A stretch of 64,000 bases of DNA, from the NCBI GenBank assembly GCA_025358115.1, contig JANYKQ010000038.1, forward strand, positions 30,509-94,508, given 5' to 3'. Below the pieces are notes generated by a model. That model had not been told where the DNA came from. It did not search any database and worked only from the letters and a program-made list of their open reading frames with translations. The position numbers and the translations under genes were made by a program. How positions within the stretch are numbered: the first letter of the stretch is position 1; every line of letters starts with the position of its first letter. This DNA is from Methanomicrobiales archaeon (lineage in GTDB: Archaea > Halobacteriota > Methanomicrobia > Methanomicrobiales > Methanospirillaceae). Below are positions 1 through 64,000 of the stretch, in pieces.

Positions 1-1
1 G

Positions 2-277
2 CAGGATCTGGTGTTCGATTGTGCATTCCTTGGGGGTACACAAAATCTTGCAGAGATCCTCCCGGTCCTTGCAAAGAAGGTGAAGCGGACGATCGTGATC
101 AATGCAGTCATGGTGAGCACGCTCGAACGGGCGGTAACAATCCTGAAAGAACTCGGGATATTTACTGAAGTGGTGCAGGTGCAGGTTTCACGCTCCTGTG
201 ATATTGCCGGCAGCATCATGTTCAAACCCATAAATCCCGTTTATATCATTGTCGCGAGGGGTAAACCATGCTCATAG
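2..277 (+). CDS. cbiT: cobalt-precorrin-6B C15-methyltransferase/decarboxylase, C-terminal part (5' truncated by window)
   Basis: C-terminal fragment (FLGGTQNLAEILPVLAKKVKRTIVINAV...) directly upstream of the cbi operon; frame open to window edge. Confidence 0.8.
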   Translation, partial: QDLVFDCAFLGGTQNLAEILPVLAKKVKRTIVINAVMVSTLERAVTILKELGIFTEVVQVQVSRSCDIAGSIMFKPINPVYIIVARGKPCS

Positions 278-873
278 GTCTTGGACTCGGACCCGGCAAC
301 CCGGAACTCCTCACGCTCCGGGCTGTCCGGCTGCTTAAGGAAGCTGATACTGTCTTTGCCCCGGGAAGGATTGCCCGGGATCTCATCGCACCCTACCGGG
401 AACCGGTGATGCTGGACTTTCCCATGACCGCTGATGAGACAAAGATCCGCAGGTGTCTTGTCGAGAATGCAGGGAAGATTGCGCCTGTTGCCGACAACGG
501 TCTGGCGGTCTTTGGGATTCTGGGCGATCCCAATTTCTTCTCCACGTTCTCCCGTCTCTGTGCGGTTATTGCCGAGACCCACCCCGGCATTGAGTTCCAT
601 ACAGAACCCGGTATCAGCTCCATCACGGCATTTGCGGCAGCAGCCGGAATCCCGGTCAACAGCAGTTTTTCCGTGTCCGATGGATCGGTGGACAAAGCCG
701 GGATCTTCCTCAAAGTCCGGAAGCCCCGGAAGAAAGCTGCCGAACTGCGCTCGGAAGGGTATACTGATTTTGTACTGGTCGAGCGGATGTTCTTCCCCGA
801 CATGAAGGTGTACCGGAACGAGGATCTTCCTGCCGAGAGCGATTATATGAGCGTGATGTATGCCCGAAAATAA
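268..873 (+). CDS. cbiL: precorrin-2/cobalt-factor II C20-methyltransferase
   Basis: MLIGLGLGPGNPELLTLRAVRLLKEADTVF, tetrapyrrole methylase GxGPG motif; overlaps cbiT. Confidence 0.88.
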   Translation: MLIGLGLGPGNPELLTLRAVRLLKEADTVFAPGRIARDLIAPYREPVMLDFPMTADETKIRRCLVENAGKIAPVADNGLAVFGILGDPNFFSTFSRLCAVIAETHPGIEFHTEPGISSITAFAAAAGIPVNSSFSVSDGSVDKAGIFLKVRKPRKKAAELRSEGYTDFVLVERMFFPDMKVYRNEDLPAESDYMSVMYARK

Positions 874-1594
874 TCCGGATAACGTGATCTGGTTTGTCGG
901 GGCCGGTCCCGGAGATCCCGAGCTGATAACGGTCAAAGGAAGAGCCCTGCTTGACAAAGCAGATGTGCTGCTCTATGCCGGCTCGCTGGTCAATCCCGTT
1001 CTTGTCGCTTCAAGCCCCGCTGCCGAGAAAGTGGACAGCTGGGGCATGCATCTCGATGATATGGTTGCTCTCATGGCCGACCGGGTGCAGAAGGGAAAGA
1101 CCATAGTCCGGCTCCACTCCGGCGACCCGGCACTCTACGGGTCAATCGTGGAGCAGATCGCAGAACTCGAAAAATTAAACATAACGGTCCGGATAGTACC
1201 GGGTGTTTCATCGGTCTTTGCTGCAGCTGCGGCCCTGACTACCGAGTTCACGCCACGGGGTGTATCAGAGACCCTCATCATCACCCGCCCTGCAGGAAAG
1301 ACACTCGAAAAGGACTATATTGCTGAACTTTCAAAGGTCCCGGCCACGATGGCCTTCTTCTTAGGCAGCGAGCACTTTTTTGCAATAACAGAAAAACTGG
1401 AATGCCCGAAAGAGACCCCGGCTGCGGTGATCTTCCATGCCTCATGGCCTGATCAGCAGGTGATCTATGGTACTGTGGCCGATATTGCCCAGAGGGCCCA
1501 GGCCGCCGGCATAACAAAATCGGCCCTGCTCATTGTGGGAAAAGCCGTTAAGGGAACAGAATCCGGGTACCAGCGATCCCATCTCTATTCATGA
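860..1594 (+). CDS. cbiF: cobalt-precorrin-4 C11-methyltransferase
   Basis: VWFVGAGPGDPELITVKGRALLDKADVLLYAGSLVNPVL typical of CbiF/CobM. Confidence 0.92.
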   Translation: MPENNPDNVIWFVGAGPGDPELITVKGRALLDKADVLLYAGSLVNPVLVASSPAAEKVDSWGMHLDDMVALMADRVQKGKTIVRLHSGDPALYGSIVEQIAELEKLNITVRIVPGVSSVFAAAAALTTEFTPRGVSETLIITRPAGKTLEKDYIAELSKVPATMAFFLGSEHFFAITEKLECPKETPAAVIFHASWPDQQVIYGTVADIAQRAQAAGITKSALLIVGKAVKGTESGYQRSHLYS

Positions 1595-2463
1595 CCGACA
1601 CTGTTGTTATCACGTTTCCCTATTCCCGCCCGGATGCAGAACGCATTGCCGCATTTCTCGGGGCCGATGTAGTGGAATATTCTACAGAAATTTTTACTAC
1701 GGTTTTCCAGGACCGGAAGCGGATCGTAGCCCTGATGTCGATGGGGATTGTTGTGCGGAAGATCGGCCCGCTGCTTGAGGACAAGTGGACTGATCCGGCG
1801 GTTGTTGTCGTGAGCCCGGATTGCCGGTATGCAGTACCGGTTCTCGGAGGCCATCATGGGGCCAATGAGCTCGCAAAGGAGCTTGCAGGACTCGGCATGC
1901 AGCCGGTCATTACGACTGCAACGGAGTCCCGTGGACGGAATTCTGTTGAGACCATTGCGGAACGGACGGGAACTGAAGTCCTCAACCGGGATTCGACCCG
2001 CCAGGTGAACGCGGCCCTCTTAAACGCCGATATTCCGGTGCATGCGGTGGAGGGACCAGCCATCGTGCTAGCCGGTCCGGATGTTTCGATCCTCATAAAA
2101 AAAGGAGAATATTCGGTTGGTATCGGCTGCCGGAAAGGTGTCGGGTCTGCAGAAGTGGTAGACGCCGTGCGGCAGGCGCTAGCAGAGAACTCAATTTCAG
2201 AAGATGAGGTTTTTGTCTATGCAACAACCATCAAAAAATTCAACGAGGCCGGCCTTGTCGAAGCAGTCGGGGTACTTTCTGGCAATTTAATATTCCTTGA
2301 CGACGATACCATAAATGCACAGGCAGGAACAGGTCCTTCGCGGGCATCCAGGATCGGTCTTCTCGGGGTTGCCGAGCCCTGCGCACTGGCAACATCCAAG
2401 AGAAAAACGCTCATTATGATAAAAAAAGTTTACGGGAGAGTTACGGTTGCCATCGCACGCTGA
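1591..2463 (+). CDS. cbiG: cobalt-precorrin-5A hydrolase
   Basis: MGIVVRKIGPLLEDKWTDPAVVVVSPDCRYAVPVLGGHHGANELA and VGIGCRKG motifs of CbiG. Confidence 0.92.
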   Translation: MTDTVVITFPYSRPDAERIAAFLGADVVEYSTEIFTTVFQDRKRIVALMSMGIVVRKIGPLLEDKWTDPAVVVVSPDCRYAVPVLGGHHGANELAKELAGLGMQPVITTATESRGRNSVETIAERTGTEVLNRDSTRQVNAALLNADIPVHAVEGPAIVLAGPDVSILIKKGEYSVGIGCRKGVGSAEVVDAVRQALAENSISEDEVFVYATTIKKFNEAGLVEAVGVLSGNLIFLDDDTINAQAGTGPSRASRIGLLGVAEPCALATSKRKTLIMIKKVYGRVTVAIAR

Positions 2464-3232
2464 ACCATTGAAGGGAAGTCTTGCCATCGTGGGCTTAGGT
2501 CCCGGCAAGAGGGAGTATATGACCGCCCGGGCGTTAAAGGTCATAGCGGGAGCAGAGTACGTGCTCGGGCACCATACCTATCTTGAACCGCTCGAACCCC
2601 TGCTGAAAGGCAAGACGGTGATCAGCAGTTCGATGGGAAAGGAAGTGGACCGGGCCCAGCAGGCAATCGACCTGGCAAAGGCACATGCGGTTGCCATTGT
2701 CTCGGGCGGCGATGCCGGGGTCTATGGCATGGCAAGTATCGTGCTCGAAGTGCTCGAACATTCCGGGGCAGAGATCGAAGTCGAGATTATCCCGGGCGTG
2801 ACTGCAGCCAATGCCGCCGCATCGCGGGTCGGCTCCCCGCTTTCAAGCGATTTTGCGGTGATAAGCTTATCAGACCTGTTAACACCGCTTGAGATCATTG
2901 AAAAACGGCTCGATGCCGTCTTTTCAATCGGGATCCCGGTGGTCCTGTACAACCCGAAGAGCCGGGGCCGGCCGCACAACTTTGCCCTTGCAGTTGAGCA
3001 TGCCCGGAAACATCTTGGCAGCGGAACGCCGATTGCCATTGTAAAAAATGCCCTGCGCGAGAATGAAGAGACGATCATCACCACGCTGGGCGAGATCGAA
3101 GCACATGAACCTGCCATCGATATGCACACGACTGTCATCATCGGGGGCAGCGAGACGAGGATATGGAGGATGGGAAACAATGTCAAAGGAATCATCACAC
3201 CACGCGGGTACCACCGCAAATACGTATATTGA
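2447..3232 (+). CDS. cbiH: precorrin-3B/cobalt-factor III C17-methyltransferase
   Basis: LAIVGLGPGKREYMTARALKVIAGAEYVLGHHTYLE...VSGGDAGVYGMA typical of CbiH/CobJ. Confidence 0.92.
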   Translation: MPSHAEPLKGSLAIVGLGPGKREYMTARALKVIAGAEYVLGHHTYLEPLEPLLKGKTVISSSMGKEVDRAQQAIDLAKAHAVAIVSGGDAGVYGMASIVLEVLEHSGAEIEVEIIPGVTAANAAASRVGSPLSSDFAVISLSDLLTPLEIIEKRLDAVFSIGIPVVLYNPKSRGRPHNFALAVEHARKHLGSGTPIAIVKNALRENEETIITTLGEIEAHEPAIDMHTTVIIGGSETRIWRMGNNVKGIITPRGYHRKYVY

Positions 3233-3845
3233 TCCGGGTGCCGACACCCGCGAAGGGTACGCAATCTCGCAGAAATCCCGTATTCTCGCTCGCGAGATGG
3301 TAGGCAATGCAACTCCCGAAGATCGCATCCGGCAGCGCTGCTCGATTGCGGTCGGGGATTTCTCCATGGCGCCCCTCCTCCGGTTCGGGCACGATCCGAT
3401 TCCTGCTGCACTCCGGGCACTCGAATCCTGTGCCCCGATCATCACGGATATCCGGATGGTGCAGGTCGGCATCCAGAAGAAAGGGCATACGAGCGAGGTC
3501 ATCTGTGCACTCGATTACGGAGCAGAGATTGTGAAGGAACGAGGCATTACCCGGAGTTCGGCCGGGTTCCTTGCCCTGAAGGACCGGCTCCCGGGTTCCA
3601 TAGTTGTGATCGGTAATGCCCCGTCCGCACTGCTCATGCTCTGCGAGTTTGTAAGAGAGGGCATCCGCCCGGCAGTGATCATCGGCACGCCAGTGGGTTT
3701 TGTCAATGCAGCCGAATCAAAAGAGGTCCTGCGGACAATCGATATCCCGTCGATATCCAATGAAGGCACGCGGGGCGGCACACCGGTTGCTGTCGCCGCT
3801 ATCAACGAGTGCATCACGATCTTTATTGAAGGCGCAAAAAAATGA
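3180..3845 (+). CDS. cbiC: cobalt-precorrin-8 methylmutase
   Basis: Frame of ORF 3048..3845 with a more plausible ATG at 3180 (MSKESSHHAG...); IAVGDFSMAPLLRF and IGTPVGFVNAAESKE motifs. Confidence 0.9.
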   Translation: MSKESSHHAGTTANTYIDPGADTREGYAISQKSRILAREMVGNATPEDRIRQRCSIAVGDFSMAPLLRFGHDPIPAALRALESCAPIITDIRMVQVGIQKKGHTSEVICALDYGAEIVKERGITRSSAGFLALKDRLPGSIVVIGNAPSALLMLCEFVREGIRPAVIIGTPVGFVNAAESKEVLRTIDIPSISNEGTRGGTPVAVAAINECITIFIEGAKK

Positions 3846-4849
3846 GGGATCCGGTCACCGGCTTTGAATATCCTGACTCCTGGGTGGAGCGGTGTACTGA
3901 TCCGGCCCGGCTCCTGCTCGCTGAGCAGGGACTGGGAGTTCTCACTTCATCCGGGACGGTCCTCAAACGCGGGTTTACCACCGGCACGACCGCAGCTGCT
4001 GCCTGCAAAGCGGCAGTCCTCTCCCTTTCCGGAAAAACAATTTCAATGGTTTCGCTCTGTATTCCCTGCGGACTTGTTGTCAGTGTCCCGGCAGATGCAC
4101 ATGCGGGGAAAGCATCCTGCAAAAAATATGCCGGTGATTACCCCTCGGACGTGACTGCTGGTATCGATATTGTTGCAGAGGCAACTCCCCTGCCGGGCTG
4201 CATCCGGATCGAGGCTGGTGAAGGAATCGGCCGCTTTGTTCGGGATACCCCCCGGTATCGTAATGGCGAGCCGGCTATCAGCACCCCTTCATATGACTGT
4301 ATCCTGTGTTCGATCCGGGAAGCAGTGGAAGCAACCGGACTCTCCGGTGTTCTCGTAAAACTCCATATACCTGAGGGAGCAGCGGTTGCCGGAAAAACCC
4401 TCAACTCCCGGGTAGGTGTGACAGGAGGCATCTCCATTCTCGGGACCACCGGGCTCGTTGAACCCTGGGATGATCACCTGGAAGAATCAGTATGCGGACA
4501 GGTATCCCAGGCAAAAAACCCGGTGATCACGACCGGGAGAATCGGCCTGCGGTACGCCCGGCTGCTCTACCCGGAACATGAAGTGATCCTTGTTGGCGGA
4601 AAAATAGGCGAAGCCCTGGATGCTGCTCACGGAGCGGTGATCCTCTGTGGTCTGCCTGCCCTGATCCTCCGTTACATCAACCCGCACATTCTCGAAGGCA
4701 CCGGTTTTGCTACCGTTGAAGAATTTTCCGTATCCCCTTTGTTCAGGTCCGTCATGCAGGTGACTCTTGCGGAGTTCAAAAAAGAGCGGCCATCGGTTCA
4801 TGTCATGCTCATCGATCGCAACGGCACCATAATCGGGGAGAGTCCATGA
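3842..4849 (+). CDS. cbiD: cobalt-precorrin-5B C1-methyltransferase
   Basis: KRGFTTGTTAAAACKAA motif; ATGA-type overlap with cbiC. Confidence 0.92.
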   Translation: MRDPVTGFEYPDSWVERCTDPARLLLAEQGLGVLTSSGTVLKRGFTTGTTAAAACKAAVLSLSGKTISMVSLCIPCGLVVSVPADAHAGKASCKKYAGDYPSDVTAGIDIVAEATPLPGCIRIEAGEGIGRFVRDTPRYRNGEPAISTPSYDCILCSIREAVEATGLSGVLVKLHIPEGAAVAGKTLNSRVGVTGGISILGTTGLVEPWDDHLEESVCGQVSQAKNPVITTGRIGLRYARLLYPEHEVILVGGKIGEALDAAHGAVILCGLPALILRYINPHILEGTGFATVEEFSVSPLFRSVMQVTLAEFKKERPSVHVMLIDRNGTIIGESP

Positions 4850-5430
4850 TTATTATTGGCGTTGGCTGTGGGCCGGGGATGCTCACCCGGCAGGCGATCC
4901 ATGCGATCGGCATTGCAACCATCATCTATGGATCTGACCGGGCAATCGAGATCGCACAACCCTTTATCTCTCCGGGATGTGTGGTCAGGACTATCGATGA
5001 TTTCAAGGCGCTGCACCAGTTGCCGGAGGAGGCCGTTGTTCTGTCAACCGGCGATCCTATGCTGGCCGGGCTCGGGTATCTTCCGGGGACCGTAATTCCC
5101 GGGATCTCTTCTTTGCAGGTGGCTGCAGCCCGGTTGCACATTCCCTTAGCCCGTATTGCTGTTGTCGTGGCGCATGGAAGGGGACATGAACAGGGAATGA
5201 CTGAGACCCTTGAGGAAGTGCAGCGGGGAAAGATTGTCTATCTTCTTGCCGATCCCAAATTTAATGTTGAGGAACTGTATCGTCGCTTGTCAGCATTGTC
5301 GAGCCGCCCGCTCCGGATCGCAGTCTGCGAGAACCTTGGATATTCCGATGAGCTCATAATTACCGGTGAGATCGCAGCTCCTCCTGTACCAAAAGCGGAT
5401 CTCTACTCGCTGGTTATCGGAAATTTCTGA
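4846..5430 (+). CDS. cbiE: cobalt-precorrin-7 C5-methyltransferase
   Basis: MIIIGVGCGPGMLTRQAIHAI, tetrapyrrole methylase; last gene of the operon. Confidence 0.88.
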   Translation: MIIIGVGCGPGMLTRQAIHAIGIATIIYGSDRAIEIAQPFISPGCVVRTIDDFKALHQLPEEAVVLSTGDPMLAGLGYLPGTVIPGISSLQVAAARLHIPLARIAVVVAHGRGHEQGMTETLEEVQRGKIVYLLADPKFNVEELYRRLSALSSRPLRIAVCENLGYSDELIITGEIAAPPVPKADLYSLVIGNF

Positions 5431-5528
5431 TCTGTTTTTATCAGGATTCAGATAAAAGGACCGGTCATTCGGATAACAAAGCTTTTTTCCTGCCGGATTT
5501 GATAGTGAAGAGAGGAATGAGTTTACCT

Positions 5529-5705
5529 ATGGATAAAGCAACCAAAATGCAATTGAGTGTCCTGTTCTTTGTGATCGGCCTTGCAATGATATTCATGCAG
5601 GATCTCAAACGCCTGGATACGATCAACCTTGGCTTCTCCATGCCGTTTGCCATCATGTTCTATATCGGCCTGATCTTCATGGTCATCGGGTATTACCTGA
5701 AATAA
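5529..5705 (+). CDS. small membrane protein (2 predicted TM segments)
   Basis: MDKATKMQLSVLFFVIGLAMIFMQ...MPFAIMFYIGLIFMVIGYYLK; internal ATG in ORF 5499..5705. Confidence 0.5.
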   Translation: MDKATKMQLSVLFFVIGLAMIFMQDLKRLDTINLGFSMPFAIMFYIGLIFMVIGYYLK

Positions 5706-5758
5706 AGCGGTATACCCCGGTAAACGCCGGTGCCATAAGGAGGAAATGTTCTCTCTTC

Positions 5759-5904
5759 GGCTCTGTTGAAATCCTCTAAAAATGGGGGGGGTCAAGGGGA
5801 TGCTCCCCTTGGGTTGCCTCCCCCTCTGGGGGAGAGATGGGGTCCCCCTCCAAATGGCCTATAAGAGAAAGCGAATCACCGGAAATAGGATTTCAACAGT
5901 GGCC
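5759..5904 (+). repeat. Repeat A copy 1 (TIR-bounded ~145-bp element)
   Basis: GGCTCTGTTGAAATCCT ... AGGATTTCAACAGTGGCC with the G/C-hairpin core shared with other copies. Confidence 0.85.
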
Positions 5905-5913
5905 TCTTTTCTT

Positions 5914-6441
5914 TTAATTCCCGGTTATTTCCGGTTTTTTCTCCCGGCTGATCTTGATCTCGCACTGGCGATCACCGGTGCACATGGACCGGACATAGCG
6001 TGTCATGTACTCTTTATTTAAGGACGGAACCGTCAGGAGCGTGAGGGCCATGCACCGTGGAAAGGTCTGCTCCCCGTTCATCCCCATCCTGTATCCCGTG
6101 TCAAGGAACGGGCAGCGTTTGATCAGGATCACCGAACCATCCTCTGACACGTCGATTGTTTCGCTCCTGCAGTCCGGGCCAAAAAGGATCGTCATGACGG
6201 TCCTCATGCTCTCTGCGAGATCGTGTGAATTCTTTACCGGTAACCCGAGATCCCGGGCAGTGGTGACTGCCATTGAGGAAAGTTCGATCCAGATCTCCCG
6301 TTCGATCTCATCATATCTTTCTCCAATAACTTTTCTGAATGCAACATCGTACAGGGCAGGTATCCGTGCAGCGCACTCCGCCGCGAGCCGCCACTTGATA
6401 TCATCGGGAATGGATTTGAGATCGGACAAACCGGTTGTCAC
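5914..6441 (-). CDS. hypothetical cysteine-containing protein (possible L-2-amino-thiazoline-4-carboxylate hydrolase-like fold)
   Basis: Complete 175-aa ORF; C..CPF..C..C pattern; family assignment tentative. Confidence 0.55.
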   Translation of the reverse strand: MTTGLSDLKSIPDDIKWRLAAECAARIPALYDVAFRKVIGERYDEIEREIWIELSSMAVTTARDLGLPVKNSHDLAESMRTVMTILFGPDCRSETIDVSEDGSVILIKRCPFLDTGYRMGMNGEQTFPRCMALTLLTVPSLNKEYMTRYVRSMCTGDRQCEIKISREKKPEITGN

Positions 6442-6613
6442 CTCAGGTACTCGTTTATAGGAAATCCGGTTATTTCAATGATCGTCTTGCTGCAATTCGT
6501 TCCTTGTTTTTTCAACCGTTTTCCTGCTTTACCGTACCGATAAAAACTCATGAATGGATAGTGATGAAGATAAAAAAAGATCAAAAATTGTCGAAAGGAT
6601 ATTGTCGGTGCGC

Positions 6614-7054
6614 TTATCTCGTGTAAGCGGATGGAGGAGCACCCGCTTTTCCGGCATGATTGTTCTTTTCTGTTTCCCCGAGTTTCAATAACGCTTCTTC
6701 AGCGGCAAGCTTTACAAAGCAATTATCCTTCTCACAGGTCTCCATAAGAGCCTGCGATGCGGATGGGTGACCGATTGTCCCGAGTGCCTGGGCTGTTGCA
6801 AATCGTACATCCTGGTCATGATCCTCAAGGAGTTTTACAAGATGATCAATGGATCGCACATCACCAATATTGCCCAGTGCGTCGGCTGCCATATATCTCA
6901 CCCATTTGTCGTCATCTTTGAGGGCCTTGTGCAGGTATTCGACTGCCGGTTGTCCGAAATTTCCCAGTGCGATGACTGATATCCAGCGCTCTGGCCGGTC
7001 CTTGTCCTGCAGTTGTTTGTAGATCGTTTCCGTCTTCTTCATCTCCCGTCCCAA
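6614..7054 (-). CDS. HEAT-repeat (PBS-lyase-type) protein
   Basis: Repeats AVEYLHKALKDDDKWVRYMAADALGNIGDVRSIDHLVKLLEDHDQDVRFATAQALGTIG. Confidence 0.85.
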   Translation of the reverse strand: MGREMKKTETIYKQLQDKDRPERWISVIALGNFGQPAVEYLHKALKDDDKWVRYMAADALGNIGDVRSIDHLVKLLEDHDQDVRFATAQALGTIGHPSASQALMETCEKDNCFVKLAAEEALLKLGETEKNNHAGKAGAPPSAYTR

Positions 7055-7146
7055 CTAGTTGGGATGAATCATAATATCCGGTGAGATATATTGAATATTT
7101 GCAATACTTGTATGCATGGCAGATCTGCTGACAACAGAAAATTTTT

Positions 7147-7283
7147 GGCTCTGTTAAAATCCTATAATCAGTGATTCGCTTTCTCTTATAGGCCATTTGG
7201 AAGGTGACACCCTCTCTCCCCCAGAGGGGGAGGCAAACCAAGGGGAGCATCCCCTTGACCCATCTTCTTTTTGAGAATTTTCC
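7147..7283 (-). repeat. Repeat A copy 2 (inverted orientation; right TIR degenerate)
   Basis: GGCTCTGTTAAAATCCT...GATTCGCTTTCTCTTATAGGCCATTTGG...CTCCCCCAGAGGGGGAG...AGGGGAGCATCCCCTT; a solo TIR end ATTTCAACAGAGC lies at 7541-7553. Confidence 0.8.
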
Positions 7284-7349
7284 CATGAAAAACAGATTTT
7301 TCGTTCAGTTTAATTAAAGGGTCCCCGCTCAAAATACCAACAGGATTGT

Positions 7350-7523
7350 GCCGCCGCCCCCAACGGGGCTTCCTGTGCGGCGGTTCAAGGACTAAAATAC
7401 TTCCCCGTAAACAGATTTGCCCTGCGAGGCCCCGCCGAGGCGGCTGAGCGACCCCAAAAAGGGGGTGGGAAGATTCCTGAGGTCCATAAGTAGGGGTATC
7501 AGATTTTCATGCTTTGGGTCCGA
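7350..7523 (+). repeat. Repeat B copy 1 (GC-rich ~170-bp element)
   Basis: GCCGCCCCCAACGGGGCTTC...GATTTGCCCTGCGAGGCCCCGCCGAGGCGGCTGAGCGACCCCAAAAAGGGGGTGGGAAGATTCCTGA...CAGATTTTCAT matches 38674-38840. Confidence 0.75.
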
Positions 7524-7717
7524 ACACTTTGTTCATGTGCATTTCAACAGAGCAAAAATTTTAGTTTTTAAAACACAAAAAAATGCCGGGATTTTTTTTG
7601 TTTCAACTGTTTTCCATCAATTCAAAATGAATAAGCAATGTGAATAATCACCGTGATCTTTACAATTCCAAGCCGGATAATGAATTCACTCCTTTTTTAG
7701 TTCCGGATTTTCGGGTG

Positions 7718-8599
7718 TCACGAAACCAGGGAATAGCGGTTTTGTGAGCATTCCAAAAAACCCTCGCTCATAAGCGCTTCAATAATCCGTAAAACCCGGT
7801 CCGGTTCCTCGCTGAATATTCCGGCGATCTCATCAGAAGTCTGGCCCGGTGTTGCCAGGAGTAATGCTATTATCCTGCCGCGGATCCTGCGATCCGATCC
7901 TTCGAATGCTGACTGTTTCGTGTAGTGGATGCTTCTCCGGTTCGGGTTTATCACGGTTTTTTTAAGTGCTGTTCCCAGGTCCATGAGTGCCCAGTACCAT
8001 ACCCGGGAATCGTCCGGGAGAGCCCGCTCTGCTATGGGAAGTATTTCTGCATCGTTTACGGATGACGCATCGGGAAAAAAGAAGTGGATGAATACTCTGC
8101 GGATGTTGGTCTCTATAAATACCACCGGCATATTGAACGCAAAAGCGCAGATGGATGAGGCAGTTGCTCTGCCGATACCGGGAAATGTCGCAAGGGTATC
8201 AACATCTGCCGGGAGCACTCCGCCGTACTCGTTCATCACGCGCTGTGCACATTTTTGCAGTGCTATTGCACGCCGGTTATACCCCATGCCCTGCCATGCG
8301 GCCAGGATATCGGCAAGCGGGGCCTGCGCAAGCGAAGCAAAATCCGGAAACGCAGCCAGAAACTCCGGGTACTTTGTTGAAACCCGTTCTACCTGCGTCT
8401 GCTGGAGCATGATCTCGGATACAAGAATCCTGTAGGGATCGGTAGTGTCGCGCCATGCCATGGGTCGGCCGTGCTGACAGTAATAGTCGAGAACCATCTC
8501 CCGGAATGCTGAAACACCGGTAACCGGATCAAATTTTTGAGAATCAATCCGGTCAGCATCTTCAAGGGTAGCCTGAATTGTAATTTTTTTGGATTTCAT
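7718..8599 (-). CDS. mutY: MutY-like A/G-specific adenine glycosylase (HhH-GPD) without Fe-S cluster cysteines, with C-terminal winged-helix-like segment
   Basis: WRDTTDPYRILVSEIMLQQTQVERV...FPGIGRATASSICAFAF...FIETNIRRVF; upstream of mutL/mutS. Confidence 0.82.
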   Translation of the reverse strand: MKSKKITIQATLEDADRIDSQKFDPVTGVSAFREMVLDYYCQHGRPMAWRDTTDPYRILVSEIMLQQTQVERVSTKYPEFLAAFPDFASLAQAPLADILAAWQGMGYNRRAIALQKCAQRVMNEYGGVLPADVDTLATFPGIGRATASSICAFAFNMPVVFIETNIRRVFIHFFFPDASSVNDAEILPIAERALPDDSRVWYWALMDLGTALKKTVINPNRRSIHYTKQSAFEGSDRRIRGRIIALLLATPGQTSDEIAGIFSEEPDRVLRIIEALMSEGFLECSQNRYSLVS

Positions 8600-8747
8600 A
8601 CCAGCATCCGGGGGATCACGTTGTGTCGTACGATGTACTCAATCCTGGATGATAATCATTCAGGTAATGACAAAAACAGTTCAATATTTTTTTAGTTTTA
8701 TAAACGTAAGCCGGATCTTCGTGACCCGGCACCGGACGTAAAAATGC

Positions 8748-10541
8748 CTAGGTGCGTTTGAACATGGCGTCCAGATCCCCCCTGCTGAACCGGATGATGG
8801 TTGGCCGGCCATGAGGGCAGGTGTACGGATTCTGGGTGAGACGGAGATGGTTGACGATACGCTGGCATTGTTCCCGCGAGCAGACCGTACCGGCCTTGAT
8901 CGCCCCACGGCACGCGATCACCCGGGTGATCCGCTCCCGGTTATTGACGGTACCGGTCGCAGCGTCACTGATGAGGTCGCTGATGATCTCATCGATAATT
9001 CCTGCATCTTCCATCCGCCCGAGAACCACCGGGATTGCCCGGACAATGAACGTTTCCCCCCCAAACTCCTCCAGCACAAATCCTTCCAGTGAAAGAGCCG
9101 GAAGCAGGTCTTTTAGGATCGATCGTTCCTTTGGCGTGCGGTGAAGGATGACCGGCCAGATAAGTTCCTGCGATTGATGTTCGCCTTTGAGCCGGAGCAG
9201 TACCTGTTCGTACAGGATCCGCTCGTGGGCGGCATGCTGGTCGATTATCACCAGTTCGCCGGTATCGGTCCGCCCGAGGATGTAGATGCCCCCGAACTCC
9301 CCGATCACTTCAATGGCGGGAAGTTTTGAAGGAACCGGGGGGATTCCGGTGAGGAGCTCGGTCTGCCGGAGCCGCTGGTCGGAATCAATGGTCCCCGCGT
9401 GGGTGGATTCAGAAACGCCGGCTGCTGCTTCAGTGATTGGGTAGGTATATGCCAGCTGTTTGTCCAACATAACCGGCGGGGATACTGCAGCTTGGACCGG
9501 GGAATCTGCTGCAGGGATAAGATCCTGGCTGAGCAGGGCTTCCGACACTGCTTTCCTGATCGCTTCAGCGATCTCTTTTTCCCGTGACAGGCGAACCTGT
9601 TTTTTTGTCGGGTGTACATTTACATCCACAAGACCCGTGTCGATCCGGAGCAGGAGAAATGCAACCGGGAACCGGTCTTTGGCGAGCAGGGTACCATATC
9701 CTGCCCTGACTGCTCCGCTAATTAGCGGGGATGAGATGAAACGCCCGTTGATGATTACCAGTATGCGTGCCGTGTCTTTCCGGGTGAGTGATGGCTGTGA
9801 AATATACCCTTTGACCGTCATAATCGGAAAGGAAAGATCAACCGGGACAAGATGTTTGACCGTGTCCGAACCGTACAGGCGTGCGATAGTGTCGAGGGAC
9901 CGGGTTGAACGGTCTGTCACCAGCTGCTCATGGTTATTATAAAAAAGACGAAATGAGCATTCAGGGTGGGAGAGACAGATCCCTTCCATGATGGTATGGA
10001 TCTGGGCAAGTTCCGTGTTGATACTTTTCAAAAATTTTTCCCGGGCCGGGGTGTTATAGAAGAGATCCTCAACCAGGATGCTGGTACCTTCCGGGGCACC
10101 GATTCCTGCGGTCTCTTTTACCGTTCCTCCGGCGATCACAATCTTTGTCCCGGCCACTGCGCCGGAACCCTGCTGTTTTGTTACCAGGGTCACCCGGGAT
10201 ACTGCTGCGATACTGGCGAGCGCTTCTCCCCGGAACCCAAGAGTCTGGATAGTATCAAGATCCCTGATGGCCGCAATCTTGCTCGTTGCATGGGGGACAA
10301 ATGCAAGCTCTGCATCCGCCGGTGACATGCCACAACCGTCATCGGTTATCCGGATGCTGGTGATCTTTTCCCGGGATGCAGAGAGTTCTATACGGATTGA
10401 ATGTGCCCCGGCATCGATGGCATTCTCCACCAGTTCCTTGACCACAGACGCCGGGCGTTCAACTACTTCACCCGCTGCGATCTTGTTGACCGTTGCCTGA
10501 TCAAGGATATGTATGACCGGATGGTCTGGTTCGCGGGTCAT
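8748..10541 (-). CDS. mutL: DNA mismatch repair protein MutL
   Basis: IAAGEVVERPASVVKELVENAIDAGA, DDGCGM, TLGFRGEALASIAAV, C-terminal CRGAIKAG. Confidence 0.97.
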   Translation of the reverse strand: MTREPDHPVIHILDQATVNKIAAGEVVERPASVVKELVENAIDAGAHSIRIELSASREKITSIRITDDGCGMSPADAELAFVPHATSKIAAIRDLDTIQTLGFRGEALASIAAVSRVTLVTKQQGSGAVAGTKIVIAGGTVKETAGIGAPEGTSILVEDLFYNTPAREKFLKSINTELAQIHTIMEGICLSHPECSFRLFYNNHEQLVTDRSTRSLDTIARLYGSDTVKHLVPVDLSFPIMTVKGYISQPSLTRKDTARILVIINGRFISSPLISGAVRAGYGTLLAKDRFPVAFLLLRIDTGLVDVNVHPTKKQVRLSREKEIAEAIRKAVSEALLSQDLIPAADSPVQAAVSPPVMLDKQLAYTYPITEAAAGVSESTHAGTIDSDQRLRQTELLTGIPPVPSKLPAIEVIGEFGGIYILGRTDTGELVIIDQHAAHERILYEQVLLRLKGEHQSQELIWPVILHRTPKERSILKDLLPALSLEGFVLEEFGGETFIVRAIPVVLGRMEDAGIIDEIISDLISDAATGTVNNRERITRVIACRGAIKAGTVCSREQCQRIVNHLRLTQNPYTCPHGRPTIIRFSRGDLDAMFKRT

Positions 10542-13216
10542 GGATTTTCCTTACGCTCGATGGTCTTTTTCAGTTCTGCGATCTTTGTGAGTGCCTGCAT
10601 GGGCGTCATCTCGTCGGGATTGAGGCGGGCGAGGGCCCGGAGGGTCGGGTGTTCAGCCGGAATATGGGTCTCTGCCTTGTCATCAACAAGAAGAATCTGG
10701 GTGTAGCGCTGCGGCCGGGTACCGGCAGGAACTGCCTGGTTCATGCTTGCTGAAAGCAGCACCTCTGCCCGTTCGGTGACTTTTTTCGGGATCCCGGCAA
10801 GGCGGGCTACATGGATACCATAGCTCTTGTCGGTTGCACCGGGAATGAGTTTTCTCAAAAAGACCACTTCATCCGCGGTTTCCCTTACTGCAAAGTGATG
10901 GTTTCTGACCCGTTTTAACTGCTCTTCCATGGCAATGAGTTCGTGGAAGTGTGTTGCAAAGAGGGTTTTTGGCCCGGTTGTTCCCTTTCCATGGAGGTAT
11001 TCGAGTACCGCTTTTGCAATCGAGCTTCCGTCTGCAGTGCTCGTACCCCGGCCAATCTCATCAAGAATTACGAGGCTCTTTGCGGTAAAGTTGTTGAGGA
11101 TATTGGCCAGTTCCAGCATCTCGACAAAGAACGTGCTCTGCCCACTGGCGAGATCATCAAAGGCCCCTACCCGGGTAAAGACGCGATCGAGAATGCCGAT
11201 GCTGGCATGGCGGGCGGGAACAAAACTTCCTGCCTGGGCCATGATACAGCAGAGGGCAACGGTGCGCATGTACGTGGACTTACCGGCCATGTTAGCCCCG
11301 GTGATGATCATGATCTGGGTCCTGGTGCCCGAAAGTTCGGTATCATTGGGGACAAAGCCTCCCGCTACTCCCTGCTCGACCACCGGGTGACGTCCGTCCC
11401 GGATCATGATGGTATCGCCGTCGTTGAGCTGCGGGCGCACGTAATCCCGGGTCCGGGCTGCCTCGGCAAGGGCAGCGGATACATCGAGCATTGCAATGCC
11501 GGCAGCAATGGATTGCAGCGCATCGATCTGTTTCCGCAGTGTATCTATGAGCGTTGTATAGAGTTCCCGCTCCAGGGCAAGCACCCGCTCGTCGGCATTG
11601 GTGATGAGGGTTTCTTTTTCCCGCAGTTCCGGGAGGGTATAGCGCTCCCCCGTTGCGGTAGTCTGTTTGCGCTCATAATGCGCAGGGACAAGAGGGAGAT
11701 TGGGTTTGGTGATGTCAATATAGTAGCCGAAGATCCGGTTGTAGCCGATCTTCAATGATTTGATTCCCGTTAACTCCCGTTCCTTTGCCTGGAGTTCCAC
11801 GATCCAGTCCTTTCCTGAATGCAGTACAACGGTGATCTGGTCGAGCGCCGTGGAATAACCACGCCGGATTACCCCCCCGTTCCGGGCAATAACCGGTGGT
11901 TCATCGACAATAGCCCTCTTTATAAGATCAATAGTTTCCGGAAGATCCCGGCACTGCCCGAGCGCCTCCAGTAACAACCGGGAGAGTCCTTTGCCGGCGT
12001 AATCTTCCAACGGTTTCCTCAGTTCCGGCAGTGCCTGGAGCGATGCAGCCAGTGCCTGGAGATCGCGTGGCCCGGCATTGCCATACGCAATTCGTGCGGC
12101 TATGCGCTCGATGTCTGTTACCCGGGTGAGGTGCGATCGCAGCAAAAGGCGTTCTGTGGTATGCTCAGCGAGGAATTCTACGGCATCGAGCCGGTGGTTG
12201 ATAAGGTCAATGTCGGTGAGCGGCCGGGAAATATTGCGGCTTAAGAGCCGGCTTCCCATCGGCGTTTTTGTGAGATTCAGGCACGAGAAGAGCGTCAGGC
12301 CTTTCTGCCCCCCGCGGATGCTCTCCATCACTTCGAGATTGCGCAGCGTGATCGCATCCAGCATCATACTCTGGGCCGAAGTTCTTCGCGAGATGCTGGA
12401 AATATGAGAAAGTGGGGAGTACTGGGTCTCTTGTGCATAAGCAAGCGCTGCACCTGCTGCGCCAATGACAGATGGCTCACCGTCAAACCCGTACCCGTCC
12501 AGGGAGTGAACCCGGAAGTGGGACGTGAGAAGATATCCGGCCTTCTCATTGTCAAACAATCCGTCCGGAACCCGCGAGACCAGGATCGACCGTTCCCGGA
12601 TCCGTTCCTGCAGATCCTCCGAAACGGTTGATGGCATAATGATCTCTGCCGGGTGGTACCGGGCAATCTCGGAGAGGATGTTCTGGTGATGGCTGTCCTG
12701 TCCGATGCTGGTGACAAAGAACTCTCCCGTTGATATATCCAAAAGAGCAATACCCCATGTGCTCATTTTTTTATCAGGACATATAGCCATGAGGTACGTA
12801 GCTGCCGATGAGGAGAGCATGGAGGAGTCGATCACGGTGCCGGGCGTGATCACCCGGACAATCTCGCGCTTGACGATCCCCTTGGCAGTTTTGGGATCCT
12901 CGACCTGGTCGCAGATGGCCACCTTGTAACCTTTGCCAATCAGCTTTGCGATATAGCCGTCAATCGCATGATAGGGAACCCCGGCGAGAGGAATGGGATT
13001 ATCGCCAATCTTGGACCGCGACGTGAGCACGATCTCGAGTTCTTTTGAGATGATCTTTGCGTCCTCTTCAAAGGTCTCGTAGAAATCGCCAATGCGGAAG
13101 AGGAGGACGGTATCTGCAAATTTTTCCTTGAGCTCCCGGTACTGCCGCATGACCGGTGTGAGGCGGGGACCGGTCAATTCTGTCTCGGGTGTATCGGGTG
13201 ACGACTCACGAACCAT
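10538..13216 (-). CDS. mutS: DNA mismatch repair protein MutS
   Basis: FRIGDFYETFEEDA, ITGANMAGKSTYMR, VILDEIGRGTSTADG, FATHFHEL; likely start at MVRESS (13216) rather than ORF start 13453. Confidence 0.96.
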   Translation of the reverse strand: MVRESSPDTPETELTGPRLTPVMRQYRELKEKFADTVLLFRIGDFYETFEEDAKIISKELEIVLTSRSKIGDNPIPLAGVPYHAIDGYIAKLIGKGYKVAICDQVEDPKTAKGIVKREIVRVITPGTVIDSSMLSSSAATYLMAICPDKKMSTWGIALLDISTGEFFVTSIGQDSHHQNILSEIARYHPAEIIMPSTVSEDLQERIRERSILVSRVPDGLFDNEKAGYLLTSHFRVHSLDGYGFDGEPSVIGAAGAALAYAQETQYSPLSHISSISRRTSAQSMMLDAITLRNLEVMESIRGGQKGLTLFSCLNLTKTPMGSRLLSRNISRPLTDIDLINHRLDAVEFLAEHTTERLLLRSHLTRVTDIERIAARIAYGNAGPRDLQALAASLQALPELRKPLEDYAGKGLSRLLLEALGQCRDLPETIDLIKRAIVDEPPVIARNGGVIRRGYSTALDQITVVLHSGKDWIVELQAKERELTGIKSLKIGYNRIFGYYIDITKPNLPLVPAHYERKQTTATGERYTLPELREKETLITNADERVLALERELYTTLIDTLRKQIDALQSIAAGIAMLDVSAALAEAARTRDYVRPQLNDGDTIMIRDGRHPVVEQGVAGGFVPNDTELSGTRTQIMIITGANMAGKSTYMRTVALCCIMAQAGSFVPARHASIGILDRVFTRVGAFDDLASGQSTFFVEMLELANILNNFTAKSLVILDEIGRGTSTADGSSIAKAVLEYLHGKGTTGPKTLFATHFHELIAMEEQLKRVRNHHFAVRETADEVVFLRKLIPGATDKSYGIHVARLAGIPKKVTERAEVLLSASMNQAVPAGTRPQRYTQILLVDDKAETHIPAEHPTLRALARLNPDEMTPMQALTKIAELKKTIERKENP

Positions 13217-13277
13217 AGGTGCTGAAATGTAGCCTTCCTGATCAGTTAATACCGATCTTTCGTGCAGTTGCTTTTTT

Positions 13278-14007
13278 TCAGGGAGCATTGCGGAACAGGA
13301 AGACAAGAGACAGGGGGGAAGAGAGTACCAGCGCAATGAGCCCGAAGCCAAGTCCCAGGGCAAACCCCATGCCAATGATGCGCGTAATTTCGGTGAGGAT
13401 CCCGACCGCACAGGGGACCTGGCTCCAGAGGATGAGCATGCCGGTAATCGCAAGGATGCCGTAACCTGCTGCTGCGTTTTTCAGGTCCTGGTTACTTGGT
13501 GCAACGGAGAGGATAAGGCTGAGGACCAGGTACAGGTAGAGGAGGAACCAGAAGTTGAACTGAACCACAAGGTTTTGCGTAAATGTAGCCAGGATTCCTC
13601 CCCCCATCACAACCACGGCATCGGAAGAATTGATAGCAAGAGGAAGAGCGGGAAAAAAACACCCGAGATAATGGGAAAAGAGCCACGTGCACCCGGTGAG
13701 AACGAGCGGGATGCAGAAGAGCGGTGCGGTGCTGATCACCACATTCCCGGCAACCGGAATCACCGGGGGATTGTACGTGACAGACCCGCCTTCAAGGGAA
13801 AAAAAACTACCCTGCGTATTTTTGCCCCGGTGAGCAGGCAGCCCAGCATATGGGCGCATTCATGGACAACAACGCCCGGTGCGCGGAGAATGTAATACAG
13901 GAACCTGACCGGTAATGCCTGGGCCCAGAGAAGATCCAGAACTTTTGACAGGAGAATCACGGCAATACCCGTTGCAATAATGATAAAAAAACCGGTGTAG
14001 TCCATAG
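13278..14007 (-). pseudogene. M50-like membrane metalloprotease, reading frame broken at an 8-nt A/T run
   Basis: Frame 1 gives ...APGVVVHECAHMLGCLLTGAKIRRVVFF; frame 2 continues FSLEGGSVTYNPPVIPVAGNVVISTAPL...; switch at the A8 run 13799-13806. Confidence 0.65.
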
Positions 14008-14113
14008 GAATCCTGAAACAGGATAATATAGGGGACCTCACCCCATAAGGTAAACGATTGGGCGGTATGGTACTGCTGAAAAGCTCATCAACTTGAACCG
14101 CCCATGAGCCCAT

Positions 14114-16246
14114 ATGCCGGAAGAAGATCCTTTGGCAGCACCTGATTCCGATAATACCCCACGGTCGAAGAACCGGCTTGGCGGTGAGCAGAGCCCGTAC
14201 CTTCTCCAGCACGCAGAAAATCCCGTGGACTGGTACCCGTGGGACGGGGAGGCTTTCTTAAAGGCAGCCCGGGAGGACAAACCGATCTTTCTTTCAATCG
14301 GGTATGCCACCTGCCACTGGTGTCACGTGATGGCGCATGAATCCTTTGAAGATGAGGAAGTTGCCGTCCTGCTCAACCGGGATTTTGTTGCCATCAAGGT
14401 GGACCGCGAGGAGCGCCCGGATATCGATGCCGTGTATATGGCCGTCTGCCAGCAGATGGCAGGACAGGGCGGCTGGCCGCTCACGGTTGTCATGACGCCG
14501 GAGAAAAAACCATTTTTTGCCGCAACGTACATTCCGAAAGAGACCCGGTTCTCGATGATGGGGCTCTTAACCCTCCTTCCCCGCATTACCCGGATGTGGA
14601 AGGAGAAGAGATCGGACCTTATCCGGTCCGGTGATCGGATAATTACTGCCATTGCTTCCCAAAGTTCTCCTTCACCTGCCATAGATCCCGGAGATAACCT
14701 TCTGGATGAGGGTTACCAGTCTCTCCAGCTCCAGTTCGATCCAGTACATGGCGGATTTGGCAGGGCCCCGAAATTTCCAACACCCCATACCCTTCTCTTC
14801 CTGCTCCGGTACGCAAAGAGGAATCCTCATTCCCGGGCTCTTCTGATGGTGGAGAGGACTCTTGACGCTATAAGAAATGGCGGGATATATGATCACCTCG
14901 GCGGAGGTGTCCACCGGTACTCTACGGATGAACAATGGCATATCCCGCATTTTGAGAAGATGCTCTATGACCAGGCCCTGCTGGTCATGGCATATACGGA
15001 AACGTTCCAGGTGACCGGTAATACGGCCTGCAGAAAGACTGCTGAAGAGATCCTCGGGTACGTGACGCGGTCACTTCGTTCTACGGAAGGAGCGTTTTTT
15101 TCAGCAGAAGATGCTGACAGTCCAGAAGGTGAAGGGGCTTTTTATGTCTGGACTCTTCGGGAATTCGAACAAGTACTGGGATTGGAGGATGCCACAGTTG
15201 CGGCGCTGGTTTTTGGCGTGACGCTGAATGGCAATTATCATGATCCCGGACGGGGTCATGGTTATAATATTCTTCGCTGGTCACTCTCTCCGGAAAAAAT
15301 TGCCTCATCCCTGCGGATAACGGAACCGGAACTTGCAATACGTATTGAATCGATTCGGCTCCGGCTGGTTGCATCACGAGAGCAGCGTGTCCGTCCCTCC
15401 CTTGATGACAAGGTACTTGCCGACTGGAACGGGTTGATGATAGCCGCTCTTGCCCGGGCTGGACGGGCTTTTGATAGCCCGGTATATATTGAAATGGCAA
15501 AAACCGCGATGCACTTTATCCTGGCAAGGATGCGCAGTCAAGACGGGGGTCTTCTCCACCGGTACCGTCGCGGGGATGCAGCGATCACCGGATTTGCAGA
15601 CGATTATGCGTTCATCATCCACGCCCTCATTGAACTCTATGAAACAACCTTTGACCCCCACTATTTCAGGACTGCCCTGGAACTGAACCGGTACCTGCTC
15701 GATCATTTCTGGGATGTGAAACAGGGCGGTTTTTTCACGATATAGGATACCACTGAGGCATTGATCCTCCGTAAAAAGGAAATTTTTGATGGTGCGATTC
15801 CCTCTGCAAACTCGGTTGCATTCATGAACCTTATCCGTCTTTCCCGTATGACCGGGGATTCAGGCCTTGATGTGAAAGCTTCGGCCCTGTCACGATCCTT
15901 TGGCGGAACCGTCAGCCAGTCCCCGTCAGCCTATACCTGGTTCCTCTGTGGTCTTGATCTGGTTAGTCAATCCCATGAAGTGGTTATTGTGGGAGATGAT
16001 GAGGCAGAGGATACAAGGAGGATGATCTCTGTACTGCAATCCCGGTATCTTCCTTCAGTTATCGTACTGCAGGTTGCGCCCGGCCCCCGGGCATCTGCCC
16101 TGACAGAGCTTGCTCTTTTTACCCAATCCCTTTTCATGATCGATGGAAAGGCAACTGCCTATGTCTGTTCCGGGAACACCTGTTCGGCCCCGGTCACGGA
16201 TCCGGAATCGGTTCTTGCACTGATTGAACCCCGGGAAAAATCTTAA
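14114..16246 (+). pseudogene. DUF255/YyaL-type thioredoxin-domain protein interrupted by one in-frame TAG (15743-15745)
   Basis: ORFs 14114..15745 and 15761..16246 share a frame; ...QGGFFTI[TAG]DTTEALILRKKEIFDGAIPSANSVAFMNLIRLSR; N-term [24 protein letters not shown]. Confidence 0.82.
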
Positions 16247-16453
16247 AAAAACAGTGCTGCCCAAATGCACATTGACTGGAGTTCACCCCCTTGCAATGAA
16301 AATGCATTTATGTTTTCCCCTGCCTCCTGGCCACCTTTTTAACCCCGGCTGGGTTAAAAAAAGTCAGATTTTTTTGTCATTAATCGCCACGGGGGCATGC
16401 TCACAGGATAAAAAGAATATCAGGAAAAATGATTTTTTTTTAGAATAAAAAAT

Positions 16454-16595
16454 GGCTCTTTTAAAACCCTCTGAAATGAGGGGGGGTCGGGAGGATGCGC
16501 CCTTTGGGATGCCTCCCCCTCTGGGGGAGAGAGGGGGTCACTCTCCCAATAGTCGATAAGGGGAAGCGAATCATAGGAAAAAGGGATTATCCAGC
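16454..16595 (+). repeat. Repeat A copy 3
   Basis: GGCTCTTTTAAAACCCT...GGGGGGTCGGGAGGATGCGCCCTTTGGGATGCCTCCCCCTCTGGGGGAG...GCGAATCATAGGAAAAAGGGATTAT. Confidence 0.8.
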
Positions 16596-16624
16596 ACAAA
16601 AAATAAAAAAAAGATGGGTAAATA

Positions 16625-17101
16625 TCAAAGATTTTTCAACGCAATGAGGTCCTTGACGCCAACGAGTTTCCAGACCAGTGAGCGTTCTTCTTTCCCGATT
16701 GCTGCCGGCGGATCGAGAGGTGAATGGCCCAGGGCCGCAAGGATATTGCACGAGAGATTGCGCTCAACGATTAAGTCCACAAACTTTTCCCGGATAATCT
16801 TTTTTTCTATTGAGTCATGGACTTCCTCCATGTAACCCTGGAGTGTTACAAACGTGTAGGAAGAGAGATCTTTTGTGTATTTCTCGATCTCCACTGATGC
16901 ATAGGGGCTTTTGCGGAAATATTCGATCTTTTTCCCGTATTTTGTGGAGAGGAAATATAAAAATGACCCGTCAAAAACATACAAAAACGGTGCAATATAA
17001 GGGTATTTTTCTCCCTGGAATGCAATTCTGCAGATATATCCCTTCTCGATAAGTCGGTCGTACTCCAGTTTTTCCATCCGGGGAATCTTTATAATTTCCA
17101 T
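16625..17101 (-). CDS. pyridoxamine 5'-phosphate oxidase-family (FMN-binding split barrel) protein
   Basis: YDRLIEKGYICRIAFQGEKYPYIAPFLYVFDGSFLYFLSTKYGKKIEYFRKSPYASVEIE. Confidence 0.8.
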   Translation of the reverse strand: MEIIKIPRMEKLEYDRLIEKGYICRIAFQGEKYPYIAPFLYVFDGSFLYFLSTKYGKKIEYFRKSPYASVEIEKYTKDLSSYTFVTLQGYMEEVHDSIEKKIIREKFVDLIVERNLSCNILAALGHSPLDPPAAIGKEERSLVWKLVGVKDLIALKNL

Positions 17102-17174
17102 AGGGTCACTACCTTCTGCGTTTCCTTACCAAAGAAGATAAACCTTCTTAAATTTCGATAAAAAAGATTTATTG

Positions 17175-18542
17175 TTATTTTTCAATACTGAACCCGGCCC
17201 GTTTCCAGGCGGTCATTCCTCCAAGCACATTCGTCATGTCCTGGTAATTGTACCGGGCAAGTATACTTGCTGCAAGACTCCCCTTGTAGCCGGCATCACA
17301 ATAGATCACCAGGGGTCTGTCCAGGGGGATCTCTTCGAGTTGTGAGGAGAGTTCCCCGACATACCGGTGATGTGCTCCGGGGATATGTCCAATTGCGGTC
17401 CAGTTTTTGCTATCCCGCACATCGAGAAGAAATGGTGATTCGGTCCTGAGGCGTTCGTTGAGCTGCTGGACAGAACACGTAGGGAGGGTAGCAATCTCCT
17501 GCGCGGCCTTAGTCCACTGGGGAAAACCACCGGCAAGGTACCCTGCCACATTGTCATAACCCAGACGGATGATCTGGCGGTGCACGGAATCCAGCGAGAG
17601 ATTGAAGTCATCAACAAGGATAACCGGCAGATCGTATGTAAACACCCAGCCCATAAATGCCGAAACCCCCTCGCGCCAGCAGGAGATACTGCCGGGAATA
17701 TGGCCGGCGCCAAAACTGGCAGGGGAGCGGATATCAAGAACCTGGCATCCTGATGCCCTGAACCTATTTACCTCACTGACCGTGAGGGGCCTGAGATCCG
17801 ATTGTCCACGCAGGAGGGGCGCTCCTTCTTTGTTTAACTGCTCCATTTTCCGGAAGTAAGGGGGGACGTACGGGGATTCCTGTATCCGGGCTGCGATAAA
17901 GGCGTCCTTTCCCCCGGAAAGCCAGCGGTTGGTACCCTTTTCATATCCTGATGTAGTGAACGGGTGATCCGCGATCTCTCCGCCACAGACAGAACCCGCG
18001 CCATGAGCCGGACATATGATAATACCCTCTCCGAGACTGAGAATTTTTTTACTGATACTGTCAAATATTTTTCCGGCCATCTCCGCTTTGCGATCCTGCC
18101 CGTAGAAATCCGTACGGGCAATATCTCCTGAGAAGAGAGTGTCTCCGGAAAAAACCATGTAGGGCTGTAAGGATACCTCCTTATCCGTCAGTACCAGGGA
18201 TATGCTCTCTTCGGTATGTCCCGGGGTTTCCAGAACCCGGAGTTCCAGTTGGCCTAGGGCAAATATGTCTCCTTCGTAAACGGGTTTCCCATAGGAAAAT
18301 GCCATTGCTGCCCCATGGTAGATCTCCGCCCCGCAGTGGTTCGCGAGCTCAACAGACCCAATCACATAATCCTCGTTACGGTGCGTTTCAAAGATATGGG
18401 TGATAACCAGATCGTTCCTGCGTGCAATCTCCAGGTAGATTTCGCAGTCGCGGCGCGGATCGATTACAGCCGCCTTTCCGCCGGAGCCGATAAGATAGGA
18501 GATATGAGCAATTCCTTCTGATACAATCCGTTCAAACAGCAT
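17175..18542 (-). CDS. MBL-fold hydrolase with two C-terminal rhodanese domains (persulfide dioxygenase-like)
   Basis: ITHIFETHRNEDYVIGSVELA, GHTEESI, CPAHGAGSVCG; rhodanese segments VLDIRSPASFGAGHIPGS and LLDVRDSKNWTAIGHIPGA...IYCDAGYKGSLA. Confidence 0.88.
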   Translation of the reverse strand: MLFERIVSEGIAHISYLIGSGGKAAVIDPRRDCEIYLEIARRNDLVITHIFETHRNEDYVIGSVELANHCGAEIYHGAAMAFSYGKPVYEGDIFALGQLELRVLETPGHTEESISLVLTDKEVSLQPYMVFSGDTLFSGDIARTDFYGQDRKAEMAGKIFDSISKKILSLGEGIIICPAHGAGSVCGGEIADHPFTTSGYEKGTNRWLSGGKDAFIAARIQESPYVPPYFRKMEQLNKEGAPLLRGQSDLRPLTVSEVNRFRASGCQVLDIRSPASFGAGHIPGSISCWREGVSAFMGWVFTYDLPVILVDDFNLSLDSVHRQIIRLGYDNVAGYLAGGFPQWTKAAQEIATLPTCSVQQLNERLRTESPFLLDVRDSKNWTAIGHIPGAHHRYVGELSSQLEEIPLDRPLVIYCDAGYKGSLAASILARYNYQDMTNVLGGMTAWKRAGFSIEK

Positions 18543-18619
18543 CGATATTTCACCGGTATAGTGGACATCTTCTCCGGGTGCGTAAATAGGTTATGAACCG
18601 GGAAAAATTGTCTGATGAT

Positions 18620-19942
18620 TCAGGATGCATAAGGATATCTCAGGAGAATGGGCCGGGCCTCTTTATCCGGCAGCCGGGATTGAATCAGGGTGCAGATCTC
18701 GTCTAATCCCACCGGTACGTAACCAACAACTTCTGCACTCACGTTGATCCGGCGATCAACAAAATTGATAAATGGAAAATGATGGAGGTCGTTATTATGG
18801 TGATGGCCGTGAACCGTCCAGCCGGTAAAACCCGGAGGTATATCTGCTGGATTATGCACAAGAAGGAAGTGTAATCCTTTGTAATCCAGTATCAAAGACG
18901 GTATGGCTCCCAGTTCGTTATTGTCATGATTGCCCCGGATGAAGGTGATCTCCCCGCCCAGTTGTTTCCGGTATTTTTCCAGACCCTGCGCATGTCTCCC
19001 ATACCGCAGGTCCCCGAGATAAAAAACCCTGCTCCTGGGGGAGATCACGTTGTTCCAGTTATCAATAAGAACACGATCCATCTCAGCAACATCGGAAAAG
19101 AGGAACGGCCGGGAACAATACCGGATGATATTGGCATGGCCAAGGTGCAGGTCCGAGATGAGGAATATATCTCCTTCCCTATCCCGCCGGGAAGAAGTAA
19201 GCTCAAAACCCATTTTTTTGCGATACCGGGAAAGACTGTTCTGCCAGGACAGGGACGTGTGCCGTGATCCTGCAGGGATCCAGCATTTGTCCAGGAGATC
19301 ATATTCTGCAAGAATATCTTCTCCTTTCATCACCGTGATCCGGATGCCGTGCTCATCGAGGGTGACCGGCCAGATGACCTGCCGGTTCCTGAGTTGCAGT
19401 TTCTTTATCAGCCATTTCAGGGGCCGTGAAAAATACCCGTCAAGCGACCGGTCAATCCGGGGCAGTGTTTCTTTTGATTTTGTTATAATGGAAAAAATTT
19501 CTTCTGCAAGAGCAGGTTCGAGCCGGTTGGCGATGGTAACGTGGAACCATTTTTTTCCGGGAAAAGCATCCCAGGGATTATAACTGGAGGTTATCGGTGT
19601 CAGTACCTCGGAAATGGACACGGTGAGACTTTTAAGTGCGTCCGATGGCTGGACAAAAAAGGCGATCACGCTTCCGTGCATACCGTCCCGTTTCTCCCAG
19701 CCGTCGATCATGAACGGGATCGGATCGTACCGGGATGCGGCCCTGCTGACAGCATCCAGGAACTGCTCCTCACTGACATCCCCATTGAGGCTCAAAGGCC
19801 CGAAAAGGGTGACATGCGGATGTTTTTCAGTATAGTTCCCCAGCCGGAATTTTTTGGCAATGGCAGAGATCGTCTCGTTCATCCGCCATTTTGTCTTTCC
19901 AAGGCGGATCTCGATGAGAAAAATATCTTCCATGCAGTTCAT
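18620..19942 (-). CDS. 2'-5' RNA ligase-like (2H phosphoesterase) / calcineurin-like metallophosphoesterase fusion
   Basis: Two HxT motifs (HVTLFGP, FHVTIA) in N-half; ISDLHLGHANI, YLGDLRYG, FIRGNHDN, VHGHHHN in C-half. Confidence 0.82.
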   Translation of the reverse strand: MNCMEDIFLIEIRLGKTKWRMNETISAIAKKFRLGNYTEKHPHVTLFGPLSLNGDVSEEQFLDAVSRAASRYDPIPFMIDGWEKRDGMHGSVIAFFVQPSDALKSLTVSISEVLTPITSSYNPWDAFPGKKWFHVTIANRLEPALAEEIFSIITKSKETLPRIDRSLDGYFSRPLKWLIKKLQLRNRQVIWPVTLDEHGIRITVMKGEDILAEYDLLDKCWIPAGSRHTSLSWQNSLSRYRKKMGFELTSSRRDREGDIFLISDLHLGHANIIRYCSRPFLFSDVAEMDRVLIDNWNNVISPRSRVFYLGDLRYGRHAQGLEKYRKQLGGEITFIRGNHDNNELGAIPSLILDYKGLHFLLVHNPADIPPGFTGWTVHGHHHNNDLHHFPFINFVDRRINVSAEVVGYVPVGLDEICTLIQSRLPDKEARPILLRYPYAS

Positions 19943-20029
19943 CCCGTAAGATAATTTCTATTAGCCTTCCTTGGGGTTAAATCTTTGACCTGTAAATATC
20001 CCAGGAAGGGAAAAAATTTCTGATAATTT

Positions 20030-20285
20030 GGCTCTGTAGAAATTATCGGTTTTTATCATAGGCCGATATTGGGGGCGACGGCAATCTGATACCTCCTTCC
20101 CGCCACTCGGGAATTCCCCATACTGGGATAGGATCCACAGTGGGTTAGTGATAATTCCGCTAAAAAGGGGGTCAAGGGGATGCACCCCATGGGTTGCCTC
20201 CCCCTTTGGGGGAGAGAGGGGGTCACACTCATAATAACTAAAAGAATATAACCGAATTGTTGAAAAAAATAGGATTTCTACCGAG
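20030..20285 (+). repeat. Repeat A copy 4, enlarged by a ~110-bp internal insertion
   Basis: GGCTCTGTAGAAATTATC at left, core TCAAGGGGATGCACCCCATGGGTTGCCTCCCCCTTTGGGGGAG, right TAGGATTTCTACCGAGC; extra sequence ~20050-20160. Confidence 0.7.
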
Positions 20286-20531
20286 CAGATCTTCTCATTA
20301 AAAAAGAGCATGATCCAAAAAAGGTAATGTAAATAATTTTCTCTGACTGCAGAGAACCGTGGCCGTGCGGGTTTATTCATTGTCCGGAGCCCTCAGGGAA
20401 AAGACGGGAGTAAAAAAAGCAAAAATGCTGGAATATCCCTGGCAGATTCCAAAGGGAAGAGTTTTTTACCGTGCCATAGTATTATGCATCATCACTAAAA
20501 AATAAGTACAGAATTAAAAACGGAAACCTGT

Positions 20532-21116
20532 ATGATACCCCCTGCTCCTCCGGGAAAAAATGAGCCCGAATCTCCACGTTCCGGGAAAAAACCCGTAATA
20601 ATCGTTGTCATTATTTCCTTTCTCCTAATCATAGCGGTTATTGCCATTGTCCTTGTTTTATCACCCGCAGGTAGCAGTCCAGCTCCTTCAGCGGAAGTTG
20701 TGAACAATTCTCACAATCCTGTCATTCCCAAGCCGGTCCGGGCGCCGGTGGCTGTTTCAACAGTAAAACCCGTGGATTTTGTCATCCAGCCCGGAGACCA
20801 GGAGAAATGCGGGCTGACCTGCCGCCGGTTGACTCCCTCTGTCACCAATACGGGGAATGAAACGGCGCACAATGTCTGCATTTCCATCACCCTTTACAAC
20901 AGCGATGGTGAGCTTATCTTTTTAAACGGGGAATCTTCCATCAAAAAGTGTATCGGGACGATTGCCAGCGGGGAATCAAAGAGTGAACCGGTTGTCATAG
21001 ATGCCGATTGTGGATTTCTTGCATCCAAATGTCTCCAGAAGACGCTGATACTCAAAACCCGGGCAACGTCTGACGAGGCAACGGTCCAGTTCCCCGACCG
21101 GACCATTGCAGTATAG
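20532..21116 (+). CDS. membrane-anchored extracytoplasmic protein, hypothetical
   Basis: N-terminal Pro-rich segment, single TM (VIIVVIISFLLIIAVIAIVLVL), 4 Cys in ectodomain. Confidence 0.6.
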   Translation: MIPPAPPGKNEPESPRSGKKPVIIVVIISFLLIIAVIAIVLVLSPAGSSPAPSAEVVNNSHNPVIPKPVRAPVAVSTVKPVDFVIQPGDQEKCGLTCRRLTPSVTNTGNETAHNVCISITLYNSDGELIFLNGESSIKKCIGTIASGESKSEPVVIDADCGFLASKCLQKTLILKTRATSDEATVQFPDRTIAV

Positions 21117-21401
21117 GGCAATTGTATCCATGGGATAGCGAGGGACACTCTTTATCGGTATCCGGCTTCACAATCATTTCTGGCTGAAGACTCGTTCGTT
21201 CACCACAGCATTACGGGCAGTACCTGATTGTTCATCATTTGTACCCCGCTATTGCACTTTTATCAAATCTCCTCCTGGTGCAAAACAGATTCAAAAAATA
21301 GAGTTGTTCGATGTGCGTGCCGGCATTAGCTAATAATTCGTTTATGTATCTGCCGTTACCCATACACTCATAGAGCATCAGGAGTAAAACTATCCTTAAG
21401 A

Positions 21402-22088
21402 ATGGTAAATACAATCCGTCAAAATCCCATCACTACCCTCCTTTTCGACATGGATAACACGCTTTTTGATCTTGTCGGGGCACAGATCGCCTCCTGCCAT
21501 GCAGTGACACAATTTCTGGGAAATGATGATGGTGATGCTCTTTTTGAATATTTTCTGCGACCCGACCGGGGATTCGAATCCCATGAGAATATTCTTGACT
21601 ACATGGCCGACCGGTCCATTGCCCCGGAAGGAAAATACCGGGATGCCTGCCGCATGTACGAGACCGAGAAACTCCGCAACATTACCCCGTATCCCGGAGT
21701 TTTCGAAACGCTTGAAACCCTCAAAGGATGCGGGTATCCCATGGCTATTATCACCGATGCCCATTCCCGGGATGCAACCCTCCGCCTGGAAAAGACCGGT
21801 CTTCTGCCGTTCTTTTGCGGGATGGTGAGCTATGATATGGTTGGCGTAAAGAAACCCGCTCCTGATCCTTTCCTTTTCGCCCTCGAGATGATGCGGGCCA
21901 AATCACATGAAGTGCTGCTGGTGGGGGACAGTCCCCGCCGGGATATAGAACCGTGCAGGCTGCTGGGTATCTGTTCGGTGTATGCCCGGTACGGGGATCG
22001 TTTCTCTGATGACCGGAGTGAGTTCGAAGCAGATTATATCATTGATGGTATCGATGAACTGCCCGGTATTCTGGCAGGACTTTCCTGA
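21402..22088 (+). CDS. HAD-superfamily hydrolase
   Basis: LLFDMDNTLFD, IITDAHSRDA, KKPAPDPFLFA, LLVGDSPRRDIE. Confidence 0.92.
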   Translation: MVNTIRQNPITTLLFDMDNTLFDLVGAQIASCHAVTQFLGNDDGDALFEYFLRPDRGFESHENILDYMADRSIAPEGKYRDACRMYETEKLRNITPYPGVFETLETLKGCGYPMAIITDAHSRDATLRLEKTGLLPFFCGMVSYDMVGVKKPAPDPFLFALEMMRAKSHEVLLVGDSPRRDIEPCRLLGICSVYARYGDRFSDDRSEFEADYIIDGIDELPGILAGLS

Positions 22089-22241
22089 TATCTGGCTTTT
22101 TAAAAGAGAGCTCACGTATTCGGGAGGATAAAGGCGATGAGGGCCAATGCCGTAAATTCCCCGGAACCGGATGGATCCTGCCGGCTGGTCCATATGTTAA
22201 TGTCACTTACGTTTCAAAAAGAGTAAGCACGAGGAGTTGTC

Positions 22242-22529
22242 ATGGGAGTCTTCCGGTACGAAAACAGGTATGCGGCACCGACAAAAGAGCAGCGCGAGCG
22301 GTATATGACCGGTGAGCGTGAAGAGCACACCTTTGGTCCTGAGGGAAAGATCCTGCTGGTTGCGTACGATGAAGCCGTGTATATAAAAGATGATATTGAC
22401 GAGGTCCGTATCCTGTTTACCGGTATCAAGGATAAACAGAAAGCATATGATGAGGTACGGCGTCTTCTCGAGCACCACCAGCGGAAAGAGGAAGAAGATT
22501 CCCCGTTCTCAACGGCAAATGAATACTGA
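22242..22529 (+). CDS. conserved-looking small hypothetical protein
   Basis: 95-aa charged ORF with good coding appearance between HAD and PAS genes. Confidence 0.5.
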   Translation: MGVFRYENRYAAPTKEQRERYMTGEREEHTFGPEGKILLVAYDEAVYIKDDIDEVRILFTGIKDKQKAYDEVRRLLEHHQRKEEEDSPFSTANEY

Positions 22530-22704
22530 TTCCTGCTGGGGCATGTCCATCAGGAGTACAAAAAAATCGGGATATGCCAACGTGGCAGGAACGGAATCAT
22601 GCTGTATCAGGTTCCCCGGATAATAACAACGTATTCTTTTCCAGAGCTCCAACCGGGTCGTGCATTTAAGACCCTGAGGGAAAATTCCGAGTATCCATAC
22701 CAAT

Positions 22705-25224
22705 TCATTTGAGCCCCTTTATCACCATTAAGGTGATATCATCGAACTGGGGCACATCCCCGGTGAACTGTTGCACTGCTTCAAGAATTTTACCCAGGAT
22801 ATCCTGGGAGGACATATGGGCATTTTGCCGTAAGACTGCATACAGTCTCTCTTCGCCAAACATCTCTTCCCGGGTATTGATCGATTCGGTGATGCCATCG
22901 GTGTACATGACAATGACATCATCCGGCCCGATATCCACGGTACGGGAATAAAATTCCCGGTGCTCGACAGCCCCCAGGATAATTCCCGTTGGCAGGAGTT
23001 CTTCCAGGCTGCCATCCCTGCTCCTGAATACCACCGGGGGGTTATGACCCGCGTTCACGTAGGTCAGGGTCCGGTTCTTCTCAGAAAGTGTCCCGTAAAA
23101 GAGCGTGACGAACATGCCGGCCTTGGAGTCCTGTGCAATGACATTGTTAGCATCATAAATTGCCCGGGCCGGATCGCGGTGCCAGAGGGCATTCACCCGG
23201 ACCACGATCCGGGATAATGCCATAAACAGTGCAGCCGGCACACCTTTTCCCGATACGTCCGCTATGAGAATTCCCAGGGTTCCTTTCTCAAGCGGGATTA
23301 TCTCAAACGGGATCACATCGAAAAAATCCCCTCCCACTTCTTTTGCCATCACACTTTTTGCCGCAATGTCAAAACCGGAGATCTGGGGGAGGATTTCGGG
23401 AAGAAAGCTCTGCTGGATCTCGGCAGCAATCTGGAGTTCGGCGTTCGAACGGGCAAGGCGCCCTTCCATCTCCCGGCGTTCGGTAATATCCCGGATCGTT
23501 TCAATTGCCCCGGTGATATTGCCCTGGGGATCATAGAGCGGGCTTGCTTTTGCCCAGAAGTACCGTCCCGAGATTCCCAGTTTCGGGATAAATGTATCGA
23601 CAACCAGTGTATCGCCTTCCCGTTTTATATGGGTATAGCGGCTCTCCACCTCTGCCTCGGGCATGAGAATGAGGTTTGCAAGCATGGGTTTCTTCTCGCC
23701 ATAAAACGGGAGGGCATACTCATAATCCCCTTTCCCAACCATGGCCTGTGCAGGTACGCCGGTCAGTTCTTCCATGGCCCGGTTCCACGTGATAACAATC
23801 CCGTCCCGGCTGATGACAAACGTAGCATCCGGTAAAAAACTGATGATCTCTTCGAGACTCCGGCGGGACCGGGTGATCTCCTGTTCAGCCCGTTTCCGGT
23901 CAGAGATATCGCGTATCGTCTCGATTGCACCGGAAATATTTCCCTGGGGATCATAGAGAGGACTTGCCTTTGCCCAGAAGTAAGTTCCTCCATTACCGAA
24001 AGTGGGTATGAAAATATCTACAACCAGCGTATCGCCGATCTTTTCCACGGTATCGTACCGCTTCTCAATCTCGACTTCCGGCATGAATATGAGATTTGCG
24101 AGCATCGGTTTTCTCTCGCCATAAAACGGGAGGGAATACTCATAATCCCCTTTCCCGAGTATGGCTGTGGCGGATACTCCCGTCAGTACTTCCATGGCCC
24201 GGTTCCACGTTATGACAATGCCGTCACGGTTGATGACAAATGTGGGATCCGGCAAAAAACTGATGATCTCTTCAAGACTCCGGTGGGACCGGGTGATCTC
24301 CTGTTCAGAGCGTTTCCGGTCCGTGATATCCCGGATTGTCTGTATAGCGCCGGAAATATTCCCGTGAGGATCATAGAGGGGACTTGCCTTTGCCCAGAAG
24401 TAAGTTCCCCCGTTACCGAATGTGGGTATGAAAATATCTACAACCAGCGTGTCACCTATTTTTTCGATATTGTCGTACCGCTTCTCAATCTCGACTTCCG
24501 GCATGAATATGAGATTTGCGAGCATCGGTTTTCTCTCGCCATAAAACGGGAGGGAATATTCATAATTCCCTTTTCCAAGTATGGAGCTGGCTGATACCCC
24601 GGTCAGTATTTCCATTGCACGGTTCCATGCAATCAGCTTCCCCTCAAGATCGATAACAAACGTGGCATCCGGCAAAAAATCAATGATCTCTGCCATCCTC
24701 CGGTTGGTCCGTTCCTGTTCCTGTTCAGCCCGTTTCCGGTCCGTGATGTCGCGGATTGTCTCAATTGCTCCGGAGATATTTCCCTGGGGGTCATAGAGAG
24801 GACTTGCCTTTGCCCAGAAGTAAGTTCCCCCGTTACCGAACGTGGGTATGAAAATATCTACAACCAGCGTATCGCCGATCTTTTCTACAGTATCATACCG
24901 CTTCTCAATCTCGACTTCCGGCATGAAGATGAGATTTGCGAGCATAGGCTTTCTCTCGCTGTAAAAAGGAAGGGCATATTCATAGTTCCCTTTACTGAGC
25001 ATGGCTGTCGCGGCTACCCCGGTCAGTTCTTCCATTGCCCGGTTCCAGGCTATCACCCGCCCTTCCAGATCGATCACAAACGTGGCGTCAGGCAAAAAAT
25101 CAATGATATCTCCATGAAATGTCCCTTCCCGCGAACCCATAATCCTGCTCCTTATGCTAGAATAGACCGTTATCGGGTATGAATTTTCTTCTTTTTTTCT
25201 CCTGAAAGGTAGTATTCTGATCAT
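22705..25224 (-). CDS. four tandem PAS domains plus RsbU/SpoIIE-type PP2C serine phosphatase
   Basis: Four near-identical ~140-aa PAS units each ending D-I-(T/S)-(D/E)-R; C-term GGDFFDVIPF, LIADVSGKGVPAALFMAL, GHNPP, MYTDGITES. Confidence 0.93.
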   Translation of the reverse strand: MIRILPFRRKKEENSYPITVYSSIRSRIMGSREGTFHGDIIDFLPDATFVIDLEGRVIAWNRAMEELTGVAATAMLSKGNYEYALPFYSERKPMLANLIFMPEVEIEKRYDTVEKIGDTLVVDIFIPTFGNGGTYFWAKASPLYDPQGNISGAIETIRDITDRKRAEQEQERTNRRMAEIIDFLPDATFVIDLEGKLIAWNRAMEILTGVSASSILGKGNYEYSLPFYGERKPMLANLIFMPEVEIEKRYDNIEKIGDTLVVDIFIPTFGNGGTYFWAKASPLYDPHGNISGAIQTIRDITDRKRSEQEITRSHRSLEEIISFLPDPTFVINRDGIVITWNRAMEVLTGVSATAILGKGDYEYSLPFYGERKPMLANLIFMPEVEIEKRYDTVEKIGDTLVVDIFIPTFGNGGTYFWAKASPLYDPQGNISGAIETIRDISDRKRAEQEITRSRRSLEEIISFLPDATFVISRDGIVITWNRAMEELTGVPAQAMVGKGDYEYALPFYGEKKPMLANLILMPEAEVESRYTHIKREGDTLVVDTFIPKLGISGRYFWAKASPLYDPQGNITGAIETIRDITERREMEGRLARSNAELQIAAEIQQSFLPEILPQISGFDIAAKSVMAKEVGGDFFDVIPFEIIPLEKGTLGILIADVSGKGVPAALFMALSRIVVRVNALWHRDPARAIYDANNVIAQDSKAGMFVTLFYGTLSEKNRTLTYVNAGHNPPVVFRSRDGSLEELLPTGIILGAVEHREFYSRTVDIGPDDVIVMYTDGITESINTREEMFGEERLYAVLRQNAHMSSQDILGKILEAVQQFTGDVPQFDDITLMVIKGLK

Positions 25225-25370
25225 ACGGAGAAAAAATGAATTGCGTGTTATTTGCGGCTATCCGGAAAAGGGGTTCTCAGTATGATCCTTAATTATCAGG
25301 ATTTTTTACCGGGAAATCCCCCATGACTGAACCTTAATATAGGCACCCGGCCAATCATTTTTCACTTCGC

Positions 25371-26039
25371 ATGCTCGATTCATTGCTCACTATTTTTCTG
25401 CATCTTGACCAGAACATGGTCTCGGTAGTCCAGGAATATGGTACGTGGACATACTTTATCCTGTTCTGCATTATTTTTTTGGAGACCGGTCTGGTTATCA
25501 TGCCCTTCCTTCCCGGAGATTCCCTGCTCTTTGTCGGGGGAGCCGCGGCTGCAAGCGGGATTATGGATCTCAGGTGGCTTTTTATAGCAATCATTCTTGG
25601 TGCCGTGCTGGGCGATACCCTCAATTACTGGCTTGGGAATTATATCGGCGTGCATGTATTCCTTGAGCGCTTCCCCTATCTGGTTAAAAAAGAATATATC
25701 GATCGTACCTATGTGTTTTATGAAAAATACGGGGGTGCAACGATCTTTATTGCACGATTCGTCCCGGTTGTCCGGACATTTGCACCCTTTCTTGCCGGCG
25801 TGGGATCGATGCAGTACTCCCGGTTTCTTTTCTATAATGTGCTGGGTGCCGTGGTCTGGGCGATCTCGGTAGTCCTGGCAGGATATTATTTCGGTTCATT
25901 TACGATTGTAAAAGAAAATATGAGCCTTATGATCATCGGAGTTATTGCCCTGAGTGCAGTCACGATCCTGGTCATTGGTTATAACATAATTTCCGGGTAC
26001 CTGGCGAAGCGAAAAGACGCGGGTAAGGAAAAAGAATGA
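25371..26039 (+). CDS. DedA/SNARE-associated family membrane protein
   Basis: FILFCIIFLETGLVIMPFLPGDSLLFVGGAAAA...FIARFVPVVRTFAPFLAGVGSM. Confidence 0.93.
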   Translation: MLDSLLTIFLHLDQNMVSVVQEYGTWTYFILFCIIFLETGLVIMPFLPGDSLLFVGGAAAASGIMDLRWLFIAIILGAVLGDTLNYWLGNYIGVHVFLERFPYLVKKEYIDRTYVFYEKYGGATIFIARFVPVVRTFAPFLAGVGSMQYSRFLFYNVLGAVVWAISVVLAGYYFGSFTIVKENMSLMIIGVIALSAVTILVIGYNIISGYLAKRKDAGKEKE

Positions 26040-26255
26040 GGGTCTTTTTTGTTGTGAAAGAGTTATCGGTGAACTGAATGAATTGCTCCACATTTTTTAC
26101 ATAAGATCTATGCAGAATAAAAAAATGATCTGAAGGACCCGTCATGAACGCGAGTTCATATAAGGTTCATGAATCCCGTGAATGTGATCTCCTTTTGCCT
26201 TCGGGCCTCTTTGGGGCATGGCGGGCAGGGACGTTTAATTTTTTAAGGTTCTGAT

Positions 26256-26400
26256 GTTCTGTTGAAATCTTTTTACCGGTGATTCGCTTTTTCTTATTGG
26301 CTGTTTGGAGGGTGACCCCCACTCTCCTCCGGAGGGGGAGGCCGTCCAAGGGGTGCATCCCCTTGACCCCCCCTTTTTTAGAGAGTTTCAACAGAGCCGG
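26256..26400 (-). repeat. Repeat A copy 5
   Basis: TTCTGTTGAAATCTTTTTACCGGTGATTCGCTTTTTCTTATTGGCTGTTTGGAGGGTGACC...GAGAGTTTCAACAGAGCCGG. Confidence 0.85.
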
Positions 26401-26508
26401 TTCAGGTAGAATCATTGAGCGAAACAGGATGTAATGAGGGTAAATCTTCGAGTGCGGGAATCTTGTTCTGGCAGGTTTTTCGCAGACCAAACCCCCCGGT
26501 AAAAAAAA

Positions 26509-27588
26509 TTATTTTTCATGCACTATGGTCATGCCGGTATTATCGACTTTTGTGCTGATGGCAATGCTCAGGCCAATGGGTTTGAGCAGTTTTTCCATGG
26601 ATTTCCGGTCAAGTGCCGTGACTACGGCAATGGAAGGCCCCACCGAGCTCATGCCGACAAATTCGAGTTTCTTCTCCCGGAGCTGGCTCATGTAATGATA
26701 GATGCCATAACTGTGATGCTCCACTTCCGCCCGCTTGGATCCCCGGAACTCGATCTCCCAGATCACATCGCCGGCCTTTTTGAGGTCATCGCGTTCCAGC
26801 GCGGGAACCAGATCCATGAGGAAAAAATATGCCTTGAGCTCGCGGTCCCGGTAGTCCAGGGTCCGGGCCTTGTTCATCAGGAGATCGAACTCCTGGGTTC
26901 CGGCCGATGAGATATCGGTCGGGGGGATGATGATATGCACATTCTTTCCTTCAGCAAACGGGTGGTGGTACACGAGAGCCAGTTCATCGCCCATGATCGC
27001 CATGCCGCCATGGGTGCTCACGGCCGGGCCGACACCGGTCTCGAATCCAAAGGCAACATTCCCGTCAGCGGTCTCTTCAACATAGTTGTGGCCAATGAGG
27101 TGGCGGAGCTGGGTATTGGTGAGGGGAGAACCCAGTGCAACATTCATGGCGGTGGCAACCGCGATCATGACCGTGCTGGTGGATCCCAGGCCAACATGTT
27201 TCTTCTCGTGATCGGTTGCTACTATGGAAAATCCGCCGGTATACCCGACCGCTTTTTTGAATACGGCAACGAAGTTCTCAACAATAGGAGCCCGGTTATA
27301 ATTGACCGAGTCCGCTTTTTTTGTACATTCTGCCGATGCGGTGCAGTAACACTGGATGGCAAACCCGATACCGCCACCGCCCGGATGATCCGGTGCAAAC
27401 CGGTTCATGTCCAGCACGGTCAAGTGGATACGGGCCGGGGCTGTTACCGTTATTTTACCTTTTACCGGTGCCAGTTTGAACTTTTTCTTCTCAAGATCGA
27501 GCGTCTTTAATATTGTCTTTGGAGCAAATGACCTGAATTCGTATTCCACGAGATCCAGGTCTCCTCCACGGATTTTCATTATCGGCAT
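26509..27588 (-). CDS. beta-ribofuranosylaminobenzene 5'-phosphate synthase (methanopterin biosynthesis)
   Basis: TVTAPARIHLTVLDMNRFAPDHPGGGGIGFAIQ...KHVGLGSTSTVMIAVATAMN, GHMP-like enzyme. Confidence 0.88.
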   Translation of the reverse strand: MPIMKIRGGDLDLVEYEFRSFAPKTILKTLDLEKKKFKLAPVKGKITVTAPARIHLTVLDMNRFAPDHPGGGGIGFAIQCYCTASAECTKKADSVNYNRAPIVENFVAVFKKAVGYTGGFSIVATDHEKKHVGLGSTSTVMIAVATAMNVALGSPLTNTQLRHLIGHNYVEETADGNVAFGFETGVGPAVSTHGGMAIMGDELALVYHHPFAEGKNVHIIIPPTDISSAGTQEFDLLMNKARTLDYRDRELKAYFFLMDLVPALERDDLKKAGDVIWEIEFRGSKRAEVEHHSYGIYHYMSQLREKKLEFVGMSSVGPSIAVVTALDRKSMEKLLKPIGLSIAISTKVDNTGMTIVHEK

Positions 27589-27733
27589 AGTAACAGTCTG
27601 ACGTTAGGAGCGGGCCCAAGAAAAAGGCATCGAAACATACCCGTCTAAAAAAAATAACGAAAGAGAAATTTCCGATTATTATCCGTATCCCCGGCCGGAA
27701 GGTATCGCCGGGAAAATGGAGATGGTAGCTTTT

Positions 27734-28792
27734 TTAGATCCACTTCTTCTTCCGGAAAAACGTGAGCATACCGATGACCATGAGGGCCATAACGATAAGC
27801 ACCGAATAATAACCGAATTCCCATTCAATTTCCGGCATATTCTTAAAGTTCATGCCGTACAGTCCGACAACGAACGTGAGCGGGATGAAGATGGTTGCAA
27901 TGAGCGTGAGCACTTTCATGATCTCGTTCATCTTGTAACTCAGGCCGGAGAGGTAGATGTCGATCATTCCCGAAACCATATCCCGGAAGGTCTCTAAGGT
28001 ATCAATAACCTGGATCGTGTGGTCGTACACATCGCGCAGGTAGATCCGTGTCGATTCCCTGATGAGCGTGGAATCAGATCGCTCAAAATTATTGATCAAC
28101 TCGCGGAGAGGCCAGACCGATTTCCGGAGAAAGATCATATCCTTTTTGAGCCGGTTGATCTTCTGGAGGGAATCCTGTGTCGGGCTGGCAACCAGTTCCT
28201 CTTCCAAATCCTCAACCTTTTCTTCGAGTTTCTCCATTACTGAAAAATAATTATCCACTATAGTATCGATGAGCGCATATGCCAGGTAATCCGGGCCAAA
28301 CTGCCGGATCTTCCCGTCCTTGCGGATCCTCTCCCGCACCGGATCAAACACATCCCCCTCGTCTTCCTGGATTGAGATCAGGAAATTTTTCCCCATCAGG
28401 ATACTGATGTGCTCAATCTTGATCTCCTTCTCCGCTTCAAGGTAGGAGAGCATCTTTAAGGTAATGTAGAGATACCCGTCAAGATCCTCCATCTTCGGCC
28501 GCTGGCCGGTATTGAAGATATCTTCCAGGATGAGCGGGTGAATGGTAAAGCATTTCCCGAGATCTTCAATGAGCCCGGGATTTCCCAGGCCGTCGATATT
28601 TATCCAGGTCACGGTTTCGGTATCCCGGAACGGGAAGCATTCACTGACCTGGCGGACGATTTTTTCCTGGAAATGCGTTGCATCATAGTCAATGACCGTG
28701 ATCCTGACCGGCTGGTAAGAGGGTCCGGGAGGGATACTATTGCGGGGAAGCAGTCCCGTTTGTTTAATAAGTGAATGCCGGTGGCGTGACAT
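27734..28792 (-). CDS. corA: CorA-family Mg2+/Co2+ transporter
   Basis: C-terminal FVVGLYGMNFKNMPE (GMN signature) and two TM helices. Confidence 0.95.
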   Translation of the reverse strand: MSRHRHSLIKQTGLLPRNSIPPGPSYQPVRITVIDYDATHFQEKIVRQVSECFPFRDTETVTWINIDGLGNPGLIEDLGKCFTIHPLILEDIFNTGQRPKMEDLDGYLYITLKMLSYLEAEKEIKIEHISILMGKNFLISIQEDEGDVFDPVRERIRKDGKIRQFGPDYLAYALIDTIVDNYFSVMEKLEEKVEDLEEELVASPTQDSLQKINRLKKDMIFLRKSVWPLRELINNFERSDSTLIRESTRIYLRDVYDHTIQVIDTLETFRDMVSGMIDIYLSGLSYKMNEIMKVLTLIATIFIPLTFVVGLYGMNFKNMPEIEWEFGYYSVLIVMALMVIGMLTFFRKKKWI

Positions 28793-28848
28793 GGTTTATT
28801 CCGGTGCAGTGTGATTGGGCAGGGGGGCGGATAAGAATATCGAAAAAA

Positions 28849-29412
28849 TTATGGTGCTCTCTCGCGATCAAAGAAGATATTCTTCCCGGTTGCAGAGAGG
28901 GGAATGGCATAGGCAACAGTGCAATCCTTCCCGAGAAGCCCGAGGTCCATGGCTGCAACACCGCCGGAATACATGATACGGTTATCGACATTATGGACCT
29001 GGGATGTCTTTACCGCTGAACCCAGTGCAATCCCGAGATCCGCCATGCGTACTGCGCAGTTGGGGCCGGAAAAGGGTGTGGTCTTTTTGCTCTTCTTCTT
29101 TTGGCACTCCTTTGCCATATCTGCACAGGTATCAAACCCGCATGCCCCGCAGTTTATGCCGGCAACCGTATCTCCCCGTGCACCAACCAGGACACACCCG
29201 TCACTTGCGGCAATGTTCTTTGCATCCCGTAAGAAAAAACCAATTCCCTGTTCCTCTCCCAGTTCCCGGAGCCGTGTTGAAAGTGTGGAGATTTCCTTAC
29301 CGGTAAGGATACGGATGATGATCGTATCCACCCCTTTTCCTTTCGGGGCCGTGCGGGCAGCAAGGGCCATGAGACCGGCAACGGTTGTCACTGCTGTCTT
29401 TTCAAACGTCAT
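28849..29412 (-). CDS. DUF2148 ferredoxin-domain protein
   Basis: DTVAGINCGACGFDTCADMAKECQ...FSGPNCAVRMADLGIALGSA. Confidence 0.85.
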   Translation of the reverse strand: MTFEKTAVTTVAGLMALAARTAPKGKGVDTIIIRILTGKEISTLSTRLRELGEEQGIGFFLRDAKNIAASDGCVLVGARGDTVAGINCGACGFDTCADMAKECQKKKSKKTTPFSGPNCAVRMADLGIALGSAVKTSQVHNVDNRIMYSGGVAAMDLGLLGKDCTVAYAIPLSATGKNIFFDRERAP

Positions 29413-29523
29413 AAGGATTAGTTGTGACAGGCCAAAGATAAAAAAGGGGAGGGTTAAAATCCCCTTTTTACTAAAGAGAAAAATGGATAATATTCTTCCT
29501 TTCCCGGATCATTATAATTGTAC

Positions 29524-29871
29524 TTACTCTTCAGGCCCGAAATCTTCCCGGTCCATCTCGGACGGGGTATTCCAGACCTGCCAGCAGAAACCGGCTATAC
29601 AGATGATGATGAATAGTGCCATAAGGATTGCACTGAAAATATTTTCAGCAATGAGCAGGTTGATGGGAATGCGCATGCCCATCCTGTCATTTACTGCCCC
29701 GATACCCAGCGCCACGATAAGAAACAAAATAGTACCGGTGATTATACCAAGAATAACTGCAGCCGCAATACGCAGCATGCCCGGTCTCTGTGCATGTTCT
29801 GACATGCAGTCAGTTTCACCGGCCATATATTTAGTAATTCGCAAAAATAACCAAAAACCCGTTTTTTTCAT
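29524..29871 (-). CDS. small membrane protein, hypothetical
   Basis: Two hydrophobic helices; overlaps PaaI gene start by 4 nt. Confidence 0.55.
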   Translation of the reverse strand: MKKTGFWLFLRITKYMAGETDCMSEHAQRPGMLRIAAAVILGIITGTILFLIVALGIGAVNDRMGMRIPINLLIAENIFSAILMALFIIICIAGFCWQVWNTPSEMDREDFGPEE

Positions 29872-30290
29872 GGGTGAGGCGGTTTAACCTGGAGAGCTAC
29901 TCCATCAAATTCGGCAATAATGCGCTCACCTTCGTACACCATTACCCGGAATGTTGAATACCTGCCATTATCGGCAACCCGGTTCGCAATCGCAACAAGA
30001 TCACCGGTTGCCGGTGCGATATACTGGATATGTACCGAAACTGCAACACGATCTGCGTACCCGCAGTTCGCCGCGATACCGAATGCCTGGTCCGCAAGTG
30101 CAAAGATCGCTCCCCCGTGAGCAACATCATGTGGATTTAAGGTATGACCGCAATCCATCTCAACGCGGGCAAAGCCATCATGCGCCTCAGTGATGGTCAT
30201 CTTTAAGAGCCGGGCAAACGGGCTGTTGTTAAATGCAGCAATCCGTTCATTTTCCCGTTCCCCGGTTGGTTGCGGATCTGGTACTGGCAT
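29868..30290 (-). CDS. PaaI-family hotdog thioesterase
   Basis: HTLNPHDVAHGGAIFALADQAFGIAAN. Confidence 0.9.
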   Translation of the reverse strand: MPVPDPQPTGERENERIAAFNNSPFARLLKMTITEAHDGFARVEMDCGHTLNPHDVAHGGAIFALADQAFGIAANCGYADRVAVSVHIQYIAPATGDLVAIANRVADNGRYSTFRVMVYEGERIIAEFDGVALQVKPPHP

Positions 30291-30323
30291 ATTCTGGCCC
30301 GGCCTGGTAAAAATGAAGAAAAA

Positions 30324-31022
30324 TTATTTGTATTTTTTCTGGGAATAGGAATATTTTTCGGATTCCCCGCCTTTGGATACAATGTATACCCATTCGTACA
30401 GTGACTGGAGGGTGCCAAACTTCTGGTACCTGCGCATCGAAAAGCCCACTTTGAGACGGTTATCAAAGAGGATCTTCCCCTCATCTTTCATCCGCATGGC
30501 GATCTCCAGGTCATCCCCGGCATCGATGCAGCGGTACATGCCCGCTTTTAAAAATGCGTCTTTCCGAAACGCAGTGTTGCAGCCAAGGGTATAGTAAAAT
30601 GTCTTACTGTAATAGCCGATGCGGGCAAAGGTGTTGGCGAGCAGGAGCGAAAAGTGGTTGCCAATTCCCTCTTCTATCGGGTAGACCGGGCCATAGACCT
30701 GGACAACTGCGGGATTCTTAAAATCCTCTGCAAGGCTTTTAATCCAGTGCGGCGGAAGTATGCAGTCTGCATCGGTTGTTGCAACAATGTTGCCCTGCGC
30801 CACCATGACGCCATCATTGCGAGCACCTCCCACTTTCTTACTGGTCTGGGTAAAGACTTTGTCAGCATATTTCTTCGCGATCTCGCAGGTGGCATCCTTT
30901 GAACCGCCATCCACCACAATGATCTCGTAATCGGCCCGGGGGATATTCTGGTGCGATAGCGAGACGAGACACTGGGCGATATTCTCTTCCTCGTTGAACG
31001 TGGGAATGATGACTGATATCAT
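30324..31022 (-). CDS. family 2 glycosyltransferase
   Basis: MISVIIPTFNEEENIAQCLVSL...EIIVVDGGSKDATCEIA...TDADC. Confidence 0.92.
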   Translation of the reverse strand: MISVIIPTFNEEENIAQCLVSLSHQNIPRADYEIIVVDGGSKDATCEIAKKYADKVFTQTSKKVGGARNDGVMVAQGNIVATTDADCILPPHWIKSLAEDFKNPAVVQVYGPVYPIEEGIGNHFSLLLANTFARIGYYSKTFYYTLGCNTAFRKDAFLKAGMYRCIDAGDDLEIAMRMKDEGKILFDNRLKVGFSMRRYQKFGTLQSLYEWVYIVSKGGESEKYSYSQKKYK

Positions 31023-31110
31023 TAAATGAAATACTCCGGTACCATTTTCACGTTAACGCATAATAAGCGTGATGTAAAAGATGTGAAAATAATCATGTAT
31101 TGACCCGGTA

Positions 31111-32427
31111 TCAGGAAGCCGGGTGACGGGCAACAAAATCCATGACGCTGCGCAGGCAGCCATCCATGTTCAGGTACTCAAACTGGGAGAATCTTCCTAT
31201 GAGCGGGATGCCGGCCGCAGTGCAATAGTCCTTTACAATCGCGATATTTTTCTGGTAATCCAGGTCATAGACAACGTAGGCATATGGCTGGCGTTCCACC
31301 GAGGAACAGATAACCTGTTCCCGGCTGAGGATCTGCATTGCCTCTAAGGATGTGATCACCTGGTCGATGAGTGCGGCATCATCCATGTGGGAGACGTCAT
31401 CCCCCGGCTGGTGAGTGATCTCGGCGAGCACGGATCCACATCCTTCCGGTGCTGCATGGGCACTGTAATTGGACGGGAACGAGATCCGGTTGGTCATGCC
31501 CAGTGCGATCTCGGGGATATAGAGCCAGGAGATGTCGGGGACCGTGCCCTTAATCCCGATATTTACGCACACGATTGCATTATACCTGAGGGCATTGCAC
31601 GCTTCCTTTACCCGGGTTGGAACATTATCGAGTGCTGCAATGAGATGCTGGACCGGTATGGCTGATATGCACTGTTCCGCCACAATTACTTCACTGCCAT
31701 TGCTGATCTCAAAGAGCCCGTCTCGCTTTCGCACTGAAGTAACACAAAATCCGGTACGGATCCTGTCCTTTATTGGTTGTGCAATCGCGCTGGCCAGTGC
31801 TTCAATGCCCCCGTCAAGCGGGTAGGAGAAGACCGACTGGTGGGTGTAGCCTTCCGTCGGGATGCCTATCGCTGATTTGATCACATCCTCGACCGGCGGC
31901 CGGGGAATGCGGCCGTCCACCCAGTGCAGGGACATTAAGTCTGTTGGAAATTTCCAGATCTTCTCGTTATACGGGATCATGTAGCATTCGGCTATTCCTT
32001 TGCCAAAGGTATAGTATATCCATTCCCGGAAATTCTTTGGCGCCGGCAACTCTCCTTTTTCCACTGCAACGTGGGTTTTTACAAACTCATTGATGCAGAA
32101 GAACCGGTCCATCTGGGGCAGGTCGGAAAGGCCGTTCTCGAACGGGTACTTCACATACTGGCCTTTGTAAAAAATTTTTGTGTTCCGGTTATTCCGCTGC
32201 TCATTTCCCTCAATCATCCGGCGCATGAACAAGAGGACTTCAACATCCCGCGAGAAGATGATATGAGAACCGCCGATATCGAACGTGAACCCCTGTTCAG
32301 TCTTTGACCGGCAGAGCCCGCCACAGGCCGGTCCTGCTTCGAGAACGATCACATCGTCGCCTTTGTCATGCAGCAGCCGGGCCAGGGCAAGTCCTGAAAG
32401 TCCGCCGCCAAGAATTGCGATTGTCAC
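31111..32427 (-). CDS. FAD-dependent protoporphyrinogen oxidase/UDP-galactopyranose mutase-like flavoprotein
   Basis: MTIAILGGGLSGLALARLLHDKGDDVIVLEAGPACGGLCRS. Confidence 0.85.
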   Translation of the reverse strand: MTIAILGGGLSGLALARLLHDKGDDVIVLEAGPACGGLCRSKTEQGFTFDIGGSHIIFSRDVEVLLFMRRMIEGNEQRNNRNTKIFYKGQYVKYPFENGLSDLPQMDRFFCINEFVKTHVAVEKGELPAPKNFREWIYYTFGKGIAECYMIPYNEKIWKFPTDLMSLHWVDGRIPRPPVEDVIKSAIGIPTEGYTHQSVFSYPLDGGIEALASAIAQPIKDRIRTGFCVTSVRKRDGLFEISNGSEVIVAEQCISAIPVQHLIAALDNVPTRVKEACNALRYNAIVCVNIGIKGTVPDISWLYIPEIALGMTNRISFPSNYSAHAAPEGCGSVLAEITHQPGDDVSHMDDAALIDQVITSLEAMQILSREQVICSSVERQPYAYVVYDLDYQKNIAIVKDYCTAAGIPLIGRFSQFEYLNMDGCLRSVMDFVARHPAS

Positions 32428-32507
32428 TGCTCATTACGTTTGCAGCCGGAATTTATATTGCTGAGGGTAAATGAGGGACACCCTGGTTGTTCCCCACATT
32501 CTCTTTG

Positions 32508-33272
32508 TTAAATGGGTACCGGCATGGGTGTTGCAGGAGAATCGCACCGGCCCATGAAACAGATGAGCCCGTTCGGACAGGAATTCCCGCAGGACCCGCA
32601 ATGTTTGGGATGGGTCAGTAAGTCAAAACAGCCGTCAGGACAACTTGTCTGTCCTGCTGTACAGAGAGCTGCACAATTACCGTTCTGGCAGTATTTTCCG
32701 GCAGCGCAGGAATTCCCGCAGGACCCGCAACTGCTGTTATCTGTTCTCGGGTCAACGCAGGTATTATTGCAGGCAAGCCGGTCGGAAGGGCAGAAGACTG
32801 ATTTTGTGATCGGCACCGTGGTCGGACTGGTTGTCATGACCGTTTTTTGGACCAGCGTAGCGGCTGCAGTCAGCGGTTCTGTTGTGGGCAGGAGTGTCGG
32901 CACTTTGGTCTTGACAACAACAGGTTCTTCATTGGATGCACTTGCCGTTCCGTTCATCCGGGTAATAGTTGATACCGGAGTTATGGGAGTGCCTGCGGAG
33001 ACGGGTGACCCGCTGCCGGTAAACAGGGATGAACCAATGAAAAGGATGATAAGAATAATGATGACAAGTCCTGCCACTGCCACCAGGCCGTTTACTGACC
33101 TGATGCCGGATAATGCTGTCGGGGGGACCGGGCCGGGCTGTGTTGATTGCAGGGAGACTGGATCCTGAGAGTCGGTGAGATCCGGTGTGAGGGATATGCC
33201 ACAGTTTGTACAGAATTTTTTATCAGGTTCAACGGCTTTGCCGCACCGGGGACAGAATCGCAGGCTGATCAC
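32508..33272 (-). CDS. zinc-ribbon, TM-anchored protein with two Stig1-like Cys-rich repeats
   Basis: CPRCGKAVEPDKKFCTNCG; TM; CNNTCVDPRTDNSSCGSCGNSCAAGKYCQNGNC and CPDGCFDLLTHPKHCGSCGNSCPNGLICFMGRC. Confidence 0.8.
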   Translation of the reverse strand: MISLRFCPRCGKAVEPDKKFCTNCGISLTPDLTDSQDPVSLQSTQPGPVPPTALSGIRSVNGLVAVAGLVIIILIILFIGSSLFTGSGSPVSAGTPITPVSTITRMNGTASASNEEPVVVKTKVPTLLPTTEPLTAAATLVQKTVMTTSPTTVPITKSVFCPSDRLACNNTCVDPRTDNSSCGSCGNSCAAGKYCQNGNCAALCTAGQTSCPDGCFDLLTHPKHCGSCGNSCPNGLICFMGRCDSPATPMPVPI

Positions 33273-33458
33273 ATTACACGCTCTCGGGTACTTTCATGTT
33301 CATGGGGCAGGAAAAAAAGGTTATGCCGGAAAGGGGGCATTATTTCCCTGTATCCGAAAATTTTGCAATCGCAAAAATCAGGTTAATCTGAAGTTTTCTT
33401 GTTAATTTTTTTAAAATCCAATCGTCGTAAGCAATGACTAGCGGCGCGGGAAAAAAGA

Positions 33459-34979
33459 TTATTTGGAAATGTACCAGCCGGTCTGGGTCTCGTTGAGAAT
33501 ATTTTCCGGCGTCTTCTTGGTCAGCAGGCTGACAATGATCATGGCAAGGATTGCAATTACGAATGCATAGAACGAGAAGTGCAGGGGAATTTTTGCAAAT
33601 TCAAAACCCATTGCGACAGTCTTGAAATAATTCAGGCCCCCGATTGCAAGGGAAGAAACAAGTCCCAGCGACATGGCTGCAAGTGCGCCTTCCCGGGTCG
33701 CACCGCGCCAGTACAGACCGGCCAGGAGCGGGACTGCAAAGGTTGCGAGCATGACGCCGATTCCCATCCAGATGAGGCTTGCCAGCATCTCGGGAGGGCT
33801 GATGGCAAGGAGCATGGTGCCTACAGCCGAGAGCACTACCACAATTTTCGAGAGCAGGAGCACGGATTTATCGTCCGCATCGGGTTTTAAGACTTTCTTG
33901 TAGATGTCCCACGAGAACATGGCACCGATGGTGAGCATCAGGCGGTCGGTCGTGGACATGACGGCTGCCAGCACAATTACGGCAAAGACTGCCCAGAGGG
34001 CAACGATCGGCAGGGCATACTGGATGCCGTAGAGGATGACAAAGTCCCCGGCATTGGGGACATTGGGGAGGGCAAACATTCCCTGCTTGACCATGGTAAG
34101 GCCGGCAAACCCGGTGAATTTCAGGAGAACCATGGCTACAAAGTAGATGAGGAACGCAACGAGCGGCGCCCACTTGAAGTACTTGACATCCTTGATTGCC
34201 AGCACATTGTTGATCACGTGCGGTGCGCAGGCAAGACCCACCATCAGGAGGATCGCAAACGAGAAGATGTACGGGATGGCAAAGGCCCCGCTCGGCATCC
34301 AGGGCATGACGAGGGCCGGGTTGACCGATGCGATGTACTCATTGACCGGGGTAAACCCTCCTGCGTAGAAGATGATGATCGGTGCCATGATGAGCACACC
34401 GCCTATAAGGATGACGGACTGGATGAGCGAGGCCCATGCCACTGCATAGAGCCCGCCAATCGCGGTATAGACCATGGTCACGGCAGTTGCGATCACGAGA
34501 GCCAGCCAGAGCGGGATCTGGAAGAGCCAGATGAGCACGATCGCAATTGCAGTATATTGCCCGACAAGGTAGATCAGCGAGACTATAATACCGGCAACTG
34601 CCGCGAGCGTCCGGAGTGCAGTCGGGCTCTGGTACCGGTGGGCGAGATAATCCTGCACCGTAACATAGCCGGCGGTTTTTGCCACATTGTGGAGCTTGAC
34701 GCCAAAGAAAATGATACAGAATGCGATCGAGAGCGGGACAAAGATCTGTTCCCACATGGTGGGCCAGCCCATCTTATACCCGAGACCCGAGACCCCGAGA
34801 AGGGACATTCCCGAACAGACGGTCCCAATCATAAGGAGCACGAACATCCAGAATCCTAAAGAGCGCCCGGCATTGAGGTAATCATCGGTATTCTTGATCT
34901 TCTTGGATGCCCAGAATCCTATCCCGAGCATGGCAAGGAAATAAACGGCAACGACAAGGATGGTGATATAATCGGCCAT
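33459..34979 (-). CDS. sodium:solute symporter family (SSS) transporter
   Basis: ~13 TM protein; KNTDDYLNAGRSLGFWM...TVQDYLAHRY...GGLYAVAWASLIQSVIL. Confidence 0.93.
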   Translation of the reverse strand: MADYITILVVAVYFLAMLGIGFWASKKIKNTDDYLNAGRSLGFWMFVLLMIGTVCSGMSLLGVSGLGYKMGWPTMWEQIFVPLSIAFCIIFFGVKLHNVAKTAGYVTVQDYLAHRYQSPTALRTLAAVAGIIVSLIYLVGQYTAIAIVLIWLFQIPLWLALVIATAVTMVYTAIGGLYAVAWASLIQSVILIGGVLIMAPIIIFYAGGFTPVNEYIASVNPALVMPWMPSGAFAIPYIFSFAILLMVGLACAPHVINNVLAIKDVKYFKWAPLVAFLIYFVAMVLLKFTGFAGLTMVKQGMFALPNVPNAGDFVILYGIQYALPIVALWAVFAVIVLAAVMSTTDRLMLTIGAMFSWDIYKKVLKPDADDKSVLLLSKIVVVLSAVGTMLLAISPPEMLASLIWMGIGVMLATFAVPLLAGLYWRGATREGALAAMSLGLVSSLAIGGLNYFKTVAMGFEFAKIPLHFSFYAFVIAILAMIIVSLLTKKTPENILNETQTGWYISK

Positions 34980-34980
34980 G

Positions 34981-35085
34981 TTAATCGTGCCCCTTGAAGG
35001 TTATTCCCCATAAAACGAGCAAAGCAATGGCGATGATCGTTACTATACCAAAAACAATGATTGTGATATCGGGTAATCCGAACAT
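34981..35085 (-). CDS. 34-aa single-TM protein immediately upstream of SSS transporter (symporter small accessory protein candidate)
   Basis: Manual translation MFGLPDITIIVFGIVTIIAIALLVLWGITFKGHD*; stop is 1 nt from the transporter ATG; below the ORF-track size cut-off. Confidence 0.75.
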   Translation of the reverse strand: MFGLPDITIIVFGIVTIIAIALLVLWGITFKGHD

Positions 35086-35105
35086 AGTACCATGCTAATT
35101 TGTAG

Positions 35106-35117
35106 TATGCTAGCATA
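35106..35117. promoter_or_regulatory. perfect palindrome TATGCTAGCATA upstream of the 34-aa ORF/symporter
   Basis: 12-bp perfect palindrome; related motifs upstream of livG, livH and livK. Confidence 0.5.
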
Positions 35118-35436
35118 TAACACGATCGAAATTGTTCGGCGATCTTACCGGCGTAAAAATATTCATATGGATTATATATACAAATCTCTTTGAAAGAATT
35201 CCTGCAGTGACTGGTTATCATCATCCGGTTTGCCGGATAACATTTTTGCCGTTCTGGAACGGGGAATATACCGGTTATCGTCCATTGATTTCCTGGCAGA
35301 TAATCTGTACCGTGGAATACCCGGACTCCCGGGAGAAAAGAAGGCTACGCCCGGATCTGTTAAAATATGTTTAATACTCCCCTGTGCGAACCTATAGCAT
35401 AGCAGATAAAACCGGCTTTATCGGGGGGATTCAGGT

Positions 35437-36165
35437 ACGCTCACTCTTTCGGCAGTAACCAAACAGATCGGTGGCCTTACTGCTGTGAACAAGGTTGACC
35501 TGGAGATCGGAAATGACCAGATCGTCGGCCTTGTGGGGCCAAACGGGGCCGGCAAGACAACGCTTTTGAACATCATCTCCGGAATCCTTCCCCCGACTTC
35601 CGGGACAGTCTCGTTCTTTGGTGAGAACATCACCGGCATGAAACCGGACCGGATCTGCCGGAAAGGGATTGCAAAGACATTCCAGATCGCCGAATCGTTC
35701 CCGGACCTGACCGCACAGCAGTGCGTCATGATCGGTATTCTCTTTGGCAATGAGAAGGCGCCGGGCATGAAAGATGCGCAGGTCCAGGCCCTCTCAATTC
35801 TTGAAGAGGTCAACTTCCCGCTGGAGAAGGCTCAAACCATCAACCGGAATCTCAATGTCGTTGAGCTCAAACGCCTTCAGCTTGCGCGGGCGCTCGCATC
35901 CCGACCGAAACTCCTGCTTCTCGATGAACTCACTACCGGGCTCAATCCGAAAGAGAGCAACGAGGCCGTGGAACTTATCCGGAAGATCCGGGACGGGGGG
36001 ACCTCCATCCTCATCATCGAGCATGTCATGAGTGTCATCATGGGAGTCTCCGATCGCATCGTGGTACTGAATCATGGTGAGAAGATTGCAGACGGCCGGC
36101 CCTACGAGGTCGTGAACAACCAGCAGGTGATCGATACCTATCTCGGTGACTTCAATGCGTTTTAG
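35437..36165 (+). CDS. livG: branched-chain amino-acid-type ABC transporter ATPase (start codon uncertain)
   Basis: IGGLTAVNKVDLEIGNDQIVGLVGPNGAGKTTLLNIISG; conserved N-term has no ATG/GTG/TTG, only ACG at 35437 or internal GTG at 35485. Confidence 0.88.
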   Translation, partial: TLTLSAVTKQIGGLTAVNKVDLEIGNDQIVGLVGPNGAGKTTLLNIISGILPPTSGTVSFFGENITGMKPDRICRKGIAKTFQIAESFPDLTAQQCVMIGILFGNEKAPGMKDAQVQALSILEEVNFPLEKAQTINRNLNVVELKRLQLARALASRPKLLLLDELTTGLNPKESNEAVELIRKIRDGGTSILIIEHVMSVIMGVSDRIVVLNHGEKIADGRPYEVVNNQQVIDTYLGDFNAF

Positions 36166-36177
36166 GATGGAAAAAAT

Positions 36178-36873
36178 ATGCTTGACGTGACCGGCCTCAA
36201 TGTCTTTCATGGAAACCTGCAGGTTGTCTGGGATTTAGGCTTCCATGTTGGCAAGGGTGAACTGGTGACCCTGATAGGCCCGAACGGGGCCGGCAAGACA
36301 ACAACGGTCGAGACCATCATCGGTCTCAACCGGAAGGCCTCGGGTTCTGTCCTCTTCGAAGGAGAGGAGATCCTCGGGAGTCACCCTTACGCTCTCTTCC
36401 GGAAAGGACTTGCGCTCGTGCCGGAGAAACGCGAGATCTTCCCGAAGATGCCGGTAGCCGAGAACCTGCTCCTCGGGGGAATCGGGCAGGACGGGACGGA
36501 AAAAACCCTTGCTCACATCTACTCGCTCTTTCCGATCCTCAAAGAACGGGAACACCAGCAGGCCGGCACCTTAAGTGGTGGTGAGCAGCAGATGCTTGCG
36601 ATTGGACGGGCCCTCATGTCAAAGCCCCGGCTTCTCATCCTGGATGAACCCTCGACCGGGCTCTCCCCCCTTCTCGTGGGCCAGGTATTCCGGTCCCTTG
36701 AACAGCTGGGCCGGGAAGGGATGACGATTCTCCTGCTCGAGCAGAATGTCCGGCATGCCCTTGACATGTGTCACCGGGGATATGTACTGGAGAACGGGCG
36801 GATCATCAAAGAGGGCAAGGCAAAGGAACTCAAGCGCGACCCGCATATCCAGAAGGTATATCTCGGGTTCTAG
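36178..36873 (+). CDS. livF: branched-chain amino-acid-type ABC transporter ATPase
   Basis: LVTLIGPNGAGKTTTVETIIGL...LSGGEQQMLAIGRALMSKPRLLILDEPSTGLSP. Confidence 0.95.
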   Translation: MLDVTGLNVFHGNLQVVWDLGFHVGKGELVTLIGPNGAGKTTTVETIIGLNRKASGSVLFEGEEILGSHPYALFRKGLALVPEKREIFPKMPVAENLLLGGIGQDGTEKTLAHIYSLFPILKEREHQQAGTLSGGEQQMLAIGRALMSKPRLLILDEPSTGLSPLLVGQVFRSLEQLGREGMTILLLEQNVRHALDMCHRGYVLENGRIIKEGKAKELKRDPHIQKVYLGF

Positions 36874-36904
36874 AGAAAGATCTGCAATTTTTTTATGATT
36901 ACAG

Positions 36905-37049
36905 GGCTCTGTTGAAATCCTCTAAAAAGAGGGGGGGTCAAGGGGATGCTCCCCTTGGGTTGCCTCCCCCTCTGGGGGAGAGAGGGGGTCACCCTCCAAA
37001 TGGCCTATAAGAGAAAACGAATCACCGGAAATAGGATTTCAACAGAGCC
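36905..37049 (+). repeat. Repeat A copy 6 (145 bp, perfect 17-bp TIRs)
   Basis: GGCTCTGTTGAAATCCT at 36905-36921 and exact reverse complement AGGATTTCAACAGAGCC at 37033-37049. Confidence 0.95.
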
Positions 37050-37196
37050 GATAACAGAGCATTTTGGTGAATGCAGATTTCCTTGAAATCTCCGGTTATT
37101 ATAAGCATATTTTTCAGACTGGTATTTCCCTGGTTCATAAAAGTTCGAAGCAGTCTCGTCCAGACCAGACTGCCGGTAAAAAAAGATATTCGGGTT

Positions 37197-38528
37197 TTAT
37201 ACACTGCCGGCTGTATACCCCATTGGCAGGGTAAATTCTGTTGTCCTGAGGTTGTCCGGCCAGACAATGAACGGCCGTGTCTCACCAAGGGTCTGGTTGA
37301 ACGCGAGCTGCTCCATCCAGAGGTCGAAGGTTGATTCCCGGTAGTCCGGGGAGAACGAGATGGTCTGGTCCTTCATCGGCACAATAACCTGGGGCATTTT
37401 CAGGTCTACGAGTGCCTGCCGGACCGTGGCTTTATCCGTGCTTCCTGCATTGCCGACAGCTTTTGCCGCAATGAAGACTCCCTCGTAGGTTGAAGCGCCC
37501 ATCATGTCCGGGTAGGTGCCAAACCGGGTGAAGTACGCCTGCTTCATGGCACCCTGGGCATCGGATACTGCACCCACCGGTGCCGTGTAGGGAGAGAACA
37601 TGCTCTCGATGATGGCCCCTTCGCCATATTGCCCGAGATCCTTGTAGAACTGGGCATTGTCATTGTTCACTACGTTGAGGAAGATCGTGTTGAGGCCAAT
37701 ATCCCTGCGGGCCTGCGTGATGATGGGTGCTCCCTCGTTCGGGAATGCCGCGATATAGACTGCGTCAGGGTTTGCTCCCTTGATAGAGGTCAGCGGAGTC
37801 CGGAAGTCGGTCTCGCCCATCCGGAAACTCTGCTGGGAGACGAGCTGGATATTGAGCTTCTCCTGCGTGATGGTGTTTATGACCGCTGTCTGCACGCCTT
37901 TGCCAAATGCGGTGTCCTGGTACAGGAGTGCGAGCCGGAGCGGCCGATCCGCAGAAAAACCGGACTTCTTTGCTATGGCCGGACGGAGGACCTGGTCGAT
38001 GAATTTTATGGTATACTGGGCATAGGCATCCGTTGTCGGGCAGTGGTGGAAGATATAACTGGTATCAATGTCCGTGCGGTGGGTGATGACGGGACTCGAT
38101 GCACCGGTAACGATATAGGGCACCTTGTACTCCGCGATGGTCTGCTCGTATGCCGAGGTTACCGCGCTTGAGTACCCGCCGACAAGGAGATCCACCTTGT
38201 CATCGGTTATCAGCCGGGTTGCAGCTTTCTGGCCGCCCGCCTGGGTGGACTCATCATCAGCAACTATCATCTTGATCTGTGCCTTCGATCCGTCTTTCAG
38301 GGTCACGCCGCCAGCGGCATTGATCTTATCCGCGGCAACCTGTGCCGACTGCCACATGTTCGTTCCGACATTGCTTGCAGGCCCGGTCAGCGATGCAATA
38401 ACGCCAATCTTGATTACACCGGTGGATCCTGGGGTTGTCTGTGCTTGCGTGGCTGCCGGCTGGGTACACCCGGTGACAAGTGCGGCCATGACAAGCAGTG
38501 CCGCGATAAAGAGAACCTGGTATTTCAT
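37197..38528 (-). CDS. livK: ABC transporter substrate-binding protein (LivK-like), copy 1
   Basis: Lipoprotein-like N-term LLVMAALVTGCTQPAA; IKIGVIASLTGPASNVGTNMWQSAQVAADKINAAGG. Confidence 0.93.
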   Translation of the reverse strand: MKYQVLFIAALLVMAALVTGCTQPAATQAQTTPGSTGVIKIGVIASLTGPASNVGTNMWQSAQVAADKINAAGGVTLKDGSKAQIKMIVADDESTQAGGQKAATRLITDDKVDLLVGGYSSAVTSAYEQTIAEYKVPYIVTGASSPVITHRTDIDTSYIFHHCPTTDAYAQYTIKFIDQVLRPAIAKKSGFSADRPLRLALLYQDTAFGKGVQTAVINTITQEKLNIQLVSQQSFRMGETDFRTPLTSIKGANPDAVYIAAFPNEGAPIITQARRDIGLNTIFLNVVNNDNAQFYKDLGQYGEGAIIESMFSPYTAPVGAVSDAQGAMKQAYFTRFGTYPDMMGASTYEGVFIAAKAVGNAGSTDKATVRQALVDLKMPQVIVPMKDQTISFSPDYRESTFDLWMEQLAFNQTLGETRPFIVWPDNLRTTEFTLPMGYTAGSV

Positions 38529-38673
38529 TTCCTGTTTCCTTTGCTACGATAGTGTATGCAACAGTAAATGTCGATAACGATGCTAAAAAGAATGTCGTTT
38601 TCTTTTTCGGGGAAGACGGTTGATTTTCTATTAAAATCGTCGTCTTCAATCTTCTTGAATAATTGTGATGAAC

Positions 38674-38840
38674 GCTGCCGCCCCCACAAAGGGGCTTCTT
38701 GTGCCGGGGTTCAATGACCGGATACTCTTCCTTAAAACCGATTTGCCCAGCGAGGCCCCGACGAGGCGGCCGAGCGACCCCCGAAGGGGGTGGGAAGACT
38801 CCTGATATCTATAAGAGGCAAATCTGATTTTCATTATATG
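38674..38840 (+). repeat. Repeat B copy 2
   Basis: GCTGCCGCCCCCACAAAGGGGCTTC...GATTTGCCCAGCGAGGCCCCGACGAGGCGGCCGAGCGACCCCCGAAGGGGGTGGGAAGACTCCTGA...CTGATTTTCAT. Confidence 0.75.
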
Positions 38841-38914
38841 GGTACGAAATCCCGTTTATATCTGTTTTAAAAAGATCTGGAATATTCTTAGAAAAATCCG
38901 GTGAAGGGAAAACC

Positions 38915-39922
38915 TCACTCCTTCTTCAGGCCCCCGCCCGCACCCCTGCGCCCCTCCCGCCAGGTCCGGAACTTCTCGGGCAGGTTCACAAGTCCCTTGG
39001 GCAGGAAGATGATCGTGAGGATGAGGATGAACCCCACTATTACGTATCTCCCGAAGGTGAGCCCCGTCATCTTGAGGCCTTCCCATATGAATGTCAGCAC
39101 AACCGTACCGACAACCGGGCCGGCCAGGGTGCCAAGGCCCCCGAGAATTACGAAAGTAATAGGCCAGAACGAGTTGTCAACCCCGTACAGTTCGGGCGTC
39201 AGGTAGCCGATATGGTGGATCTGCAGTGCTCCGGCAACCCCGGCAAGGTATGCACTTATGCCAAAGGCGATGAGGCGGTATCGGACCGGGTCAACGCCCG
39301 CAGCCCGGGCTTCCAGCTCGTTCTCCCGGATTGCCAGGAAGGCAAGACCTATCCGGGATTTCATGATATACCAGATTGCAGCGAGAGTAGCAATCGTGAT
39401 GAAAAGGATTGCATAGTATTCTATGAGCTGGTACCCGGGAATGGACGGGCTCACGAGTCGGGGGGAGGCGATCCCGTCCCATCCCCCGGTGAAGGGGGCG
39501 AATACGCTGACGGTGAGGGTCTGGACAATGATGGCAAACCCGAACGTGACCATGGCAAGGAACCACTCCTTGAGCCGGACGCAGGTGAGCCCGATGAGAA
39601 TCCCGATGACTGCGGCAACAGCGGCCCCGATGAATATTGTAATGAAGGGCGAAAATCCGCTCTGCAGGGCAATCATTGTCGAAGCATAGGCCCCGATGCT
39701 GAAGAACGCGGCGTGGCCAAGCGATCCCTGACCGGAATAGGCGAGCAGGTTCCAGGCCGATGCAAATATGATGGAGATGAGCATCAGGACTGCGAGATTT
39801 AAGAGGAACATGCTGTCCGAGAGGAAGGGCAGCGCAGCCGCGAGAACGAGTGCTGCAACCAGGCCGTATGTTGTCAGGTCCTTCCGTTGGAAATTCATGT
39901 CCTTACTCCCCCTTGTCGCCAA
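38915..39922 (-). CDS. livM: branched-chain amino-acid-type ABC permease
   Basis: Multi-TM; LLAYSGQGSLGHAAFFSIGAYAS...FLAIRENELEARAAGVDPVRYRL. Confidence 0.94.
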   Translation of the reverse strand: MATRGSKDMNFQRKDLTTYGLVAALVLAAALPFLSDSMFLLNLAVLMLISIIFASAWNLLAYSGQGSLGHAAFFSIGAYASTMIALQSGFSPFITIFIGAAVAAVIGILIGLTCVRLKEWFLAMVTFGFAIIVQTLTVSVFAPFTGGWDGIASPRLVSPSIPGYQLIEYYAILFITIATLAAIWYIMKSRIGLAFLAIRENELEARAAGVDPVRYRLIAFGISAYLAGVAGALQIHHIGYLTPELYGVDNSFWPITFVILGGLGTLAGPVVGTVVLTFIWEGLKMTGLTFGRYVIVGFILILTIIFLPKGLVNLPEKFRTWREGRRGAGGGLKKE

Positions 39923-40781
39923 ACAACCCGGTTGGCCGCACGATGAGCACCACTATCAGGATGATGAACGAGACTGCATCTTTCCAGATCCCGCCAAGGA
40001 AATAGGCAGCCCCGTTCTCGGCAAGGCCCATTAAGAGCCCGCCAATGATAGCGCCCGGGATGCTGCCAAGCCCGCCCAGGATGATGATGGCAAACGCCTT
40101 GACTGCGGGGATCGATCCCATGTACGGGTTGAAGACCTGCCCGCTCACCACCCAGAGCGTTCCTGCCGCGGCCGCGAGTGCGCACCCGAGACCAAAACTG
40201 ATCACATCAATCCGCTCGACATCGATACCGACAAGCATTGCCCCTTTCCGGTTCTGGCTCGTGGCCCGCATCTCCATGCCAATCCGTGTACGATTGAGGA
40301 AAATATACAGGGCAATAAGAATTGCCGCGGTGAACGCAATGATGATGATATAGTCGAGCGGGACATTGAGTGACCCGACGGGGATCGTGATCCCGTCATA
40401 CGGGCTCTTCACGCTCTGCCAGGCATCACCCCAGATCATGGCAGCCCCGTTCTGGAATATGTAGATCAGGCCAATGGAAAGAAAGATCTCATTGAGTTTA
40501 CCGGTCCCGAGAATCGGCCGGAAACAGAGCCGTTCGATGATTGCCCCGATACCGACCAGGGCAAGCATGGACAACAGGAGGATCACGTAGGGATTGATGC
40601 CGGTTAAGAGAAAGACCGTTGCAGTGATGTACGCCCCAATCATGAGGAATTCCCCGTGGGCGAAATTGACAATCTTCATTACGCCAAAGATGAGGTTCAA
40701 GCCGGTGGCGAGCAGGATGTAGATGCAACCGGCATACAGCCCCCAGAACATGATCTGTAAAAATATCCCAAGGTTGTCCAT
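39903..40781 (-). CDS. livH: branched-chain amino-acid-type ABC permease
   Basis: GLYAGCIYILLATGLNLIFGVMKIVNFAHGEFLMIGAY. Confidence 0.95.
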   Translation of the reverse strand: MDNLGIFLQIMFWGLYAGCIYILLATGLNLIFGVMKIVNFAHGEFLMIGAYITATVFLLTGINPYVILLLSMLALVGIGAIIERLCFRPILGTGKLNEIFLSIGLIYIFQNGAAMIWGDAWQSVKSPYDGITIPVGSLNVPLDYIIIIAFTAAILIALYIFLNRTRIGMEMRATSQNRKGAMLVGIDVERIDVISFGLGCALAAAAGTLWVVSGQVFNPYMGSIPAVKAFAIIILGGLGSIPGAIIGGLLMGLAENGAAYFLGGIWKDAVSFIILIVVLIVRPTGLFGDKGE

Positions 40782-40856
40782 GGCGTCTTTCGTATCCCTC
40801 TTTTGATTATGCTATAAAATCGGAATGCTTCAGATAAAAATAGATGTGTATTGAAT

Positions 40857-42188
40857 TTATGCGCTTCCTGCGGTATACCATGCGGGCAGGATAAAGTCTG
40901 TTGTCTTTAAATTGTCCGGCCAGACAATCGCGGGCCGTGTCTCCCCGGCAGTGGCATTCATCGCAAGCTGCTCCATCCAGAGATCAAAGTTCGATTCCCG
41001 ATAGTCCGGTGAGAATGAGATGGTCTGGTCCTTCATTGCCTCGATCACCTGGGGCATCTTCAGGTCAACCAGCGCCTGCCTGACCGTTGTCTTGTCAGTG
41101 GTTCCTGCATTTCCGATCGCTTTTGCAGCAATGAACACACCCTCGTAGGTTGATGCACCCATCATGTCGGGATAGGTGCCGAATTTAGCGAAATATGCCT
41201 GCTTGAATGCACCCTGGGCATCGGCTACTGCGCCGGCCGGGGCGGTGTAGGGTGAGAACCTGCTCTCGATGATGGCTCCTTCCCCGTACTGGCCAAGGTC
41301 CTTGTAGAACTGGGCATTGTCATTATTCTCCACATTGAGGAAGAGCGTGTTGAGGCCGATGTCCCTGCGGGCCTGCGTGATGATGGGGGCGCCTTCATTC
41401 GGGAAGGCTGCGATATAGACCGCGTCGGGTGTGGCAGCCTTGATTGCGGTCAGCTGGGTCCGGAAATCGCTCTCCCCCATCTTGAAACTCTGCTGGGAGA
41501 CGAGCTGGATATTGAGCTTGTTCTTGGTGATGGTGTTGTTCACTGCGGTCTGCACGCCTTTGCCAAATGCCGTATCCTGGTACAGGAGAGCAAGGCGGAG
41601 CGGGCGGTCAGCGGAATACCCGTACTTTTTTGCGAGTGCCGTGCGGACAACCTGGTCGATAAAACTCGTGGTGTACTGGCCATAGGTATCGGTGGTCGGG
41701 CAGTGGTGGAAGATATAACTGGTATCAATGTCCGTGCGGTGGGTGATGACAGGGCTCGATGCACCGGTGACGATATAGGGCACTTTGTATTCGGCAATGG
41801 TCTGCTCGTACGCAGAGGTAACTGCGCTTGAGTACCCGCCAACAAGGATATCCACCTTGTCATCGGTGATCAGCTTGGTGGCTGCTTTCTGGCCGCCCGC
41901 CTGGGTGGACTCATCGTCGCCGACAATCAGCCTGACCTGGGCCTTCGACCCGTCCTTTAAGGTCACCCCGCCAGCGGCATTGATCTTGTCGGCAGCAACC
42001 TGCGCCGACTGCCACATGTTCGTGCCGACATTGCTTGCCGGGCCGGTCAGTGATGCAATAACCCCGATCTTGATGACGCCCGGTGATGCCGGTGTTGTCT
42101 GCGCCTGCGTTGCTGCCGGCTGGGTACAGCCGGCGAAGAGTGCGGCCATGACAAGCAGGACCGCTATAAAGAGAACCTGGTATTTCAT
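40857..42188 (-). CDS. livK: ABC transporter substrate-binding protein (LivK-like), copy 2
   Basis: Near-identical over full length to 37197..38528. Confidence 0.93.
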   Translation of the reverse strand: MKYQVLFIAVLLVMAALFAGCTQPAATQAQTTPASPGVIKIGVIASLTGPASNVGTNMWQSAQVAADKINAAGGVTLKDGSKAQVRLIVGDDESTQAGGQKAATKLITDDKVDILVGGYSSAVTSAYEQTIAEYKVPYIVTGASSPVITHRTDIDTSYIFHHCPTTDTYGQYTTSFIDQVVRTALAKKYGYSADRPLRLALLYQDTAFGKGVQTAVNNTITKNKLNIQLVSQQSFKMGESDFRTQLTAIKAATPDAVYIAAFPNEGAPIITQARRDIGLNTLFLNVENNDNAQFYKDLGQYGEGAIIESRFSPYTAPAGAVADAQGAFKQAYFAKFGTYPDMMGASTYEGVFIAAKAIGNAGTTDKTTVRQALVDLKMPQVIEAMKDQTISFSPDYRESNFDLWMEQLAMNATAGETRPAIVWPDNLKTTDFILPAWYTAGSA

Positions 42189-42199
42189 CTCATATCCCC

Positions 42200-42218
42200 T
42201 ATGCTATGATATAGCATG
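42200..42218. promoter_or_regulatory. interrupted palindrome (T)ATGCTAT-GAT-ATAGCAT(G) upstream of livK copy 2
   Basis: Perfect 7-bp arms with 3-nt spacer, 12 nt upstream of the ATG. Confidence 0.5.
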
Positions 42219-42426
42219 TCACAGTAAGTTTTGGGAATTAACCTAAAAAGAATATCGATTTTATCTCCGGGAAGAAGGAAGCTGTTTTTTCCCGTTCTGT
42301 CCGTCATGTCAATCAGGATCCTGGAGAAAAAAACCGGCGGAATCGAATTCATGAGATACGTATTTCCCGCTGAGAGAATTCCGGAACAGGGCATGCTTTT
42401 TTACCAGCGAAAAGGAATGTTCCATC

Positions 42427-42987
42427 ATGGACAATGGACCCGTGGTGCCCGGCACAATTCACCGGGTTCCTGCCGCAATGGCCTTACGCATATGCCCCCA
42501 TTGCGGAAAGGAGTCTGCCGAGGAGTCGCCACGGTTCTGCAGCGGGTGCGGTGCCCGGATGGACGGGGGCATCCCGCCCGGGTCCCCGGCCTATGGCGGA
42601 ACGGGCCGGGTGGAGAAAAATGCAACCATGGCGGGATTCTGTTCGTCGGTCCTTCCCGGTCTCGGGCAGGTGTACAATGGCGAGACCCTCAAAGGGGTAA
42701 TCCTCTTTTTTCTCACCCTTGCGGGGTTTTTCATCTTCTTAATCCCCGGTTTCATTGTCTGGCTCTATGCCATGTATGATGCGCATGCAGTTGCGGGGAA
42801 GATGAACACGGGAGAGGTTGAGTTTAAGGAGATGCAGATGCTTCCCATGATCCTGTTCATTGCAGGGGCCGTGATTGTTATCCTGTTCGTACTTATCGCA
42901 GTTACCCTGGTAGTATTCTCGAGCCTGATGGCCCGGCTCGGCCCGGTTGATACAACCAGCCTCAACCGGCTCTTTACCCTGAAATAA
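42427..42987 (+). CDS. zinc-ribbon plus TM2-like membrane protein
   Basis: CPHCGKESAEESPRFCSGCG then VLPGLGQVYNGETLKGVILFFLTLAGFFIFLIPGFIVWLYAMYDA; real start may be an internal Met. Confidence 0.75.
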   Translation: MDNGPVVPGTIHRVPAAMALRICPHCGKESAEESPRFCSGCGARMDGGIPPGSPAYGGTGRVEKNATMAGFCSSVLPGLGQVYNGETLKGVILFFLTLAGFFIFLIPGFIVWLYAMYDAHAVAGKMNTGEVEFKEMQMLPMILFIAGAVIVILFVLIAVTLVVFSSLMARLGPVDTTSLNRLFTLK

Positions 42988-43152
42988 AAAACTTCCCAAC
43001 AGGTCAGGTCGATATTTCTCCCGGTTTAGCTGATTCATTCACGTAATTACCCGGTGTGGAAAATCCCCTTTATCACTCAGGAACCGGAACCCGCAGGAAC
43101 TTTCCGGACCTTAAATGACAATAAAAAAGAGACCCTTTTTTGCCGGAAAAAA

Positions 43153-44172
43153 TTATTTGCGCCCGGCAATAATTGCCATGGCTGCCAGGGAGACGGCACT
43201 AAAAATTACCATGACAGATGCCGGAGCCTTAGTGGTTGTTGGTAATACTGTCGGGATTGCCGTTACAACCGGAAGTGATGTCTGCACGGTAATGACCGGA
43301 GACGGTGTAGCCACGGTTGTAGGGGGAATTACGACAATATTGAACAGGGTGGATCCGGTTACGTCAACGGTCATGCCGGAGACTTTGACAATGTACTCAT
43401 CCGGTTTGAAGCCCGATGCATCGACCGGAAACGACCACCGGTTCAGGGAACCGGTACCCGCCACGACTTTAACCGATCCCGAAGCTCCCGAGAATTCGGC
43501 TCCCTGGGTCTTTGACGTGGGCTTGAATGACGATGAGGTAATGTCGACCATGAGAGAATCTCCGACAGCAAGATTGGTTGAACCTTCAATCGTGAACTGT
43601 TCCCCGACTCCATGATCCCCGACCGGGTAGATGAATGCTGTCGGGGGATTGACAATGAATGAGGTTGTGGCAAAGGTATCATCGATATTCTGGCTGCTGA
43701 TGGCCTGCATCAGGGCACTGGCACTTGCGGGGGTCTGGAGGCTGCCGGCCCCGGTGAGCTGGTAGATGGCAGTCCCGCTTCCCAGCTGGCGGTTGATGAC
43801 CCTGCCGGTAGCAGCGTCATAGTAAATGTCGAACTGCCCGTTCATCATCGGATGCTGGATCAGGACAAAGTACTGTCCGGATGAAAGGGCCCGGGTATCG
43901 GCAGACGTGAGTTGATATTCATAGGAATTATCGGCATTTGTCGAGACGGTTGTGATCTTCACGTAATTGTTCCCGAACAGCCAGACCTGCAGGCCATCCC
44001 GGGGGTGACCGGTGGCAATGCCGTGGATATATACCGGATCTCCGTTGGCAATAGCGGGTGCTCCGGAAAAGGAGCTTCCGGGCGAGAGGGAGATGGCCGC
44101 GACCGGGGAAATGACCAGCATGACTGCCAGGATGAAGAGGATGACAGAGGTGCGAACAGGAGCGTGTATCAT
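43153..44172 (-). CDS. secreted/cell-surface protein, DUF3821-like
   Basis: Signal peptide, C-terminal Thr/Pro-rich stalk and TM (VMVIFSAVSLAAMAIIAGRK). Confidence 0.72.
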   Translation of the reverse strand: MIHAPVRTSVILFILAVMLVISPVAAISLSPGSSFSGAPAIANGDPVYIHGIATGHPRDGLQVWLFGNNYVKITTVSTNADNSYEYQLTSADTRALSSGQYFVLIQHPMMNGQFDIYYDAATGRVINRQLGSGTAIYQLTGAGSLQTPASASALMQAISSQNIDDTFATTSFIVNPPTAFIYPVGDHGVGEQFTIEGSTNLAVGDSLMVDITSSSFKPTSKTQGAEFSGASGSVKVVAGTGSLNRWSFPVDASGFKPDEYIVKVSGMTVDVTGSTLFNIVVIPPTTVATPSPVITVQTSLPVVTAIPTVLPTTTKAPASVMVIFSAVSLAAMAIIAGRK

Positions 44173-44273
44173 AGTACTCAGCCGTTATTATGCCTTAAAT
44201 GATGATGAAGGTGTGGCCTGTTTTACCGGTTCCTTCGCGGTATATCTAAATAGTAAAATAGCAACCAATCCTC

Positions 44274-44408
44274 ATGGATTCAAAACAACAAACCGTTCGC
44301 GTAAAAAAAGATAAACCGATCTGTGCAAAATGCCAGGATACCAATCTCAAAGTCCGGCCGGATGGCAGCTATACCTGCAAGCGGTGCGGGTACGACAGCT
44401 CCAAATAA
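44274..44408 (+). CDS. 44-aa zinc-ribbon protein
   Basis: Manual translation MDSKQQTVRVKKDKPICAKCQDTNLKVRPDGSYTCKRCGYDSSK*. Confidence 0.65.
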   Translation: MDSKQQTVRVKKDKPICAKCQDTNLKVRPDGSYTCKRCGYDSSK

Positions 44409-44954
44409 CCAATATTTTCAAAAGTGAACCTGCCAGAAAAGGGATTAAGATTCCCCGTATTCTTTGACGTATTCTCTATACTCAAGCCAAAGGTGCAGCT
44501 TTTTTAACCCGGCGAAAGGTTTTTTTTTAATTATGCGGGGGCAATCTTTTTTTCCCTTTTGTTGGGCCAATCCTCATGAACGGAAGTTCGCACCCGAAGC
44601 ATGAAAACCGTCCTGGATTTTCTCCCGCCCCGGTGTCTCTCCTCAGGTAAGGCGGGGGAGGAAGGTTTTATTTTCATTCTTAAACTGTCGCACAGTAAGC
44701 CCCGTCAAGGGCGGCGATGTCCATCCAGCATTGGGAGTAGAAAATATCTTGACCTTCGTCAACAAAGTTAAGAGCGCGATTTTCACGTCCACTATCCGCT
44801 TTCCCTGATATTATCAGGAACCGGTTCTCATGCCGGCCTTCCGGGGAGAATATTGCAATTTGATTTTTCTTAAAGGAAGTTTAACCCCGGGTCAAAAAAT
44901 ATCCCGCGAAAAAGGATGGAGAATTAAACGAGAATATATAGTCCGGTAAAACAT

Positions 44955-45839
44955 TTACCGCTCTTCTGAGAACTGTAAAGGCGGGATGGCACAATTTACT
45001 TCAAGATAATTTCCCAGCAGATCGTTTCCCAGCTCTTTCCGGTTATGTGCCGGTAAGGGTTTCCTGTCGCAACAGAACGAAAATTGCCGCCCGTTGCCTT
45101 CCGGCGATCGCGTGCTTAAGCGGAACAGGGTCTCTGCGCAGTTTTCTGATATGCCAATGAAGAGAATCTCCCGGGTGCCGGCATCAAAGATAAGGTAATC
45201 CCCGGGCTGGGGCGGGACGATCCCGACCTGGGAGGGTTTTAAGTCCCTGCGGGTACTCCAGGACAGACCCATCCAGCCCGGGTCCCCGGGTTTTCCGGTT
45301 GCCGGTAACGGAGATGCGCTCGGTCCGCCGGAGGGGTTCAGGGGATCCCGGTCGCCAAGTTTTCCCCCCGGACTCCCGTTGTCAATGCCCGATGATCTCT
45401 GGTACTTCCGGTGAAAACGCCCGAAATTGCAGGCCGGGGATTCATGAAGATCCTGGCGGTAACGGTATAACAGGTAACTCCTCACGCCCTTGCGTTCGAT
45501 TTCTGAACCAGTCGATGGCGTGACTGAACACTCATAGGTATAGTTTTTGGCATCTTTCCATGCCCACAGGGCCGGGGCAACCGGATGCGGCTGGTCCTCA
45601 GGCATCCTGCTTTTCATGCTGTTCTGCCGGATCTCGTTGATGCATTGCCGTAATGGCTGGCCGGTCTGGCCGATATACATCAGGGAATTATTTTTGGCAG
45701 CCCGGATCCGGAAGAGACCGGGCTCTGAGGGAATGGTATCAAACCGTACATTGGTTGCGCTGAACGGGATCCATGACGACCATGGAAGCCCATACCAGTT
45801 GTCTGAGAGAAAATCGGGATACTTTTCAGGATCTGCCAT
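44955..45839 (-). CDS. double GIY-YIG-domain protein, paralogue 1 (second domain degenerate)
   Basis: GLFRIRAAKNNSLMYIGQTGQPLRQ; linker GDPGWMGLSWS; second GDYLIFDAGTREILFIGISENC; 47680..48585 is a paralogue. Confidence 0.78.
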   Translation of the reverse strand: MADPEKYPDFLSDNWYGLPWSSWIPFSATNVRFDTIPSEPGLFRIRAAKNNSLMYIGQTGQPLRQCINEIRQNSMKSRMPEDQPHPVAPALWAWKDAKNYTYECSVTPSTGSEIERKGVRSYLLYRYRQDLHESPACNFGRFHRKYQRSSGIDNGSPGGKLGDRDPLNPSGGPSASPLPATGKPGDPGWMGLSWSTRRDLKPSQVGIVPPQPGDYLIFDAGTREILFIGISENCAETLFRLSTRSPEGNGRQFSFCCDRKPLPAHNRKELGNDLLGNYLEVNCAIPPLQFSEER

Positions 45840-46190
45840 GAAACACCAGCATTTATTTTTATTGCCAAAGAGGCCCCTTGCTGATGAGATCTGTGTATTG
45901 CCTTCCTAATACAATTTCTGATATATTTCTCATCTTTTTTGACAGATACAGGGCTTATGTTTTTTTGTTGTCAACTTCGTCTTTCACGAGGGAGTAACTC
46001 ACATTTTCCGGGACCCCGGGATAATTAAAAAAGCATGGGAAAACGCACCCTGGCCATCTTCGTTTTTCCGGAAAAAAGCCAGATTTTTTTTAAGCTGGTG
46101 CTCCTGCCTGGAAGCCTTTGAAGAAAATACATACTGATAACCGATATCCGGCAGATTAAAAAAAAGAGAAAAAATTATCCGTTAATGCAC

Positions 46191-46370
46191 TCAGAAGCGG
46201 GGCTTCCGGTGTTTCGGGAGGCAGTCTCTGCAGTAGACGGGCCTTCCCTCAGTTGGCTTGAACGGTACTTCGCATTCTTTTCCACAGTCTGAACAGACTA
46301 CTTTTGTCATTTCACGGGGACCAAAGTCACGGGGACCCTGGTTGCCGCCAAAATTTGATGATCCATACAT
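46191..46370 (-). CDS. 59-aa CxxC...CxxC zinc-ribbon protein, copy 1
   Basis: Manual translation MYGSSNFGGNQGPRDFGPREMTKVVCSDCGKECEVPFKPTEGRPVYCRDCLPKHRKPRF*. Confidence 0.82.
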   Translation of the reverse strand: MYGSSNFGGNQGPRDFGPREMTKVVCSDCGKECEVPFKPTEGRPVYCRDCLPKHRKPRF

Positions 46371-46892
46371 GATAAATTACTCAAACAGTCTGATTATAAA
46401 CTGTAAATTTATATTTGATGCCGGGGTATAAGAGTGTCTGTATTGGGAGTGGCAGAAAATCCGCATTATCCCGCAATAATGGGCACCGGTGTAGTTTTTT
46501 CCGTGTTTTGGAAGGGTATTTTAAAAAAACGCGCACGGATTTTGGAGTTTTTACACCATCCAGCAGGTCCGTCCTGGTGGTGTACCTCAGAAAATTTTCC
46601 TGCCGGTGACCGGTTCCGGTTTTTACCTGGCATTCATTTCCTGGGACCCGGCATTTTTAAATTCTTCAGTTTTCCCGTCTGGGAACATGCGCAGGCTCGC
46701 GGAAAGGGCAGCTTTCCGATTATACTGCAGGACAAAAAAGATGACAACCCGTAAACCTGTAACCGGTAATTTTTTGGACCGGCAAATCCCCAAAATCGAT
46801 ATACCCGGTTTTTAAGCCCATGCAGATCGCTATGCAGGATTAAACAGAGGAAACAAACTAAAAAAAGAGAAAAAATTTTTCCGTTAATACAC

Positions 46893-47072
46893 TCAGAAGC
46901 GGGGCTTCCGGTGTTTCGGGAGGCAGTCTCTGCAGAAGACGGGCCTTCCCTCAGTTGGTTTAAACGGTACTTCGCATTCTTTTCCGCAGTCTGAACAGAC
47001 TACTTTTGTCATTTCACGGGGACCGAAGTCTCGGGGACCGCGGCTGCCGCCAAAATTTGATGATCCGAACAT
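46893..47072 (-). CDS. 59-aa CxxC...CxxC zinc-ribbon protein, copy 2
   Basis: Manual translation MFGSSNFGGSRGPRDFGPREMTKVVCSDCGKECEVPFKPTEGRPVFCRDCLPKHRKPRF*. Confidence 0.82.
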   Translation of the reverse strand: MFGSSNFGGSRGPRDFGPREMTKVVCSDCGKECEVPFKPTEGRPVFCRDCLPKHRKPRF

Positions 47073-47679
47073 GATAATTACTCAAACAGTCTGATTATAA
47101 ACTGTGCTACTATAAATGTGGCCTGAGTATAAGAGGTTCTGTATTGAACCACAGGTTTAGCGGAACAAATCCATGAAAAATGATGGTTTTTGTCCCAGCT
47201 GCCAGGTCCCCTTGTATAATCCGGTCCAGGCATACCGTATGCCGGGTCCCTGTATGCATGGTTTTACGGCACAATGTGTCCCGTGCGCGGGTGCACCGGA
47301 AACCGGTTCCAGATTTTTTTTAGAAATTTCCGGTTTTTCCCGGTACTCTTTTTTAAAGCCATCCGGGCATCACGGGTGTAGTGAGCGGGGTTAACAAAAT
47401 ATCCGGGTACGACGGAGGTCCGGATGGTTCCCTTTGGGCTGCCACCCCCGGGGGGAAAGAGGGGTAACACACCATCGGTCCGGAACTCATGACCATCAGT
47501 TACCGGAAATTCCAGGGTTTTTTACCGGGCAAATCTTTTCTGCCCGAAACTCCGGAAGATGCCGGTGCAGGGGAAGGAATTGTTTCAGATAAGCGTGTTT
47601 TCCCGGGAACAAGTGTCGGGGATCCGGTATGCGCAGGCACCGGCTCGCTGCAACAAAAAATTTCCGGTGAAAAAGAGTA

Positions 47680-48585
47680 CTACTTGTTCCTGAACTGGAA
47701 CTCAGGGGCTTTCCGGTACTGCTCAAAATAATTGCCTGTCAGGTCATTTTCCCGTTCCCTGAGCTGGTGCGGCAGTACCGGGTTTTCCAGGCCATGGAAT
47801 GAAAACCGCAGTTCTTTTTCACTCCTGGATTTCCGGGCATGGTCTTCCAGGCGCCGGGCACAATTTCCTGACTGGCCGATATATACAATCTCCTGCGAAC
47901 CGGCATCGGTGAGAATATACAGGCCCGGGCCGGCGGGTGCAGCAGGGATTGTTCCCGTCCCAAGGGTTTGAGGAATGCTCCAGGCAAGTCCCATCCAGCC
48001 CGGTTCACCGGGTGTTCCGGCTGGCTTTAGCGGGGGAAGGCCCGGGCCCCCCGCCGGGTTATCCTTCTGCCCTGCTTCCAGTTTACCGCCGCGAAGGCTC
48101 TCTTTCCGGGACGTGGATCGCCGGTAGCGCGGGTGGATACGGCCGAAGTTGCACGGCGTTGACTCACCCTGTTCCTGCCGGTACCGGTATAACAGGTAAC
48201 TCTCCATCCCCTGTCGCCCGCTGGTAGTTGCATCGAGCGGGGATGCCGAACACTCGTAGGCGAAACCTTCAGCATCCTGCCAGGCCCAGAGAGCCGGCGC
48301 TTCCGCGTGGGGATCGGCCCAGGGCATCAGGTCCCTGCCTTTGAGTACCATGCGGAGATCGGCCAGGCGCTGGTGGAGGATCTTTTTTGTCTCGCCGATA
48401 TACATGAGGAAGTCTTTGCCCGCGGGCCGGATGCGGAAGAGGCCGGGCTCTTTGGGGATCTGCCGGAGTTCGTACTTGTCCGCGGTAAACGGTATCCACG
48501 GGGTCCAGGGAAGGGAGGCCCAGGTCTCAGAAAAGAACTCTTTTGCCGGAAGCTCATTTACCAGGATATCGGAATCAGGCACCAT
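47680..48585 (-). CDS. double GIY-YIG-domain protein, paralogue 2
   Basis: GLFRIRPAGKDFLMYIGETKKILHQRL and GLYILTDAGSQEIVYIGQSGNCARRLEDHARK...ENDLTGNYFEQ. Confidence 0.82.
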   Translation of the reverse strand: MVPDSDILVNELPAKEFFSETWASLPWTPWIPFTADKYELRQIPKEPGLFRIRPAGKDFLMYIGETKKILHQRLADLRMVLKGRDLMPWADPHAEAPALWAWQDAEGFAYECSASPLDATTSGRQGMESYLLYRYRQEQGESTPCNFGRIHPRYRRSTSRKESLRGGKLEAGQKDNPAGGPGLPPLKPAGTPGEPGWMGLAWSIPQTLGTGTIPAAPAGPGLYILTDAGSQEIVYIGQSGNCARRLEDHARKSRSEKELRFSFHGLENPVLPHQLRERENDLTGNYFEQYRKAPEFQFRNK

Positions 48586-48821
48586 ACGTGATCATACTCT
48601 GGGCGGGGAACGGGATAAGCGTGGTGCCTGCCGCCAGGAGCAGAGGAATCATATCTCCGTCACCAGCAGATCCTTGGGATGAGAGGTGAAGTGCCCTGCA
48701 AAGCCAGCCCCTGTCTGCCCGTGAAGGTTTGAGCATGGATATCCCGGCACGTAAAAAAAAACAGAACTGTAAGATATAAATCCTGCCGTTGAATAAAAAC
48801 AATTGAAGCATTCATATCCGG

Positions 48822-49529
48822 TTGATCCAGTTTCTCCACGATACATTCCCGACAACAACTTATTACCCGTTCAACCTGGACATTTTTACCCGGACGGATT
48901 CGATTGCCTTTGAAAGTCCCGTGACCTTCTTCATGGGCGAGAACGGGACCGGGAAATCCACCCTGCTCCGGGCGATAGCAAAACACTGTCACATCCATAT
49001 CTGGGAGGAGCGGACCGGGCACCGGGACCCAAAAAACCCGTTTGAAGACCTGCTCCACGAGAATATCCGGGTCGAGTGGACTGACGGCAGGGTTGCCGGC
49101 TCATATTTTGCATCGGAAATTTTCCGGCATTTTGCCGAAGTGCTGGACGGGTGGAGCAGGGTTGACCCGGGCTGCCGGGATTATTTCGGAAACGGCTCCC
49201 TGGTTGTCAAGTCCCACGGCCAGTCCCACATGAGTTTCTTTGAGAACCGGTTCCGACGAAAAGGCCTGTACCTGCTCGATGAACCGGAGAATGCCCTCTC
49301 TCCCACGCGGCAGCTCGAACTCCTGCGCCTGCTGGGGGAGATCAGCCGGCAGGGCAATGCACAGTTCATCATCGCCACGCATTCTCCCATTCTTCTTGCG
49401 TTTCCTCAAGCCGACATATACTCCTTTGATGCAAGTCCCATCCGGAGGATAGCGTACGAGGATACGGATTATTTCCGGATCTACCGGGATTTTCTCAACA
49501 ACCGGGCGAAATACCTGGAGGGGATTTGA
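48822..49529 (+). CDS. ABC/SMC-type AAA ATPase
   Basis: Walker A FFMGENGTGKST, signature-like SHGQS, Walker B GLYLLDEPENALSP, H-motif IIATHSP; apparent TTG start. Confidence 0.85.
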   Translation: MIQFLHDTFPTTTYYPFNLDIFTRTDSIAFESPVTFFMGENGTGKSTLLRAIAKHCHIHIWEERTGHRDPKNPFEDLLHENIRVEWTDGRVAGSYFASEIFRHFAEVLDGWSRVDPGCRDYFGNGSLVVKSHGQSHMSFFENRFRRKGLYLLDEPENALSPTRQLELLRLLGEISRQGNAQFIIATHSPILLAFPQADIYSFDASPIRRIAYEDTDYFRIYRDFLNNRAKYLEGI

Positions 49530-49627
49530 GGGGTGTAAAAAAGATGAGTGGCAGGTAAATATCGCGCCAGGTTTCAACGGCCGGAGTATACCGGCCGGTA
49601 AACGATCACAGGAAAAGATCTCTTTTT

Positions 49628-49775
49628 TTATTATCCCGATGCTCTGCGATTTTAAAGTGTATCCTCACGGTGGAGATTATAGAGCCGGGCCACCGGCAGT
49701 ATGATGCAGGGTTCCTGGCTGCCGTCACGTAATCGAATGCAGAGGGATATACACTCTTAAGGGGGATATCGCCCG
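49628..49775 (+). pseudogene. decayed copy of the small gene at 55463..55738
   Basis: TATTATCCCGATGCTCTGCGATTT...GATTAT...GGGCCAC...ATCGAATGC...ATACAC aligns with 55452-55590 but frame is broken. Confidence 0.5.
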
Positions 49776-49802
49776 GCTCCTGGACCTGCACTGGTAAAAA
49801 AA

Positions 49803-50036
49803 TTATTCACTTTCAACAATGAAAGCAATTTTTAAGTCAGCACGATATTCGACAATCCTGTTGTTCTTTACTTTTGCCGTAAAGTGCTGCACATCCACAC
49901 CCGTGATATTCCTGATGCTCCGGGATGCAGCTTCGATTGCATTTGTGGTGGCTTCTTCCCAGCTGTTGGGGGAGCTGCCGATCAATTCAACAACCTTGGC
50001 TACAGCGATATGCTCATTTTTATGGGTATCTTTCAT
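49803..50036 (-). CDS. dodecin
   Basis: MKDTHKNEHIAVAKVVELIGSSPNSWEEATTNAIEAASRSIRNITGVDVQHFTAKVKNNRIVEYRADLKIAFIVE. Confidence 0.92.
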   Translation of the reverse strand: MKDTHKNEHIAVAKVVELIGSSPNSWEEATTNAIEAASRSIRNITGVDVQHFTAKVKNNRIVEYRADLKIAFIVESE

Positions 50037-50485
50037 TTTTGTCTTCTCCTTAAACGCCCGGTTTCGGGTTGGTGTGAGGAAGTGGTTTGGCGTGATATGC
50101 TTTTTGCTGAAATGCAAAAATCCACTTTGATATTTTTATTGTTACGCCTGACTGGTTTATCCCAAAAAACCCTCGTCCTGACAGCCCGGGTAATGCCGGG
50201 GTTTAACCCGGGTGAAAGGGTAAACGGGTACCAGTTTTAGGAATGAAGGGGGTTTTTTTTACGAGAAGTCCTGGCAAAAATAATGTTTCTGTATTTCTCA
50301 CGGTTATGGACATTCCCTGCGTAAACTGTGGTATCTGGTATAATGATGACAAAAACCCGCAGCAGGTAAATCATCTCCCGGGGAAATGAATTTTTTCCCG
50401 GGTTCAATTTCCAGTTTCTCGTCCGCTCGCGGAATGTTTTACATTTTTTTTAAAAGTCGGAAATACCCCCGCTCTCAAACCGTAT

Positions 50486-50977
50486 TCAGAGTACATCAAT
50501 GACTTTTTCCACAGAGGTCTCAAACGGGTCTTTTGAACAGTCGATCGTTACATCCGCATACTTCTCATACAGGGGAATCCTCTCATCATACATCTCGTGC
50601 AGGGTCTCGCCACGGGAGAGGACAAGCCCCCGGGTCGTGATGTTCCGGAGCCTTCTCTCCATCTCTTCAAATGAGATCTCCAGGTAAACGACAATGCCTT
50701 TTGATTTGAGGTGTTCCATTGCTCTCCTGCTGAAAACAGCACTCCCCCCGGTGGCGATAACCGTATTGTGGCAATGAAGGGACAGGATCGTCTCTTCCTC
50801 GATCTTTTTGAACGCTTCGGGCCCGCCCGTGTCAATAATTTCCTGCAGGAGTCGTCCGGTCATTTCCTGGATCGCGATATCGGTGTCGATAAATTTCATT
50901 CCCAGCGTTTTTGCCAGGATGACTCCCATGGTGCTCTTTCCTGCGCCGGGCATGCCGATGAGGATGATGTTTTTCAT
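50486..50977 (-). CDS. aroK: bacterial-type (P-loop) shikimate kinase
   Basis: MKNIILIGMPGAGKSTMGVILAKTLGMKFIDTDIAIQ...VIATGGSAVF. Confidence 0.82.
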   Translation of the reverse strand: MKNIILIGMPGAGKSTMGVILAKTLGMKFIDTDIAIQEMTGRLLQEIIDTGGPEAFKKIEEETILSLHCHNTVIATGGSAVFSRRAMEHLKSKGIVVYLEISFEEMERRLRNITTRGLVLSRGETLHEMYDERIPLYEKYADVTIDCSKDPFETSVEKVIDVL

Positions 50978-51037
50978 GGCGGGATTCTCCGGAAGGTATT
51001 GTTCGTGCCGGGTAATATTGAAAAGCACTGAGGGGAA

Positions 51038-51181
51038 TTACCCGCTGTAAACCAGGTACGATCTCCGCTCCGGGTAAGCAAAGTGCCTCTTCTGCAGTAA
51101 TCCGTACTTCTTATATGCATCCTCCGCAATGAAACCGCTGTTGAGGGAACCGCTGTGCACAGGAACGGTGAACTTTATCAT
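51038..51181 (-). CDS. 47-aa hypothetical protein
   Basis: Manual translation MIKFTVPVHSGSLNSGFIAEDAYKKYGLLQKRHFAYPERRSYLVYSG*. Confidence 0.35.
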   Translation of the reverse strand: MIKFTVPVHSGSLNSGFIAEDAYKKYGLLQKRHFAYPERRSYLVYSG

Positions 51182-51246
51182 CCGTTCCGCACTACTGAGG
51201 AATTAATCTTTATGGGGGATACCCGTAAACTGAGGTGAAGAGCGGT

Positions 51247-51399
51247 ATGAAGCCCCGCAAACACGAGATACCGACCCTGACTGATCTGGAGGCTGAAAAC
51301 ATAGTGACCCGCAGAAATGAAGAGGATCCCAAACTGCCCATCCTTCCTGACGGGGAAGCTGAAAACATCGTAATCCGGAGAAACGGAAAAGCCCGTTGA
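51247..51399 (+). CDS. 50-aa hypothetical protein with internal duplication
   Basis: Manual translation MKPRKHEIPTLTDLEAENIVTRRNEEDPKLPILPDGEAENIVIRRNGKAR*. Confidence 0.4.
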   Translation: MKPRKHEIPTLTDLEAENIVTRRNEEDPKLPILPDGEAENIVIRRNGKAR

Positions 51400-51771
51400 G
51401 GGTCCCGGGGTGGCGGGCATGACGCTATAGCTCCACAGCCTGTGAGGCCTGCCCCGGAGTTGAGTTATTACCCACGGTTCCGGAAACGGTATCCCGGTGA
51501 GCGGACAATCGTGCAGGGATTTTCCTTTGTCTGCCAGGATTTATTGCACCAACGCGAGCGCGGGATCCTGTTCATTACCCATGAATGCCCACTGCATTTT
51601 CTTTACATTGCTAATGTATAAAAGTAAATTTACGCCGTATTTTTGTTAGTGAACAGGGAGAATATTCTTGCGGTGGTAACACTTCAATGGTTTTTGTCAT
51701 CCCGCAGCCAGCAGGGGCTTGCACCGGAAGGTGATGAACGGGGATGAAAAAGTCGAAGAGTATCAGTCCCT

Positions 51772-53037
51772 TTACAAAAACCGGCTCTTCAGTCTCGCCA
51801 CATCTTCCGGCAGATCCAGAACATGCATCTTCCGGTGGCAGTTGGGACAGAGGAAAACGGTATTCTCCCTTACATCCTCTCCTCCTTTGGAGAGCCAGTG
51901 GATGTGATGGGTTTCGAGATAGGGTTCCCCGTTCCGGGTACTGAAAGGAGCGGGCTGGTTGCAGAGCTGGCAGACTCCTCGTTGTGCATGGGCCGGAACG
52001 AGCGGTTCCTGCTTCAGTTGCGGGGATGCTGCACTGTGCATCCTGCGCCCTTTCAGGGAGCCCGGTGCCGGGGATCCGGGATCTGATGAGGTGAAGGTTT
52101 TCCTCCGCAGGAGTTCCTCTTTGGTTTCCTCTAATTCCCGGTAGTGGAGCGGGGGCCGCTTTTGACCGGTGAGTTTTAAGGGAAAGATGCAGACCTCCCG
52201 GAGATTCTTTTCACGGTCGGGCTGCCGCGAGAGGAAGGGTTTGTCGGAAGGTTCCACTTCTCCCATGTACACATAGTGTCCCGGGACAAATACTTCAAAA
52301 AGGTAGAGGCGGACTCCCCGGGTTTTTGATTCCACGAGTATTTTGTTCTCCGGCAGCGAGATCCCCTGTTTGCCGCCCAGTCCCCGGCCGGTATAGTGAA
52401 AGAAATTGTTCACCCATGTGTCTTCAAACGGGGAGCTGGTGTGATCCGATACAATCACGAAACCACCGGCCTTTAACGATCGCCGCATGGTTCCTTCGGC
52501 CCCGCAGTGGAAGATGGCCCGGAGGGTCTCGTTGTCAATAGTGTCACCGGGTTTGAGCGGCACCGGGAACTCCACCGGGACCGCACCGGGTGACGGGGCA
52601 TCTTCGAACGCTACATCATAGTGGCCGGCCATATCCCTCCGGGTAAAGTACACGGAGGGTGTTTCATTGGATTCTTCCCGGCTTTTCTTAAAAAACTCCA
52701 GCCACCGGGGATATACGGTGCGGAGAACTGCGGCAAAGTCCGCATTCCACATCATTCTTGTTCTGGGAGAGAGGTGACTGGTCTTTTCAATGAAGGCATC
52801 GAACTGTTGATTCTCCAGCCAGAAGACGACTGCTCTTTTTTTACCCGGCTGTAAGTCCCCTATCGCGAAGAAGTCCCGGATCTTTTCGGGGATTATGGTC
52901 TCGCGGAAGAGGAAGAACGACCGGTCGGTCTTTTTAATTGCAACGGGCCCGGGTTCTAGAGACCAGGAGAGGGAGTGGAAATCTTCATCAAACCCATCGG
53001 ATTCGTCTTCATGGGGGCCCGTATTGTGTTCGTGCAT
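51772..53037 (-). CDS. SRA-like/HNH endonuclease, candidate modification-dependent (type IV) restriction enzyme
   Basis: HTSSPFEDTWVNNFFHYTGRGLGGKQ...NKILVESKTRGVRLYLFEVFVPGHYVYMGEV (McrA-type SRA-like); C-term VCQLCNQPAPF...LETHHIHWLSKGGEDVRENTVFLCPNCHRKMH. Confidence 0.85.
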   Translation of the reverse strand: MHEHNTGPHEDESDGFDEDFHSLSWSLEPGPVAIKKTDRSFFLFRETIIPEKIRDFFAIGDLQPGKKRAVVFWLENQQFDAFIEKTSHLSPRTRMMWNADFAAVLRTVYPRWLEFFKKSREESNETPSVYFTRRDMAGHYDVAFEDAPSPGAVPVEFPVPLKPGDTIDNETLRAIFHCGAEGTMRRSLKAGGFVIVSDHTSSPFEDTWVNNFFHYTGRGLGGKQGISLPENKILVESKTRGVRLYLFEVFVPGHYVYMGEVEPSDKPFLSRQPDREKNLREVCIFPLKLTGQKRPPLHYRELEETKEELLRRKTFTSSDPGSPAPGSLKGRRMHSAASPQLKQEPLVPAHAQRGVCQLCNQPAPFSTRNGEPYLETHHIHWLSKGGEDVRENTVFLCPNCHRKMHVLDLPEDVARLKSRFL

Positions 53038-53411
53038 GGTTTGCTTCCAGAAGGTTTTGGGAGATGGGGGGATAAGGGTTATCGCTCATCAGGGCTGAGT
53101 TGATTTTGGCCGGCTGAATTTTTTTAAAACTTCTAAAATTTTTCAGATCAAGGGAAAATTTTGTCCTTGCCCTGGTTTTACGGTAAAGCAGGGTTACTCC
53201 GGATAATTTTCTTATACATCCGGTAAACCGGGATCCGGTTGTTGTGCCGGGTGTCACCCCCAGATATTCTGAGGTTACCGGAGAACGGGAGATGCGGGGT
53301 GGTTGTACATGGAGTGGCAAACACTTTTTCCGGCCCTGCGGGAAAGTTACCGGTCAAAGGAATCCGGGATTTTTTTTTTAAAAAGAGAATAATTCCGGCT
53401 GGTTAAAACGC

Positions 53412-55163
53412 TCACAGCCAGATCGTGACAGACTTGTGGTAACCGGCCCCGCCGTGAACATAGCCCCAGCCGTTTATAACGCGATCCCAGGCATACAGCC
53501 AGAACGTGTGCGCACAACGGGTTGATGTCGGGTCGCCGGCAACCGTCGCGTCCCACCAGGGGTTTGGCAGCACGGGCGGGGGTGGCACCGCTGTCGGCGT
53601 AGTGATACCGGCCCACCGGTGCGAAGGCGAGATATGGTTGCTGTAGCTGTCGCCAGCCACCGTGGCTGATCTGTTCTCGCCCCAGTAGGCTACAAGGCTC
53701 CATCCGGCCAGGTGCTGCTGTGCCTGCGAGGCGGTGATGGTGAAGGTGAACCAGGGATTACCCGTCATCACCACGTCGCAGGTCCTGACAGGTCTGGTCG
53801 TCATCTTCGGCAGCGGTGTTACCACCTGGTTGATCTGTAAGAACCCCACGGTGGGCCCGGTATTATCGATAGTCAGCGTTACGGAGCGCTTTTTTACGGG
53901 AACCGCCTTGATGAGTTCCTTGTTTTTATCGTACAGTTCGATGATGATGCTGACAAGCCCGTTTGGCTGGCTGCCCGTTGAGAGCAGCATCCCCAGCCAG
54001 TAGTTCAGCCAGATCTCGCCCGCGTCCCGGACCGGATAGAAGCCGCCTGCCGGCATGGTGGTAACGAGCTCGAACCGGTCCAGGGCCGTGTTCCAGCGGT
54101 AGTCGCTGTATCCCTGGACTGACGCGACTTCGTGACCGGCCGGACCGGCAAGAACCTTGTAGTACCTGGCCTGGCTGTCCCGTGCCAGGTTGAAGTTGAT
54201 CATGATGGGCAGTGTGCCGCCAAACGGTGCATCCCTGACCTGGAAGAAATAGTCCGGGTCCATGGTTGTTGTGGCATACCCGTCCACGATATGCATGGTA
54301 TCCACCGGCACAAACCCGATGCCGAGCAGGAGCGGCCCGGTGGATGCATAGGGCGTGAGGAAAACCTCATCAATCTCCCGGTGGCAGGAGATGAGCAGGT
54401 GTCCCGGGGAACAGAGCGCAAGGCCCCGGGCACTGTCTCCCACGGGGCCGGCGATATCTGATACCAATGGCGCAGGTATGGTGAGATCCAGTTTCCTCAA
54501 TAAACCGGCGGGTGAACTGCCCTGGATGAACAGGATCGCTGTCTCGCCGGCATCTGACCACAGCATATGCTGCGGGTAATTGAGACCGGACGCCACCACG
54601 GTGTTCGTGCCCGCAGCGAGATCGTACCGGACTATGGTGTTACTGCTGCGGTTACTCACGTAAACATAACGCCCGTCCCGGCTTGCAAGTACCCCGCTCG
54701 TGTTGGAGGTGTCCAGCCCGGATGCGACCGCTGATGGCGAGTTGGTTGAAAGGTTGATCCGAACAAGGTTTCCGGCAACGGCCACGAAGGCATACCCGTG
54801 TGTCTCATCAAGACCGATCTGGTTAATGGATCCATTGCCCAGTCCGCTGGCAATGACAGTCGCGGCCGCACGGTTGAGGTTGCTGAGCGGTACCCGCAGC
54901 AGGTTTCCTCCCCCCACCCTCTCAGAGATATAGGCAGTATTGCCATCTGCGCTCAGCATAATATCAGACGGGGTGTTGTAACCCGTACCAACAACTGTAA
55001 CCGGTTTGGGACTTATGGAGGTATTGCTGATCGCGGAGAGAGCATAGATCTTGCCGTCACCCTGGTTTGCCACCAGGAGTTTGTCATGGTCCTGCCAGTA
55101 CGCACAGCCGTCATATGTTCCGCCCGTTGGAGGGCTGATTGAATGTGGAATCGGTAGTGTCAT
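53412..55163 (-). CDS. beta-propeller (NHL/YncE-like) protein without obvious signal peptide
   Basis: Repeating blades e.g. NTPSDIMLSADGNTAYISERVGGGNLLRVPL, GVLASRDGRYVYVSNRSSNTIVRYDLA. Confidence 0.8.
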   Translation of the reverse strand: MTLPIPHSISPPTGGTYDGCAYWQDHDKLLVANQGDGKIYALSAISNTSISPKPVTVVGTGYNTPSDIMLSADGNTAYISERVGGGNLLRVPLSNLNRAAATVIASGLGNGSINQIGLDETHGYAFVAVAGNLVRINLSTNSPSAVASGLDTSNTSGVLASRDGRYVYVSNRSSNTIVRYDLAAGTNTVVASGLNYPQHMLWSDAGETAILFIQGSSPAGLLRKLDLTIPAPLVSDIAGPVGDSARGLALCSPGHLLISCHREIDEVFLTPYASTGPLLLGIGFVPVDTMHIVDGYATTTMDPDYFFQVRDAPFGGTLPIMINFNLARDSQARYYKVLAGPAGHEVASVQGYSDYRWNTALDRFELVTTMPAGGFYPVRDAGEIWLNYWLGMLLSTGSQPNGLVSIIIELYDKNKELIKAVPVKKRSVTLTIDNTGPTVGFLQINQVVTPLPKMTTRPVRTCDVVMTGNPWFTFTITASQAQQHLAGWSLVAYWGENRSATVAGDSYSNHISPSHRWAGITTPTAVPPPPVLPNPWWDATVAGDPTSTRCAHTFWLYAWDRVINGWGYVHGGAGYHKSVTIWL

Positions 55164-55462
55164 GATTATCTTTCCTAAACAACAGGCAACGTACGTGTCC
55201 CTGTCTCTTCATCACTTTCATCCGTGTCCGTTAAGGACGACGGTTGATGTATCAGGATATCATTTTGTGCTATATAATTATTATCTTCTATAAAATACAT
55301 CAGGAAAAATGAGGAAAATATTGCAGGGATAATTCATGTGCAGGAACCGGTACCTGGAGGAATTTTAAAGAGACCCGTGCGATCTCTTTCCCTTGAGCCG
55401 GGCCGAAGGATTAATCGACCAGCAAACATTTAACAGAATATATCTTTGTTTTTATTATCACC

Positions 55463-55738
55463 ATGCTCCGCGATTTCGGTATACCCCTCACGATGAAGAT
55501 TATGGCGCTGGGCCACTCGCTGTACGAGGCGGAGTGCATGGCCGCCATCATCGCGATCGAATGCCTGGTGGTATACACGATCATGGGATACCGGTTCTCG
55601 TTTGATGAATCAAAAGAGGAACCCGGTATCTTCTCCGCACCTGCTGTCATCCACACCGGAACCCGAAAAATCGCGGGCTGTGAAGCTGTACACGTGGATG
55701 CCCGGAGAAATTCTCCTGCTCTTTTAACAATGACCTGA
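55463..55738 (+). CDS. small hypothetical membrane-associated protein
   Basis: MLRDFGIPLTMKIMALGHSLYEAECMAAIIAIECLVVYTIMGYRFSFDE...; decayed paralogue at 49628. Confidence 0.45.
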   Translation: MLRDFGIPLTMKIMALGHSLYEAECMAAIIAIECLVVYTIMGYRFSFDESKEEPGIFSAPAVIHTGTRKIAGCEAVHVDARRNSPALLTMT

Positions 55739-56363
55739 TCCGGTTATCGTCCGGGATGTACAGGCTATTTGTCTGGTCCTGCATCTCCGGACCGAACCCC
55801 GGATGCAAGGAAATTATTCCTGCAGAAGAGCGGAGGCTCTCTTTCTCATGAACTGCTGCTGAACAAAAATGACCAGAAAGCGAGGTGAGCACTATAGGAA
55901 ATGATCTTTGTACAGGCAATCCCATCCCCCGGAATTGCGGAAAATCTTTTGGCAGGAATCTGCCGGAACCGGAAATTAATCCGGTACGTTATGATGCAGA
56001 GACTGGCGGTACCGGGCGGGAGAAGTATCCGGAAGGATTCGATCCGGTGACCGGTGGTATCGGGTGGGAAACCCGGCCGGAAGGCTATGACCCGGAGATT
56101 GCCGGAACCGGATGTGGTCCGGAGATAAATCCGGCCTTGTCTTGTCCGGATAAAGAACCCGGCCGCCTGGCCGCCTTCTCAACCCGGGTGATCAGGCCGG
56201 GCCGGTAATCACCAGTTCCGGTGCTTCAACCCGGCTGGCCCCGGCCCGCAATGGCTTTCCGGGAAACACCCGGAAAACGGTACCTTTTCCCGGCAGATCC
56301 GGGCAGGCAGGAGATACAATTCCCTCCTGCCGGTCCCGGAAATTTTTCAGGGAGGTTTTACCA

Positions 56364-56528
56364 ATGGAAACGGAAATTATGGGGATCATCCTGGGAGCAG
56401 TGCTCCCGGTCTATCCCCTGCTCTTTGTCATCTACCAGAGAATCGGCAGGTATGATGAGATCGTTGAGGAGTTCAAACAACTCCGCACGGAACATGAACA
56501 TTACAAGGAGGTGCATCATGAACACTGA
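56364..56528 (+). CDS. 54-aa single-TM protein
   Basis: Manual translation METEIMGIILGAVLPVYPLLFVIYQRIGRYDEIVEEFKQLRTEHEHYKEVHHEH*; overlaps next start. Confidence 0.65.
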   Translation: METEIMGIILGAVLPVYPLLFVIYQRIGRYDEIVEEFKQLRTEHEHYKEVHHEH

Positions 56529-56991
56529 TCCCGCACCTGTAGCAACCGTAACGGGTCTCTACCGGGGAACCTGGAGCGGGCTTGAACCGCTGAGCAGGGA
56601 CACCCCGCTCACGCTCGATGAAGTCCGGCGCAACCCGATCTTCTATGAGCTGGAACTGCACCCGGAGGCGGGCGATGAGAACCTGATCATCGATGTGATC
56701 TATGACAACATGTCCCCCCTGCGGCTGCAGGATCTCATGCGGGGAACCGATATTCCCCGGGGGGTCCGCTTCTGGCCGGACTGGTTCGAGATCCCGCCCT
56801 ACCGGGAGATGCGGGATTGCGATGGCCATCGCGTGTACCCCCGGGCCCCGGGTATCCACACGGTCCGCATCCGGACCGCAAAGCGGAAGTTCGACCGGAT
56901 GGGAAAGGAGCGGGACTTTGGCCCGGCCAATGGCGGCTGGACAAGCCCGCTCTTTGAACTCACCATCACGGCGGATGGTGACGATGTTTGA
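56518..56991 (+). CDS. 157-aa soluble hypothetical protein
   Basis: MNTDPAPVATVTGLYRGTWSGLEPLSRDTPLTLDEVRRNPIFYELELHPEAGDEN...; overlaps both neighbours. Confidence 0.75.
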   Translation: MNTDPAPVATVTGLYRGTWSGLEPLSRDTPLTLDEVRRNPIFYELELHPEAGDENLIIDVIYDNMSPLRLQDLMRGTDIPRGVRFWPDWFEIPPYREMRDCDGHRVYPRAPGIHTVRIRTAKRKFDRMGKERDFGPANGGWTSPLFELTITADGDDV

Positions 56992-57568
56992 GAATGTTGT
57001 CGAGACCCGGGCTGCCATCTGCGGTACCGGGTGCCTGCTCGCCCTTATTTTTTTCGTATCGCACCTGCCGCTCATCCTTCTCATCATACCGGTTGCGATC
57101 CTGTTTCTCGGGATTGTCGCGGACCCGGAGGAGACCCATGCGGTGTGGTACGGCATGCTCTACACGCTCGGCATCTTTGACCTGTCAGTGCTGGATGAGG
57201 AAGAACGGGGGACCTGTTCGGTGAAAAAACACTACTTCTGGTTCGGGGAGGTTGCATCAGCAGCTCTGCTGGCACTCGTCTTTTGCATCCCGCTGGGGAT
57301 ATTCCTGTCCGGGAGAACGGATATCACGCTCGCGTTCATTGGCGCGGCTATGCTGTTCCTGCCGCTCTTTGTCTTCCTGCCCCGGCTTATCCGGCAGGGA
57401 ATGAAAGCAGATACCGGATCAATCCTTGACACGTTTGGGAAGAACGAACAGGTAAAGAAAGTGTTCTGGACCCTGTTTGCTGCACTGGCAGGCATCGTGC
57501 TGATACGGGTGGTGGACCCGGTGACTGCACAGCAGGTAGTGGGAATGATTACGGGCATGGGGGGATGA
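56984..57568 (+). CDS. multi-TM hypothetical protein
   Basis: MFENVVETRAAICGTGCLLALIFFVSHLPLILLIIPVAILFLGIVADPEETHAVWYG..., about 4-5 TM segments. Confidence 0.75.
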   Translation: MFENVVETRAAICGTGCLLALIFFVSHLPLILLIIPVAILFLGIVADPEETHAVWYGMLYTLGIFDLSVLDEEERGTCSVKKHYFWFGEVASAALLALVFCIPLGIFLSGRTDITLAFIGAAMLFLPLFVFLPRLIRQGMKADTGSILDTFGKNEQVKKVFWTLFAALAGIVLIRVVDPVTAQQVVGMITGMGG

Positions 57569-58236
57569 TTAACATGCATTGATTCTTTCTTTTACCGGAG
57601 AAATGACCCAAAAAATCTCACTCTTTTTCCAAAAAAACAGTTTTTTCCCAGATACCATCATTCCTGCATATTCCTGCAATCCGGAAGATCCTCTGATAAG
57701 TGCTACCATGCATTACCAGCCCCGCTGCCACACCGGTACCGGACCCGGTTCTGCACCCGGGCCGGATATTCCCACAGTTTTTCTTTTTGAACTCATCTAT
57801 CTGGCATCAACCGACACCAGCAGTGAGACAGTTTCTGATTCGTAAAAAAATCTGTCCATCCCGTCTACAAAGATTGAGAATGAATACCAGAATAGTACCG
57901 GAATAATCTGTCCGGTGCCGTAAAAATCACCGGATACAAAGCACCGGCACGATTCGGCCTGATACTCAAATCGTTCCGGAAAATTTTAAAAAAAGTCCAT
58001 TGTCAATATTCACATCCGGGGGAATCCGGATCGTTTTATGGGGATCGCGGATGAATTCTGGCAGGTTCGTTTTTTTTGCATTCCATTTCCGGCAATACGT
58101 TTCCGGCACCGGGAAATGACCCGGCCCGGTAAAGCAATATTGTCGGGCAGGCATGCAAATAATGCTCCAATACTAATAGATTTAATGAGTTGGCTTTTTA
58201 TATTTATTTTTGATATGTATATATTGGGATTTTCTT

Positions 58237-59022
58237 ATGGATACTTCCGAGAATAAACGCAATATCTCACAAAATTCCGGAATCCGGGGTGCGGAATTTA
58301 CCCTTGTTGTGTGCATGTTAATCGTGTTGACCGCCCTGGTATTTGCAATCCTTATCATTCCCATGCAGTGGTCAACCGGTGCAGGGACTACTTCGCTTTC
58401 AGAGATCCTCAAATTTCGGGCAGAGATTCTCACGGTTATCATAACAGCATTCAGTGCATGGATTGGGGCTGGTGCTGCCTACTTCTTTGGCAGGGAAAAC
58501 ATGCGCGAAGCAACCCAGGCCATGCTTGACATGCGCCAGCTTCCTCCCCGGGAGAAGCTGCGGCAGATCTCCTTAAAAGAACTGCCTCCCCGGCCAATCA
58601 CCTGGAAGGTAAACACCGAAGACTTCCTTATCACCGTGTATGATAAGTTAAAAACGGATGTTTCCTGGTGGTTCATTGTCATCACAAAAAAAGATGGGTC
58701 TTTGGAAACGGTAGTCCACGAAGAGGCGATATGGCGTTTTATCGATTCACTGGCACTCGATGGCAAGAAGCCGGATGAGGAATTGAAGAAGATCACCGTC
58801 CAGGCACTGCTGGATTATCTCAAGGAAGAGAAGAACAAGGATCTTGCGACAAAGGTCAAAGATATCTACATCAGGGTCACCTATGATTACACTCTTGGTG
58901 CGGTGAATGACCTGATGCTGGATAAAAAACTCTTCCTCTCGATTATTACGGATGAATCGAACAAGCCGGTCAGCTATATTTCATCCGATGATGTCCGAAG
59001 GGAATTCTTAAAAATGTCTTAA
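58237..59022 (+). CDS. two-TM membrane-anchored hypothetical protein with CBS-like cytosolic domain
   Basis: Two N-terminal TM segments then PITWKVNTEDFLITVYDKLKTDVSWWFIVITKKDGSLETVV. Confidence 0.65.
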   Translation: MDTSENKRNISQNSGIRGAEFTLVVCMLIVLTALVFAILIIPMQWSTGAGTTSLSEILKFRAEILTVIITAFSAWIGAGAAYFFGRENMREATQAMLDMRQLPPREKLRQISLKELPPRPITWKVNTEDFLITVYDKLKTDVSWWFIVITKKDGSLETVVHEEAIWRFIDSLALDGKKPDEELKKITVQALLDYLKEEKNKDLATKVKDIYIRVTYDYTLGAVNDLMLDKKLFLSIITDESNKPVSYISSDDVRREFLKMS

Positions 59023-59030
59023 TTTTTTTT

Positions 59031-59100
59031 GCTCTGTTGAAATCCCGGTTCCGGTGATTCACTTTCATTCATTGGCTGCCGGGAAGTGGAGATGGGAGAA
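59031..59100 (-). repeat. Repeat A fragment (copy 8, truncated)
   Basis: GCTCTGTTGAAATCCCGGTTCCGGTGATTCACTTTCATTCATTGGCTG. Confidence 0.65.
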
Positions 59101-59252
59101 ATTCTCCCAAGCCTTGCTGATGAGTGCAATACCATCCTGCATCAGATGTTCTATTTTCTGACACGGGTCCTTGCTTTTTTCTTTCAATCATAACCGCAAC
59201 CATCTAACCAAATGTTGATAATTCCTCCCCACAATGAAGGATAAGACAATAC

Positions 59253-59576
59253 ATGACGGACTCGGCACTTTTACGGATCATCGAAGTCATCGTCCGTACG
59301 CTCGACCCGGATACCATCATCCTGTTCGGATCCCGTGCACGCGGTGACGCACGGGAAGATTCCGATTTCGACATCTGCTTTTTAAAAGACGGTATTACCC
59401 AAAGGCGCCCGCTGGCACGCAAACTCTATCGTGCGCTCTACGGCGTCGGCGTCCCGGTTGAACTGATCGTGGAAGCCTCGGATATATTCTCGAAAAACAA
59501 GGATAACCCGCATCTCATCTATCGTGACATTGCCCGGGACGGGAAGATAATATATGAAAAATCGCATACTGGTTGA
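59253..59576 (+). CDS. MNT-type minimal nucleotidyltransferase (antitoxin candidate)
   Basis: IILFGSRARGDAREDSDFDICFLKD (GSxxRG...SDxD). Confidence 0.92.
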   Translation: MTDSALLRIIEVIVRTLDPDTIILFGSRARGDAREDSDFDICFLKDGITQRRPLARKLYRALYGVGVPVELIVEASDIFSKNKDNPHLIYRDIARDGKIIYEKSHTG

Positions 59577-59957
59577 ACTATTGGCTCAGCCGTGCTCAAA
59601 GTAATCTTGACCGGGCACGTGCAGGAAAGATATGGGAGACCATCCTTTACGAAGACCTCTGTTTTGACTGCCAGCAGGCTGTAGAGAAATCGCTCAAAGC
59701 ATTGCTGGTGGCTTTAAGATCGGGAGAGCCCGCATACCCATATCATTGGCCGGCTGCTCGAAATCCTTGAACAGGGCGATATGAAAATTCCTGATGATAT
59801 CAAGTGTGCAGCTGATCTCACCGAATATGCGGTCCATACCCGGTATCCCGGCATCTATGAACCGGTTACTGCGGAAGAGTTCCAGGAAGCACTGGCGGTA
59901 GCGGAGCGTATACATGAATGGGTGGATGTCCAGCTCAAATCACGGGCAGGCAACTAA
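59573..59957 (+). pseudogene. HEPN-domain protein (toxin candidate), frameshifted at ~59730
   Basis: NYWLSRAQSNLDRARAG...LCFDCQQAVEKSLKALLVALRSGE then in another frame PHTHIIGRLLEILEQGDMKIPDDIKCAADLTEYAVHTRYPGIYEPVTAEEFQEALAVAERIHEWV. Confidence 0.8.
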
Positions 59958-60244
59958 ATGTCCGGCAAAATCCCTGTCACACGAAAAATTATGTTTCAAT
60001 AATATTGTATCAGTACCCGCAGTGCAGCCCCGCCAGTATTGAAACGGAAGAAGGGAACCAGGGATCTCTTTCCCTTATTATTCCATATCACACCAAATCC
60101 TGTTTTCATCAAAACCCGAATGTAGTACCCTTCCGGAAATTATCCACTCTCTTTCACCGTAACGATGGATCAGCATAACCAGGACGAAAAACCTCATCCA
60201 CCGACCCGATACCCTCATTGCTTCAGGCACTCTTAGTGAGATAC

Positions 60245-60724
60245 ATGGTAAATCTGCGTTCAGCCGCACTCGCGGCGGCCTGCATCCTCATCCCCCTGGT
60301 CTCGGGGGCCGTCACCGGTCTCCTCACCATGGGCAGTATCACGACCTGGTATGCCACCCTCAACAAGCCCTGGTTCACTCCCCCGGGGTATGTCTTTGGC
60401 CCGGTCTGGACCGTACTCTACATCCTGATGGGAATCTCCTTGTACCTGATCGTCTCGAACGGGTGGGAGAAGAAGCCCGTGCGGATCGGCATGCTCCTGT
60501 TTGGCCTCCAGCTGGCGGCAAACATAGCCTGGTCGTTCCTCTTCTTCGGGCTGCATTCACCGGTTGCGGGTCTTGCCGATATCTTCCTGCTGCTGGCCTT
60601 CGTCATCGCGACAATCATCGTATTTTACCGCCAGTCAAAACCTGCCGCCCTGCTGCTCATCCCGTACCTTGCATGGATCTGTATCGCCACGGCCCTGAAT
60701 GCCGGAGTTGTGCTCCTGAACTAA
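60245..60724 (+). CDS. TspO/MBR-family protein
   Basis: TTWYATLNKPWFTPPGYVFGPVWTVLYILMGISLYLI. Confidence 0.95.
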   Translation: MVNLRSAALAAACILIPLVSGAVTGLLTMGSITTWYATLNKPWFTPPGYVFGPVWTVLYILMGISLYLIVSNGWEKKPVRIGMLLFGLQLAANIAWSFLFFGLHSPVAGLADIFLLLAFVIATIIVFYRQSKPAALLLIPYLAWICIATALNAGVVLLN

Positions 60725-61010
60725 AATTCAGGATACCGTAAATAACCCTGCAATATGCGGCCGGGATGCCGGGTACGGCAGCGTTAAAGCCAACAGGAAC
60801 CACGGGCACCCGCCCCCGGATGGATGACCCGCCACCCATCAGCGTTGCGATCGACACCCTGAAAAAAGCATGATTTTGGTTAATAAAAAAATCATTTTTT
60901 TTAGAATGCCTGGTTTGTTTACCGGCTGCCCGCCTCTCCGGATAAAACGATCGTTACGGTATGAAAAAAATTCTACAGCAGATGCATGAGGCAGGGAAAA
61001 TGACTCCTTT

Positions 61011-61388
61011 TTAGTACATCTGTTTGCCCATCACAACCCCGCGTATCCCGCCCCGGGGTTCCTTGACATCCCCGACATACCGCGGGATCATGTGGCAATG
61101 GCAGTGCATCACGGTCTGGCCGGCCGCTGCCCCGGTATTGAACCCGATATTGTAACCGGCCGGCCGGAAATTCTCCTCAATTATTACCCGGCAGTCATCG
61201 ATCAGGGCAAACAATGCGAGCCGTTCATCAGCCGTCATCGAGAAGAGATCCGGCGTATGCCGGAAGGGTATGAGAAGCAGGTGGCCCTTGCTTGCCGGAA
61301 AGCGATCCCAGCGGGCATAACAGAGCTCGTTCCGGGCAACAATATCATCGGCAAATGGCGTGCAGAACGGGCATTTTACGGGAACCAT
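61011..61388 (-). CDS. HIT-family protein
   Basis: CPFCTPFADDIVARNELCYARWDRFPASKGHLLLIPFRH...GQTVMHCHCHMIPRYVGD. Confidence 0.93.
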   Translation of the reverse strand: MVPVKCPFCTPFADDIVARNELCYARWDRFPASKGHLLLIPFRHTPDLFSMTADERLALFALIDDCRVIIEENFRPAGYNIGFNTGAAAGQTVMHCHCHMIPRYVGDVKEPRGGIRGVVMGKQMY

Positions 61389-61775
61389 GTCAGCTATATC
61401 TGGACGGTGATTGGGTATGAATTTTATTTATTTTACCATGCCGCTTCCGGGTCCGGGATATCATGACAGCGCTGCCGGTGGCAAGGAAGGCACCCGGGAT
61501 CGTGATATGACTGAAATGAACAGATTCCCATTCTCTTTGAGAAAACAGCGGAAAATCCGTTGTATTTTTACTCCGGGAACAATCAAGATCGTACAATTTA
61601 AGGAAAGACTCAGCGGGGCATGGCGCAGGTCCGGGTTTTCTCTAAATTTCCGCGTGTCGGGAACTGTTTTTCATAAAAAAAGATAGCTAAAAACCTGTCA
61701 CGGAACGGATTCCAGGTACCCCCCATAAAGATTTTCCATCAGTATTATGCTCCGGGGAGGATCATAGAATAGAAG

Positions 61776-62330
61776 ATGGCTGAAAACAAGTACGAATCAT
61801 TGAAAATTGAGAACATCGTTGCTTCCGGAGCCATTGCCGAGACCATTGATCTCGTAGAGCTCTCATCCAAGGTTCCCAACTGCGAACTCAACAAGAAGCG
61901 GTTTCCCGGTGCAGTCTATCGTATCGCCGATCCCAAGATTGCTGCCCTCATATTTTCATCGGGAAAGGTTGTGCTCACCGGCATGCGAAACCGTGAGGCC
62001 CTTACAAAGGGACTTGCCGTCATCACCAAATCTTTGAATGACGCGGGTATTGTAACGCTCAAAGAGCCCAAGGTTGCGATCACCAACATGGTCTGTTCAT
62101 ATGATCTTGGCAAATACATCAATCTCAACAAGATCGTAGTCACGCTCAATGTGGAAAATATCGAGTACGAACCCGAGCAGTTCCCCGGCCTTGTATACCG
62201 GATCAAGGATCCCAAGATAGTTGTCCTCATCTTCTCTTCCGGAAAGATCATCCTGACGGGCGGCAGAAATCTTGAAGATATCCGGAAAGGTCTTGGTGTG
62301 CTTGAACAGAAACTCTCAAGCATTATGTAA
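61776..62330 (+). CDS. tbp: TATA-box-binding protein, paralogue 1
   Basis: IENIVASGAIAETIDLVELSSKVPNCELNKKRFPGAVYRI...FSSGKVVLTG. Confidence 0.97.
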   Translation: MAENKYESLKIENIVASGAIAETIDLVELSSKVPNCELNKKRFPGAVYRIADPKIAALIFSSGKVVLTGMRNREALTKGLAVITKSLNDAGIVTLKEPKVAITNMVCSYDLGKYINLNKIVVTLNVENIEYEPEQFPGLVYRIKDPKIVVLIFSSGKIILTGGRNLEDIRKGLGVLEQKLSSIM

Positions 62331-62709
62331 GAGATTTTTTGTTTATTTTCAGGTAAAAAAAACAATCTTCTTTTTCTTTGCTGTCATTCTTCCGGGTTTT
62401 ACCAGGGAAAACCAACTCTCTTCCACTCTGCCGTCATGCAATGGATTATTCCGGTTTTTTTTAAGACTCTGTCGCGACCCCACTGCTTCCCCACCGGGGC
62501 TGTTTAGGTGGAAACCGGGGTAAAAATCCCGGTCGTTTTTATGAATTCTCCCGCGGCCCGGTATCAGGTAACAGATCAGACACTGCTGGTGCATGCGAAT
62601 CATTTTTGTTTATATAAAGAAAAACGGGGGTACCGGAATGCAAAAAAATTTACCTATAATAAAGCTTGTCCGTTAGTATTATGATCAAGTGAGAATCATT
62701 CTAGAGCAG

Positions 62710-63264
62710 ATGGCTGACAAAAAGTACGAATCATTGAAGATTGAGAATATCGTTGCATCCGGTGTTATTGCAGAATCCATTGATCTTGTTGAACTCTCCA
62801 GTAAGGTCAAGAACTGCGAACTCAATAAGAAACGATTCCCCGGTGCAGTCTATCGTATCGAGGATCCCAAGATCGCATCCCTGATCTTCTCATCCGGCAA
62901 GATCGTGCTCACGGGCATCCGCAACAACAAGGCACTCGTGGACGGGCTTGCAATCATCATCAAGTCATTGAATGATGCCGGCATTGCAACCCTCAAGGAA
63001 CCCAAGGTTGCGATCACCAACATGGTCTGCTCGTACGATCTCGGCAAGTACATCAACCTCAACAAGATCGTAGTTACGCTCAATGTTGAGAACATCGAGT
63101 ACGAACCCGAGCAGTTCCCCGGTCTCGTTTACCGGATCAAGGATCCCAAGATCGTAGTCCTCATCTTCTCGTCGGGAAAGATCATCCTCACGGGCGGCAG
63201 GAACTTAGAAGACATCCGCAAGGGTCTTGGCGTTCTCGAACAAAAACTTGAAAGCATAATGTAA
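62710..63264 (+). CDS. tbp: TATA-box-binding protein, paralogue 2
   Basis: MADKKYESLKIENIVASGVIAESIDLVELSS...; internal ATG in ORF 62689..63264. Confidence 0.97.
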   Translation: MADKKYESLKIENIVASGVIAESIDLVELSSKVKNCELNKKRFPGAVYRIEDPKIASLIFSSGKIVLTGIRNNKALVDGLAIIIKSLNDAGIATLKEPKVAITNMVCSYDLGKYINLNKIVVTLNVENIEYEPEQFPGLVYRIKDPKIVVLIFSSGKIILTGGRNLEDIRKGLGVLEQKLESIM

Positions 63265-63510
63265 ATCAGGAAAATCTTTTTTTGGCTTTTTAAAAAAAAG
63301 CTGCAATCATTTTTATTGGATTATTTTTTACCGGGTGGTTACCGTTGGACCGGCCGGATCCGGGATATTTCGTTAAGGGTTGTTGCGGGAGAGTATCGCT
63401 GGAATGCAGGAGAACTGATGTTGAACGGGCCGGGATAATTACTCCGGTAATGAGGAATAAATCCTGGAATCGCAGTTTTTCTTGATGATTTTTCCGGGTA
63501 TTTTCCAGAA

Positions 63511-63648
63511 TCGCTTCGGTTGAAAGTCATATTTCGCGACTCGATTTTCTCTTTAGATAACCGGGAGTATGACCCCCTCTCTCCCCCAGAGGGAGGTTAT
63601 CCCAAGGGGTGCACCCCCCCTGACTCCCGGGTTTATCGGGAGGTTTTC
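63511..63648 (-). repeat. Repeat A copy 7 (diverged)
   Basis: TCGCTTCGGTTGAAAGTCATATTTCGCGACTCGATTTTCTCTTTAGATAACCGGGAGTATGACCCCCTCTCTCCCCCAGAGGGAGG...AAGGGGTGCACCCCCCCTGAC. Confidence 0.7.
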
Positions 63649-63850
63649 ATGAACACGCGGAAGGATTTAGTATATATTCCCAATGGGACATTTGTATTTC
63701 ACTCCGGGTTTTCAACAGACTTCCTGAAATCATCACCGTCCCGGATTACCCGAATGAAAAAAATGTTGCCGTATAATACCCACGGTTCCATTCCCTGCAA
63801 CCGTTATTCAGGACATGGAAAAAGAGGAAAAAAAGTTCAGCGATTCCCGT

Positions 63851-64000
63851 TCACCGGAAATACGCAACTGCATTCCGGAACAGGTGCATGTTCATGGATT
63901 CTGTTGGCACGGGCACTCCCTTGCGCCGCATCTCTTCCTTTCTGAGCGGCCAGTCATACAGGTTGACAAACTCCATTGCCCGCTCGGGATGCGGCATCAG
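63851..64000 (-). CDS. purQ: probable phosphoribosylformylglycinamidine synthase glutaminase subunit, C-terminal end (truncated by window)
   Basis: Reverse strand reads LMPHPERAMEFVNLYDWPLRKEEMRRKGVPVPTESMNMHLFRNAVAYFR*; LMPHPER is a PurQ hallmark. Confidence 0.65.
   Translation of the reverse strand: MMPHPERAMEFVNLYDWPLRKEEMRRKGVPVPTESMNMHLFRNAVAYFR

Follow-up and report, generated by a model that had tools for sequence, protein, structure and literature searches.

MITEs derived from IS5-family elements have been tabulated in methanogens, with lengths of 147 bp in M. barkeri and 140 bp in M. acetivorans (table in PMC3852290), and the kind of element considered here, an IS5-derived MITE of ~140–150 bp, is thus already known from Methanosarcina. 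The elements described below were first noticed in a window of 64,000 nucleotides, that is, the whole stretch of archaeal DNA that was analysed. They share with the Methanosarcina MITEs a length of ~140–150 bp, TIRs of 15–17 bp, and a partner from the IS5 family. However, duplications of 0–3 bp are listed there (PMC3852290), whereas they measure 8 bp here. Unlike in the Methanosarcina elements, a double-hairpin core is moreover common to MITEs with unrelated ends, and this 64-bp core is the less ordinary part of the window MITE.

Within the IS5 family, members of the ISH1 subgroup (e.g., ISTth7) are 900–1150 bp long, contain one ORF, and are flanked by 8-bp direct repeats (table in PMC6352166). 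The partner IS elements found in this study resemble this subgroup in having an IS5-family transposase, a length of 987–1013 bp, one ORF, and an 8-bp duplication, a tentative assignment made by length, ORF number, and duplication size.

A dispersed family of TIR-bounded elements

The sequence at 36905–37049 is a 145-bp element, short, non-coding, and bounded by perfect 17-bp TIRs, just as the earlier note had described it. Together with its kin, it is a MITE (Table 1). Searching the window with the TIR pattern at up to three mismatches returned 12 matches, compared to a mean of 0.16 and a maximum of 1 in shuffled sequences. The eight copies or fragments that had been listed earlier (5759, 7147, 16454, 20030, 26256, 36905, 59031, and 63511) are all real, some of them decayed or partial.

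Copies are also dispersed outside the window. The whole-element search of the window's own genome, an archaeal MAG of 2.26 Mb that is 70% complete, yielded 35 matches, so that the further genomic copies the earlier note had thought worth searching for do exist. Likewise, with variants at one mismatch included, the 13-bp motif GGCTCTGTTGAAA occurred 36 times in the 2.26-Mb MAG vs 4 times for the reversed control. Several matches coincided with the very ends of contigs, which would be expected if copies were recent, nearly identical, and therefore broke the assembly; contigs C26, C27, C36, and C46 start or stop inside copies of nearly one variant. In a tree of the MITEs, the copies from genome G005 clustered with a support of 0.98 and those from G014 with 0.91, forming lineage-specific groups.

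Table 1 Positions of the reference element, its parts, and the further copies within the window
Feature	Position	Strand	Evidence or remark
Reference 145-bp MITE, perfect 17-bp TIRs	36905..37049	+	TIR pattern and genome search
Left TIR GGCTCTGTTGAAATCCT	36905..36921	+	TIR pattern
Right TIR, read on the + strand as AGGATTTCAACAGAGCC	37033..37049	-	Equals right end of the G021 IS5-family element (L088)
Target-site duplication, left copy GATTACAG	36897..36904	+	Flank comparison
Target-site duplication, right copy GATAACAG	37050..37057	+	Flank comparison; 7/8 match
64-bp core GGGGGTCA..(two hairpins)..GGGGGTCACCCTC	36933..36996	+	Present also outside the MITE family
Hairpin 1 CAAGGGGATGCTCCCCTTG	36939..36957	+	
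Hairpin 2 CTCCCCCTCTGGGGGAG	36964..36980	+	
Right arm CCTATAAGAGAAAACGAATCACCGGAAAT	37004..37032	+	Varies between species
145-bp copy	5759..5903	+	Flanks CTCTCTTC/CTCTTTTC, 7/8
Composite copy, element A with Repeat B inside one end	7147..7554	-	Flanks 7/8
Diverged copy	16454..16600	+	Right TIR decayed, end approximate
258-bp longer form, GGCTCTGTAGAAA-class TIRs	20030..20287	+	64-bp core as in the reference MITE
144-bp copy	26255..26398	-	Flanks GGTTCTGA/GGTTCAGG, 6/8
Fragment, left-end TIR and arm	59030..59078	-	Without core
Degraded copy, core and right arm	63511..63629	-	Ends degraded, start ~63511

Repeat B, a second repeat of about 260 bp, lies at 7285–7545 and about 38640–38890 and contains the GC-rich hairpins GCCGCCGCCCCC..GCGGCGG and GCCCAGCGAGGCCCCG..GACCCC. 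Repeat B is nested within one TIR of element A at 7147–7554, at C38:28560–28962, and in contig C117 of G021. The window further contains two tandem TATA-binding-protein genes (PF00352) at 61776–62330 and 62689–63264, which mark the organism as an archaeon and resemble each other at 77% across 300 nt; mutL and mutS, next to each other on the minus strand (8748–13453) of what is an archaeal contig; a protein with four tandem 140-aa PAS-type repeats and a SpoIIE phosphatase domain, encoded with 420-bp DNA repeats (22705–25224); and a direct repeat at 46152–46445 and 46854–47146, with 224 nt at 91% identity, then 82%, and the copies 702 bp apart.

Target-site duplications and occupied or empty sites

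The earlier note had recognised no convincing target-site duplication by eye. This has to be corrected, as an 8-bp duplication exists: the 36905 copy is flanked by the pair GATTACAG/GATAACAG, and in a set of 24 distinct TIR-bounded elements of 85–160 bp, taken from the own and related genomes, 90.6% of positions agreed between 8-bp flanks, compared to an identity of 0.49–0.50 when 7 or 9 bp were used. Eleven of the 24 pairs were perfect and 20 matched at no fewer than seven of eight positions; in 2000 shuffles, such matches numbered 1.3 on average and never more than 6. Perfect 8-bp duplications in the own genome are CAAATTCC at contig C5 and GAAAAATT at contig C48, the latter read by eye.

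Conservation of the element at identical positions in other species had been named as an observation that would speak for an ancestral element. We located the livF-like gene upstream of the 36905 element in 28 other species, and within the region compared none of them carried the element (0/28). At this livF 3' site, divergence from the own genome is at least 18%, and no base-exact empty site is readable for the 36905 copy. An empty orthologous site was observed for a related MITE class in the comparison of G017 and G020, two species with ~95% identity: a core-bearing, GTAG-ended MITE of ~250 bp in G017 (L264) is absent from G020, where the flanks are continuous and a single CTTTT-type target remains. 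This empty site concerns the related GTAG-ended class, as distinct from the 36905 copy. Both species have a further eight core sites in common. For one further core found in G017 only (L255), the right flank was not found beside the left flank in G020.

IS5-family elements as the likely driver

IS elements with the same ends, which the earlier note had named as something to look for, occur as IS5-family elements in the sister species G021, G003, and G019. The G021 element (C58:17968–18955) is 988 bp long, with the ends GGCTCTGTTGAAACCCT and AGGATTTCAACAGAGCC; its 17-bp right end is an exact match to the MITE TIR, and its left 17 bp are off by one base. Its C-terminal ORF matched the NCBIfam IS5 family model NF033579 at 141.5 bits (cut-off 140) as well as Pfam DDE_Tnp_1 (PF01609). 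The G003 element measures 993 bp and has MITE-type ends as in G021, G029 contains a related copy, and in G019 a left TIR without mismatches precedes a 217-aa stop-free frame that runs to the contig end. The full-length same-ended copies have broken reading frames, with a frame change between the two halves in G021 and more damage in G003 and G029. Around the G021 element, we found no clear duplication (4/8). It lies (L088, 1469–2456) in the interval between tetrapyrrole methylase and HhH-GPD genes; the matching interval of the window, 5431–7717, contains two MITEs, and the exact site differs from that of the IS.

A second IS group has GGCTCTGTAGAAA-type ends and a transposase ~50% identical to that of the same-ended group. 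Perfect 8-bp duplications flanked six of the copies examined (L113, L114, L115, L126, L131, and L134), and MITEs with GGCTCTGTAGAAA-type ends also exist, for example at 20030–20287 in the window. Intact GTAG-class members have one ORF of about 304–318 codons. Searching the PDB by sequence with an intact relative returned nothing.

In the own genome, no match to the partner transposase was found, which is weak evidence of absence given that the MAG is 70% complete, and none of its DDE_Tnp_1 genes above the cut-off had such a TIR pair. The motif GGCACTGTTGCAAA resembles IS6-type ends, and an assignment to IS6 was considered; it was dropped, as the same-ended element encodes an IS5-family transposase.

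Considering the IS5-type ends, the 8-bp duplications, and the species-specific sites, we put the probability of the whole reading, in which the repeats are MITEs that have nearly the ends of an IS5-family element and would be moved by its transposase, at roughly 93%, with mobilisation in trans as the inferred part. The earlier reading of a non-autonomous element has thereby gained support from the copy number, the duplications, the lack of the element at the orthologous site in 28 species, the same-ended IS5-family element, and the empty site of a related MITE. The duplication, the autonomous partner, and the separate distribution of the hairpin core go beyond what the earlier note had recognised.

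A double-hairpin core common to unrelated MITEs

The core, GGGGGTCA-hairpin-hairpin-GGGGGTCACnCTC, had matches in 30 of 36 genomes of the genus in a first search and in 1 of 24 genomes of other genera, the latter match being marginal. It is present in GTTG-ended and GTAG-ended MITEs alike. In G025 and G031, it lies inside elements of 264–266 bp with the unrelated ends TATCCCGAA..ATTTCAC. The direct repeats at their flanks, 16 bp in one case and 18 bp in the other, have different sequences, which indicates that another MITE family with the core inserted twice, independently. IS5-type ends were found on both sides of 45 of the 99 uncut core copies, on one side of 8, and on neither side of 46; the last figure is not a frequency, as solitary copies were fetched on purpose and the sample is biased. 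In L086 and L087 (G028 and G033), a hairpin-rich insert of ~55 bp separates the two core hairpins, a sign of additional nesting among hairpin modules.

Shells without a core were observed as well. The own genome and G014 contain 94-bp copies joined at GGGGGTCA, and in G021 a core-free shell joined at GGGGGTCA lies within a longer copy. Most simply, shell-only copies would be deletions between the two GGGGGTCA direct repeats.

Core identity was 86.5% within genomes vs 85.6% between genomes. Cores are thus hardly more alike within than between genomes, which argues for no recent genome-wide homogenisation. At one of the sites common to G017 and G020, divergence is higher in the core than in the flanks; at another, the spacer beside the core differs strongly and the outer flanks are nearly identical. 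This would fit recombination between hairpin-rich repeats better than strict constraint. The core might also, though this is less likely than not, be a modular unit spreading across about 30 species, between unrelated MITEs and solitary sites, independent of the IS5-type ends, be it by its own mobility or by recombination or conversion between hairpin-rich repeats.

A related reading, compatible with the MITE one, takes the core to be a mobile or converted unit in its own right, which entered different MITEs by insertion. One core in GTTG- and GTAG-ended MITEs and in the TATCCCGAA..ATTTCAC family with its 16–18-bp direct repeats would fit this, as would the copies lacking IS5-type TIRs in the biased sample. 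However, no solitary core has a demonstrated empty site, the deletion between GGGGGTCA repeats explains the shell-only forms equally well, there is no candidate enzyme, and MITEs that have decayed may have left the solitary copies behind. We therefore regard a separately inserted core as rather unlikely.

Movement of REP/BIME-like palindromes by a RAYT (Y1, single-strand) transposase, with the TIRs being incidental, is very improbable. The core does consist of REP-like hairpins, stands alone at many intergenic sites, and forms mosaic arrays with other GC-rich hairpin modules in the manner of REP/BIME mosaics. In contrast to those, there is no RAYT association, and many copies lie in TIR-bounded elements with target duplications. 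Among 39 genomes of the genus, just 5 contain Y1_Tnp (PF01797), and it is absent from the core-rich genomes G006, G016, G018, G021, G029, and G034 and from the own genome. This distribution, the 8-bp duplications, and the IS5-type ends refute a RAYT origin for the TIR-bounded form.

Least credible are ancestral functional elements under selection (a terminator, regulatory RNA, or protein-binding site) that do not move, a reading which would accommodate the strong sequence conservation of the core across 98 copies and the eight sites common to G017 and G020, but against which stand the absence from the orthologous site in 28 species, the target duplications and the one empty site, the lack of an Rfam match or of compensatory pair changes among the 98 copies, and the shared site at which the core has diverged more than its flanks.

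Proposed mechanism and implications

In the favoured IS5-type mechanism, a DDE transposase of an IS5 group that resembles ISH1 in its length, its single ORF, and its 8-bp duplication would bind the shared ends, mobilise the MITE, and join it to cuts staggered by 8 bp, for the most part in AT-rich intergenic DNA. The transposase would act in trans and, in the own genome, may by now be lost or unassembled. For the window MITEs, we infer mobilisation in trans because the genome to which the window belongs yielded no driver, and this genome probably lacks a live one. The two GC-rich hairpins would be cargo. They would at times drop out by deletion from one GGGGGTCA direct repeat of the core to the other, with the 94-bp shell-only copies as the product.

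These results link a family of archaeal MITEs to a likely driver and define its target duplication, and the activity of the family thus becomes testable. The shared hairpin core, found together with different ends and duplication lengths, raises the question of how unrelated MITEs acquired a common cargo.
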